Virus record (IMG/VR): IMGVR_UViG_3300047548_001032
Location: 1 to 40,467 of that record
Reading direction: 5' to 3' (one strand)
DNA from: a virus
DNA: 40,467 nucleotides
Below the pieces are notes generated by a model. The model did not search any database. It worked only from the letters and a program-made list of their open reading frames with translations, and was not told the DNA's origin. Both the position numbers and the translations under genes were made by a program. Positions 1 to 40,467 of this stretch are shown piece after piece; positions within the stretch are counted from its first letter, which is position 1; each line of letters starts with the position of its first letter.

Positions 1-127
1 TGCTGCCGGTAGCGTTGCAGCATGAACTGTGTAGCCCGGCGCAGCGCGGATTCCTTGGCCGCGTCCGTGCCTGTCCAAGCCGTGTTGCCAAGGGCGGTAT
101 GGCGCGTGTCGGCAGCAGCTACAGTGA
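1..127. repeat. Terminal direct repeat, left copy
   Basis: Bases 1-127 are identical to 40341-40467. A gene reads through the join in frame, so the molecule is circular or circularly permuted. A length of exactly 127 matches a common maximum assembly k-mer, so I read it as assembly overlap rather than a biological terminal repeat. Confidence 0.95.
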
Positions 128-179
128 TGTAGCTTTCGCTGTCCGCCCGGCCCGTACCGTCTTCGACAACCAGCGCCAT
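1..179 (-). CDS. DnaT_2-like head-completion protein, N-terminal part
   Basis: Leftward gene cut by the window end. It starts at the ATG at 179 (MALVVEDGTG) and continues in the same frame at the other end of the window; joined, it is 163 residues. The N-terminus, with the acidic GTGRADSESY stretch followed by DAAKESALRRAT, resembles the family annotated as putative DnaT-like ssDNA-binding protein (DnaT_2). In siphoviruses this family sits between coat and connector genes and is thought to be a head-tail adaptor, so a structural role is likelier than DNA replication. It follows the 89-residue gene at 181-450. Confidence 0.7.
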   Translation of the reverse strand, partial: MALVVEDGTGRADSESYITVAAADTRHTALGNTAWTGTDAAKESALRRATQFMLQRYRQ

Positions 180-180
180 G

Positions 181-450
181 TCAGCCTACCGCGCTATATT
201 GGACGGTGCCCGTTCCGGTCGTGAGAATGACCGCGAACTTTTCGCCGGGCACGATGTTGCTGAACGGGACCGCCGTGTTCGCGGGGATGCGAAGGCAAGC
301 TGTGGTTGCGGTCGGGTTGCTGCCGAACAGGATATGAAACGCAACGTCGCTGCTGATAACAAGGTCGCGCCCGTCCAGAACAGCCGACTGCGCGGACGAG
401 GTCGTGGCGCTCACGGTTGCGCCGACTTCGCGGGGAGCTTCAACCTTCAT
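181..450 (-). CDS. Small beta-rich structural protein, 89 aa
   Basis: The ATG at 450 has a GAAGG ribosome site just upstream. The protein (MKVEAPREVG) is rich in Ala, Thr, Val and Ser with alternating hydrophobic residues and no membrane segment, as expected of a small beta-sandwich. It lies in the head operon between a 56-residue protein and the DnaT_2-like gene and overlaps the end of the former. Related small proteins in this position are head accessory or decoration proteins. I do not recognise the family, so the role is inferred from position. Confidence 0.6.
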   Translation of the reverse strand: MKVEAPREVGATVSATTSSAQSAVLDGRDLVISSDVAFHILFGSNPTATTACLRIPANTAVPFSNIVPGEKFAVILTTGTGTVQYSAVG

Positions 451-610
451 GGGCTGCTACCTTCTTGCGGCGCGGCAATGAGCCGCCCTTCTTGCCCGAG
501 CCGTCATGGTCGAGTGGATCACGCCCGGCGTCAGCCAGTTCATGAATGGCGGGGTTAAAGTCCGAGCGATTGATGATGCGGGTGCCTTTGGGGCCGCCCT
601 TGACGATCAT
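440..610 (-). CDS. Small basic hypothetical protein, 56 aa
   Basis: Starts at the ATG at 610 (MIVKGGPKGTRIINRSDFNP), 12 nt after the stop of the upstream 238-residue gene, with a GAGAG ribosome site in between. A longer reading from 649 would overlap that gene and is not preferred. The C-terminal third is very basic and Gly-rich (SGKKGGS, PRRKK). It ends inside the next gene, so the genes are translationally coupled. Small proteins of this kind follow coat genes in many phages; function unknown. Confidence 0.5.
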   Translation of the reverse strand: MIVKGGPKGTRIINRSDFNPAIHELADAGRDPLDHDGSGKKGGSLPRRKKVAAHEG

Positions 611-621
611 GGTTTCTACTC

Positions 622-1338
622 TCACGCCGCATCTCCGACCTTGACCCATACGGGCGCAGCCTGCGTGCCATCGTTGCGGTAGATGTCCGCATTGGTCGTA
701 TCGATGCAGATAGCGCCGGGCAGCGCCGTGCCGATGCCATCGCCCGCGCCGTCAGCCAGCGCCGTTGCCGCCATCGCGGTGACAACGCCCGAGCCGTCAT
801 CGCCTACGCCGCTGTCCGAAGTCATGATGGCGATGGTGATAAGATTTGCCGCCGCCTGGACCGCTTCGATAGCCGCCTTGACTTGCGCTGCCGTCGAAGT
901 GATCGAAGCGCCGCCGTTGGTCGCCAGAGAGACGACAATTGACGTACCGGACACGGACACGGACAGCGACTGCGAAGCCGCGCCGGGGTCGTTGTACGTC
1001 ACGCTGATATTGTTGCCCGCCGCGCCGTAGGTCTTGGCAGTGAATGTCAGGCCGTTGTCATCGCCGGTCGGGTTGACGTTGACCGTTGCTGCAACCGCGT
1101 CAACAGGCGCACCGGCATTGGCCATGAGCAGGCCGCCAAGGTTGATGATGCCCGCCTCTGCGGTCGTGACCGTGGCACTGTCCGTAATCGTCAGATTGCG
1201 CTCTGCCAGATAAGGGCCGAACGTGCGCGCGAAGCCGGGCTGAATGATCGCGCTTGCGTCTCCCGATACCGTCGCAACAATGCGCCCCGCCGTGGCAGTC
1301 AGGGTGTTGCCGGGCTTGAGTGTGTAGTTCGTCGGCAT
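622..1338 (-). CDS. Head-associated structural protein, 238 aa
   Basis: First gene after the coat gene. It is low in charge and rich in Thr, Ala, Gly and Val, with many beta-prone stretches. Residues about 85-200 form a repeat-like domain (FTAKTYGAAGNNISVTYNDP, then a VKAAIEAV helix) of the kind found in phage tail and head fibre proteins. The C-terminus (IYRNDGTQAAPVWVKVGD) is the typical end of phage surface or decoration proteins. I infer a head fibre or decoration protein. It starts at the ATG at 1338 with a GGAGGG ribosome site. Confidence 0.6.
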   Translation of the reverse strand: MPTNYTLKPGNTLTATAGRIVATVSGDASAIIQPGFARTFGPYLAERNLTITDSATVTTAEAGIINLGGLLMANAGAPVDAVAATVNVNPTGDDNGLTFTAKTYGAAGNNISVTYNDPGAASQSLSVSVSGTSIVVSLATNGGASITSTAAQVKAAIEAVQAAANLITIAIMTSDSGVGDDGSGVVTAMAATALADGAGDGIGTALPGAICIDTTNADIYRNDGTQAAPVWVKVGDAA

Positions 1339-1358
1339 ATCGCCCTCCGCTATGGTGA

Positions 1359-1384
1359 CGGGAGCGAGGCTTCCCCCGCTCCCG
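1359..1384 (-). promoter_or_regulatory. Perfect hairpin directly after the coat gene
   Basis: CGGGAGCG (1359-1366) and CGCTCCCG (1377-1384) form an 8-bp perfect stem with a 10-nt loop. It starts 6 nt after the coat stop on the leftward transcript. No T-run follows, so it is not an ordinary terminator. An RNA-stabilising or processing role at the 3' end of the coat message is possible. Confidence 0.5.
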
Positions 1385-1389
1385 GATTA

Positions 1390-2553
1390 TCAGCCAAGCA
1401 GAGTGGCAATGTGCTCGGGCTTCGGCGCACCGACGCCCCAAGCAGCGCGAACATGGATCACGTTCTGCAAGAACTGCTTGTAGAGCGCGACCTCGAACGC
1501 GATGCCCGAACGGTCATCAACCAGCGTGTAGACATCCTCGGCAGCATCGCCACCTTCCGGCATGGCCGGGAAGCGGGTGGCGAGAATGACCGCATTGCGA
1601 TCAAACGCGAGGTTGCCGGTGTAGCTGTTGCCAACCGTGATTTCGGTCGTGTCGGCAGCGGCAATCAGCAGGCCGGGCTTGTTGATGATGATGTCGCCGC
1701 CCGTCGCGGTCGATCCGGTCTTGACCACATACTTGTTGCTGTCACCAGCGAAGGTGACAACGTCGCCAGCCACGATGCCCGTGGTGTTGACCGTGCCGCC
1801 GTCAAACGTGATTGTGGTCTGACCGATGGCCTCGCCCGAACCGTTGTTGACATCCGCGCCGGTCATAGCGCCCTTGGTGTGCGTGCTGACTGCATCCGAA
1901 TGACGGATGGCAAAGCCCTGGAGGCGATCAGTCATGCCGTTACGCAGCATGTCAGACGAACCAGCCTCGTTCACCTTGAACAGGCCCGACTGCTTGCCGC
2001 GCAGATTGGCAACGGCAGCATGGCCGAGCACAAGCTGGCGGTCAGTGACAGGGCAGCCGTTTTCATCAAGGATGCGAGCAACACCGGCAGCGTCCGACAT
2101 GTCGGCGGCAGTGCCAAACGGAGCCGTGCCAGCGGTGCCATAGGCGCGCGATGCAGCGACATAGGCAGCGGCCCAAAGGTCGGCTTCCATCTCGTTCACA
2201 AGGGTACGCATGGCCTGATAAAGGCGCTGCGCCGTGATGGTCGAGAACGTGCCTGCATTCTGCAAGCCCTTCGTTTCCTCGCCATTGTAGCGAACCGCGA
2301 CATGCTTGGACTTGCTGATCGTCAGCGACGTATTGTCGATGGTCTGATCGCCGGTATCGGGAGCGGTCACACCAGCGGTGTTCGGCGCGGACGACGCTTC
2401 CGGCGTGATCGGAATGTAAAGGGACTGGTTAAGGGCCACGCGCTCAACGCCGGTATCGCGGCGGACTGCGGGGACCATACCAACCATTTCGCGCGAGACA
2501 GTGTCCAGCGCTTCGGTCATCGAGGGGATGAGATTTGTGAGGGTATTTGCCAT
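1390..2553 (-). CDS. Major capsid protein, P22 coat-like
   Basis: At 387 residues it has the right size and place (directly after scaffold) for the main coat protein. The N-terminus (MANTLTNLIPSMTEALDTVS) and the following SREMVGMVPAVRRD and VALNQSLYIPIT segments are characteristic of the P22 gp5-like coat family, which has the HK97 fold. The middle has the EADLWAAAYVAASRAYG helix and the DRQLVLGHAAVANLRG segment. An inserted beta-rich region near residues 225-300 (GEAIGQTTITFDGG) probably is the I-domain. The ATG at 2553 has GGAG 9 nt upstream. The leader is unusually structured (2554-2730). Confidence 0.85.
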   Translation of the reverse strand: MANTLTNLIPSMTEALDTVSREMVGMVPAVRRDTGVERVALNQSLYIPITPEASSAPNTAGVTAPDTGDQTIDNTSLTISKSKHVAVRYNGEETKGLQNAGTFSTITAQRLYQAMRTLVNEMEADLWAAAYVAASRAYGTAGTAPFGTAADMSDAAGVARILDENGCPVTDRQLVLGHAAVANLRGKQSGLFKVNEAGSSDMLRNGMTDRLQGFAIRHSDAVSTHTKGAMTGADVNNGSGEAIGQTTITFDGGTVNTTGIVAGDVVTFAGDSNKYVVKTGSTATGGDIIINKPGLLIAAADTTEITVGNSYTGNLAFDRNAVILATRFPAMPEGGDAAEDVYTLVDDRSGIAFEVALYKQFLQNVIHVRAAWGVGAPKPEHIATLLG

Positions 2554-2730
2554 TGCGGGGCACTCCGAGAGGTCAAGGGGAAAGCCTCGGACAGCCCCGC
2601 TGTCGGATGAGGTTCCGGCCCCGCCGGAGTGATGAAACAGGCCCCGCCTGCATCAACGATGCAACAATCTTACATTTCAGCGCAATTGTCAATAGGGCAG
2701 GCGTTGCGATTCCTGCCCTATTGAATCATT
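2554..2730 (-). promoter_or_regulatory. Structured leader of the coat gene: four perfect hairpins
   Basis: This 177-bp gap between scaffold and coat encodes no protein. Read leftward it holds four perfect stems: 13 bp (2689-2701 with 2712-2724), 6 bp TGCATC/GATGCA (2649-2654 with 2658-2663), 6 bp TCCGGC/GCCGGA (2614-2619 with 2623-2628) and 6 bp GACAGC/GCTGTC (2590-2595 with 2599-2604). The last two both have a 3-nt GGG loop in the RNA. A TTGACA (2692-2687) suggests a weak promoter, but the -10 is poor. Confidence 0.6.
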
Positions 2731-3381
2731 TTATGCCGCGTCGTTGATAACCGTCCCGCCGCCAAGCACAAATTCCTTGGCCTGTGCCGGGTTGGAAAGC
2801 GTCAACGATTGATGTTCGGCGCGTGTCATCGTCTTGCTGTCACCGCGCGTTCCGCCCGAACCGGGTGCGCCGCCACCACTGTTCATCGGGGCCGCGCGGA
2901 AATGCTTGCCTTCGTCGGTGTCCAGAAACGCCTTGATGTGATCGCCAGCGGGTTTGTCCCCGATCAGCACGGCATACTTGCCATCGACAAGGTCTGTCTT
3001 CGCGCCCTGCTTGACCATAGCCATGAGAGCCGGGGCGAGGGCAGGCAGGACGCCGCCTTCCGCAATCGCCTTGTTGACCTCGGCATCGAGCGCGAACGTG
3101 CGAGCCGCGCTCTGTTCGGTTTCTAGAGCCTTGGCCGCTGCATCGCGTTCCTTGGTGAGCGTGCCGACTTGCTTGCGGGCCTCCGTCAGTTCGCCAACCG
3201 CCTTGTCGCGCTCAGCCTCGATGCTCGCCAGCGTTTCGGGCGTGATTTCCTGCGTGCGGCGAAGATCGCTCTTGAGCTTCTTGACCTCGTCCATGAGTTC
3301 GCTGTTCTTGGACTTGACGCCTTCCAGTGCCTTTTCGACTGCCGCGTCAATATCGGCCTTGGTGAATGTTTCGTCTGCCAT
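2731..3381 (-). CDS. Scaffolding protein
   Basis: Starts at the ATG at 3381 (MADETFTKADID), which has a GAGGGG ribosome site; a longer reading from 3444 would overlap the previous gene. At 216 residues it has a long predicted coiled coil over about residues 10-90 (KSKNSELMDEVKKLKSDLRR and on), a compact helical middle, and a flexible Gly/Ser linker near residue 175 (NSGGGAPGSGGTRGD) before a short C-terminal helix that would dock onto coat protein. This build, just ahead of the coat gene, is that of a phage scaffold. Confidence 0.75.
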   Translation of the reverse strand: MADETFTKADIDAAVEKALEGVKSKNSELMDEVKKLKSDLRRTQEITPETLASIEAERDKAVGELTEARKQVGTLTKERDAAAKALETEQSAARTFALDAEVNKAIAEGGVLPALAPALMAMVKQGAKTDLVDGKYAVLIGDKPAGDHIKAFLDTDEGKHFRAAPMNSGGGAPGSGGTRGDSKTMTRAEHQSLTLSNPAQAKEFVLGGGTVINDAA

Positions 3382-3394
3382 GATAATTACCCCT

Positions 3395-4417
3395 CTATTG
3401 CATGAGTTCGGCAAGCGTCTTTTCACGCCCGCCCTTGGTGACAAGATCGGTCAGCGTGAGCTTCCCGGCGAGATACATTTGCGCCCGCTTTTCCCCCATC
3501 CATTCCTTGATCCACCCAGGCGACTGGCGCTTGAGGAAGTCGTTGAAGGCCGTACCGGACTTTTGCTCGCCCGATGACGAAGGACGCCCGCCGACACGCG
3601 CCATTGCCTCATCAGCCCCGGTGACGCCGTACTTTTCGTTAAAGCTGATCGGTCGCGGGGATGCCACACACCGGCAGGACCAGTGCCGAGGCGGAATCTG
3701 CATAAGGAGATCATGTCCAACCGGCTTGCCGTCCTGGTCCCATTCCTTGCCGTCCAGAACCGAGCACTGAAGGCATGTGTGACTGTCCAGCGTGGCGAGC
3801 CAGCGGAAGCCGTTGCGAAAGGCTTTGCCATAGACCGCAAGCCGGGCCTGATTGGCTGCCGTCATAACGGACGAATGCACCAGCGTGCGCGCATTGCGGT
3901 GGGAGAGGCCCATAACCCCATCCTCTCCCACCACCTTGCGGACGATCTGTTCATTTGTTTCGTTGTTCAGCCTGCCCTTGCGAACGATGGTAGCGAACCG
4001 GAACGCCGTGTCATCGGATTGCTTTGCCCACCATGCAGCACTAGGCGCGCCGTCGATCAGCACGGACTTTGCCAGCGACCTGAGCGTCTCGATGGATGGT
4101 GCGGTGAACGTCAGGCTAGGCACGGCGGACTCGATAGCTGCAACCGTGCGCTCGGCAACGTGCTGGACGACACCTTCCATGTCCACCACGCCGGCAATGT
4201 TGACATACTTACCCGCGATGGCTTCGTGTGCCTGCTTGATGATCGCTTCGATCTCGCGCTTATTGGTGGCCGACAGTTCGCGGCTACTCATTAGGGCGCG
4301 CAATTCCGTTTCCAGTTCGCGCAAGATTGTTTCCGCCCGCGCTTCCTTGTTCGCGGACAGGCTGTGTAGTTCCACGGCATTGCGAATTATCGCGTCGGCA
4401 AGTTCGGTCTCGTTCAC
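3395..4417 (-). CDS. Minor head protein, Mu F / SPP1 gp7 family
   Basis: 340 residues. The N-terminal 100 residues are helical and charged. The C-terminal part carries the family signature: SSVMTAANQARLAVYG, then WLATLDSHTCLQCSVLDGK, then IPPRHWSCRC, giving the CxxC plus HxxCxC metal-ligand-like pattern of phage Mu F-like proteins (residues about 205-255). These proteins sit inside the head near the portal and assist DNA ejection. The gene follows the portal and the 77-residue gene with a 4-nt overlap. Confidence 0.85.
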   Translation of the reverse strand: MNETELADAIIRNAVELHSLSANKEARAETILRELETELRALMSSRELSATNKREIEAIIKQAHEAIAGKYVNIAGVVDMEGVVQHVAERTVAAIESAVPSLTFTAPSIETLRSLAKSVLIDGAPSAAWWAKQSDDTAFRFATIVRKGRLNNETNEQIVRKVVGEDGVMGLSHRNARTLVHSSVMTAANQARLAVYGKAFRNGFRWLATLDSHTCLQCSVLDGKEWDQDGKPVGHDLLMQIPPRHWSCRCVASPRPISFNEKYGVTGADEAMARVGGRPSSSGEQKSGTAFNDFLKRQSPGWIKEWMGEKRAQMYLAGKLTLTDLVTKGGREKTLAELMQ

Positions 4418-4647
4418 GCTTCCCGAACCTCGATCTTGCCGTAAAGGCGCTGGGTCACGAAATACTCGCCATTGTGCAGCGGATGCCCGCCATCATCCCA
4501 TTCCAGCACGTCGGCCCAGCCTTCGTCGCAGTCATAGGAAACAACCCCGCGCAGCATGTCGCCATCGACCATCACGCGCACGCTCTCGCCCTTGATCGTG
4601 GGCAAGCCGTGCAGGCCGTCAACGGATGCCTTGCGGGGCGCGGTCAT
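4414..4647 (-). CDS. Hypothetical protein between portal and minor head genes, 77 aa
   Basis: Overlaps the portal stop by 4 nt and the minor head start by 4 nt, so all three are translationally coupled. The sequence (VDGLHGLPTIKGESVRVMVD, then LRGVVSYDCDEGWADVLEWD) looks like a small beta-barrel with a short C-terminal strand (YGKIEVREA). No membrane segment or catalytic motif. I do not recognise the family. Confidence 0.6.
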   Translation of the reverse strand: MTAPRKASVDGLHGLPTIKGESVRVMVDGDMLRGVVSYDCDEGWADVLEWDDGGHPLHNGEYFVTQRLYGKIEVREA

Positions 4648-6062
4648 GCGGCCATGTCATTCGGTAAAGGATCAGGCCGTGCCGGGCCTTGCTGCCCGAT
4701 TTCTTCTTGGTGTTCCTCGAAAGGCTTTTGCCCGTCGATCACATCGCCGCGTTGTAGCAGCGTGTAGAACTCGGCTTCGCTCATGAGGCCCTGTTGCACT
4801 GCCGACATATACGCCGTGAGGGTCTGCGCGTCCATGCCAGCGGGGGTAAATTCGCGGTTGATCTGGTATTTCGGCTCGCCAGAAACACCAGCCCACTGCG
4901 CCATGATGCCCAGCGCCCATTCCACAGATTCGGACGCGGCTATAACGATACGGGCAAGGATGCTGTTTTCACCCGACCGCTTGATCTGCGTTGCGCCTAG
5001 CGTCTCGACTTGCCGGGTTTCGTCCGCAATCATCCTCGCGCCAAGGATCGCCATGCGCTGTTCAAGTTCCTTGAGCGCCTGCGAGATAGCCCCAAGGCCC
5101 TGCCCGGTGTATTCGATGAACATGCCCTTCGCGTCGGGATGGGCCGATGTGATTGCCGCGCTCCCGCCGATGTAGAACGGCTTGCCGTCCTCTTCCTGAA
5201 TCCCCGCCAGGAACAGCGTCGGCATGGCCGTGAAGTGCAGGCCGTGGCGATAGTCGCTGTTGATCTGGTAATGGGCAAGGTTGGCGTCCACGAGGTCAAT
5301 CAGCGGCGGTTCATCGATAGCATCGCCCTTGCCGCTGCGCCCGATGATGGCGAACGGAATGAAGGTCATCGGCGCGCCGCTCATGGCAGGGTAGATCGGG
5401 CCTTCGATCAGGATGTCCTCACCCTTCTCGACCTTGAACACGCGCTGTCGGTAGAAGCCGCCTTCGTCCAAGTCCAGCACCCGGTAATGGTCTTCCTGCG
5501 CCGTTTCGAACTCGTCCTTTGCGACTTCCGCGCTTTCGCCCAGCACGACTTGCGCCAGTACCCATGAGTTCGCCACGCGGGCGAAGCGCCAGTTGCGGAT
5601 GCTCTCGGCCCGGTAGAACGACACGAACGGACGCTGCCCCATGCGCTCGGCATTGTCGCGGGTGATGGCCGTGACGTTTTCCGGCATTGTCGGATGGTCA
5701 ACAAGCAGCCCGCATCGGCCAACCTCAAGCACTTCCTCGACGATCTGCTCTGCGAAGGCGTCCAGGTTGACGCCGGACATGGTGATGTCCTTGGAATAAC
5801 CCTCAAGCAGACCCGGCAGTTCGCGCGACGGCTCCTTGCCGAACGCCATGCCGGTAAGCCCGGCGATGGTGCGCCATGAGGCGTTAAACAGATCCGAGCG
5901 CATCTTGCGCGCCTTGTATTCGTCCGGCCCCTCGTTCTTGAGTTTTGGCAAGTAGTCCTCGCCCGCTGCATGAAGCGCGGCCTGCCCCTTCACGGTATCG
6001 CGGCACCGCTTCCACAAGGGTGAGAGGCGGTCGTAATCGGCATGGGTGAATTTGACTGACAC
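4644..6062 (-). CDS. Portal protein, DUF4055 type
   Basis: 472 residues, between large terminase and minor head protein, where the portal belongs. It matches the DUF4055 pattern: an N-terminal YDRLSPLWKRCRDTVKGQAA, then YLPKLKNEGPDEYKAR, then the FNASWRTIAGLTGMAFGKEP stem. The centre has FVSFYRAESIRNWRF and the GDAIDEPPLIDLVDANLAHY helix. The long helix near residue 325 (LGAISQALKELEQRMAILGA) is typical of portal stem-wing regions. The ring of this protein forms the DNA entry pore and binds terminase. The ATG at 6062 overlaps the terminase stop. Confidence 0.85.
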   Translation of the reverse strand: MSVKFTHADYDRLSPLWKRCRDTVKGQAALHAAGEDYLPKLKNEGPDEYKARKMRSDLFNASWRTIAGLTGMAFGKEPSRELPGLLEGYSKDITMSGVNLDAFAEQIVEEVLEVGRCGLLVDHPTMPENVTAITRDNAERMGQRPFVSFYRAESIRNWRFARVANSWVLAQVVLGESAEVAKDEFETAQEDHYRVLDLDEGGFYRQRVFKVEKGEDILIEGPIYPAMSGAPMTFIPFAIIGRSGKGDAIDEPPLIDLVDANLAHYQINSDYRHGLHFTAMPTLFLAGIQEEDGKPFYIGGSAAITSAHPDAKGMFIEYTGQGLGAISQALKELEQRMAILGARMIADETRQVETLGATQIKRSGENSILARIVIAASESVEWALGIMAQWAGVSGEPKYQINREFTPAGMDAQTLTAYMSAVQQGLMSEAEFYTLLQRGDVIDGQKPFEEHQEEIGQQGPARPDPLPNDMAA

Positions 6063-7381
6063 TAGATGCCTCCGATTGCACGCCGCCCGGCAACGCGGGA
6101 CATGACGGGGAATTCATAATCGATGAAATATCGGACAGCCGTTCCAATGTGCTGGTAGTCGCTGTCTTCTTCCAGGAACGTGCTGCCCTGCTTTAGCTGC
6201 CCGGTCGCAAGGCTCTTGTGCGTCCAAGGCGCAGTGCGCGGGTTGACGTAGAGCGATATTTCATCCGCCGCGTTCCTGATCTTGGCTCGGACGGCGTTTT
6301 GCCCATCCTTGATGCTCTCGGTTGACGGCTTCACCCTGCGCTCGAATGACCATCCGTGATCGCGCAGTACAGCTTCGATCTCGGTGTAGTCCGATGCATG
6401 GCCGTGCTTTTCGCCAGCGCGGCCCGATGGATCGCCGTAGATCGCAACCTTGCGGTTCTTGTGATCCTTGTAGCGGTCCACGAACTCTAACGCGGACTGG
6501 CGCGCGACTGCCGAAGTTAGAATGATCTCTTCCAAGCAATAAACCGTCTTGTCGCGGATAACGCCAATGCCCGACGATAGCGGCGTGTAGTTGAAGTCGT
6601 GATACCAGCACAGCCGCTCATGCGGTTCGATTACTGCGTCTGTGTGATTGTCCCTGCCGTAGTCCTCGTAAATCCGGCCCGATGCTGTTTCAAAGCTGGC
6701 CTCGAACTCCTGCCGGAACTGGCGCGGCGACATCGCCCGCTTGGCCGCTTCGATGACATCGGGCGGTAGTATCTCGGCAGACTTCCAGTGGAACACCTTG
6801 AAGTTGGGGTCGTCGCCATTTTCCGCCCGCTCGCACAGGTCATAGTAGTGGTTCAAACCTTCCGGCACGCCAAGCAGCCAGCACCATGCCCGATAGTCTG
6901 GATCTGTAGGATTGACGGTATTGAGCGCCGGGAGAATGTTGGCCTCCCATGCGCCGTCCTTCACGTCCGCATATTCATCAATACCGCCGCCCCGCCACGG
7001 AATACCCTCGATGCGTTGTGGCTTATCCAGCCCGATGACGTGAATCTCTGAGCCGTTGTCAGGGTAGATAATCCGCTCACTCTCGGACGGACGGCGGCGA
7101 TGCGTCGATGACAGGGAGAACGCTTTCAGGTCATCCCAGAATATCTTCTTAGCCTGATCGTGCGTCGGGGCAGCGGCGAAGTAAGGGCCGGGAACGCGGA
7201 ATGCCTGCTTGACCAGGAACCGCTTGAACCGCTCCGTCTTGCCGGAACGCCTGCCAGCGGGGACGAGCGGGAAGCGCACACCGCTTGGCACTGCATCAAC
7301 CAATGCAAGCTGTACCGGATGGGGGATCAAGCCGTACCAGCGCGCAAGCTGGCGATCCATGCGAAGGTTGCCCGTTTGCAT
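6062..7381 (-). CDS. terL: Terminase large subunit
   Basis: 439 residues from the ATG at 7381, which overlaps the small-subunit stop (TGATG); a GTG at 7387 is the alternative. ATPase part: Walker A GRRSGKT at about 43-49, Walker B with catalytic Glu GGGIDEYAD at 131-139. Nuclease part: HDFNY at 261, IYGDPSG at 314-320 and DSDYQHIGTAVRYF near 405, supplying the acidic metal ligands of the RNase H-like fold. It drives DNA into the head and cuts it. I cannot tell headful from cos packaging from sequence alone. Confidence 0.93.
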   Translation of the reverse strand: MQTGNLRMDRQLARWYGLIPHPVQLALVDAVPSGVRFPLVPAGRRSGKTERFKRFLVKQAFRVPGPYFAAAPTHDQAKKIFWDDLKAFSLSSTHRRRPSESERIIYPDNGSEIHVIGLDKPQRIEGIPWRGGGIDEYADVKDGAWEANILPALNTVNPTDPDYRAWCWLLGVPEGLNHYYDLCERAENGDDPNFKVFHWKSAEILPPDVIEAAKRAMSPRQFRQEFEASFETASGRIYEDYGRDNHTDAVIEPHERLCWYHDFNYTPLSSGIGVIRDKTVYCLEEIILTSAVARQSALEFVDRYKDHKNRKVAIYGDPSGRAGEKHGHASDYTEIEAVLRDHGWSFERRVKPSTESIKDGQNAVRAKIRNAADEISLYVNPRTAPWTHKSLATGQLKQGSTFLEEDSDYQHIGTAVRYFIDYEFPVMSRVAGRRAIGGI

Positions 7382-7821
7382 CAGCACGGCAGCGCGTCCA
7401 CCAGTCGATTGACGGCTTCCGAAAGCGCGTCCTCATTCATGCCTTCCGGCTTGTCGCGCCATTGCTCGGGGCGACGGTTCTTGAGCCAGAAAATGCAGGC
7501 CGTAACATCGGGCGCGTACTTGGCAGTGAACTTCGCGTAGACCGGTTCGGTTGCACCGGCAGGCATGAAGATTTTCACTTCCTCCTGCTCATAACCGATG
7601 GCGCGCTGATAGAGGCTGCGCTCTACCCGGTCATCAACCGGGGACTTGCCTGCCTTTATGGAGGCGCAAAAATCCGGGTGAGACAGCTTCCAACGGTTGA
7701 TTGTAGCCTTGTCTACTTCAAAGAAGTCGGCAAGCTCATTATCCGTGAATCCAGCCTCGCAAAGCTTCGCAGCTTGCTTGACGTATTCCGGCTTGTATTT
7801 GGTTGGTCTGCCCACACCCAT
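7381..7821 (-). CDS. terS: Terminase small subunit
   Basis: 146 residues directly upstream of terL. The N-terminus (RPTKYKPEYVKQAAKLCEAG, then FTDNELADFFEVDKATINRW) is a helix-turn-helix that would bind the packaging site; the middle (VERSLYQRAIGY) and the VTACIFWLKNRRPEQWRDK end are the family's oligomerisation and terL-contact parts. The WLKNRRPEQWRD phrase is very typical of phage TerS proteins. Confidence 0.88.
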   Translation of the reverse strand: MGVGRPTKYKPEYVKQAAKLCEAGFTDNELADFFEVDKATINRWKLSHPDFCASIKAGKSPVDDRVERSLYQRAIGYEQEEVKIFMPAGATEPVYAKFTAKYAPDVTACIFWLKNRRPEQWRDKPEGMNEDALSEAVNRLVDALPC

Positions 7822-7870
7822 CGCGCGCGGATTGTACCATGGGCAATGCGGCTAGATGGTTGTTGCTAAG

Positions 7871-8359
7871 CTACCTTGTGAACGGTGACTTCGCGGCGCA
7901 GAGCGAATAGACACGCTCGATAGCTTCACGCGCGCCGCCTATGGGTATCTCATCGTAATGTGAGGCGAGGTTGTAATCTACCACCTTCACCTTGAGAGTT
8001 GCCCCGTCAGCAATCATTCGGGCGAAGTCCTTGTTGGACGATGGTGTTACGGATCGATCAAGGTAGATCCACGCCGTGCTTTCAACCGATGGCTGATCAT
8101 CAACGCGAAGCTGGACAGTGCGCGTGTTTCGCCTGTCCGCCGTTCCAAGGTATGGCCTGCCATCTATTGAAACAAACATGCTTTTGCCGGGCGCTCCGCA
8201 GAAGAAGCCAATCTTCATTTTGGCGCCCTCTGCGAGCAGGAGATAGCCGGGTTTATCCGTCATGGGGTCAACGCGCGAGTGAATCTTCCACGCGCCGAAT
8301 GTTTCTTGAGCCATTGCAGGCGAGGCGATCAAGGCTAGGGCAAGGATGGCGCGCTTCAT
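7871..8359 (-). CDS. Exported TagO/VasI-like protein
   Basis: 162 residues with a clear Sec signal peptide (MKRAILALALIASPAMAQ, cleavage after AMA). The mature part begins FGAWKIHSRVDPMTDKPG and continues with a YLG motif, a VQLRVDD strand and a final SLC. This ordering resembles the periplasmic TagO/VasI family, known from type VI secretion clusters but found elsewhere too. In a phage late operon, next to terS, it may be a lysogenic conversion or superinfection gene. Family match is from memory of motifs, so moderate. It starts at the ATG at 8359. Confidence 0.5.
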   Translation of the reverse strand: MKRAILALALIASPAMAQETFGAWKIHSRVDPMTDKPGYLLLAEGAKMKIGFFCGAPGKSMFVSIDGRPYLGTADRRNTRTVQLRVDDQPSVESTAWIYLDRSVTPSSNKDFARMIADGATLKVKVVDYNLASHYDEIPIGGAREAIERVYSLCAAKSPFTR

Positions 8360-8376
8360 GCTGCCTTGTTAGCGCC

Positions 8377-8613
8377 TCAAGCATAGGCTGGCAACCGGAT
8401 GCGCCGCACTCGTCCATTGCCTGCCCTTGCGATCAATCCGCGCCCCTCAAGCCGCGCGACCACCCGGCACACTTCCGCCCGGTCGTTGAAGCCGAGCCTG
8501 TCGCGGATCATGGTATAGCTTGGCGCTGCGCCTTCGCTGTCGATGCAGTCCCGCACGAACGCGAGAACCTGCCTGCCGCGATAGCCTAGCTCGCGTGGTG
8601 CCCTCATTTCCAT
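8377..8613 (-). CDS. Winged-helix regulator, LexA DNA-binding-domain-like
   Basis: 78 residues with only the DNA-binding half of a LexA-like protein: GRQVLAFVRDCIDSEGAAPS, then YTMIRDRLGFNDRAEVCRVV, then ARLEGRGLIARAGNGRVRRI. This is the LexA N-terminal winged helix (helix, turn, recognition helix, wing). There is no S24 protease part. Placed at the head of the late operon, it may control late transcription; no lambda Q-like protein is seen in the window. It overlaps the upstream gene by 10 nt. Confidence 0.65.
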   Translation of the reverse strand: MEMRAPRELGYRGRQVLAFVRDCIDSEGAAPSYTMIRDRLGFNDRAEVCRVVARLEGRGLIARAGNGRVRRIRLPAYA

Positions 8614-8918
8614 AGTCGCCTACCCCTTGCGCGCGACGGCAGCACCGTCACGATAGTTTTGTTTTCGATGACAATGCGCTGACCCGTACCTAGCCGGATG
8701 TAGCGGACACCGAACGCGATGGCCTTTGCGACCAATGGTGTGGAAAGGTAGGCGCGGGCATCGTCATCAGAGACGTTGGCAACACGCTCTTGGAACCTCT
8801 CGATTGCGTGCTGAGTAACCCTGACTGCCCCCGCGCCATAGCTAGTCCTTCCTGGTGATCTGTAGGCCGTGCTTGGCGAGGGCAGTGAGGTACCCACTCC
8901 ACTTCCGCCCCTCTTCAT
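8604..8918 (-). CDS. Hypothetical QHAIERFQERV protein, start unclear, possible frameshift
   Basis: The conserved-looking part is RVTQHAIERFQERVANVSDD followed by AIAFGVRYIRLGTGQRIVIE, a small fold seen in phage early proteins. The open frame extends to an ATG at 8918, but those first residues run over the 39-residue gene in another frame and look non-coding. A strong AGGAAGGA site lies before an ATG at 8839 (MARG), which is one base out of frame; one extra G in the 5-G run (8828-8832) would join it as MARGAVRVTQ. A GTG at 8897 is another start. So either an indel or an odd start. Confidence 0.55.
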   Translation of the reverse strand: MKRGGSGVGTSLPSPSTAYRSPGRTSYGAGAVRVTQHAIERFQERVANVSDDDARAYLSTPLVAKAIAFGVRYIRLGTGQRIVIENKTIVTVLPSRARGRRLWK

Positions 8919-8961
8919 CGGCTCGCACTAACGCCGCTTCGCTGATCTTGGTATCGGTCAT
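8842..8961 (-). CDS. Small hypothetical protein, 39 aa
   Basis: First leftward gene from the divergent promoter region. The ATG at 8961 has GGGAGC upstream. The peptide (MTDTKISEAALVRADEEGRK) is amphipathic and charged, with no membrane segment. It ends just before the ATG at 8839 with an AGGAAGGA site overlapping its last codons, so it would be coupled to the next gene. Function unknown. Confidence 0.5.
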   Translation of the reverse strand: MTDTKISEAALVRADEEGRKWSGYLTALAKHGLQITRKD

Positions 8962-9011
8962 GTGTTTACTGCTCCCGTGTGGTAGTTAATTCCGATACGT
9001 ATAAAAAGGTG

Positions 9012-9040
9012 TTGACCGGGCTTGTTTTGATGCGTATAGA
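9012..9040 (+). promoter_or_regulatory. Sigma70-type promoter for rightward genes at 9068
   Basis: TTGACC (9012-9017), 17-bp spacer, TATAGA (9035-9040), then about 27 nt to the start of the first rightward gene. The -10 lies in the second copy of a direct repeat, GATACGTATA (8994-9003) and GATGCGTATA (9029-9038), 35 bp apart, which may be an operator. The first copy contains the palindrome ATACGTAT and faces the leftward genes. Confidence 0.6.
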
Positions 9041-9067
9041 AACGTCATCAAGTATGGAGACGACGAG

Positions 9068-9280
9068 ATGCCCGGTTTCGCAATCTACACCGCCAAGGCC
9101 AGCCACATCGACATGTGTAACCAATTGGTCGAGCCGATCCGCTGGAAGCTGCTCAAGGCAGGTTTTGAAACCGCCGAAGAAGCGGGCAGGTTTTCCGCGC
9201 AGCACAGCCTCGATAACTGGGCAGAAATGTACACGCCCGCTTACCCGCACAGGCTCATTTACTCGATCAAGCCGGAATAA
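9068..9280 (+). CDS. Hypothetical protein, 70 aa
   Basis: First of three rightward genes from the promoter at 9012. It starts at ATG 9068 with GGAG upstream. The protein (MPGFAIYTAKASHIDMCNQL) is soluble, with a helical middle (WKLLKAGFETAEEAGRFSAQ) and an aromatic end. No motif recognised. The three genes form a small island running against the flanking leftward operons. Confidence 0.6.
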   Translation: MPGFAIYTAKASHIDMCNQLVEPIRWKLLKAGFETAEEAGRFSAQHSLDNWAEMYTPAYPHRLIYSIKPE

Positions 9281-9292
9281 GGAGAGGCTGAT

Positions 9293-9433
9293 ATGGCCAT
9301 CAAATACTACACCACTCTTACGCCCTTCGGCACTCGCCCGATCTTGTCGGCTGAGAAAGTTGCCGAAGCGCTTGGTGTCACCAAGCGCAACCTCCCCGAT
9401 ACCTACGGGCGATTTTGGGCCGTCCGCAAATAA
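9293..9433 (+). CDS. Small hypothetical protein, 46 aa
   Basis: Between the 70- and 104-residue genes with its own AAGGAGAG ribosome site before the ATG at 9293. The peptide (MAIKYYTTLTPFGTRPILSA, then EKVAEALGVTKRNLPDTYGR) has a helix-turn-helix-like centre, EKVAEALGVTKRNL, so it could be a small DNA-binding protein. That is a weak call. Confidence 0.55.
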   Translation: MAIKYYTTLTPFGTRPILSAEKVAEALGVTKRNLPDTYGRFWAVRK

Positions 9434-9448
9434 CAGGAGATAATTGCC

Positions 9449-9763
9449 ATGTACGAATACCTGATCCACGCCGACAACGGCCTCGATGACCCTAAACTGA
9501 TCGACGGAGCCGACACGCTGGACGATGCCCGCGCGATTGCCGCTGCTGCGCTTGCTGACAAGCGGGCGCAATGGGCGGCGGTGACGATCACTGACCGCTT
9601 TGGCGGCGAGCATCCTTTGGTGCGCGTAGGACGCCCCCCAAAGCCCGAAGGCGCGGCGCATGTCCGGGTAACGATCACGCTGCCGCCTGAGACGCTGTCC
9701 AAGCTGGACACGCTTGGCGACAACCGCAGTGGGACGATAGCTCGCCTGATCGACAAGGCTTGA
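9449..9763 (+). CDS. Ribbon-helix-helix-like protein, 104 aa
   Basis: ATG 9449 with AGGAGA upstream. The first 55 residues (MYEYLIHADNGLDDPKLIDG, then DDARAIAAAALADKRAQW) are an unknown acidic domain. The C-terminal 32 residues (RVTITLPPETLSKLDTLGDN, then RSGTIARLIDKA) fit a ribbon-helix-helix fold: a strand followed by two helices. RHH domains bind operators as dimers, so this could control the repeat near 9000. Confidence 0.55.
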   Translation: MYEYLIHADNGLDDPKLIDGADTLDDARAIAAAALADKRAQWAAVTITDRFGGEHPLVRVGRPPKPEGAAHVRVTITLPPETLSKLDTLGDNRSGTIARLIDKA

Positions 9764-9780
9764 GGTGCAGGGCCGGGGCG

Positions 9781-10017
9781 TCATGCCTCGGCCTTCCCGG
9801 CTTCCACCGTCTCGATCCACTTGGCGATGTAGTGCTGCGCCTTGCGGGCATCTTCGAGCGCATCGCCCTTGGAGCCGGCCCGCATGGTGTATTTCAGGGC
9901 GTTGCCGCGATACCATCCGATGCGCTGGGCGAGCGGCCATGTATCGATCACGTCCCATGGCTGCACGGTCATTGTGGCGTAATGGTCCCCGCCGACTTGG
10001 TGTGTGCGGTCTGTCAT
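9781..10017 (-). CDS. DUF3310 protein
   Basis: 78 residues. The signature [20 protein letters not shown], then [18 protein letters not shown], then [14 protein letters not shown] fits DUF3310, a small helical family common in phage nucleotide-metabolism gene sets and sometimes labelled nucleotide kinase without proof. It follows dut with a 4-nt overlap, which supports a nucleotide-related role. Last gene of the leftward replication operon; it converges on the rightward island. Confidence 0.8.
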
Positions 10018-10460
10018 CGCCCCGTGCTCCCAAAGCCGCCTTCGCCGCGCGTCGTCTCGTCCAGCGTGTCCACCTCGACCGGCACGGCCCGCGTGACCGG
10101 AGCCAGCACAAGCTGCGCGATGCGGTCGCCGCGCTTGAACGACGCCATGAACCCGCTGTGGTTGATGAGGATCACATGCAGTTCGCCCCGGTAATCCTCA
10201 TCGATGGTGCCGGGCGTGTTGATCACCGTAATCCCCTCCTTGAGGGCGAGGCCGGAACGTGGGCGCACTTGCAGTTCGTGGCCCGCAGGGACGGCAACGG
10301 CAAATCCGGTCGGCACCGCCTTGCGATGCCCGGCGCGCAGGTCGAATGTTACCGCCGTGGCGATGTCCATGCCGGCGCTGCCTGGCGTGGCGTAGGAGGG
10401 CAGGGGCAGCCCATCGCCGTGGGGCAGGCGTTTAAGGCGGATTGGTTGGCTCATCGTCAT
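10014..10460 (-). CDS. dut: dUTPase
   Basis: 148 residues with the five trimeric-dUTPase motifs: [13 protein letters not shown] (motif 1), RPRSGLALK (2), [15 protein letters not shown] (3, with the catalytic Asp), [13 protein letters not shown] (4) and a C-terminal [12 protein letters not shown] (5). It hydrolyses dUTP to dUMP and pyrophosphate, keeping uracil out of phage DNA. The ATG at 10460 overlaps the previous stop (ATGA); an in-frame ATG follows at 10454. Confidence 0.95.
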
Positions 10461-10612
10461 GATCCTGTCCTGTCGGTGTTGTGGGCGTACCAGCGGGCGT
10501 GGTCGGGATTGATGCCCCGGTACTCCCCCGCCTTGTACCGCTTGCGGACCTCGTCCCCGCCGTGGCGCATGAGGTCGCAGATGAAGCGGGTGAGGGCGCT
10601 GTTAAGCTGCAT
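10457..10612 (-). CDS. Small hypothetical protein, 51 aa
   Basis: Coupled at both ends: its ATG at 10612 lies inside the end of the primase gene and its stop overlaps the dut start. The peptide ([20 protein letters not shown], then [20 protein letters not shown]) is basic and helical. Such small genes between primase and dut are usual in phages. Function unknown. Confidence 0.55.
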
Positions 10613-11510
10613 CGGCGTCTGCCCAGTCCCGGCCCGTCGCCTGCGGGATCATCACTTCAACCGAAAGCCTGAGGCGCGCGGCGAGGCGGTGCGCCAGTGC
10701 ATAGGCCGCTGCCTGTCCCCCAAATGCCGGGTCATTGTCCCCGAACACCACAACGGACGTTACCCCGGCAGGCGGTTGCCACTTGGCCAGCATGGTCGCA
10801 TTGAGCGCGGCCCATACCGGAACCCGGAACCGCTTAGCCGCTGCGATGGCTGTCTCGATGCCTTCCGCGATACCCAGTCTTTCGCCATGCACCGGGTAGA
10901 GACGCACCGCTGAACCTTCCGGCACTTCGCCCGGCATGAGAGCTCGGGGCGTGTCGATAGCGGCCTTTCCGTTCGGGCCGAGAAACGTCCGGTGTATCGT
11001 CGCCGGATGACCGTCTGGGCCATGCACGAGCGCCAGCATCGCCGGGTAGCGTTTGCCGTCCGGGGCATCACAGGCCGCATGGAATCGCAGGCAGGATGGA
11101 ACTTCCCCCGGCAGGACAGACCTTCCGGCAAGGTAGGTCGCCGCCATGTCGCCGGGCACGAGTTCCGTCGCATCGGCCCACATCCGGTTCATGCGCTCGC
11201 GCCGGGCATTTTCGTCCATCGGCCTGCGGACAGGTTCGGCCCGGACATGTCCGATGACCTTGTCCACTTCGCGCGCCGCCGTCTTGAAGTCCCATCCCTT
11301 GAGGCGTTTCAGGAACTCGAACCCGTCACCGGCCCCGCACTGCGAGCAAATGAAGCTGCCCTTGCCCTCTGAATTGTCCCAGCGGAAACGGTCGGTGCCC
11401 TCACAGAACGGGCAGGGGCCGTGCTTGCCACCCAAGAACCTGTTGCCATCAACTCCCATCGCCAGGAGGATGCCGCGCCACTTGCCGCGCGCTGCCTCGG
11501 TCGTGTTCAT
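10602..11510 (-). CDS. DNA primase, zinc finger plus Toprim
   Basis: 302 residues from the ATG at 11510, chosen because GGAGGAG lies right before it; a longer reading from 11609 would cover the helicase end. Zinc ribbon with Cys at about 33, 36, 55 and 58 (CPFCEGTDRF, ICSQCGAGDG). Toprim part: GIAEGIETAIAA near 215 with the conserved Glu, and VVFGDNDPAFGGQ near 260 with the DxD. There is no helicase domain, unlike T7 gp4, so it would work with the separate helicase upstream. It would make RNA primers at the fork. Confidence 0.85.
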   Translation of the reverse strand: MNTTEAARGKWRGILLAMGVDGNRFLGGKHGPCPFCEGTDRFRWDNSEGKGSFICSQCGAGDGFEFLKRLKGWDFKTAAREVDKVIGHVRAEPVRRPMDENARRERMNRMWADATELVPGDMAATYLAGRSVLPGEVPSCLRFHAACDAPDGKRYPAMLALVHGPDGHPATIHRTFLGPNGKAAIDTPRALMPGEVPEGSAVRLYPVHGERLGIAEGIETAIAAAKRFRVPVWAALNATMLAKWQPPAGVTSVVVFGDNDPAFGGQAAAYALAHRLAARLRLSVEVMIPQATGRDWADADAA

Positions 11511-12988
11511 GCGCTCCTCCGCTTGGCGAAGCGGATGTCCTTGGCGCGAACCCATGAAAGCACTTCCGGGGACGGCTGTGTTTCCCGCTCGATCAGGCCA
11601 CGGGGCCACACCCCGAACTTGTCGCGGTAGGTATGGGAAACCCAGCCTTTCGAGCGGTTGCGGACCCGAGCCACGCCAAGCAACTGCGAATAGAAAACCT
11701 GCTTGTCGCTGATCGTCGGCTTAGCCTTGCCGCGCGTGATTTCCTGCAACTCGCCTTCTTCGGTTTCGATCTCGCTCTGCCGCGTCGGCGTGAACCCGCA
11801 GACCGGGCATTCACGCACCTTGGGGGCCTTGAGCGTGTTGCAGGCAGGACATTCCTTGGGCATCGCCTCGCCCTGTTCCTTGCGCGTCTTGGGAGCCTTG
11901 TCCTTGCCGCTCAAAAGCCGGTCGTGGTGGATGTCCGTCACGAACCCGAGCCGGGCGTGATTGTCGGCATGGTCCAGCACAAGGCATGACTGCTTGCCCG
12001 GCGCGGTGCGAAGCCCCCGTCCAATGATCTGCACATGCAGCATCTCGGACTTCGTGGGCCGCGCCAGCACGATGCAGCGCACGTCCGCGTCAACGCCGGT
12101 CGTCAGCGTGCCGACGTTGCAGATCCCGGCAATCTCGCGCCGCGCCATCTTGTCGAACAGGACCTTGCGTTCAATCCGGTCGGTATGGGCATCGCAGTAC
12201 CCCATCGGCACGCCGGCAGCGAGGAACTGCGCTTGCAGCTTCGCCGCGTGCGCCCGGTCCACCGCGAACACCAGCGTCGGCTCCCAGTTCGCCAGCTTGA
12301 GCCACGTCTGGACGATGTCGGCCATCAGCACCGACTGGCTCATCACGTCGGACAACTGGCCTTCGTGGTAATCGCCTGCCACCGTCTTGACCCCGGACAA
12401 GTCGGGATGGTTCGGGGCATAGACCCGGAACGGCGAGAGGAACCCGGCGTCGATCAACTCCTGCATCCGAACCGGAACGATCAGGTCCTGCCAGTCCTCG
12501 GCCATGCCGCGCGCCCACGGCGTTGCCGATAGCCCGATGAAGGTATTTTGCGGGCGCTTGCCCATCCACTCGGACACTGCCTTGAACCGCAAGTGGCACT
12601 CGTCCACGATGATGACATCCACGTCCGGGCAACCGCGCTGCGCCAGCGTCTGCACCGAGCAGACTTGCACCGGAGCCGACATGTCCGTCAGTTCGTGGTT
12701 CGCCTGCATCACGCCGACATCGGCAATCCCCTCGTTCGCGAAGGCGTCAACCGTCTGGTCGATCAGGCTGATAGCGGGCACAGTGAACGCGACCGTACGG
12801 CCCTTAGCGAGCGCACCGTTGACGATCTCGGCGGCAAGGCGGGTCTTCCCCGCGCCAGTCGAGAGTTGGCAGACGGTGCGCCTATGCCCGGCCAAGTAGG
12901 ATTGCTTGAGGAGCGATAGCGCGCTCGACTGGTGAGGGCGCAAGGGGCGAGCGGTGAACGGGGCACCGAACAGCGGGAGCGAAGCCAT
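11507..12988 (-). CDS. Superfamily 2 DNA helicase
   Basis: 493 residues. Motif I STGAGKT (43-49), Ia TVPAISLIDQ (69-78), II DECH (129-132), III SATPWA (154-159), then the C-terminal helicase half with LTTGVDADVRCIVLARPT and motif VI QIIGRGLRTAPGK. After this comes a CPAC/CPVC zinc ribbon. This is the DEAD/SSL2-type helicase seen in phages of alphaproteobacteria, where it may replace a DnaB-type helicase. The ATG at 12988 has AGGGGGG upstream and overlaps the previous stop. Confidence 0.88.
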   Translation of the reverse strand: MASLPLFGAPFTARPLRPHQSSALSLLKQSYLAGHRRTVCQLSTGAGKTRLAAEIVNGALAKGRTVAFTVPAISLIDQTVDAFANEGIADVGVMQANHELTDMSAPVQVCSVQTLAQRGCPDVDVIIVDECHLRFKAVSEWMGKRPQNTFIGLSATPWARGMAEDWQDLIVPVRMQELIDAGFLSPFRVYAPNHPDLSGVKTVAGDYHEGQLSDVMSQSVLMADIVQTWLKLANWEPTLVFAVDRAHAAKLQAQFLAAGVPMGYCDAHTDRIERKVLFDKMARREIAGICNVGTLTTGVDADVRCIVLARPTKSEMLHVQIIGRGLRTAPGKQSCLVLDHADNHARLGFVTDIHHDRLLSGKDKAPKTRKEQGEAMPKECPACNTLKAPKVRECPVCGFTPTRQSEIETEEGELQEITRGKAKPTISDKQVFYSQLLGVARVRNRSKGWVSHTYRDKFGVWPRGLIERETQPSPEVLSWVRAKDIRFAKRRSA

Positions 12989-13518
12989 CAGCGTTGCCCC
13001 CCTGCAATGAGCTTGAGAGCAGGCCGCGACGAATGGAAATAATCCTCTTGGCCGGGTAGGTTTTCAGCCTTGTTATACCCGTGGGACATTTTGTCCCGGC
13101 GAGTGTGGGACATTTTGGCAGGAAAGTGTGGGACATTTTGCCCCGATATTTCGGCCAATTCGCCGTCGTCATTAGACGGGAACCCGTAACCGCAAAGCGT
13201 CAGCAGAGGGATGATTTCGACACGATATTGAGTGGCTGTCCCCCATCCGCCACGGGGATGAGACACGGTGACAAGTACGCCAGCATCGCGCAGCTTCTTC
13301 AGGCAACGGGCCACAGTCTTGACAGTGACCTTCGCGCGCTTGGCCAGCTTCTCCCGTCCGGGGTGAAAGACGTTGCGCCCAGCGTCCTTATGGTGCCACC
13401 AGAAGTTGAGCAGGGAGATAAGAATATCTCGCTCTGATCGCGTGATCGGCGCAGCCTTGACCGACTTGCGGATGAAACAGCGCAGGCTGTATTCCGGTGT
13501 TTCGCGGAAGTCCCTCAT
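12988..13518 (-). CDS. Winged-helix replication protein, origin-binding candidate
   Basis: 176 residues. Residues about 20-100 make a winged helix: ITRSERDILISLLNFWWHHK, then PGREKLAKRAKVTVKTVARC, then LKKLRDAGVLVTVSHPRGGW. This layout resembles the DNA-binding part of lambda O-like initiators. The rest is less ordered. The gene itself carries three 13-bp iterons (13081-13140), as the lambda O gene carries its own origin, and is followed by helicase and primase genes. So origin binding and helicase loading is a reasonable inference. Confidence 0.65.
   Translation of the reverse strand: MRDFRETPEYSLRCFIRKSVKAAPITRSERDILISLLNFWWHHKDAGRNVFHPGREKLAKRAKVTVKTVARCLKKLRDAGVLVTVSHPRGGWGTATQYRVEIIPLLTLCGYGFPSNDDGELAEISGQNVPHFPAKMSHTRRDKMSHGYNKAENLPGQEDYFHSSRPALKLIAGGQR
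13081..13140. repeat. Three iterons, candidate replication origin
   Basis: GTGGGACATTTTG occurs exactly three times, starting at 13081, 13105 and 13128 (24 and 23 bp apart, about two helical turns). Two copies share a codon frame and one does not, so the repeat is kept as DNA and not as a protein repeat. It lies within the replication protein gene. An AT-richer stretch follows at about 13030-13080. Confidence 0.65.
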
Positions 13519-13670
13519 GCCGCCAACTCCCGCTCACGCGCTTCCTCGGCCATGACTTGCGCTATGGTGCGATGCCAGCGGATCGGGAACGGGTAGGGGC
13601 ACGCGGACGGCCCCGGATTGTTCTTGGATTGCGAATCGTTGTCGCGTGAGATAAAGGCTTCACGAGCCAT
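13515..13670 (-). CDS. Small hypothetical protein, 51 aa
   Basis: ATG at 13670 with a perfect AGGAGG site upstream; the stop overlaps the next start (ATGA). The sequence (MAREAFISRDNDSQSKNNPG, then CPYPFPIRWHRTIAQVMAEE) has a Pro-rich middle and a helical, charged end. It overlaps the end of the RusA gene by 11 nt. Function unknown; coupling supports that it is real. Confidence 0.65.
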   Translation of the reverse strand: MAREAFISRDNDSQSKNNPGPSACPYPFPIRWHRTIAQVMAEEARERELAA

Positions 13671-14148
13671 TACGGAACCTCCTGACTAGGTTTCTATGGT
13701 CAGGCCCCTTTGACTGTTTCCAGCAGTCACTGGGGCCGCTCTCTTTATGGCACACAGGCAGGCTTGAAGCCACCTCGGAAGCGCGCGGAAATGGGGAGAA
13801 ATCCACCTCAACGCGCCCCGGCTTCTCAGGTGCCAGGAACTCATACGACGGCAGGAACCGCCGGTCGTTGATGCCCAGCGCGTCGGCTATGCCGTCAAAA
13901 TACGGCTTCATCCGGTTCGGGAAGTTGACCCGGTCGCTTCGATTGTCCGGCGGGAAAAATCGGACGCGGATCGCAATGTCGTGGTCGCCGGCATAGCGGG
14001 CGCGGACTTCGCGCATACCACCGCAGGCCGCGTAGGTAGCCGCACAGGCCCATTCCCGGTGCTTGCGTACGATAGAGGCCTTATGCCTCCAACGCCCGCT
14101 CTGGTGGCCGGATAGCTCCGATGACGGCCATGGTAGAACGATACTCAC
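13660..14148 (-). CDS. rusA: RusA-type Holliday junction resolvase
   Basis: 162 residues from a GTG at 14148 with AGGGGA upstream. The N-terminus (SIVLPWPSSELSGHQSGRWR) fits the RusA opening. The centre, FFPPDNRSDRVNFPNRMKPY followed by FDGIADALGINDRRF, matches the RusA active-site region with its Asp residues. It would cut branched DNA made by recombination or by replication. The C-terminal tail beyond about 125 is long and not conserved in the family as I know it. Confidence 0.75.
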   Translation of the reverse strand: MSIVLPWPSSELSGHQSGRWRHKASIVRKHREWACAATYAACGGMREVRARYAGDHDIAIRVRFFPPDNRSDRVNFPNRMKPYFDGIADALGINDRRFLPSYEFLAPEKPGRVEVDFSPFPRASEVASSLPVCHKESGPSDCWKQSKGPDHRNLVRRFRNGS

Positions 14149-14163
14149 CCCCGCGTCCCCTAA

Positions 14164-14631
14164 CTAAGCTGCTGGCTTCATTCGGTAGCGGCTGTGATAA
14201 GCCGCCAAGTCCGGGTCAGGATCGGTCAGGACAATTCCCTGTTGCAGCGTCTCCCGCTGCACGGTGTCCAGGTATTCGATCATCTGGCGGACGCTAAATT
14301 CACTTGTGACCGGCATGTAGGCCATCAACTCAAGCTTATCGGTGTACCCTAACGGCTTGAGCATCTTGTCGTAGACGGCCCGGAATCCCGCGCTGTCGCG
14401 GCGCAGGATGGGCACCCCGTACCGCAGCTTCCATTCGTGCCTGACTTCCTCGAAGGTCACATCGCCGCGCTGCTGTGCCGCTTCGTGGCTCCACAGGAAT
14501 TGCAGGCGGTTTTGCTCCGATGACCGATCGGCACCCTGCGTGTATTCAATCGTCGCCGGAAGTTTCATGCCTTGGAGGAATATCTGGAACGCCTCGCGGT
14601 CGGCTTCGGTGCGGAGGATGCGACTAGGCAT
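14164..14631 (-). CDS. NinB-like recombination protein
   Basis: 155 residues. The beta-hairpin and helix ADRSSEQNRLQFLWSHEAAQ is the usual NinB/YbcN mark (a polar strand followed by SxxQN and a long helix). The next part (FEEVRHEWKLRYGVPILRRD) and the end (SVRQMIEYLDTVQRETLQQG) fit a helical NinB body. Its neighbours (DUF968-type nuclease, RusA, SSB, annealing protein) match the lambda Nin-region gene set, so a role in recombination is likely. Confidence 0.6.
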   Translation of the reverse strand: MPSRILRTEADREAFQIFLQGMKLPATIEYTQGADRSSEQNRLQFLWSHEAAQQRGDVTFEEVRHEWKLRYGVPILRRDSAGFRAVYDKMLKPLGYTDKLELMAYMPVTSEFSVRQMIEYLDTVQRETLQQGIVLTDPDPDLAAYHSRYRMKPAA

Positions 14632-14959
14632 TGCGGGCCTCCCGTATCTCGCGCGCCTTGGGGGAACTCTTGCAGAAAGCTTCGATCAGCCCTTCAATGT
14701 CGAAGTCGCCCCAGAAGGTTTCCTCGCCAACTGAATGTTGCTCATCATGATGTGATTTGCAGAGCGGAACGGCCCGCCAGTCATCAGGCTTCTGCCCCAT
14801 TCCCGCGCCACTACCTAAACGGACATGCGCAGCCTGGATTGGCAACTCATGGCAGTCAGCAATCGAGCAATGAAATGAGCGCACGAATGACAGATGCGCC
14901 TGACTGCGCCAGCGCCCGGAACGCTTGGGCTTCTTGGCAAGGCGAGGGGGCAAGCTCAC
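14624..14959 (-). CDS. DUF968 / HNH-type nuclease
   Basis: 111 residues from a GTG at 14959 that overlaps the previous stop (GTGA), with GAGGG upstream. The core RSFHCSIADCHELPIQAAHV, then GMGQKPDDWRAVPLCKSHHD has the CxxxxC, AAHV and CxxHH metal and catalytic pattern of the DUF968/YbcO group, which has an HNH-like fold. These act in phage recombination near NinB. Basic N-terminus (LAKKPKRSGRW). Confidence 0.75.
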   Translation of the reverse strand: MSLPPRLAKKPKRSGRWRSQAHLSFVRSFHCSIADCHELPIQAAHVRLGSGAGMGQKPDDWRAVPLCKSHHDEQHSVGEETFWGDFDIEGLIEAFCKSSPKAREIREARNA

Positions 14960-15084
14960 GCAGCCTTGCCCTCGCGCACGCGCGTCTTGATACACGCCTT
15001 GCACTGCGCCATCGGCCTGCCGTTAGTTTTAAGGTAGAATGCATCGTCCGAAAATTCGGATTTGCACTTTCTGCACACGCGCAT
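14956..15084 (-). CDS. Small zinc-ribbon protein, 42 aa
   Basis: MRVCRKCKSEFSDDAFYLKT and then QCKACIKTRVREGKAA: two CxxC pairs in 42 residues make a single treble-clef or zinc ribbon. The ATG is at 15084, with only a weak GGTGAG site. It overlaps the DUF968 start by 4 nt. Many phages carry such a gene beside the DUF968 nuclease; it probably helps bind DNA. Confidence 0.65.
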   Translation of the reverse strand: MRVCRKCKSEFSDDAFYLKTNGRPMAQCKACIKTRVREGKAA

Positions 15085-15088
15085 GGTC

Positions 15089-15490
15089 TCACCAAATGCT
15101 GTTTGAATTAAGAAACGGAACTTGATCGTCCAGCATGTCCGCATTTGACTGGAACGCCGCGGCATGTCCCTGCGAGCCGTCTGGCGTGCGCGCCTCATTC
15201 CGCCCGCCCTGCAAAGCCAGTTCATTGACGCGGATATTGAGTTGCGGCTTTCCCTCGTACTCGGACAGGCTGAACTCGCCCGATACCGTGACCGATACCC
15301 CCTTGAGCAGATAGGCTTGCAGGCTCTCGCCGCGCTTGCCCCATATGGAGCAACGCCACCAGTTCGTGACCTTGTCGCGCCCGTTGCGCTGATCCACAGC
15401 AACGGTGAAGCTGCACACGGCGTCGCCGGATTGCGTGCGGCGAAGTTCGGCGTCCCGGCCAACTCGGCCAGCTATGGTGATGGTCTGCAT
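15089..15490 (-). CDS. ssb: Single-stranded DNA-binding protein
   Basis: 133 residues from the ATG at 15490 with GAAGGAAG upstream. The OB fold is plain: MQTITIAGRVGRDAELRRTQ, SFTVAVDQRN, WWRCSIWGKRGESLQAYLLK, SVTVSGEFSLSEYEGKPQ. Residues near the end, LDDQVPF, look like the acidic tip of bacterial SSBs (DDxxPF), but seven further residues (LNSNSIW) follow, so the tip is not at the C-terminus. Confidence 0.9.
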   Translation of the reverse strand: MQTITIAGRVGRDAELRRTQSGDAVCSFTVAVDQRNGRDKVTNWWRCSIWGKRGESLQAYLLKGVSVTVSGEFSLSEYEGKPQLNIRVNELALQGGRNEARTPDGSQGHAAAFQSNADMLDDQVPFLNSNSIW

Positions 15491-15491
15491 G

Positions 15492-16160
15492 TTATGCTGC
15501 TTCCTTCTGTTCGGTGATTTCAACGCCGGGCATTTTACGCAGGCCGGCAGCAACCTTGCGGCGCACAAACTCGTTGAGCATGTCGGCAAGGTCTTCGGGG
15601 TATCGGTCGATGACGTGGAGCAGCAGTTCCTTGCGGTTGACGATCCGGTGAACGTGGCGGGTGCGAAGGCCCGTCGCGGAACGGTCGATGCGGTTGGCGA
15701 TGGTCGCCAGCTTCTTTGCCTGTTCCAGTTCCTGTTCAGCGTGGAACCGTGCCTCCAAGTCGTCCGACTGTTGCAGGGCTTCCTGCGCGGCGCGTTCCTT
15801 GGCCTCGGCTTCCTCGCGCGCCTTGCGGGCCGCTTCGTCCTTGGCGCGCTGTTTCGCGGTCCTGTACGGCGTCAGGGCTTCCTTGCAGGCTTGTGTGCCC
15901 CGGTCGGCCTTTTCGATGACCGGCTTCCACTTGGCCTGCACCGCCTTGGCCGCGTCGTCGTGCGGCTTTTTCTCGGTAGCGCGTTCCTTGTCGGCGTCTT
16001 TTGCAGCCTTGCGGAACTCGTCCATCAGGCCGTCAATCGCAGCTTCCTGTTCGTCGTTTGAAACTTCGCCGCCTGCGAGCGTATCGGACAGGAGCGAGAA
16101 CAGTTCGTCGATATGCAGCGCGAACGCGGCATCGGCGGGCGGATTGTTATGGTTCAACAT
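15492..16160 (-). CDS. Coiled-coil protein of the recombination operon, 222 aa
   Basis: Starts at ATG 16160 (MLNHNNPPADAAFALHIDEL) with GAGGGGG upstream. Residues about 65-165 are a long charged coiled coil (KDADKERATEKKPHDDAAKA, then EEAEAKERAAQEALQQSDDL). After it comes a small fold (RTRHVHRIVNRKELLLHVID) that reads like a DNA- or partner-binding end. It lies between annealing protein and SSB, as do similar unnamed proteins in many phages. I assign no firm function. Confidence 0.6.
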   Translation of the reverse strand: MLNHNNPPADAAFALHIDELFSLLSDTLAGGEVSNDEQEAAIDGLMDEFRKAAKDADKERATEKKPHDDAAKAVQAKWKPVIEKADRGTQACKEALTPYRTAKQRAKDEAARKAREEAEAKERAAQEALQQSDDLEARFHAEQELEQAKKLATIANRIDRSATGLRTRHVHRIVNRKELLLHVIDRYPEDLADMLNEFVRRKVAAGLRKMPGVEITEQKEAA

Positions 16161-16170
16161 CGCCGCCCCC

Positions 16171-16920
16171 TCAGTACGCGATTTCGTCTTCAAGGATTTC
16201 CTTGAAGTCCGACTTGGCGTTGGTTTCAGCCTTGACCTTCTTGGCGATCTTTTTGTTCAGCGCCTCGATAGCGTCTTCGTATTGGCCCTGGCTGAGGTGG
16301 CGCATGTTATCGACGCCATAGTGCTTCAGCATCGCGCCGGTATCGGCAGACGTTGCCTTGATGAGGCTGGTCAGCTTGGCCCATTCCGCATCAGGCATTT
16401 CGGATGCTTCCGCCTTCGTTTCAGAGGCGGCATCTTCATCAAGGTGCAGGTCGCCCTTGTGCCAGAGGTCCAGCGCCATGCCGAAGCGCATCCCGGCGTT
16501 GCGGATTGCGTCCCCGATGGCCTCCTTGATCGCGTTACCTCCGGTCTTGCCGTCAGCATCACCATAACCAAGGCGCGTCACGCCGCAGACTGTCAGCCTA
16601 ATCCAAAGCCCGCCGTTGCGGTCGAGAGCCGGCAGGCCATCAGGCCCGAGTGCCAACGGCTCCCATGTCCATTGAATGTCCGTGTCAAGCAGCCGGTCGG
16701 TCGCAGCCGCGTGCCCGACGTAATCGAGATGGACGGCCTTTGGATGGTGATAACCACCGCAAAGGTCGCATTTCGGCGGCCACTTCCCGCTGTCCTGGTC
16801 AGCCTTGCGCTGCTTGGCCTGCGCCCCGGTTTCCTTGGGCAGCTTGCTGATCTGGTGTTCCGGGAAAGGCTCGCGGAGCTTTGATAGCCCCGGAGGTTCA
16901 ATCTTGGTGTTTGCGTTCAT
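16171..16920 (-). CDS. Rad52/Sak-like single-strand annealing protein
   Basis: 249 residues. N-terminal LREPFPEHQISKLPKETGA is the usual start of this phage annealing family. Then a CxxC/HH element (KCDLCGGYHHPKAVHLDYVG), and the Rad52-like core: a beta part (IRLTVCGVTRLGYGDADGKT) followed by GGNAIKEAIGDAIRNAGMRF, the amphipathic helix that pairs strands in Rad52 folds. The last 80 residues are an acidic, helical tail that may contact SSB. It would anneal homologous strands in recombination and circularisation. Confidence 0.75.
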   Translation of the reverse strand: MNANTKIEPPGLSKLREPFPEHQISKLPKETGAQAKQRKADQDSGKWPPKCDLCGGYHHPKAVHLDYVGHAAATDRLLDTDIQWTWEPLALGPDGLPALDRNGGLWIRLTVCGVTRLGYGDADGKTGGNAIKEAIGDAIRNAGMRFGMALDLWHKGDLHLDEDAASETKAEASEMPDAEWAKLTSLIKATSADTGAMLKHYGVDNMRHLSQGQYEDAIEALNKKIAKKVKAETNAKSDFKEILEDEIAY

Positions 16921-17027
16921 TCTCTCTCTCCTGAATGGCAGGCGTTCCGCACGCGGCCTGCCAGCGCGCCTTCACGCATCGGCTTCCGGCTCATTCCGGC
17001 GGCTCGACGGGGCGGGTTAAGGGTCAT
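16917..17027 (-). CDS. Small basic peptide, 36 aa
   Basis: MTLNPPRRAAGMSRKPMREG and then GRVRNACHSGERE. Its start overlaps the previous stop and its stop overlaps the next start, both by ATGA, and its end holds the GGAGAGAGA ribosome site of the annealing gene. The two exact overlaps argue that it is translated, perhaps mainly as a coupling leader. Function unknown. Confidence 0.45.
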   Translation of the reverse strand: MTLNPPRRAAGMSRKPMREGALAGRVRNACHSGERE

Positions 17028-17173
17028 TCGATCAGGCCCCGCTCGATCATCTCGGCCTGTGCGTCAGCGACCTTTTCGATCAGCCGAAAGTCATGGGCAT
17101 CAGCGGGAAATCCGTGCGCCAGTGCGTCGCGGATGCGGGCGATGATCGCGTCCAGTGCGTCGAGGGCCTTCAT
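17024..17173 (-). CDS. Small helical protein, 49 aa
   Basis: MKALDALDAIIARIRDALAH, then EKVADAQAEMIERGLIE: a helical hairpin with no Cys. The ATG at 17173 overlaps the stop of the DnaA-like gene (ATGA) and its stop overlaps the next small ORF. Function unknown. Confidence 0.55.
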   Translation of the reverse strand: MKALDALDAIIARIRDALAHGFPADAHDFRLIEKVADAQAEMIERGLIE

Positions 17174-17619
17174 GCTGCGGCCCTCGCCAGTTCACGCAGG
17201 CGGTTCAGCTTGGCGGCGTAGTCTGGGGAGTGTTCGGAAAGTATCGCAGCTTTCTCAACGCCATACGCGACAGTCGTATGGTTCATCTCGAACAGGCGTG
17301 CGATACATTCCAGCGGCACGCCTTGTTCGGCGGCAACGCGCCACACAGCGTATCTCGGATACACGGCTTCCCTCTGCCTGCTGTCCCGCCAGACATACCC
17401 AGGGCGCGTGCCGAACACCTCTGAAACCCGCATCGAAATCTCTTCGGTGCGGCGCTGCTGGCACGCCTGCCGGTGTTCGTGGGGGTCTTCGCCTCCAAGA
17501 AATTCCTTGAGCAAGTTGCGGAACTTTTTCGGGCTGCAACGGCAGCGCAGCGCAAGATCGGCAATCGAAACGCCTTGCACGAAACTCTCGTAGAATGGGC
17601 GGATTTCGTCCCTTGTCAT
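17170..17619 (-). CDS. DnaA domain IV-like DNA-binding protein
   Basis: 149 residues from the ATG at 17619, which overlaps the previous stop. The N-terminal 50 residues have a simple helix-turn-helix (GVSIADLALRCRCSPKKFRN). Residues about 60-140 look like DnaA domain IV: VSEVFGTRPGYVWRDSRQRE, then YPRYAVWRVAAEQGVPLECI, then ARLFEMNHTTVAYGVEKAA. The HTTV motif is the DnaA-box contact. No AAA+ part. It could bind DnaA-box-like sites on phage or host DNA to bring in or block replication factors. Confidence 0.75.
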   Translation of the reverse strand: MTRDEIRPFYESFVQGVSIADLALRCRCSPKKFRNLLKEFLGGEDPHEHRQACQQRRTEEISMRVSEVFGTRPGYVWRDSRQREAVYPRYAVWRVAAEQGVPLECIARLFEMNHTTVAYGVEKAAILSEHSPDYAAKLNRLRELARAAA

Positions 17620-17945
17620 GGCCGCGCCGCCCCCAGGTTTTCGAGAATGCGGGGGTGTTCTTCCCACAGTGCGCCGAGCAGCGACCTTGCTGCTCTGCCG
17701 GTTATCCGGTGAACGTCAGACCCAAGGGTGCCGGTGCCGCTTTCACCGTCCTTGCCGGAGCCGACCATCTTGCCGCGCTTGAGAAATACCTTCTCGCGCA
17801 GATGCGCCTCGCGCAGGGCAACAATGGTGCGGACGGTCGGCGCGGAGTTGAACTCTGCGAGGATGGCAGACCGGATGGCGCGGGCATCGCTCATGTAGGT
17901 CACGAGTGACTTTGCCATGCTGGTAGGCGTGCGATGCGGGGTCAT
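17616..17945 (-). CDS. Hypothetical protein, 109 aa
   Basis: Start at 17945 with GAGGG upstream, overlapping the stop of the 24-residue ORF by 4 nt. The protein (MAKSLVTYMSDARAIRSAIL, then TVRTIVALREAHLREKVFLK) is basic and helical with a flexible, Gly-rich middle (KMVGSGKDGESGTGTLG). The TVRTIVALREAHLRE stretch could be a DNA-binding helix pair. Not recognised. Confidence 0.55.
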   Translation of the reverse strand: MTPHRTPTSMAKSLVTYMSDARAIRSAILAEFNSAPTVRTIVALREAHLREKVFLKRGKMVGSGKDGESGTGTLGSDVHRITGRAARSLLGALWEEHPRILENLGAARP

Positions 17946-18016
17946 GCTGCCCTCGCCGGAAAAGAGGCGACCGTCGATGACAGGGCCTTGTGTGTGAGGT
18001 TCGAGTAGTCAGTCAT
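17942..18016 (-). CDS. Very small peptide, 24 aa
   Basis: MTDYSNLTHKALSSTVASFP and four more residues. ATGA overlap with the upstream regulator and with the next gene. Too short to judge by composition; it may only serve to pass ribosomes along. Confidence 0.3.
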   Translation of the reverse strand: MTDYSNLTHKALSSTVASFPARAA

Positions 18017-18468
18017 GCGGCCCCCCGGATGCTGTCAGCCTCGTCCACGATGGCTTGCAGTTGCGGGATGACGCGGCGGAACAGTTCGGCCAGCGCCAGC
18101 GTGTCGAGGTGGCAGCGCCGTCCGTCGCGCAGCCGGTCGATCAGTTCGGACAGGCCGTGGCCGAGGCCGGCGGCAAGCTCCATGTCGTTTGCGGCCTGCG
18201 AAACACGCGGCTTGATGGCCAGCCCATAGAGGGCCAGGACCTCGTCCAGCGCGCTTTGATCGGCACACAGGCTATTCAGCAGGTGTTCCGCCGAGGGCAG
18301 GGACGGGCCGCGCATGGCCCGGCTGATCGTCACTTCGTCAAAGTCTGCCTTGTCAGCAAACGTGCCCTTGCCGATTTCGTGCGAGACACGGCCCCAAGCC
18401 GCACCAAGGGCGGACGACAACTTCGTCTTATTGATGGGTTTTCTTTGACAGACCTGCTTGCCCGACAT
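18013..18468 (-). CDS. Putative HTH regulator, 151 aa
   Basis: Starts at ATG 18468 with AGAGGT upstream. Near residue 15-70 (KLSSALGAAWGRVSHEIGKG, then ADFDEVTISRAMRGPSLPSA) it has a helix-turn-helix-like unit, and VTISRAMRGPSLPSAEHLLN reads as recognition helix plus following helix of a phage XRE-like protein. The C-terminal half (LGHGLSELIDRLRDGRRCHL) is helical. Its place, second after cro and past the terminator, is that of lambda CII, but no sequence relation to CII is claimed. Confidence 0.5.
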   Translation of the reverse strand: MSGKQVCQRKPINKTKLSSALGAAWGRVSHEIGKGTFADKADFDEVTISRAMRGPSLPSAEHLLNSLCADQSALDEVLALYGLAIKPRVSQAANDMELAAGLGHGLSELIDRLRDGRRCHLDTLALAELFRRVIPQLQAIVDEADSIRGAA

Positions 18469-18499
18469 GATTACCTCTAGAACGATGAAGGAAGGAGAG

Positions 18500-18538
18500 A
18501 AAAAGCGCCGGGGGCCGATCCACTCAGCCACCCGGCGC
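18500..18538 (-). terminator. Rho-independent terminator after cro region
   Basis: On the leftward strand, GCGCCGGG (18538-18531), an 18-nt loop, CCCGGCGC (18512-18505) and then a run of five T (18504-18500). It lies between the small membrane protein gene and the HTH regulator at 18468, as lambda tR1 lies after cro. Leftward replication genes would then need readthrough or antitermination. Confidence 0.6.
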
Positions 18539-18616
18539 GAGTTTGCGGGGCAGGGCCGGAACCTCCTGCGTCCGCGCCTCGCGTGTGTTGGCACGCGGGA
18601 ATTGATTGATGGGCGG

Positions 18617-18751
18617 TCACTCGCCGCGCTCCTCGAAGTGCCAGTTGCCGTCCTTGTCCTGCCAGCCCAGCGGGGCACGGCGGGCTTCCCAGACCAGCCA
18701 CAGGACGCAGATCACAAGGATCGCGCCGATGCCGATGATAAGGCCGGTCAT
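18617..18751 (-). CDS. Small single-span membrane protein, 44 aa
   Basis: MTGLIIGIGAILVICVLWLV is a single membrane span near the N-terminus; the remaining 24 residues (WEARRAPLGWQDKDGNWHFE) are soluble and charged. The ATG at 18751 overlaps the cro stop (ATGA). It would be made early along with Cro. Function unknown. Confidence 0.6.
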   Translation of the reverse strand: MTGLIIGIGAILVICVLWLVWEARRAPLGWQDKDGNWHFEERGE

Positions 18752-18978
18752 GCTGCGGCCTTTCCGGCGGACTTGGCTAAGCGCCATTCCAGCCAATCAG
18801 ACGGGCGAACCGCGCCGCCGGTCGCAGCTTCGATCTCAAGTTGAGAACTGAGAGACGGCTCCTTGTCCCCGCGCGACCAGTGGCGAACATTCCAAGGACT
18901 GAGCGAATGATTGGCTGCGAACTCCTCGGCGGTCATGCCGATGGTTTGGAGGTGCTGCCTGAGAGGGGTGTCTGCCAT
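18748..18978 (-). CDS. Cro-like repressor
   Basis: 76 residues from ATG 18978 (MADTPLRQHLQTIGMTAEEF). It is a short HTH: RQHLQTIGMTAEEFAANHSL, then SPWNVRHWSRGDKEPSLSSQ, then LEIEAATGGAVRPSDWLEW. The last part, with the ATGGAV...DW pattern, is that of YdaS/Cro-type proteins. It diverges from cI across two 17-bp operators, so it is the early repressor of the genetic switch. A longer start at 19020 would cross an operator and is not chosen. Confidence 0.7.
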   Translation of the reverse strand: MADTPLRQHLQTIGMTAEEFAANHSLSPWNVRHWSRGDKEPSLSSQLEIEAATGGAVRPSDWLEWRLAKSAGKAAA

Positions 18979-18988
18979 GCGGAGCAAC

Positions 18989-19005
18989 GTACCTCCACAA
19001 GGTAC
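18989..19005. promoter_or_regulatory. Repressor operator O1 (perfect palindrome)
   Basis: GTACCTCCACAAGGTAC: arms GTACCT and AGGTAC with a 5-bp spacer. It lies 11 bp upstream of cro. Same form as the sites at 19023, 20500 and 20533. Confidence 0.8.
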
Positions 19006-19022
19006 AACATGCAAGCGCAAAT

Positions 19023-19039
19023 GTACCTTACGGAGGTTC
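19023..19039. promoter_or_regulatory. Repressor operator O2
   Basis: GTACCTTACGGAGGTTC, one mismatch from the perfect arm pair. Its centre is 34 bp from O1. It contains the CGGAGG ribosome site that serves a TTG start of cI at 19045, so binding could also affect the repressor's own gene. Confidence 0.7.
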
Positions 19040-19074
19040 TAGACTTGTGCCTGCTCAAGGGACAGCCTCTGAGG

Positions 19075-19650
19075 ATGCCAAACAGGTTGTCTCATTTCCG
19101 CCGTAAGGCACGAATTTCCCAAGAGAACTTGGGGAAGATGCTCAATTCCGGTCGATCCACGATCACGAAATTGGAACGCGGCGAGATACCGATGACTGAT
19201 AGGTGGCTTGACCGCCTGTCCGCTGTGTTGAATTGTACCCCTGCGGATATTCTGGGGGAAGAAGTGCCGATTGTTGGGCGTATAGGTGCAGGCGGTTCAG
19301 TTGTTTTTGATGACATCGGGAACGGAGACGTAATTAAGAGGCCTCCAGAAACTCGCGGCGAACTGGTCGGGCTAGAGGTCCATGGTGATTCCATGCTTCC
19401 TCGTTTCGATGGCGGCGACGTGGTGTTCATCAGCCGGTCCAGAGACGGTGTTGATCCTCACGATATAGGCGCGATCTGCGCTTGCAGGTTGGTGAGCGGC
19501 GAAACCTACCTTAAGCAGCTCGTTAAAGGCTCGCGCGCAGGCCTCTTTACGTTGCGCTCCTATAATGCCCCGGACATGGAAGATTGTGAACTGGAATGGG
19601 CAACCCCCATCCGAGCGACGATCCCCAAGCACGCCAGACGTTTCAACTAG
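19075..19650 (+). CDS. CI-type repressor with S24 peptidase domain
   Basis: 191 residues from the ATG at 19075. A TTG at 19045 in the same frame has a much better ribosome site (CGGAGG, 8 nt spacing) and would add ten residues. HTH at about 1-55 (RKARISQENLGKMLNSGRST, ITKLERGEIPMTDRWLDRL). C-terminal S24 part: VHGDSMLPRF with Ser106 and ETYLKQLV with Lys147; GRIGAGGSV holds an Ala72-Gly73 cleavage site. So it should be RecA-inducible. It would bind the four GTACCY operators. Confidence 0.88.
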   Translation: MPNRLSHFRRKARISQENLGKMLNSGRSTITKLERGEIPMTDRWLDRLSAVLNCTPADILGEEVPIVGRIGAGGSVVFDDIGNGDVIKRPPETRGELVGLEVHGDSMLPRFDGGDVVFISRSRDGVDPHDIGAICACRLVSGETYLKQLVKGSRAGLFTLRSYNAPDMEDCELEWATPIRATIPKHARRFN

Positions 19651-19659
19651 GAGGCAAGT

Positions 19660-19989
19660 ATGGTTCGGAAGGCGATTATGATAGCTATGGCTGCCGGCTT
19701 GGCGGTACCTGCATCCGCGCAAGTCCATGTGCGCGGCCATATCCGTAATGACGGCACCTATGTGCAGCCGCACTGGCGATCCAAGCCCAACAATACGACG
19801 CAGGACAACTGGTCCAGCAAGCCGAACTACAATCCTTACACCGGGCAGCAAGGGACGGAAAACGCGGTCCCTAATCCATATCAGCCCAGAAACTTGCCGC
19901 GCTATCAGAACAGCCCGCTACCCCCATCGACGCAAGAACGCTGGCGGGAAACGATGCCTTTGACCTGCAAATACAGCGACCTTTGCTAG
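19660..19989 (+). CDS. Exported moron next to cI, 109 aa
   Basis: Signal peptide MVRKAIMIAMAAGLAVPASA, then a low-complexity, Asn/Pro/Tyr-rich mature part (HVRGHIRNDGTYVQPHWRSK, NYNPYTGQQGTENAVPNPYQ). The RGHxRxDGTYVxPHxRSxPN and NPYTGQxGT motifs occur in small exported proteins of many proteobacteria. Ten nt after cI with AGGAGG upstream, so probably expressed in the lysogen. Lysogenic conversion is a likely purpose; the actual function is unknown. Confidence 0.65.
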   Translation: MVRKAIMIAMAAGLAVPASAQVHVRGHIRNDGTYVQPHWRSKPNNTTQDNWSSKPNYNPYTGQQGTENAVPNPYQPRNLPRYQNSPLPPSTQERWRETMPLTCKYSDLC

Positions 19990-20132
19990 ACGACCCCGCC
20001 GCCCAGGAACGCGCCCGCATCATCGCCCTGTTGCGCCGCGAGGCCGATCAGGCCCGGCGCGATGGCTTGCGGACGACGCAGCTTGTGATTGAGGCGATGG
20101 TGCAGTTGATCGAGGAGGAAAGCGAACAATGA
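19983..20132 (+). CDS. Small helical protein, 49 aa, TTG start
   Basis: A TTG at 19983, overlapping the previous stop, opens a frame LDDPAAQERARIIALLRREA, then DQARRDGLRTTQLVIEAMVQ, ending EEESEQ. It is amphipathic and its stop overlaps the next start (ATGA). There is no ATG in the frame and no clear ribosome site, so it would be read by coupling. Confidence 0.45.
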   Translation: MLDDPAAQERARIIALLRREADQARRDGLRTTQLVIEAMVQLIEEESEQ

Positions 20133-20356
20133 AGATGCACTATGCCGCTATGGAGTTCGCCACTGACGGGACCGTTCGCCATCGGTTTGAGGTCATCAAC
20201 GAGCGCGGTGTTCCACTGTTCTCCATCCCCGTCAGTCCAACGGAGGGAGAGTCACTGCAAGATCAGATAAAGGCGGCTCACCTTGGACTTGCACGGCAGC
20301 TACGTCGCTGGGCCGAGCAAATAGAAGCTGACGCAGCGGAATCAAGCGAAGGATAG
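20129..20356 (+). CDS. Hypothetical protein, 75 aa
   Basis: ATG 20129 overlaps the previous stop and has GAGGAGG upstream. MKMHYAAMEFATDGTVRHRF, then FSIPVSPTEGESLQDQIKAA, then LARQLRRWAEQIEAD: a beta part followed by a charged helix. No motif recognised. Last gene before the terminator at 20431. Confidence 0.6.
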   Translation: MKMHYAAMEFATDGTVRHRFEVINERGVPLFSIPVSPTEGESLQDQIKAAHLGLARQLRRWAEQIEADAAESSEG

Positions 20357-20430
20357 GCTTGTCCTCCTCCATCGTGGGGCAGGTCCATAGCGCATAGCCG
20401 CGAGGTATCTCGTCCATAACCGATTCTCCC

Positions 20431-20456
20431 AGCCCGCCCTAACCGGCGGGCTTTTT
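20431..20456 (+). terminator. Rho-independent terminator after the cI operon
   Basis: AGCCCGCC (20431-20438), 6-nt loop, GGCGGGCT (20445-20452), then a T-run (20452-20456). It ends the rightward cI transcript before the second operator pair and promoter. Confidence 0.85.
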
Positions 20457-20499
20457 CGTGTGCCCTGATAGCATGGGTGGGAATTGCGGGTAAACAAGC

Positions 20500-20516
20500 G
20501 TACCCTCCAAAGGTAC
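20500..20516. promoter_or_regulatory. Repressor operator O3
   Basis: GTACCCTCCAAAGGTAC, arms GTACCC and AGGTAC with 5-bp spacer. Lies just upstream of the -35 element at 20526. Confidence 0.75.
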
Positions 20517-20525
20517 ATTTTGTCG

Positions 20526-20554
20526 TTGACACGTACCCGGTGAAGGTACATACC
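20526..20554 (+). promoter_or_regulatory. Early rightward promoter overlapped by an operator
   Basis: Consensus -35 TTGACA (20526-20531), 17-bp spacer and a weak -10 CATACC (20549-20554). The operator O4 fills the spacer, so repressor binding would block polymerase. It would drive the genes from 20590 to the integrase. Confidence 0.6.
20533..20549. promoter_or_regulatory. Repressor operator O4
   Basis: GTACCCGGTGAAGGTAC, same form as O3; centres 33 bp apart. Confidence 0.75.
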
Positions 20555-20589
20555 GTCCTCAAGCCGGACAGCCCGGCAGGAGACGGACC

Positions 20590-20838
20590 ATGCAAATCAC
20601 CCTTCGCCAGTTTGAACTGATCGAGACGCTGCATGATCGCCTCATGCGCGATCCGTTCGAGACGACCGTAGATCCGCGCGAGTGGATCAAGACGAGCAAC
20701 CGCCTGTTCGATGCGTGCGCCGATGCGATCGGCTTCCCGGCGGCGAACGACTTTGCTTCCGCGATGGATTGCGCGGCAGCGATCCTCTGCACGGCGCTTA
20801 TCAGCGAATCCGCCGTCCTGGACGAGGAGGCCGCGTGA
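20590..20838 (+). CDS. Hypothetical early protein, 82 aa
   Basis: First gene of the repressed rightward operon, ATG at 20590 with CAGGAG upstream. MQITLRQFELIETLHDRLMR, then WIKTSNRLFDACADAIGFPA, then SAMDCAAAILCTALISESAV: helical and soluble. Not recognised. Confidence 0.65.
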   Translation: MQITLRQFELIETLHDRLMRDPFETTVDPREWIKTSNRLFDACADAIGFPAANDFASAMDCAAAILCTALISESAVLDEEAA

Positions 20839-21308
20839 TGGGCAAGCTCGCCAATCTCTCATCATTCGTGAACGTAGACTGGACCGACCACGGCGGCCAC
20901 GAACACGAGTGCCAGTGCGAAGTGGGATACAGCTTCGACGGCGACGATGAACTCATCATCAAGACGGTGCACGTTGTCTATGGCATCGGCTCTGACAGCT
21001 ACGACTTTGACGAGCTTGTCTATGGCGCCGTGTGGGAAGTCGCGCCGGAAGCCTATGCCGAATGGCAGTGCGAATACGATGACGAACTGATCGCCCGCGC
21101 CGCGGATGCTCACTGGCTGGGGAGTGGCAGCATGAACGCGCCTCTCCCCAGCTACGTCCCTGTAGAGCACAAGCTGATCTTCGAGAACGCGAGCGCGCGG
21201 TCTTACCTCGAAAGCTCGATCCGCACCGCGCTTTGGGAACTTGACCACGGCCTTGTCAAGGACGCGACCAGCACCCTCATGCGCGCACTGGCGAGGGCAG
21301 GGAAATGA
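20838..21308 (+). CDS. Acidic hypothetical early protein, 156 aa
   Basis: ATG 20838 overlaps the previous stop (TGATG). Residues 1-80 are very acidic and beta-prone (NVDWTDHGGHEHECQCEVGY, then SFDGDDELIIKTVHVVYGIG) with a HxHxCxC cluster; residues 80-156 form a helical end (SSIRTALWELDHGLVKDATS). A strongly acidic early protein could be a DNA mimic, but that is speculation. Not recognised. Confidence 0.65.
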   Translation: MGKLANLSSFVNVDWTDHGGHEHECQCEVGYSFDGDDELIIKTVHVVYGIGSDSYDFDELVYGAVWEVAPEAYAEWQCEYDDELIARAADAHWLGSGSMNAPLPSYVPVEHKLIFENASARSYLESSIRTALWELDHGLVKDATSTLMRALARAGK

Positions 21309-21418
21309 CCCTGCACGACGTAATCGCCACCATGCCCCGCGCCGAACGGATTGGCGCGCTGGCCTTCGCCATCATCGCCCCGCTGATCTTTGCGGGCATC
21401 TGGATCGGAACACCATGA
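21305..21418 (+). CDS. Small membrane protein, 37 aa
   Basis: MTLHDVIATMPRAERIGALA then FAIIAPLIFAGIWIGTP. The second half is one membrane span with a very short outer end. ATGA overlaps at both ends with the neighbours. Function unknown. Confidence 0.55.
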   Translation: MTLHDVIATMPRAERIGALAFAIIAPLIFAGIWIGTP

Positions 21419-21543
21419 ACCGCCCATTCGAGCGGCATGACCGCCAGCAATACAAGCCCGTGCAGGAGCGCGGCTTCCGCTTCCGCCGTGTCGCCACAGA
21501 TGCGGACGGCAAGCCCCTCTGGATGCGTAACGAAAGGAACTGA
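21415..21543 (+). CDS. Small basic protein, 42 aa
   Basis: ATG 21415 overlaps the previous stop. MNRPFERHDRQQYKPVQERG, then FRFRRVATDADGKPLWMRNE: many Arg, one beta hairpin. Likely nucleic-acid binding by charge alone. Function unknown. Confidence 0.5.
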   Translation: MNRPFERHDRQQYKPVQERGFRFRRVATDADGKPLWMRNERN

Positions 21544-21544
21544 C

Positions 21545-21871
21545 ATGCCCGCAATGATTATCCCGCCGCAGATTGCTAACTATCCTAACCCGCCGTTTGC
21601 TTACACGATCCAAGGGACGCCGGGCGCGCCTAGGTTCCTTGTGTTCGACCGGACGACGGGCGCGACCGATCTTTTTGACAAGGACCAGTTGCATACCTTT
21701 GCCGGAGAAAAGTGGGTCTGGAACGAGAAGGGCAACACCCTCATTCCTGCGCCAACCGTGCCGGTCGTTTCCGCGCCGGCCACTCCGCCGCCCGCCGTCG
21801 ATACCGACCGTGACGCCAAGATCGTGGACCTGCTCTCGCAGGCGCTCAAGCTGCTGAAAGGCCAGCCATGA
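21545..21871 (+). CDS. Hypothetical protein, 108 aa
   Basis: Starts at ATG 21545 with AAAGGAA upstream. A small beta domain at 15-60 (PPFAYTIQGTPGAPRFLVFD, RTTGATDLFDKDQLHTFAGE), then a Pro/Ala linker (TPPPAVDT) and a short helix (AKIVDLLSQALKLLKGQP). The same C-terminal LKGQP ending is found in the protein at 25209-25577. Not recognised. Confidence 0.6.
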   Translation: MPAMIIPPQIANYPNPPFAYTIQGTPGAPRFLVFDRTTGATDLFDKDQLHTFAGEKWVWNEKGNTLIPAPTVPVVSAPATPPPAVDTDRDAKIVDLLSQALKLLKGQP

Positions 21872-22167
21872 CTGACGCGCAAGAGGCTCTGGCTAAGGCT
21901 TGGAACCAATGGTGGAACAGCGTCAGCACTGGCGCGAACGACAAGCATATGCAGACCGCGTTCGGCGCAGGCTATGAATCCGCCATCGCCGCCATCCTCG
22001 AAGCAGACCTTGCCGAACTGCGCGCGCAATCCGCCCGCATCGAGCGCCTGTCCTACGCGCTTGGCTGCATCGCCAACGAGGACTGGACCGCCATGACCGC
22101 CGAGGATGCACGCCGGGAAGCCCGCGAGGCGCTGGCCAGCGTGGAGGGGGGAAACGATGCCTCATAA
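21868..22167 (+). CDS. Hypothetical protein, 99 aa
   Basis: ATGA overlap with the previous stop. MTDAQEALAKAWNQWWNSVS, then KHMQTAFGAGYESAIAAILE, then an end EDARREAREALASVEGG. The DNA for that end (22110-22153) is repeated exactly at 22736-22779 in the gene at 22651, but there in another frame. Role unknown. Confidence 0.6.
   Translation: MTDAQEALAKAWNQWWNSVSTGANDKHMQTAFGAGYESAIAAILEADLAELRAQSARIERLSYALGCIANEDWTAMTAEDARREAREALASVEGGNDAS
22110..22153. repeat. 44-bp direct repeat, first copy
   Basis: Identical to 22736-22779. Both copies lie at the end of a small gene and hold the GGAGGGGGGAA ribosome site of the next one. Confidence 0.9.
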
Positions 22168-22480
22168 GCGCATTTACCGCGACATGAGCAAGCGGATCAC
22201 TGCCGATGAGGCGCGACGCAAATACATGAATCCGCGCATGATCGACCGGGTTAACGAGCGGATGAGCCGCGATGACATTAGCGCGGCGATCATCAACCAT
22301 GCCGCGGAACTTCGCTGGCTGCTCGATAACTATTACGAGCCGCTTGCACGCGGTCAGCACGCCGGTCGCGTCACAAAGAAGCGCCTCGTCCAAATGGCGA
22401 ACCAACTGCACGACTGGTGGAACATTGCCGACATGCGCAAGAGCGCGGGTGCTGGCGTGCCGATCATCTGGGAAGAATAG
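22157..22480 (+). CDS. Hypothetical protein, 107 aa
   Basis: ATG 22157, three nt after a GGAGGGGGGAA site and overlapping the previous gene. MPHKRIYRDMSKRITADEAR, then RVNERMSRDDISAAIINHAA, then LLDNYYEPLARGQHAGRVTK, then ANQLHDWWNIADMRK: helical, basic, no Cys. Not recognised. Confidence 0.6.
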   Translation: MPHKRIYRDMSKRITADEARRKYMNPRMIDRVNERMSRDDISAAIINHAAELRWLLDNYYEPLARGQHAGRVTKKRLVQMANQLHDWWNIADMRKSAGAGVPIIWEE

Positions 22481-22483
22481 GAC

Positions 22484-22654
22484 ATGACCCAGCCAAACAC
22501 CCCCGACCACTACTGGTATCGGCAAGGCAAGGACGATGGCGCACAGTCAGAGCGCGAGCGGATCGTGGCATGGCTTCGGCGGACGCTGCCCAGCAGCATT
22601 GCGGACCTCCACGACGATGCCAACGCCATCGAACGCAGGGAGCATCTGAAATGA
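22484..22654 (+). CDS. Small hypothetical protein, 56 aa
   Basis: MTQPNTPDHYWYRQGKDDGA, then ERERIVAWLRRTLPSSIADL, then DDANAIERREHLK: one long charged helix pair. Its stop overlaps the next ATG (ATGA). Function unknown. Confidence 0.55.
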   Translation: MTQPNTPDHYWYRQGKDDGAQSERERIVAWLRRTLPSSIADLHDDANAIERREHLK

Positions 22655-22809
22655 GCAACGCCCACGACCGCCGCACGCTGGAAGATCGTCTGCAATGGAT
22701 AGCCGACTGGTCGGAGCCGGACATTGACCTTGCGGACGCCGGGAAGCCCGCGAGGCGCTGGCCAGCGTGGAGGGGGGAACCGCCGCATGACAGCCGCCGC
22801 GCGCCTTGA
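22651..22809 (+). CDS. Small hypothetical protein, 52 aa, probably frameshifted
   Basis: MSNAHDRRTLEDRLQWIADW, then SEPDIDLADAGKPARRWPAW, to a stop at 22809 inside the next gene. The last 20 residues come from the 44-bp repeat read out of the frame used in the gene at 21868. One added base near 22740 would give DAREAREALASVEGGTAA and a stop exactly overlapping the next ATG. So a one-base deletion is likely. Confidence 0.45.
   Translation: MSNAHDRRTLEDRLQWIADWSEPDIDLADAGKPARRWPAWRGEPPHDSRRAP
22736..22779. repeat. 44-bp direct repeat, second copy
   Basis: Identical to 22110-22153, 626 bp downstream. Confidence 0.9.
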
Positions 22810-23287
22810 ACCCTTGCTGGATGAGGCCGATGCAGCCGAAATGCTGGGCCTGTCAGTCAAGACCTTGCAAGGTCTGCGCAGGCGCGGAGAGATTGCGTAC
22901 ATCCGCCTAAGCTCTCGGATGATCCGTTACCAGCGCAAGAACCTAGAGGACTACCTTGAGCGGTCGGTGACAGTGGACAGCCCGCTTCCTCGTGAATTGC
23001 CGGGGCTTCCAACCATCCCTCGCCGCCCGAGTGTCTATTTCGTCCGCTCCGGCAAGCACGGCCCTATCAAGATCGGTTTCGCGAACACTGTTCGCAGCCG
23101 TCTCCATGCGCTGCGAACAGCGCACCACGAAGAACTCATCCTGCTCGCCACAATGGCAGGTGGGGCTGTCCAAGAGCAGCGGATGCACGAGAAGTTCGCT
23201 CATTTGCGACTGAGGGGTGAATGGTTCAGCCCTGACGAAGACCTGTTATGCTTTATCGAGAGCCTTAACGAATGGGCCGGCCAATGA
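22787..23287 (+). CDS. Excisionase-like HTH fused to a GIY-YIG domain
   Basis: 166 residues from ATG 22787. Residues 8-60 are a MerR/excisionase-type winged HTH (LLDEADAAEMLGLSVKTLQG, then RRRGEIAYIRLSSRMIRYQR). After a linker (SPLPRELPGLPTIPRRP), residues 82-160 are a T5orf172/Mug113-type GIY-YIG domain: VYFVRSG, IKIGFANTVRSRLHALRTAH, then QEQRMHEKFAHLRLRGEWFS with Arg104 and Glu130 as likely active residues. It lies two genes upstream of the integrase, so the HTH is a candidate Xis; the nuclease part is an added feature. Confidence 0.75.
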   Translation: MTAAARLEPLLDEADAAEMLGLSVKTLQGLRRRGEIAYIRLSSRMIRYQRKNLEDYLERSVTVDSPLPRELPGLPTIPRRPSVYFVRSGKHGPIKIGFANTVRSRLHALRTAHHEELILLATMAGGAVQEQRMHEKFAHLRLRGEWFSPDEDLLCFIESLNEWAGQ

Positions 23288-23466
23288 CAGCGCCAGCATC
23301 CTTCAAGCAAGCCGAAGTGACCCGCCTCATCCGAGGGGCGGTAAAGGCGGGCCTGCGTGAAGATGCGATCCGGTTGACAGTCTCCCCAGACGGCACGATC
23401 ACACTGGCAGTCCAGCGCCCGGCAGATAATGACCGGGACGACTCTGGCTCATGGGATGATGCGTGA
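23284..23466 (+). CDS. Small hypothetical protein, 60 aa
   Basis: MTAPASFKQAEVTRLIRGAV, then KAGLREDAIRLTVSPDGTIT: a helix followed by a beta hairpin, then an acidic tail (DNDRDDSGSWDD). Genes like this are often found right before phage integrases in alphaproteobacteria. Overlaps both neighbours by 3-4 nt. Confidence 0.65.
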   Translation: MTAPASFKQAEVTRLIRGAVKAGLREDAIRLTVSPDGTITLAVQRPADNDRDDSGSWDDA

Positions 23467-24590
23467 TGGCCAAGCACGAGAAGCTGCCCAAGTATGTTTC
23501 GGCCTTCGTCGATAACCGGGGCAAGCGTCGGTATCGATTCCGCAAAGTTGGCTGCGTCGGCGGCTATTTCCTCGCACACCCGAACACCGTTGCGGGCAAG
23601 GCTGAATACGCGGTTTTTCTCTCCGGCGATGCAGGCAGCCCGGTTGAGTCGCGAAAGGTCGTTCCTGGGTCTGTGGATGCCTTGCTCGCGCTCTATTACG
23701 GCTCGACCGATTTTCGAGGGCGGGCAGCGGAGGTCAGTCTTGCGAAGCGCCGCGCGGTCCTTGAGGCGTTCAGGGATGAGCATGGCCACAGGTTGGTCAA
23801 GGAAGCCCGGTACGACAAGCTCGACAAGTATATCGCGAGCGTCCTCGCAGGGCATGTGGATGAAAAAGGCAAGCGCCACGGCGGGCCTTTCGCTGCGGAA
23901 ACTGCGCGCAAGGCGCTAAGGGGCCTTTTCCGCTATGCGGTGAAGATCGGGTGGCGTCCGGACAATCCGATGGATCATGTCGGCTATAGGCCCGGTAAGA
24001 CAGAAGGCTTCCATAGCTGGACCGAAGCGGAAATAGAGCGATACCGCGCACATTGGCCAATGGGCACGAAACAACGCCTTGCTCTCGAACTCATGCTCTG
24101 GACCGGCAAGCGACGCAGTGATCTCGTCACCCTTGGGCCGCAGCACGTTTCGGGCGGGCACATGGCGGGGCGCGACAAAAAGACCGGCAAGCGGTGGACG
24201 CTGCCCGTCGCCCCGCAACTGCAAGCCGCCATCGACGCCATGCCGGAGTCGTCGCACTTGTGCTTCGTCATGAGCAAGTGGGGTAGAGCCTATTCCGCCG
24301 CCAGCTTCGGCAATGTGTTCCGCGATTGGTGCGATGCCGCCGGGCTGCCGCACTGTTCCTCGCATGGGCTGCGCAAGGCTATCAGTCGCCGGATGGCTGA
24401 ACTCGGAATCGGTAACGCGGGGATCAAGGCGGTTACGCTGCACAGCCGCGACGATGAGGTCGCAACGTACGTGGCGGGAGCCGATCAGAAGCGACTCGGC
24501 GAAGCCTCGATTCGCCAACTTTCGCAGTGGGAACTGTCTAGCGGGCTTCCCGATGCTAGACAAACAGATCAGAAAAAGGCTGAAAAATGA
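23466..24590 (+). CDS. int: Tyrosine integrase
   Basis: 374 residues from ATG 23466 (TGATG overlap). An N-terminal arm-type/basic part (YVSAFVDNRGKRRYRFRKVG), a core-binding part near 75-165 and the catalytic domain from about 190: Arg216 in TGKRRSDLV, Lys in the beta hairpin (DKKTGKRWTLPV), His300 and Arg303 in HGLRKA, His326 in TLHSRDDE, and nucleophile Tyr335 in EVATYVAGADQKRL. It inserts the circular phage at attB. The attP candidate lies right downstream. Confidence 0.93.
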   Translation: MAKHEKLPKYVSAFVDNRGKRRYRFRKVGCVGGYFLAHPNTVAGKAEYAVFLSGDAGSPVESRKVVPGSVDALLALYYGSTDFRGRAAEVSLAKRRAVLEAFRDEHGHRLVKEARYDKLDKYIASVLAGHVDEKGKRHGGPFAAETARKALRGLFRYAVKIGWRPDNPMDHVGYRPGKTEGFHSWTEAEIERYRAHWPMGTKQRLALELMLWTGKRRSDLVTLGPQHVSGGHMAGRDKKTGKRWTLPVAPQLQAAIDAMPESSHLCFVMSKWGRAYSAASFGNVFRDWCDAAGLPHCSSHGLRKAISRRMAELGIGNAGIKAVTLHSRDDEVATYVAGADQKRLGEASIRQLSQWELSSGLPDARQTDQKKAEK

Positions 24591-24642
24591 TACACTTAGG
24601 AAGTGTAGTGGCTCCCCGAGTAGGTGAGCCAAAGTTTAGGAA
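24591..24642. other. Candidate attP core and arm sites
   Basis: Just after the integrase stop: a 7-bp inverted repeat TACACTT-AGG-AAGTGTA (24591-24607), then TGGCTCCCCGAGTAGG (24609-24624), whose complement reads like the last 16 nt of a tRNA (CCTAC T-stem, TCGGGGA acceptor, G, CCA). TGGCTC (24609-24614) and GAGCCA (24626-24631) also form an inverted repeat. TTAGGAA occurs on both sides (24596, 24636). No gene in 24591-24753. Confidence 0.5.
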
Positions 24643-24753
24643 AATCAATGAGGTAGACAATTCTACCGCCCCAAAAAGCGTGACGCAATCCCGTGCGCTA
24701 CGCCGGTTGCTGTCTAGCATTTCCCCCACTCGCGCGAACGGAAAGGCCGCGTG

Positions 24754-25191
24754 ATGGCTCTCCAAACAGGAACCCGCCAGCAGCGGAACCACGCTAAGGC
24801 GTTAGAGCGGCGCGCATGGAAGACCGGCAATTGGGGTGAGTGGCGGATGATACCATTGCCGCACGGCATTCCCGGCCATGGATGGCGCCGCGAGATCAGG
24901 CTAGCCCATGCGAATGACCTTTACGCGGTGATGGAACGGCCCGTCGAAACGCGATGGGGAACCGTGCGCCATCTGGCGATCAGGACGGCGAGCAATCTGG
25001 AACCGCCGTGGCGAGACAAGCAACGCATCAAAGATGAGTTGTTCGGACAGGACGCTGTTGCTGTCGAAGTGATGCCCCCGGCGGGCGAACTGATCGACGA
25101 AGCCGACATGTACCACATGTGGGTACTGCCGGAAGGCTTCGAGATGCCTTTCACGCTGGCAAGGCGGCCTGCTCTCGTGGAGGCCGCGTGA
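24754..25191 (+). CDS. DUF7694-like protein, 145 aa
   Basis: ATG 24754 with AAAGG upstream. WGTVRHLAIRTASNLEPPWR, then DKQRIKDELFGQDAVAVEVM, then PPAGELIDEADMYHMWVLPE is a pattern I know from a small phage family (DUF7694). The fold looks like alpha/beta with many Trp. Function unknown. First gene past attP, so perhaps not part of the integration module. Confidence 0.65.
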   Translation: MALQTGTRQQRNHAKALERRAWKTGNWGEWRMIPLPHGIPGHGWRREIRLAHANDLYAVMERPVETRWGTVRHLAIRTASNLEPPWRDKQRIKDELFGQDAVAVEVMPPAGELIDEADMYHMWVLPEGFEMPFTLARRPALVEAA

Positions 25192-25208
25192 TGGCTAAGG
25201 AGGAAGCG

Positions 25209-25577
25209 ATGCGGTGTCAGTGCTGCGACAACCCGGCGCGGCATGGCGGTCTATTGCCGCCCGGCTCAAGCAGGAGAACCCCGATGCAGGATGATATAGA
25301 GGCGAGGCTGCTAGCGCGGGATGGGGCATTGAGGCGGGAATGCGAGCCTCTCAATTTGACGCCAGACCCCATCTACATGGACGCGGCTTCCACCATCGCG
25401 GCGCTGCGGGCCGAGGTCGAGAGGCTGCGGGAGGTGCGGGAAACTATCTGTCAGTGGCTTTTAAGCGACGGCGCAAGGCTAGACTACGAGGCGCAGCCAG
25501 AAGATGAACGCGGGCATCAATTCTGGTGGGCCGCCGATATGATCCGCTCCGGCGCAGCCCTGAAAGGCCAGCCATGA
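25209..25577 (+). CDS. Hypothetical protein with Cys-rich start, 122 aa
   Basis: Starts at ATG 25209 with a perfect AAGGAGG 5 nt upstream; ATG 25191 is the alternative. MRCQCCDNPARHGGLLPPGS (three Cys in the first six residues), then AASTIAALRAEVERLREVRE coiled coil, then an acidic end with the same LKGQP tail as the protein at 21545. An ATG at 25574 opens a 17-residue ORF to 25627 that I do not list. Confidence 0.55.
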   Translation: MRCQCCDNPARHGGLLPPGSSRRTPMQDDIEARLLARDGALRRECEPLNLTPDPIYMDAASTIAALRAEVERLREVRETICQWLLSDGARLDYEAQPEDERGHQFWWAADMIRSGAALKGQP

Positions 25578-25601
25578 CCTATGGCGACGCCATCCGCGCC
25601 C

Positions 25602-25907
25602 TCATAGCGCCCCAGCCCAAGCCCTAGTTGCGCCAACTTTGTTTCGGCAATCCTGCCCCGCCTTAACGCTATCAAGCACCCATAGTCCGGTCAGCTTGTC
25701 GCGTATCGCCTGAATGGCCTTGGCCACGTCGATGCTGGACCAGTCTTGCGGCGGCAGGACGGGCGCGACGGGTTCAGCCTGGCAGGACAGTAGTTCGACG
25801 GGCGGCTTGACGATGACGGGACGTTCCCGTGTGCATCCTGCCAGTGCGATAATCGCGGCGACGATGCCCAGCCAGATAGCGATTTCAGTTGCGGCGCGGC
25901 GGTGCAT
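25602..25907 (-). CDS. Outer-membrane spanin lipoprotein, Rz1-like
   Basis: 101 residues. MHRRAATEIAIWLGIVAAII then ALAGC is a lipoprotein signal with a lipobox ending at Cys25. After it a Pro-rich part (TRERPVIVKPPVELLSCQAE, PVAPVLPPQDW) and a helical end with two more Cys. Last gene of the leftward late operon, 85 bp after the i-spanin candidate. Longer than lambda Rz1 but of the same build. Confidence 0.65.
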   Translation of the reverse strand: MHRRAATEIAIWLGIVAAIIALAGCTRERPVIVKPPVELLSCQAEPVAPVLPPQDWSSIDVAKAIQAIRDKLTGLWVLDSVKAGQDCRNKVGATRAWAGAL

Positions 25908-25992
25908 TGGTGTATTCTCCGATCATAGAACCCGGCCGGCCTCTCGATGTGAAAGGCTTGATCGACCGAGTAGTGAAGCACACTGTGCCGGG

Positions 25993-26301
25993 TCACTCCC
26001 CCCTCAGGCTGTCAAAGATCGCGGCAAGCGGATCGTCGCTTTGATCGCCTGCCTCTCTGGCCCGGTCAAAGCGTTCATCGCTCGCGGCTTCCGATGCCCT
26101 CAGGCTGGCGTTCGCGGCCCTCTCAGCGCCGATAGCGGCTTGACTGGCCTCGGCTTGCGCTTCGTGCCTGTCTTGCTCTACAGCGTCGTGCACGCGCGAG
26201 TTATGCCATAGCAGGAGCGCGCCCAAGGCAAGCGCCCCAATCAGGACGTAGTGAAAGCCGCGCGGTAGGCGCAGGAAGGCTTGTATGGCGGCGAAGATCA
26301 T
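25993..26301 (-). CDS. Inner-membrane spanin, Rz-like
   Basis: 102 residues with one membrane span (HYVLIGALALGALLLWHNSR) at 17-36 and then a coiled-coil periplasmic part (AVEQDRHEAQAEASQAAIGA, then NASLRASEAASDERFDRARE). This is the i-spanin layout. It overlaps the holin-like gene by 4 nt. Confidence 0.65.
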   Translation of the reverse strand: MIFAAIQAFLRLPRGFHYVLIGALALGALLLWHNSRVHDAVEQDRHEAQAEASQAAIGAERAANASLRASEAASDERFDRAREAGDQSDDPLAAIFDSLRGE

Positions 26302-26567
26302 TGCTCAGGCTCCTTGTCGCCAATGGTCATTTCCAGCCCATCCTTGCCGATGCGGGCCTTGACTGCCCGGCTGACATTCTCGACGCCCGCGAAAATCTCC
26401 CGCGCGAAGTTAATCGCCAGCAACGACAGCGCGATGTAGAACAGGAACCCGGCTTCCCCGGCCAGAAGCCAGATAATCCAGCCCACGAAGCCAAGCCCGA
26501 TCAGCGCCATTGCCGCGTTGACGGCAGAGCGCAGCGCCCGGCGCTCGTCAGGGTTGGAGAAGATCAT
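26298..26567 (-). CDS. Holin-like protein, two membrane spans
   Basis: 89 residues. Two spans: VNAAMALIGLGFVGWIIWLL (16-35) and AGFLFYIALSLLAINFAREI (39-58), then a charged end (VSRAVKARIGKDGLEMTIGD). Class II-like holin build, placed directly after lysozyme with ATGA overlap. Confidence 0.65.
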   Translation of the reverse strand: MIFSNPDERRALRSAVNAAMALIGLGFVGWIIWLLAGEAGFLFYIALSLLAINFAREIFAGVENVSRAVKARIGKDGLEMTIGDKEPEQ

Positions 26568-27115
26568 GATGCGTACAACTCCGCTTCGGCGTCACGCCGC
26601 CTTACAAGGCCCGGGAGAACCCGGCCGGCCGCATATCGCCATCTGGAGAACTGCGCCTTGGCTCCGGCGTAATCGCCTTCGTTGTGCAAACGCAGCAGGG
26701 TGGAACGCCGCACGTTTTCAGCGCCCACGTTAAAAGCGAGGCTGACGAGAGCCGCAAACTGGTTGTCAGTGGCGACTTTCGCCATGTCTGCCACGGCCAT
26801 TTCAAAGCGCGCCACGTCCTGCCGCAACAGGTCGTCGGCTTGCTCTCGCGTGATCGTCATGCCGGGTTTTACGTGCGGGCCGGTAGAGCCATATCCGATG
26901 GTCAGCACGCCTATCGGATCGCGGTAGGCCGTCAGTCTGCATCCCTCGAATTGCTTGATAAGATCAAGCCCCGCCGCGTTGATGGTCCGGATTGGCCCAT
27001 CCCTCGGAATCCCGAAGTCATCGCAGATGCCGTCCAGAATAGTGATATGCGCCGGCTCGTCGAAGATGCCCGGCTTCGCCTTGCGGAAGGCGTCGAAGAT
27101 CGCGGCCCGGCTCAT
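26564..27115 (-). CDS. Lysozyme, GH24 family
   Basis: 183 residues. The T4-lysozyme-type motif lies at 54-78: IKQFEGCRLTAYRDPIGVLT then IGYGST, with catalytic Glu57, Asp66 and Thr72. The end (SLAFNVGAENVRRSTLLRLH, then FSRWRYAAGRVLPGLVRRRD) is typical. The first 45 residues (AIFDAFRKAKPGIFDEPAHI) are an extra domain also present in other phage GH24 enzymes. No signal peptide, so it needs a holin. Confidence 0.93.
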   Translation of the reverse strand: MSRAAIFDAFRKAKPGIFDEPAHITILDGICDDFGIPRDGPIRTINAAGLDLIKQFEGCRLTAYRDPIGVLTIGYGSTGPHVKPGMTITREQADDLLRQDVARFEMAVADMAKVATDNQFAALVSLAFNVGAENVRRSTLLRLHNEGDYAGAKAQFSRWRYAAGRVLPGLVRRRDAEAELYAS

Positions 27116-27201
27116 TTACCAAGCCTCTCGGCCAGCGCCTGTAGATCAGCGGGGACAGGCAGCACGGGGAAGGCCCGGCGCAGCAAGTCGCGCAGGGTCA
27201 T
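27112..27201 (-). CDS. Very small protein, 29 aa
   Basis: MTLRDLLRRAFPVLPVPADL and nine more residues (QALAERLGK). ATGA overlaps at both ends, between XhlA-like protein and lysozyme. Amphipathic; might be a lysis regulator or only a link for translation. Confidence 0.4.
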   Translation of the reverse strand: MTLRDLLRRAFPVLPVPADLQALAERLGK

Positions 27202-27476
27202 AGCACCAGCGCCTTGATGCCTGCCTTGAACAACACCCATCCCGCGACAAATGCCGTGGCGATTCCGCCAGCCCACTTGATGAAGCGGCCAACCGTGCCG
27301 ACTGCTCGCCACCCGGTCGTCATTTCCTTAATGGTCGAAATGTCATCGCGGATCGGTTCAACGGTCTTTGTCAGGCTGTCCACGCTGGCAATCAGGGCAT
27401 CAAGCTTGTTTTCAATCGCCATGAACCGGCCTTCCCCCTTGGCGAGGCGGTCATCTATATCTTCGTGAGAAACCAC
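27198..27476 (-). CDS. XhlA-like membrane protein
   Basis: 92 residues. First 50: a coiled coil (NKLDALIASVDSLTKTVEPI, RDDISTIKEM). Then one membrane span near the C-terminus (GGIATAFVAGWVLFKAGIKA). This is the layout of XhlA/haemolysin-type proteins that take part in lysis. It starts the lysis cassette. Confidence 0.6.
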   Translation of the reverse strand: MVSHEDIDDRLAKGEGRFMAIENKLDALIASVDSLTKTVEPIRDDISTIKEMTTGWRAVGTVGRFIKWAGGIATAFVAGWVLFKAGIKALVL

Positions 27477-27485
27477 TCGCGCCCC

Positions 27486-27830
27486 CTATGCCGCGCCCAC
27501 CGCTTCGATCACTTGCAGGCCGTTGGCTTCCAGCACCTCGGGAAAATGCCCGGTCAGATCATTCCGCACCGAGGCAATCAAGCCGTCCATGACGGCGGCG
27601 AAATCCTCTTCGGGATAGCCAGCGGCTGCAAGTTCCGAGGGCATCCCGCCCGCAAGCAGCGCCGAAAACGTCTCGCTGGCCCATGTGTGCAGGCCGTAGT
27701 GCGTGGCCGGTTCCGCGCCCGTTTTGGACAGCGGCACAGTGTAGGCCGGGGACCCCCAGCCCATGTAGAGCGAAAGCGTTTCTGCCTTGGCGTGGACGGC
27801 GGCGGGCACGATCAGGACCACAGACAGCAT
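27486..27830 (-). CDS. Hypothetical protein of fibre/lysis border, 114 aa
   Basis: MLSVVLIVPAAVHAKAETLS resembles a weak signal peptide, then LYMGWGSPAYTVPLSKTGAE and a helical rest (YPEEDFAAVMDGLIASVRND). Between fibre protein and lysis genes. Not recognised; could be a fibre chaperone. Confidence 0.5.
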   Translation of the reverse strand: MLSVVLIVPAAVHAKAETLSLYMGWGSPAYTVPLSKTGAEPATHYGLHTWASETFSALLAGGMPSELAAAGYPEEDFAAVMDGLIASVRNDLTGHFPEVLEANGLQVIEAVGAA

Positions 27831-27831
27831 C

Positions 27832-29025
27832 TTAATAGGCCCCCGTCTTGGAGTTCATCCAGCTTTCCGCCTGCGCGATCTCGGTGGCAGTCGAGGCTGC
27901 GCCCCGAACGATTAGGCCGTAAAGTCGCCCGTTGAATGGCAGCGTCGTTCCGCCTCTCCGCCCGATGTAGAGTGCGTGGTTGCCAAAGTTGCCGCCGCCG
28001 AGGCCTGTGCCCGATCCACCACCGCCAGAGGTATTGGCCGCACCGTTGATCCGGGTCTGGATATTGGCTGACCTGCTCGCACCTGAAATATCAAGGTTGG
28101 CTGAGATTACGTTGGAGACAGGGGCTGTGAATGTCTGGTGCTGGTAATAAGTCGAGCCCGTCGCGCCGTTTAGGATGACGCCGTAGCTGGCCTGCCCGGC
28201 AAAATCTGGGCCGGACAGGCCAAACTTGCCGGCAGTCGCTGCGCTCGCATCTAGTTCTGCGATCATCCCGCGATCTGTATCGTTGAGCTTACGCACACCA
28301 GCGAACACGCTCATCTTGTTGGTGCCGGTGAAGTCGATGGCGCTCGTCACGAGGAAGTCGTCAGTACCATCGAATAGAATATAGTATCGACCGCCAGCAT
28401 CCTGCTGCAAAAGCGGCCTAAGGCTCGTCGCGCCTGTTTGTAGCGCGTGGTTGCCAGCAACCTCCTTGATGGAAATGCTGGAAATCTTGGCACCAAGACC
28501 TCCACCACCCGCACGCGCTAGGAAGCTCGTACCGTCTGCCTTGTAGTAGAACCTACAGACCCCTGCGGCGAACACAGCGCTGCGAATACCAATACCGAGT
28601 GCCGAAAAGAAATCAGCGCGAAGACCTGTGATACCGGATACGGCCCCATCGTAGGCCGCGACGGTCATTTCGACCAGATACGACTTACCGCTGGTCAGTC
28701 CACCGAAGACGACGCTACCTATTCCACCGGCATCACTGCAAAATCGGTAAACTCCGGTTGAGACCCGCTCAGCATACCCGGCAGGGCCGGAAAACGTCAC
28801 ATTGGCATCGCTGAAAACCTCAACTCTTGTGCCAATCCTCTTGTCGAGCATCAACCCAACTGTCTGTCCCGCTCCTGAGACAGGCGTGACCCCTTGGTGA
28901 TCCTGGAACATCGTCGTCAGGTCGCTGGGATCATACCAGACGCCTTGCCCACCAGAAGTGAACCAGGAAGCCGGGGAGAATCCACCCGCCCCGCGCAGGC
29001 CGAGGCCGAGGGAAAGCCCGATCAT
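27832..29025 (-). CDS. Tail fibre / receptor-binding protein, LamG-like
   Basis: 397 residues. The order GVWYDPSDLTTMFQDHQGVT, then FYYKADGTSFLARAGGGGLG, then YYILFDGTDDFLVTSAIDFT, then FNGRLYGLIVRGAASTATEI and AQAESWMNSKTG is the common phage concanavalin/LamG-type fibre protein (a DPSDLSTL start, FDGxDD centre and a final AExYMN-type helix). Likely the receptor-binding or glycan-binding protein, last of the tail genes. Confidence 0.75.
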   Translation of the reverse strand: MIGLSLGLGLRGAGGFSPASWFTSGGQGVWYDPSDLTTMFQDHQGVTPVSGAGQTVGLMLDKRIGTRVEVFSDANVTFSGPAGYAERVSTGVYRFCSDAGGIGSVVFGGLTSGKSYLVEMTVAAYDGAVSGITGLRADFFSALGIGIRSAVFAAGVCRFYYKADGTSFLARAGGGGLGAKISSISIKEVAGNHALQTGATSLRPLLQQDAGGRYYILFDGTDDFLVTSAIDFTGTNKMSVFAGVRKLNDTDRGMIAELDASAATAGKFGLSGPDFAGQASYGVILNGATGSTYYQHQTFTAPVSNVISANLDISGASRSANIQTRINGAANTSGGGGSGTGLGGGNFGNHALYIGRRGGTTLPFNGRLYGLIVRGAASTATEIAQAESWMNSKTGAY

Positions 29026-29240
29026 GTCATATCCTCGATATTGTTGGCGCAGTGATGGCGCGTGCCGGTAATGACCGCGAACACGAGGTCAATTGCCGCC
29101 TCTGCGATGATGTAGCCGCGCCGTCCCTGCGCTGCCTTGCGGCCCACGGCAGATGACGTGCTTTCGCCGCGCCGATTGCCGCCAAGCAGCGAGTTGAACC
29201 AGCGGGTCGTCATGGATAGGAGGTTGCGGGTATAGCTCAC
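29022..29240 (-). CDS. Hypothetical protein, 72 aa, GTG start
   Basis: A GTG at 29240 overlaps the previous stop (GTGA) with GGAG upstream. SYTRNLLSMTTRWFNSLLGG, then a basic linker (GRKAAQGRRGYIIAEAAIDL) and a final helix. Stop overlaps the fibre ATG. Not recognised. Confidence 0.5.
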   Translation of the reverse strand: MSYTRNLLSMTTRWFNSLLGGNRRGESTSSAVGRKAAQGRRGYIIAEAAIDLVFAVITGTRHHCANNIEDMT

Positions 29241-29692
29241 GGCCAACCCGCTCCGATGTCGATGGCGTCAAGCGCCGCGTGAGTTGCCGCCGCCTCGATG
29301 GCGTCCCGCAGCGCACGAGCAACCTCATGGACCGCCGCGACGTATTTCCCGACCGCCACGCCAAGGCCGATCATCTGATCCGCGTTCAGGGTCGCCACGC
29401 TGTTGTCCGCAAGCGTGAACGGCTCGCTGAAAGGAGCGCCAGCACCCTTCGCAATCAAGGCCATGGTGACGAGGCCGTTGATGTTCTGCTTGCTCTTGGC
29501 GTCAACCTGCACGCTTCCGAGCGGGGTTTGCGTGACCGCGCCGGGCGCGTCTGTCATGGCGTCTCTGTTCGCCTTCACCTGCTCCCAAAGCGCGGCCTTG
29601 CGAACCGCAATCGTCGGGCGGGTTTCGGCGGGCAGGGCGGCGATTTCTTCAGGCGTCAGTTCGCGGCCAAGCGCGCAGTCAAAAACCGGCAT
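29237..29692 (-). CDS. DUF4376-type tail fibre assembly protein
   Basis: 151 residues. Start like a tail-fibre assembly protein (MPVFDCALGRELTPEEIAAL), then AALWEQVKANRDAMTDAPGA, then VQVDAKSKQNINGLVTMALI and the C-terminal helix with MIGLGVAVGKYVAAVHEVAR. This KxxRDxxxxxG...VDxxSxxNI pattern is DUF4376, found at the end of fibre proteins or next to them. RBS GGGAAG. Confidence 0.7.
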   Translation of the reverse strand: MPVFDCALGRELTPEEIAALPAETRPTIAVRKAALWEQVKANRDAMTDAPGAVTQTPLGSVQVDAKSKQNINGLVTMALIAKGAGAPFSEPFTLADNSVATLNADQMIGLGVAVGKYVAAVHEVARALRDAIEAAATHAALDAIDIGAGWP

Positions 29693-29693
29693 A

Positions 29694-30611
29694 TTAAAGC
29701 TTCCCGTACAGAGTGAATGTCCCGGTAATATTACCGGGCGAAACGGAAATCCTCATCGCCTGCACGCCAGACGCCAAAGCCCATGACAGGACATTTATCG
29801 TTCCTGAGGTTAATGTTGGGGCTGCTCCGAGTGCGTCCTTGTAAACGCCAATAACATCACCTTGTGTGCCAGTGTATTTCGGGATCAGGAATGACCCTTT
29901 ATTGGTGCCGGCGTTGTTACCCAGGATGTTTGCCGTCGATGTCCAACTTGATCCGTCGCTGGAAAGTTCGAGACGGAGTTGCTGCGCCGAATTGACATGC
30001 GAGGCGTCAAGCAAAAGGTCGCTGTAGATAGCCGGGATGCTGGTGAAGGTTAGTGGGCTTGCGGAGGCAGATACGGAATTGGTGGCGATCTGCGTGTAGC
30101 CGAGCGCGGTCCACCGTGTTGCACTTCCGCCGCTATCGAGTTGCAGGAACTTCGAGCCGTTGCCCGAGAATGACGGCAGCGTATCCCCGGCAATGCCGTT
30201 GATGCCGGACAGGTTGATGGTCCAGCTTGTTTTGGTGCCCGAACCACCGACGCGCTGGCTACCCAGTACCAGCGCGCCTGTCCCGCTGTTGTAGCTCGTG
30301 ACCTGACAAAACATGTAGTTCGTGGTCGGTGCGGCGCTATCGGCGGCAATGACGTAATCGCCCGCCGCGTATGCCTTGCCGGTCTGGATTGTGAACGACT
30401 TGGAGCCGGTGCCAATGGCAACCGATGTGGTTGACGTGGCGCTGTAATAGCCGGTTGTCGCGTCAACGAGTTCCGTTGCATAAGTCGCAAACTCAGCCGG
30501 AAGCCCAGACATCCAGTCAACGAAGATGTCGGCGTTTGCAACAAACTGGTCGTTCGTGTCCGTAAGCCGGGAAGGCGTAGCGGATGGGCTGGTGATCGTC
30601 GGAATTGGCAT
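29694..30611 (-). CDS. Tail fibre/tip protein, 305 aa
   Basis: The start (PIPTITSPSATPSRLTDTND, then FVANADIFVDWMSGLPAEFA) is a helical phage-fibre anchor. Then a beta part of the kind SKSFTIQTGKAYAAGDYVIA that is very usual in fibre proteins, and a discoidin-like C-terminal half (SDLLLDASHVNSAQQLRLEL). So a fibre or tip protein. Confidence 0.65.
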   Translation of the reverse strand: MPIPTITSPSATPSRLTDTNDQFVANADIFVDWMSGLPAEFATYATELVDATTGYYSATSTTSVAIGTGSKSFTIQTGKAYAAGDYVIAADSAAPTTNYMFCQVTSYNSGTGALVLGSQRVGGSGTKTSWTINLSGINGIAGDTLPSFSGNGSKFLQLDSGGSATRWTALGYTQIATNSVSASASPLTFTSIPAIYSDLLLDASHVNSAQQLRLELSSDGSSWTSTANILGNNAGTNKGSFLIPKYTGTQGDVIGVYKDALGAAPTLTSGTINVLSWALASGVQAMRISVSPGNITGTFTLYGKL

Positions 30612-31658
30612 TTACAGTCCCTCAAATTCGACGCTGAGTAATGAATAGGTCGGATAATCAACTTCAACGCGCCATTCCTTGAACAGCCCGTACAACGTGG
30701 TTGATGAGTATTCGATTGCACCGATCACAAGAACCGGCGTGGCCCGATAGGCGGATATTACGTTGAATGTCTGGTCAACCTTGTTCGCAGGAACGCGCAT
30801 CGAGAAAGACCATTTCTTCGCAAAGCCGCGCTCGGCGATATAAGTGTTGCCGAAGTCGTCCGTGGTCTTGCGCGAATAGTCGATGATCCCGCCCGATGCC
30901 CCGTGATGGGTAAGGCCCGGCTCCCACGATTGCCCAACCACCATGTTGCCGACAGATACCGTTGCGGCGGTCGCAGTGACGGTCGCGGTGATCGAAGGCG
31001 TGCCGACGTTTGGTAGATCGTCGATTGTCTTGTCCGTCATGCGGACGACCGGCTCGAAGAAATAGGCGTACCAGTCGCCAACCCCCGCGTTGTCAACGAG
31101 GCTGAAGTCTTGATTGTAAACCTCCGTCGCGCCGTCCATGACCGTCACGTTCAGCGCCGAACCGGAGAGGTTGAGCAGCGCCAGTGTGTCCGCGCGGCCC
31201 GTTACATCAAGCGTGGCCTGAACTTCCTCGTACCATGAGGTTTGCGTGCCGTTCTTCTGATCGAACATGGCCCAGCGGTTCGTCGCGCCGAGTTCCAGCC
31301 ACTTGGTCGTGTCGGTGAGCGCGTTGCCGGTGTTCGCGTTGGCAAGGCTCTGATAAAGCAGATGGTTCGTGGTATCCGAAACAACCGCGTCAATCGAATA
31401 GGCCGTGCCTGCGTTGTAAGCGAGATACGCCGTCCCGACCGCCACCCACCATAGCGGGGAGGATGCTGGCGCGTTGCCAGTGTTGCCCGCTTGCAGGCTC
31501 TGATAGATCGTCGCCGTGGTGCTGTTGACGCCGGAGAAAATGGACGCCTGCGCGCCCAGCGCGTAAGTCGTTCCGCCTGCGTAAGCAGCGGGCGGCGTTT
31601 CCACGACATTGCTGGTCAGGGTCGCCGTGGTAGCGGTGAAGGGCCGGACTATCTTCAT
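30612..31658 (-). CDS. Tail tip protein with two carbohydrate-binding-like repeats
   Basis: 348 residues from ATG 31658, overlapping the tape-measure stop. Residues about 25-130 hold two CBM5/12-like units: YAGGTTYALGAQASI with YQSLQAGNTGNAPASSPLWW and YNAGTAYSIDAVVSD with YQSLANANTGNALTDTTKWL. The rest is beta-rich (AMFDQKNGTQTSWYEEVQAT). Position after the tape measure suggests a distal tail or tip protein. Confidence 0.65.
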   Translation of the reverse strand: MKIVRPFTATTATLTSNVVETPPAAYAGGTTYALGAQASIFSGVNSTTATIYQSLQAGNTGNAPASSPLWWVAVGTAYLAYNAGTAYSIDAVVSDTTNHLLYQSLANANTGNALTDTTKWLELGATNRWAMFDQKNGTQTSWYEEVQATLDVTGRADTLALLNLSGSALNVTVMDGATEVYNQDFSLVDNAGVGDWYAYFFEPVVRMTDKTIDDLPNVGTPSITATVTATAATVSVGNMVVGQSWEPGLTHHGASGGIIDYSRKTTDDFGNTYIAERGFAKKWSFSMRVPANKVDQTFNVISAYRATPVLVIGAIEYSSTTLYGLFKEWRVEVDYPTYSLLSVEFEGL

Positions 31659-34600
31659 GGGGCCACCGTCAGCGCGTTGTCGGTTTCGTTGCTGATCGAA
31701 ACGGAATCGCCGCGATCCCAAGCCGCCATTTTGCGTTCCATCGAATTGAGAGCGATCATCATGCGCTCAAGTACCGTCTGCTGGTCGGCTTGCTGCGACT
31801 GCTGCGCCTGCTGTCCGCTCTGGACGGTGCTGGTCAGGCTATTCAGCCCCGCCGTGACCGTCTCGCCAATGACCGGCAGTTCCGCCGTGACCGTGGCGTT
31901 GTAGCGGTCGAGCGCCTGCGCCACCGTGACGACGTTGTCATTGACTTGCAGGATGCCGGCGACTTGCCTGTCCAGCGCGTCAAGCTGGCGCTGCGCCTGG
32001 CTCACCATGCCTTCGCTGTAGCCAATCGCGCTGTTGGAACCGGACATGACAGCGGCAAGGGCCTGCTGATAGTCCTTGAACGTGCCGGCATTGCGCGCGG
32101 CGTCGAGATAGGCGTTCGCGTCCCCGGTGAATGCGGAAAGCGCCCCCTCGTTGCCAAGGGAAGCCCCGCGCGACGTAGCGCCGAACCGATTGCGTGCCAT
32201 CGCCAGAGAAGTCGCGGGATTGTTCGAGCCAAGCAGCCCGTCGCGGAACTCGCGGATGGTCTTGGCGAACTCGCTGAACTTCTCGATGGTGCCTTTGAGC
32301 GCGTTGCTCTCGCGCTCGTAGGCATCGGCAAGGACATTGCGCGCCGCAGCGATAGCGTCGGCGTGGGCACGCTGGGCCTTCGCCGCTTCCTCGTTCGCCT
32401 GCGCCAGTGCGTCCGCCGCTGCCTTGGCGTCCATTGCGTCGTAAATCTGCTGTTGGATCGCCTTGGAGACGGGGTCCGTCAGCGCAGCAAGAGCATCGGC
32501 CCGGCGCATCGCTTCCGCGCCTGCCGGGTCGAGAATGTCGGCAAGCTGGATTTCCAGCCCCCGGCGCTGCTCTGCGATCTTGGCGGCGGCTTCGCGGGCA
32601 GCGGTGAGTTCGGCCTCAGCCTTGGCGGCATCGGAAGCGGCCTTTTGCGCGTCCCATACCCGCTGCTGCAACTCGCGCAGCGCCGGATCAAGCGCGTTCA
32701 AGGCATCGACCTGCCGCAGCATTTCCGCCGTTGCCGGGTCATAGACTTCCGCCAACTGGATTTGCAAGTCGCGCTGCTTGCCGATGACATCGCGCAGACG
32801 GGCAGCGGCATCCTGTTCGGCCTGCTTAGCGGCCTGTGCGGCTTCCTCCTGCGCTTTCGTCGCGGCTTCCGTGGCTGCGGCCTGCTCCTTGAGCATTTGC
32901 AAATGGTCGTAGAGAAAGCGGTTGTTTTCATCCAAGGCATTGCGCTCGCGCTCGCGAATGGCAACTGTGTCGCCTAGCGCCTGGTCGATCTGTGCAAGCA
33001 GGGAATCGCGCTCGCTAATCATGGCGCGCTGCGCTTTCGTCGCGGCTTCCGTCGCGGCGGCTTGGTCTTTCAGGGCCTGCAAGTGATCGTACAGAAAGCG
33101 GTTATTCTCGTCCAAGGCATTGCGCTCGCGCTCGCGAATGGCAACTGTGTCGCCTAGCGCCTGGTCGATCTGTGCAAGCAGGGAATCGCGCTCGTCGGCA
33201 ATGCGCTTCTGCACGGCGGCAGCTTCCTCGGCAGCACGGGCCAGTTCTGACGCGGCGTTGGCAGCGTCAAGCGCGGCGGCGGCTTCGTCTTCTAGCGCGT
33301 ATTTGCGCTGTAGCATGGTGCGAAGGCTAGCGTCCGACGAATCCAGTTCAAGCTGCCTGGATGCCGCCAATGCTTGCGCCGTGTTGCCGGTAAGTTCCAT
33401 GATCTGGATTTCGAGTTCGCGGGCAGGGCGGGCCTTCTCGAAGGCGTCCTTCGCTGCTTGCTCGGCAATCTCCACCCGCTTGCGGCCATAGAGTTCCTCG
33501 ACTTCGGCCATGCCTTCGCCGGTTGCCGTGGCAATGCGGCGCAGTTCGGCAAAGGTCTTGTCCAGTTCGGACACGGCATAGCCGGTCGGGTCTTTCATGG
33601 ATTGCAGCTCGCCGCGCACGCCTTGCAGCTTCATCACGTCGGCAAGGCGCTTTTCCACGTCACCCGATGACAGGTAGGTCTTGAAGCCTTCCGAGAGGCC
33701 CGCCAGCGCGCCGTCCCGAATGGCGTCCTGAATGGCTGCCTTGACCGCTTCCGCTTCGTCCTCGAACTTGAGGACGCCAGCGCCCTTGGTGCGGCCCTGT
33801 CCCGTAGGGTCCACGACGTATTTCTTTTTCCGCATTCCGACTGAGACGGAAGCATCGCCAAGCGCCACGCCGAGTTCGTCTGCCAGACTGCCAAGCGCGC
33901 CGATCAGGCTGTCCGCCATGCCGCCTGCGATGGCTTTCAGCTTGGACTTGTTGCCGGTGATAACGGTGTCCATCGCTTCGCCAGCGATGATAGAGACGGT
34001 TGCGGATGCCTTGGGTGTCTTCTTGAACAGCCCGCCGATGATCCCGCCGAGAATGCCACCGGCGATGGCACCCAGCGGGCCGGCAAAGTCGCCGAGGCCC
34101 GACATGACCTTTTCCAGCCCCTTGCTTAGGAACTTCTCGCCCAGTTTGCCGCCCAGTGCGCCGCCAATCGTACCGCCAAGGCCGCTGCCGCCGGTCGCCG
34201 CTGCGGCGTTCCCGCCAATCCCGGCCCCGGCCAGTATCTTGTCGAAGACGGTGCCGTTCTTGAATACAGCCTGCGTCCGATCAAGCACATCCGCCAGTTC
34301 GCGGATGACGCTGCCAACCCGGCCGCCGATGATGTCCGCGATCTGGTCGGCGGTATCGAGGGCGCGGGCGCGGTTCTTCTCGAACTCGCGGTTGGCGGCG
34401 TCGTCTTTTTCCTTGAAGTGTTTACTTACGCCGCTTTCAATCTTGATTGGCGTTTCCCAATCATTGCCCAGGAACTCCCTGATCTTCATCAGGCGCGCGA
34501 GTTCGTTCCCGGCTTCCCTGATAGCGGCGGCGAGTTCCTTCGTCGGCGCAACAGCGGCCTGTGCCGCGACTTCCATCCGGTGAATCTCAAGCGCCGACTT

Positions 34601-35590
34601 GTCGAAGCGCGCGATCTGTTCGTTCAGGTTTTCGAGATACCGCTTCGATGCATCGACGGCACGGTCATAAGCCTTTTCACTGTCAGAGATCGCCTTCACA
34701 TGTTCACGAACCGCGCCAGTGTGTGCCTTGACTTTCGGGGTTGCCGCCTCGTGGGTCTTGGTGACTTTCGCCGAAGCCGCTTCCGCTTCATTGACTGCAA
34801 CTTTGACTGCCGCTTGCGCTTCTGCGACTTCCCAATTCAATTCTTTCTGGCGCTTGAGGTCGGCGTACAGGAAAGCATCCGGCGCGGCCCCGGTGCGCTT
34901 GTTCATGGCCCGGCGCTGGTCGATCTTGATTTCCAGCGCGAGGCGTTCTTCTACCAGCTTGTTCAGGCCAATCTGTGATTGCGCGAGGCTCGCTGCTTCC
35001 CCAGCTTGCTGGCGTTGCTTTTCAATCAGGGATTGCAGCGCGGAGCGTGCCGTGTCGGCTGCGGAGGCAGTGTCAAACAGCTTGGCGATGAACGGCGCTA
35101 GGGCTGTCGCCGCCACCGTGATAGCAATGCCCCAAGGCCCACCAAGGAACGCCGCCAGCTTGCTTGTGCCGCCCGTCAGGAGTTGCACCGCGCCAAGCAC
35201 CTGCCCGGACTGGCTGGCGAATATCTGCATGGGCTTTGCACCCATCGCATACATCGTTGCGATATCGCCAAGTTGATAGCCGAGTTGCTGCATCCCGGCT
35301 TTTTGCGCGCCAACCGATGACGCCGCCATCTGCGCATCCGCTGCCATCTTGCGAGCCGCCGCGCCCGCACCGTTGGTGCTGTTCGCCAGCTTTTCTGCCT
35401 CCATTGCCGCGCCGATTTGCTCCATGCGGAGTTTACCGGCTGCGCTGGACGCCTTGACCCACTCGCGCCCCATCCTGTCGGTCGCGCCCTCAGTTTTCTT
35501 CGCCGCGCTCTCCAGATTCCCCAGGTCGGAAACGCCGGATTTAACCGCCGTGCTGTCGATCTTGATTGCGAGGCTGGCGAGATCCGTCAT
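31655..35590 (-). CDS. Tail tape-measure protein
   Basis: 1,311 residues, the largest gene. N-terminus ASLAIKIDSTAVKSGVSDLG then a typical GLQQLGYQ-like patch (AGMQQLGYQLGDIATMYAMG), a hydrophobic stretch near 145-170 (GPWGIAITVAATALAPFIAK), a second one near 510 (GPLGAIAGGILGGIIGGLF) and long coiled-coil parts. Residues about 800-935 are tandem repeats of a 60-residue unit. It sets tail length and helps DNA ejection. Its ATG overlaps the chaperone stop. Confidence 0.92.
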   Translation of the reverse strand: MTDLASLAIKIDSTAVKSGVSDLGNLESAAKKTEGATDRMGREWVKASSAAGKLRMEQIGAAMEAEKLANSTNGAGAAARKMAADAQMAASSVGAQKAGMQQLGYQLGDIATMYAMGAKPMQIFASQSGQVLGAVQLLTGGTSKLAAFLGGPWGIAITVAATALAPFIAKLFDTASAADTARSALQSLIEKQRQQAGEAASLAQSQIGLNKLVEERLALEIKIDQRRAMNKRTGAAPDAFLYADLKRQKELNWEVAEAQAAVKVAVNEAEAASAKVTKTHEAATPKVKAHTGAVREHVKAISDSEKAYDRAVDASKRYLENLNEQIARFDKSALEIHRMEVAAQAAVAPTKELAAAIREAGNELARLMKIREFLGNDWETPIKIESGVSKHFKEKDDAANREFEKNRARALDTADQIADIIGGRVGSVIRELADVLDRTQAVFKNGTVFDKILAGAGIGGNAAAATGGSGLGGTIGGALGGKLGEKFLSKGLEKVMSGLGDFAGPLGAIAGGILGGIIGGLFKKTPKASATVSIIAGEAMDTVITGNKSKLKAIAGGMADSLIGALGSLADELGVALGDASVSVGMRKKKYVVDPTGQGRTKGAGVLKFEDEAEAVKAAIQDAIRDGALAGLSEGFKTYLSSGDVEKRLADVMKLQGVRGELQSMKDPTGYAVSELDKTFAELRRIATATGEGMAEVEELYGRKRVEIAEQAAKDAFEKARPARELEIQIMELTGNTAQALAASRQLELDSSDASLRTMLQRKYALEDEAAAALDAANAASELARAAEEAAAVQKRIADERDSLLAQIDQALGDTVAIRERERNALDENNRFLYDHLQALKDQAAATEAATKAQRAMISERDSLLAQIDQALGDTVAIRERERNALDENNRFLYDHLQMLKEQAAATEAATKAQEEAAQAAKQAEQDAAARLRDVIGKQRDLQIQLAEVYDPATAEMLRQVDALNALDPALRELQQRVWDAQKAASDAAKAEAELTAAREAAAKIAEQRRGLEIQLADILDPAGAEAMRRADALAALTDPVSKAIQQQIYDAMDAKAAADALAQANEEAAKAQRAHADAIAAARNVLADAYERESNALKGTIEKFSEFAKTIREFRDGLLGSNNPATSLAMARNRFGATSRGASLGNEGALSAFTGDANAYLDAARNAGTFKDYQQALAAVMSGSNSAIGYSEGMVSQAQRQLDALDRQVAGILQVNDNVVTVAQALDRYNATVTAELPVIGETVTAGLNSLTSTVQSGQQAQQSQQADQQTVLERMMIALNSMERKMAAWDRGDSVSISNETDNALTVAP
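32851..33194 (-). repeat. 180-bp tandem duplication in the tape-measure gene
   Basis: Two copies of a 180-bp unit (60 residues), starting at 32851 and 33031. 84 bp are identical (32931-33014 and 33111-33194), so the duplication is recent; the other parts have silent and conservative changes. It keeps the reading frame. Confidence 0.85.
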
Positions 35591-35925
35591 TTGCGCGCCC
35601 CCGCCACGAACGCCGCGTCAATCTGCCGGATGGCGTCGACCCCCCATGCGTCCAGCCTGCGCCCCGTCACGCGCTGATAAGCGTCTATCTCCGAGAACGG
35701 GATGCGGCCCAAGGCCATGCCTACAGGAGTTGATGAGCGCAATTCACGGAACGCGCGCCAGACACCCGGGGCGGGGCAGGCCACGGCAAGGCGGGGATGC
35801 AGTTCCCCGCGCTTTTCCGAAATAGCCTGCAAGTGTTCCCGCACCGTTATTCCCTCAACCACCTTGTCCAACTCGAATTGATCCTGCGCGAACACCACGA
35901 GGCGTTCGGTCAGGTCTTGATAAAA
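35587..35925 (-). CDS. Tail assembly chaperone, T part (made by -1 frameshift)
   Basis: Frame without a good start of its own; it continues the G protein after a -1 slip at 35931-35922. After the slip it reads FYQDLTERLVVFAQDQFELD, then ITVREHLQAISEKRGELHPR, ending AAFVAGARK. Its place between G and tape measure and its small size fit lambda gpT/gpGT-type chaperones that hold the tape-measure protein. A GTG at 35898 could start it alone, but has no ribosome site that I trust. Confidence 0.7.
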   Translation of the reverse strand, partial: FYQDLTERLVVFAQDQFELDKVVEGITVREHLQAISEKRGELHPRLAVACPAPGVWRAFRELRSSTPVGMALGRIPFSEIDAYQRVTGRRLDAWGVDAIRQIDAAFVAGARK

Positions 35926-36350
35926 TTTCCCAAGTCATCGACCGCTTCATTCAACTGATCGCGCAGCCATATGAAACCGGGATTTGCGTAGAGTTCCTGC
36001 GCCGCCTCAGGCGAGAATAGCTTGCGTTCAGGGCCGAACGGAAAACCGTCAATTTCCTTGCCTTTGGCATCCCGCTCGAACCAGCGGACAGTCGCGGCTG
36101 CAAGAATTTCCGCAGCATTGCTCTTGTACTGCTCAATTGTTGGCGGCTCTTCGTCCTTGCCTTTGCGCTGAGAAGCGAACTGCTTGCGAAGCATCCTGTT
36201 CGCCTGGCGGTTCGCTACTTCCTGCACAGAGGGACTAGCCGTCGCCTTGTGAGCGATAAAAAGCCCCATCGGCTCCTTGGTGTCCGGGTGAAGCAACTCA
36301 AGTTCATGCACTGCCTCGGTAGCGGTATTGAGTGCGGCAAGGTCAAACAT
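35910..36350 (-). CDS. Tail assembly chaperone, G part
   Basis: 146 residues. FDLAALNTATEAVHELELLH, then DTKEPMGLFIAHKATASPSV, then NRQANRMLRKQF is the usual start of the G-like chaperones, with a helical rest (LFSPEAAQELYANPGFIWLR, DQLNEAVDDLGNFIKT). It binds and protects the tape-measure protein before tail tube growth. The last codons contain two slippery heptamers for production of GT. Confidence 0.8.
   Translation of the reverse strand: MFDLAALNTATEAVHELELLHPDTKEPMGLFIAHKATASPSVQEVANRQANRMLRKQFASQRKGKDEEPPTIEQYKSNAAEILAAATVRWFERDAKGKEIDGFPFGPERKLFSPEAAQELYANPGFIWLRDQLNEAVDDLGNFIKT
35922..35931 (-). promoter_or_regulatory. -1 ribosomal frameshift site in the tail chaperone gene
   Basis: On the coding strand GGGAAATTTT, in frame as G GGA AAT TTT. 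It contains two overlapping X XXY YYZ heptamers, GGGAAAT (35931-35925) and AAATTTT (35928-35922). A -1 slip on either joins the G frame to the T frame a few codons before the G stop (35910). Confidence 0.8.
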
Positions 36351-36370
36351 GGCTTTTCTCTCTGGTTGTC

Positions 36371-36400
36371 CCGCCCGGCGCAGAGAGGATCACCGGGCGG
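36371..36400 (-). promoter_or_regulatory. Perfect hairpin after the tail-tube gene
   Basis: CCGCCCGG (36371-36378) and CCGGGCGG (36393-36400), 8 perfect bp, extendable to 11 with one wobble, loop 14 nt. It starts 34 nt after the tail-tube stop. No T-run. Same type as the hairpins after scaffold and coat. Confidence 0.5.
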
Positions 36401-36433
36401 AACGGGTTAAGCGGGCCTCCCCCCGCTGTTCGG

Positions 36434-37654
36434 TCACGCGATGGTCGTGTCCTGCACACTGACAATCGCGTCGTTGTGTTCGGTGCCCGTGCCAGCGGAT
36501 GCCGGGCGCTGCGCCGTGAACGAGTAGGAGCGGACAAGCTGCTTCTCGCCGTCATCGGTCGTGGCGGAGAAGAACTTGACTGCCGGGAGGCTGATGGCGA
36601 TGGTGTCGGCGTCGTCCGTAGCGTCTTCGGCCATGACGATCACAACTTCGCGCGCCGCTTCATCGTCGAAGTAGCCAGCCAGCGTGTCGTCCTCGAACAG
36701 CGCCGTGAACGAGCCATCGACTGCAATGCGGCCCTTCTGCGTGTCAGGGCGCGAGTTCGAGCCAATGACCGCTTCGCCAAGCGAGACGTTGCCATTGATA
36801 TTCAGCGTGAACGAGGTAACGCCGGTCTGCCGCACACCGTTGATGAACACCGCGAACCGGGCAGACGAAAGCACCGCAGTCGTGGTTTCCGCCGTTGGTG
36901 TGGTGAGAACCTGCGCGCCGGAACGGGTGGCAGGGGATAGCCCTACAAGCGGAATCTGCGCCGTGATGAGGCCGGTTGCTGGGGCGCTGATATTGAACGC
37001 CGTCGGCTGAACGTCCTTGTAAAGCTGCGAGCGGGTGAGGTCCGAAGACCAGTCCTCGAACGTCACGTACTTGTTCGTATGCCCGCTGGTCGGCGTCCAT
37101 GTCTTCTTGCCGGTCACGGTGACAGTGCAAGAGGCAATCGGGCCTTCCGCCGTCAAGCTCTCGCTATTGAGCACATTGACCGTGAGAACCGTTGCCGTGA
37201 CGTTCAGCACCACAAGGTTCTTGCCAACATTGTTGGCGTTCAGCGAGCCGCCCGTAAGCCGGATAACGTCGCCAACCTTGATGCCGCCTGTCAGGAAGTC
37301 GCCTGCCGCTCGCGTGACGGTATAGTTCAATCCACTTGCCGCGATGGTAAGCGAGAGCGACGAAATGGCCGAAGTCGCAGCCCAATCCTTGCGGAGCAGC
37401 CACTGCATGAAGTCGCCATACGTGGTGCAGGACAGTTCGCCGCTGATCGTGCCACTAGCCGAACCAACACCGTGCGTTGCGCCCGTCGATTGCTGGTGGC
37501 TGGCAATCTCGTTGGACGAATAGGTGTCCTTCGTCCCGTTCAGGTCGATGCCGGTGCGGCGCAGCAACTGCCCGCCCGAACCGCTCGCCGCCGTACCGAG
37601 TGCAGACTGGACTTTGTATGCCCAAGTACGTGTAATCCCCTGACCCACACTCAT
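36434..37654 (-). CDS. Major tail tube protein
   Basis: 406 residues, beta-rich, in the right place (before chaperones). MSVGQGITRTWAYKVQSALG, then the LRRTGIDLNGTKDTYSSNEI segment and GELSCTTYGDFMQWLLRKDW are typical of phage tail tube proteins. The middle (KVGDVIRLTGGSLNANNVGK) and the C-terminal half with SFTLNINGNVSLGEAVIGSN are extra domains. RBS AAGGAG before ATG 37654. Confidence 0.85.
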   Translation of the reverse strand: MSVGQGITRTWAYKVQSALGTAASGSGGQLLRRTGIDLNGTKDTYSSNEIASHQQSTGATHGVGSASGTISGELSCTTYGDFMQWLLRKDWAATSAISSLSLTIAASGLNYTVTRAAGDFLTGGIKVGDVIRLTGGSLNANNVGKNLVVLNVTATVLTVNVLNSESLTAEGPIASCTVTVTGKKTWTPTSGHTNKYVTFEDWSSDLTRSQLYKDVQPTAFNISAPATGLITAQIPLVGLSPATRSGAQVLTTPTAETTTAVLSSARFAVFINGVRQTGVTSFTLNINGNVSLGEAVIGSNSRPDTQKGRIAVDGSFTALFEDDTLAGYFDDEAAREVVIVMAEDATDDADTIAISLPAVKFFSATTDDGEKQLVRSYSFTAQRPASAGTGTEHNDAIVSVQDTTIA

Positions 37655-37722
37655 AAAAAGTCTCCTTGTGTGATATGGTTAGATGTGTTACACTCCAAGG
37701 CATAACCAGCATGGAGTTTAGA

Positions 37723-38277
37723 ATGGACGAAGTTTGGCGTCCCGTTGTCGGCTTCGAGGAAAGTCATGAAGTCTCCAACCTGGGGCGCGTCAGATCCATT
37801 GCGCGAGCCATCACGCGACGGGCAAATAGATGGAGCGGGTTGGTTACCCATATTCACGCCCAGCGGATTCTCGGCCTTCGGCCCGAGCGCGGCGGATACC
37901 TGCGCTCCACCATCAGCCTTGATGGTCGCCAGAAGCAGTGTATGGTGCACCGCTTGGTGGCGAACGCGTTCCTTGATCCAGCGCCGACCGAAGAACACCA
38001 GATCAACCACAGGGATGGGAACAAGGCGAATAACCGCGCTGATAACCTTGAATGGGTCACGCGCGCGGAGAATATGAACCACGCTTATGCCAATGGCCTC
38101 AAGGTGCCGGTTAAAGGCTCCCGTCACGGACGGTCCAAGTTGACCGAAGAGCAAGTTGCGGAGATCAAAGCCCTCGGTGGCACACTTTCTCAACACCAGA
38201 TCGCAAAGCGCTTTGGGGTTGGGCAGCCGCAAATTCACCGCATATTGAGCGGGAGGCGCTGGGCGCATTTGGATTAG
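37723..38277 (+). CDS. HNH homing endonuclease (NUMOD4 + HNH)
   Basis: 184 residues on the opposite strand, from ATG 37723 (GGAG 8 nt upstream; ATG 37711 possible). NUMOD4 at 1-30 (DEVWRPVVGFEESHEVSNLG), HNH at about 80-130 (VHRLVANAFLDPAPTEEHQI, NHRDGNKANNRADNLEWVTR), then an HTH (LTEEQVAEIKALGGTLSQHQ, then IAKRFGVGQPQIHRIL). A free-standing homing enzyme that spreads by cutting genomes lacking it. It fits exactly between tail terminator and tail tube, leaving both intact. Confidence 0.9.
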   Translation: MDEVWRPVVGFEESHEVSNLGRVRSIARAITRRANRWSGLVTHIHAQRILGLRPERGGYLRSTISLDGRQKQCMVHRLVANAFLDPAPTEEHQINHRDGNKANNRADNLEWVTRAENMNHAYANGLKVPVKGSRHGRSKLTEEQVAEIKALGGTLSQHQIAKRFGVGQPQIHRILSGRRWAHLD

Positions 38278-38282
38278 CGCGT

Positions 38283-38684
38283 TCATGGTCTCACCAATTG
38301 AGAAAAGTATCTCACCTTAACCGTCTTGACGTACCAATCATCATCAGCACGACCGGGGCCGATTTCCGGCGTGCGTTCGATCAGGACCGAGACGCCGTCA
38401 GCAACGAAGGTTGCGCCGCGCGGGAAGGCATCGCGGATGGTTTCGGCGCGCGTCTCCGCGGAGCCCGGCCCAGCATCGAGCGGGTAAAACAGGTTCACTT
38501 GCAGATAGCCCCGCTCCATCCACCCGTTGCCCATTTCGGGGTTGTCAGGCTCGGCAGAGACGATGAATGCTGCCTGGTACGGCGTGCCTACTGTCGTCTC
38601 GAACTTCATGTTCTCGTAAGCCGTGGCGAACCCGGCGCTGATAGCCGCCAGTTGCGTTTCGAGGGCCTGTCGTACCGCCTTCAT
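38283..38684 (-). CDS. Tail terminator, DUF4128-like
   Basis: 133 residues. MKAVRQALETQLAAISAGFA, then TPYQAAFIVSAEPDNPEMGN, then GYLQVNLFYPLDAGPGSAET, then VKTVKVRYFSQ: the pattern of a DUF4128/gpU-like tail terminator, which caps the finished tail. Overlaps the gp10-like gene by 4 nt. Cut off from the tail tube gene by the HNH gene. Confidence 0.75.
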   Translation of the reverse strand: MKAVRQALETQLAAISAGFATAYENMKFETTVGTPYQAAFIVSAEPDNPEMGNGWMERGYLQVNLFYPLDAGPGSAETRAETIRDAFPRGATFVADGVSVLIERTPEIGPGRADDDWYVKTVKVRYFSQLVRP

Positions 38685-39142
38685 GGCAGCTTCGCCTTGG
38701 CGCTGATTACGGCGTCACGAACCGCCGTGTTGAACTCAAGCACAGTGCGGCCATAAACGCCGTAAGGAGCCTGCCTAGGCGTGGCTGTGCCGTCCTCGAT
38801 GGCCCAAGCATAGGGCGTGTTATTCTGGATATAGTAGACGTGGCCTGCGGCTTGTTCCGGCACCTTGCCAAGGCTGGCTTCCACCGTGCCGCGTCCAGAT
38901 GGATCAGGCCGGGCAATGACGCCGCTGAACCGGGCATCGACCGAAAGCACGTTGTTCGCGCGGTACTGCCCGCCGACATAGCCAATCGGCGGCGGCGACT
39001 TCCAGAACTTCGGATCGCCAACCGGCGAGCGTTCATCGACCTTGAACACAAGCGTCTCGATAGTGTCACGCACCACTTCATCGGCGCGCCCGCCCACTTT
39101 CTTGACCCATTCGCCAATCGCGGCTGAGAACTCGCCGCTCAT
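38681..39142 (-). CDS. HK97 gp10-like head-tail connector protein
   Basis: 153 residues. MSGEFSAAIGEWVKKVGGRA, then VVRDTIETLVFKVDERSPVG is a usual gp10-like start; VYYIQNNTPYAWAIEDGTAT followed by GVYGRTVLEF is the typical centre (Y-x-NxxPYA-x-IE-G). It links head and tail or completes the tail end. Confidence 0.8.
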   Translation of the reverse strand: MSGEFSAAIGEWVKKVGGRADEVVRDTIETLVFKVDERSPVGDPKFWKSPPPIGYVGGQYRANNVLSVDARFSGVIARPDPSGRGTVEASLGKVPEQAAGHVYYIQNNTPYAWAIEDGTATPRQAPYGVYGRTVLEFNTAVRDAVISAKAKLP

Positions 39143-39519
39143 GTCGCGCTCCTGATTGTCAGTTCGTACATGATCGCGAGACCGGCAGGCTCCAGCGGGG
39201 AAACCTCGGTGATGGTGTAAACCGCGCTGTTGGCGTCGGTGAGCGTGTCATCGACTTTAGGCTCGGTGAGCGCCGCGCCCGCACTGTTCAAACCGGACAG
39301 GTAGCAGAGCCGATCAGCAGCCGTGACGGCGGTGCCGCCCTGCTTGCGGATGCCTTGCCCGAACGGAAGGATCACCCCCTTTCCGGTTTGAGTGCTGGTC
39401 GTGATCGCAGCCGTGCCGGTTGCCGTGTTGTAGGCACCAGCGGCGCGCCGTGTGAGCGTCACGGCTTGGCCGTAGGCTGCGATCATGCGATCTGCGGAAA
39501 GGCGCTGCGCCGTCGTCAT
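39139..39519 (-). CDS. Head-tail stopper-like protein
   Basis: 126 residues from ATG 39519 (MTTAQRLSADRMIAAYGQAV) with GGGGG upstream; a longer start at 39549 is possible. Then TLTRRAAGAYNTATGTAAIT, then the beta-barrel end DTLTDANSAVYTITEVSPLE and PAGLAIMYELTIR. It is of the kind found between DnaT_2-like adaptor and gp10, i.e. a head closure protein (stopper). Confidence 0.65.
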   Translation of the reverse strand: MTTAQRLSADRMIAAYGQAVTLTRRAAGAYNTATGTAAITTSTQTGKGVILPFGQGIRKQGGTAVTAADRLCYLSGLNSAGAALTEPKVDDTLTDANSAVYTITEVSPLEPAGLAIMYELTIRSAT

Positions 39520-39635
39520 GCGCTTGCCCCCGATGCAAAAGCGTGGCACGCTGGCACAGGGCTAGACTGGCCAGTCGAAAGCGCGGCACTCCACCGCGTT
39601 GCCCCGCTGTTAAATGGAGCCGATAGGAGATCGGA

Positions 39636-40025
39636 ATGGACACCGAGCAATTTCACGAAGCCGTTGAGGCTGCGGTAAAGAGCGCGATTCAGAATTGGTC
39701 CCCCCAGTGGGGTGACTTCCCGGAAGCGATCTACGAAACCTACAAGAAGGCAATTGCCGAAGCTCTTGCTACCGACGGTGAGCACTACTTTCGGTTTGCG
39801 GATGACGGCTCTATTGAACTGTCCATTCTGCCGCTCGGCGACAGCCATCATTTTGACGACCCGTGGTTTCATTGTCGCGCCAACATCGCGGATGAAGTCA
39901 TTCAATACGCGGAAGATGGGGGAGGTGAGGGCGAGGCCGTGGCGAATGCCATAGCTGGCCTTGAAAGCGCCATCGCCCGTCTGAAGACGGAAGCCGCTTC
40001 CAAAGGGTGGGATTTGGCGCTCTAG
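39636..40025 (+). CDS. Moron of unknown function, 129 aa
   Basis: Rightward gene within the leftward head-tail operon, with AGGAG before ATG 39636. MDTEQFHEAVEAAVKSAIQN, then DFPEAIYETYKKAIAEALAT, then ADDGSIELSILPLGDSHHFD, then AGLESAIARLKTEAASKGWD. It is acidic, alpha plus beta, soluble and has a His/Asp cluster (GDSHHFDDPWFH). Opposite orientation and sandwiching between two structural genes are the marks of a moron. No clear promoter seen. Not recognised. Confidence 0.65.
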   Translation: MDTEQFHEAVEAAVKSAIQNWSPQWGDFPEAIYETYKKAIAEALATDGEHYFRFADDGSIELSILPLGDSHHFDDPWFHCRANIADEVIQYAEDGGGEGEAVANAIAGLESAIARLKTEAASKGWDLAL

Positions 40026-40027
40026 TC

Positions 40028-40467
40028 TCATGCGCGCTCAAGGCGGGACATGCCGCCCCCCCTCAAATAGGGCGCAAGCGCGCGGTCAACCGCAACGTAC
40101 TGCACCGACTGCGAAGCGTGCGGGCTGTATTCGGTTTCGAGCGGCCCTACCTTTTCGCGGATGGCAACGCGCTCCTGATCGGGCGCGAGGTCATCGGCCA
40201 AGGCGCGCAAGGCAAGGTCCGCGCAGGCGTTGGCGATGTCCGTAGGAACCGCGCTGCTGGCAACGTCGAAGCCATCGACAATCGCGCCGTAGCGCGGCCA
40301 GTCAAGCGCCTGGGCGCGAAGCAGCCGCGTGCCCTTCCATTGCTGCCGGTAGCGTTGCAGCATGAACTGTGTAGCCCGGCGCAGCGCGGATTCCTTGGCC
40401 GCGTCCGTGCCTGTCCAAGCCGTGTTGCCAAGGGCGGTATGGCGCGTGTCGGCAGCAGCTACAGTGA
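40028..40467 (-). CDS. DnaT_2-like head-completion protein, C-terminal part
   Basis: Continues the gene whose start is at 179 on the other side of the join. From there: LRRATQFMLQRYRQQWKGTR, then DWPRYGAIVDGFDVASSAVP, then ACADLALRALADDLAPDQER, VGPLETEYSPHASQSVQYVA and a final RALAPYLRGGGMSRLERA. This is the second half of the DnaT_2-like family. Stop at 40028, 2 nt from the convergent moron. Confidence 0.7.
   Translation of the reverse strand, partial: TVAAADTRHTALGNTAWTGTDAAKESALRRATQFMLQRYRQQWKGTRLLRAQALDWPRYGAIVDGFDVASSAVPTDIANACADLALRALADDLAPDQERVAIREKVGPLETEYSPHASQSVQYVAVDRALAPYLRGGGMSRLERA
40341..40467. repeat. Terminal direct repeat, right copy
   Basis: Identical to bases 1-127. See the left copy. 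Confidence 0.95.

Follow-up and report, generated by a model that had tools for sequence, protein, structure and literature searches.

Three copies of a DNA word lying inside the gene for a 176-aa winged helix-turn-helix (wHTH) protein of the virus are most likely the sites that this protein binds to start genome copying. We put at about 85% the probability that these repeats are iterons of a replication origin of the phage lambda O type, which would be located inside the initiator gene and bound by the product of this gene; opening of the DNA would take place in the neighbouring AT-rich stretch. The whole 40,467-bp stretch of DNA that was analysed is further referred to as the window. The computational evidence comprises the repeats, their conservation irrespective of the codon frame, their place relative to the wHTH domain and the AT-rich stretch, the occurrence of the word in many initiator families, and an association between the recognition helix and the half-site in relatives.

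The repeat array and its gene

Exact copies of GTGGGACATTTTG occupy positions 13081–13093, 13105–13117 and 13128–13140, the distances from start to start being 24 and 23 bp, as had been reported in an earlier reading made from the sequence alone (further, the sequence-only reading). On the coding (minus) strand the word has the form CAAAATGTCCCAC and is contained in the ORF 12988–13518. One copy is read as QNVPH and the other two as KMSH; hence the two codon frames noticed in the sequence-only reading were confirmed. When up to three mismatches are allowed, the window contains nine matches, which is the chance level, and the exact ones are these three only. For the null model each codon was redrawn from the synonymous usage of the phage itself with the protein sequence fixed. 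None of 20,000 such recodings of the 176-aa protein contained any 13-mer in three copies, and 523 contained one in two copies.

The copies differ in their symmetry: the one at 13081 forms a 6-3-6 dyad without mismatches, GGGACA-TTT-TGTCCC, the one at 13128 has one mismatch, and the one at 13105 retains one half only. The dyads start in phases 2, 1 and 1 within codons 125–146, approximately 375 bp into the gene and just past the wHTH domain. The GC content of the AT-rich stretch (Table 1) is at the 0.7th percentile among all 50-mers of the window, and neighbouring 60-bp windows go down to the 1st–5th percentiles. The cumulative GC skew, proposed in the sequence-only reading as a check, has no inflection near 13.1 kb and lends the origin reading no support. 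Another word, AGGCCGCGTGATG, occurs in the window three times, at 20828, 24744 and 25181.

Table 1. Coordinates of the features discussed in the text (window positions).
Feature	Position	Strand	Evidence or sequence
Primase, zinc ribbon and Toprim	10602–11516	−	Pfam Zn_Ribbon_Prim, Toprim_3; phrog_510 DNA primase, 2e-78
SF2 (ResIII/DEAD) helicase, next downstream	11507–12988	−	Pfam ResIII, 4e-17; phrog_16 DNA helicase, 3e-81
Predicted 176-aa winged-helix replication initiator gene carrying the iterons	12988–13518	−	ORF; Pfam and PHROG profiles; AlphaFold2
Candidate unwinding element, AT-rich stretch	13029–13078	−	44% GC vs 61% GC in the genome; directly after the last iteron
Iteron 3 (last in gene order)	13083–13097	−	GGGACA-AAA-TGTCCC, perfect dyad adjoining the AT-rich stretch; read KMSH
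Iteron 2	13107–13121	−	CTGCCA-AAA-TGTCCC, right half alone conserved; read KMSH
Iteron 1 (first in gene order)	13130–13144	−	GGGGCA-AAA-TGTCCC; read QNVP
Recognition helix with KTVAR	13285–13323	−	Residues 66–78; AlphaFold2 helix and alignment with homologues

The wHTH gene belongs to the early replication and recombination module, whose order is annealing protein, exonuclease, SSB, NinB, RusA-like resolvase, wHTH gene, SF2 helicase, primase and dUTPase; the stop codon of the wHTH gene and the beginning of the helicase gene overlap. The assignment of a winged-helix gene next to a helicase and a primase, with the helicase of superfamily 2 and not DnaB, was correct according to both Pfam and PHROG. 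No match to a helicase loader (P/DnaC-like) or to DnaB was found among the 20 ORFs scanned. Further along, the ORF 17170–17667 (minus strand) encodes a protein of 165 aa that is similar to DnaA domain IV in its C-terminal half (Bac_DnaA_C 3e-7, just under the cut-off); to judge by this match, it resembles a stand-alone phage protein of the DnaA-box-binding kind.

Homologues of the SF2 helicase were found in many phages. In six of these that were inspected, a primase gene follows wherever the record is annotated, and none has an iteron-bearing wHTH gene upstream of the helicase gene, which speaks against the origin reading: two (Vibrio phage 1.233.A and Pseudoalteromonas phage HS1) have a small wHTH gene there that contains no matching repeats, and four have something else. 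In the former two cases, replication of the module may thus start at another place.

The PHROG profiles label the 176-aa protein as "replication initiation" (4.9e-7 and 4e-6) and "O-like" (4.3e-4), which supports the origin-like interpretation given in the sequence-only reading. The Pfam matches to HTH_36 and HTH_Crp_2 are below the cut-off (HTH_36, PF13730: 21.4 bits against the cut-off of 25, E 2e-4), and the RepA_N head domain is absent from the Pfam matches. No convincing solved relative was found by sequence, and the Foldseek search with the protein model yielded generic wHTH matches, none below E 0.001. In the AlphaFold2 model, helices 55–62 and 66–78 and a two-strand wing extending to residue 100 form the wHTH fold, and residues 113–137 and 140–176, in the part where the iterons are encoded, are predicted to be disordered. 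In most cases the short tail following the iterons (12991–13020, minus strand, in the window, and its counterparts in the homologues described below) terminates with a peptide that contains GG (IAGGQR, IAGGRTHA, EGGDNE, QGGDDEGE), possibly a docking motif for the helicase or the primase encoded next.

Comparison with known in-gene origins

The analogy with lambda drawn in the sequence-only reading is supported by several features. In both cases an O-like initiator gene contains inverted-repeat iterons with an A-tract centre, located directly after the segment encoding the DNA-binding head and followed by AT-rich DNA. The four annotated lambda iterons lie in codons 116–138 of O, are 20, 24 and 23 bp apart and start in phases 0, 2, 2 and 1, with AT-rich DNA after them. 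They are inverted repeats bound by O (PMC7466680), which makes this contact through its N-terminal half (PMC4488673). Three iterons were enough in older work, as reported in PMC7466680, and the in-gene arrangement is the lambda origin (PMC4488673, PMC7466680). Thus the window has a wHTH head related to O-like proteins, in-gene inverted-repeat iterons (one of the three being a half dyad) and an adjacent AT-rich region.

The differences concern both the specificity and the partners. The half-site is TGTCCC in the window and GAGGGA in lambda; the recognition helices are KTVAR and KRCNE, respectively, the latter being placed by eye; and the AT-rich stretch of the window is milder (44% GC). Beyond a tail of about 30 residues after the last iteron, the window protein has no C-terminal body, and it has no recognizable domain that would recruit a helicase loader; residues 140–176 are predicted to be disordered. 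Further, the gene is accompanied not by a recognizable gene of a P/DnaC-like loader or a DnaB-type helicase, but by those of the SF2 helicase and the primase.

A similar layout is known for plasmids. The wHTH head of pSK41 Rep (RepA_N) binds Rep boxes located centrally in its own gene, and the ori-encoded stretch of this type is a linker dispensable for replication (PMC5703833). In the pPR9 Rep, the body of the pSK41 protein is combined with a phage-like pfam13730 head (PMC5703833), which provides a precedent for head exchange. The Rep–DNA complex 5kbj is among the Foldseek hits of the 176-aa protein, at E 0.05. The latter differs from the pSK41 and pPR9 proteins in being HTH_36/O-like by profile rather than RepA_N, and in having no primase-interacting C-terminal domain. 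The Rep gene of Lactococcus phage Tuc2009 also contains repeats in mixed frames (AACCAAATGTC-type) and is annotated as "contains origin of replication"; its repeat sequence is different, and the comparison covers the layout of the repeats. Other O-like and DnaD-like phage initiators carry in-gene repeats in mixed frames as well, with other motifs.

An array in such a place could also be an intragenic operator, at which the wHTH protein represses or pauses its own operon while replication starts elsewhere. Indeed, initiators often autoregulate, and the sites are situated in an early operon upstream of the helicase and primase genes. However, the array is situated well within the gene, after approximately 375 bp, and the same layout constitutes the origin in lambda (PMC4488673, PMC7466680), unrelated initiators bear repeats in the same place, and the Tuc2009 gene with its in-gene repeats is annotated as containing the origin. 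We therefore consider the operator unlikely.

Recognition helix and half-site in two initiator families

Searches with the single 176-aa protein yielded no homologue. An alignment-based protein search produced six loci (L156–L161), of which L158 and L159 encode identical proteins, leaving five distinct homologues; L157 and L160 are contigs already reached via the DNA words (as L148 and L002, respectively). A repeated scan for homologues added no contigs. All five distinct homologues (30–39% identical to the window protein) bear two or three repeats at the same place, about 23 or 24 bp apart. In L157, L160 and L158/L159 (31–39% identity) these are two or three TGTCCC half-sites with spacings of about 23 and 24 bp, and the half-site is encoded as QNVP, KMS, QVSH, KCPT or ECPT depending on the copy and homologue. 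The retention of TGTCCC and of the near-23/24-bp spacing in other frames by these three homologues supports the selection at the DNA level that had been suggested for the window. A strong AT-rich stretch is present in the window and in L158, whereas in the other four homologues it is modest, at the 6–9th percentile only.

Conservation of the iterons in relatives had been proposed in the sequence-only reading as a check, and the repeats do persist there; where the word deviates, both copies change together, and so does the recognition helix. L161 has TGATAC in both copies and the helix ITVAR, and L156 has TGCACA in both copies and RTVAG, the window helix being KTVAR. Such concerted change is the pattern expected of sites bound by the gene's own product; in the window's own family this parallel is formed by two deviating homologues, L156 and L161.

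The second family consists of L134 and its relatives, initiators of the "conserved phage C-terminus" type, chosen by conserved N-terminal peptides only. The sample of 80 viral loci, two phage records and L128 gave 74 distinct proteins. Their genes contain up to five dyads, at gene positions 328, 351, 374, 397 and 420, and given the 23-bp step these fall in all three frames. All 34 proteins with Asp in the recognition helix have C at base 3 of the half-site (100 of 100 dyads), whereas all 40 proteins with Lys have T, A or G there (C in none of the 115 dyads). The helices SEKTVKRAL and SSDTVKRAL form a near-minimal pair. A staphylococcal relative with Arg at this position has G, not C, at base 3 in its one clear dyad.

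When mapped on a tree built from the C-terminal bodies, the label undergoes 13 changes, of which at least eight are forced by supported branches; hence the head and the iterons move together between bodies. The head tree requires six switches at best, one of them forced by supported branches. As the head and the iterons are only about 130 bp apart, linkage by descent accounts for part of the perfect association.

This association, which comes from the second family and not from that of the window protein, suggests that one amino acid of the initiator may set one letter of the DNA word. More generally, we find it somewhat probable that in O-like phage initiators the helix and the in-gene iterons make up a specificity cassette that can be exchanged and whose code can be read: in one family, Lys/Arg versus Asp sets base 3 (TGTCC or TGACC versus TGCCC or TGCAC). 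If so, GGGACA-AAA-TGTCCC would be a binding word common to many diverged initiators, and the code together with the shared word would make phage replication-specificity groups predictable from sequence. In 34 iteron-selected families the helix [KR]xxxR is present throughout, in an alignment that was placed by eye and thus is weak evidence alone. A universal code in which [KR]x[VILA]xR would mean TGTCC was rejected: among initiators collected without regard to iterons, L219 has the helix RTVLR with GCAATGTGCCAA, and L244 has KTVRR with AAATGACCACCC.

Instead of the gene's own product, a host factor or a different protein of the phage might bind the repeats. Phages and prophages from several bacterial phyla do share the word, and the window encodes the DnaA domain-IV-like protein at 17170–17667. 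Yet the half-sites vary with the recognition helix of the initiator itself in two families, and DnaA boxes are not in excess in the window (five observed, eight expected), which makes such a binder quite improbable.

Distribution of the dyad word, proposed mechanism and implications

Two copies of TGGGACATTTTG at a distance of 4–30 bp were found in five viral contigs, in four of them within wHTH initiator-type ORFs. The paired word GACAWWWTGTCC (dyad GACA-WWW-TGTCC) was found in at least 120 viral contigs, compared with eight for the control, the reversed dyad of equal composition. Among the matches listed, ORFs of at least 85 aa spanning the repeats fall into 64 clusters when grouped at 70% identity, and into 41 groups when linked by blastp at 1e-5. 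About half of the 64 clusters are clear wHTH initiators, the remainder including short or antisense frames; the representative ORFs of these clusters among the matches listed hit phrog_270 (23), phrog_678 (21) and phrog_428 (19), all of them replication initiation. The HTH_36 matches of other iteron carriers reach E 2e-16. The blastn search with the iteron array itself found zero phages and one plasmid match at the chance level, and among 385 Alphaproteobacterial genomes there was one with a match, where the repeats are absent.

Initiators collected by profile, with iterons ignored in the selection, often bear other in-gene repeats in mixed frames; hence iterons within the gene are frequent in such initiators, the TGTCC dyad being one of several words that recur. 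O-like initiators from bacterial genomes (L169, L209, L212, L219, L243, L246, L253, L261) have four to nine in-gene repeats of other sequences, such as CAACCCGGCACA in five copies and GCAATGTGCCAA in six, most of them in mixed frames.

The bare paired word was also found in 14 bacterial-genome loci, with a clear wHTH initiator only at L012. In Clostridia (L010, L014, L016, L021) and Dechloromonas/Azonexus (L009, L015, L017), GGGACAAAATGTCCCA-type words occur outside initiator genes with a period of 34 or 29 bp, and the clostridial copies are accompanied by AAACGTCCC or its complement. These periodic words are possibly ends of mobile elements; no transposase was found in nine ORFs scanned, eight near the non-initiator copies and one in the viral contig L003.

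The view that the window array is what is left of an insertion into the gene, either a transposon end or a repeat of the interspersed kind, would agree with these paired words outside initiators, several of which have fixed 29- or 34-bp periods. Still, it is very improbable: the gene is intact, the homologues hold the array at the same place with its sequence changing in concert, and the association with initiator genes recurs. Selection for a peptide repeat with the DNA repeat as a by-product, for which KMSH in two of the three copies could speak, can practically be dismissed, given that the word is read as QNVP, KMS, KCPT or ECPT depending on the copy and homologue, that AlphaFold2 predicts the tail to be disordered, and that none of the 20,000 recodings reproduced the DNA repeat.

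For the in-gene origin we propose the following mechanism. The 176-aa protein would bind the AAA-TGTCCC half-sites via the recognition helix KTVAR, presumably with one dimer per dyad, and would bend the array of approximately 60 bp. Opening would then occur in the AT-rich stretch that follows the last dyad, the perfect one, and the SF2 helicase and the primase encoded next would be recruited and assemble at the opened stretch. We infer that the array is the site at which replication starts in vivo.

Detailed knowledge of in-gene origins comes from a few model phages and plasmids. Our results suggest that such origins are widespread among O-like phage initiators and that a single dyad word turns up again and again in many protein families. 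They also suggest that, in one family at least, the half-site can be predicted from a residue of the helix. If so, origins could be located in uncharacterized phage genomes, it would be predictable which phages or satellites replicate from each other's origins, and initiator specificity could be tested with one residue and one base. The contribution of the window to this class is a small initiator that has no recognizable loader domain and is paired with an SF2 helicase.
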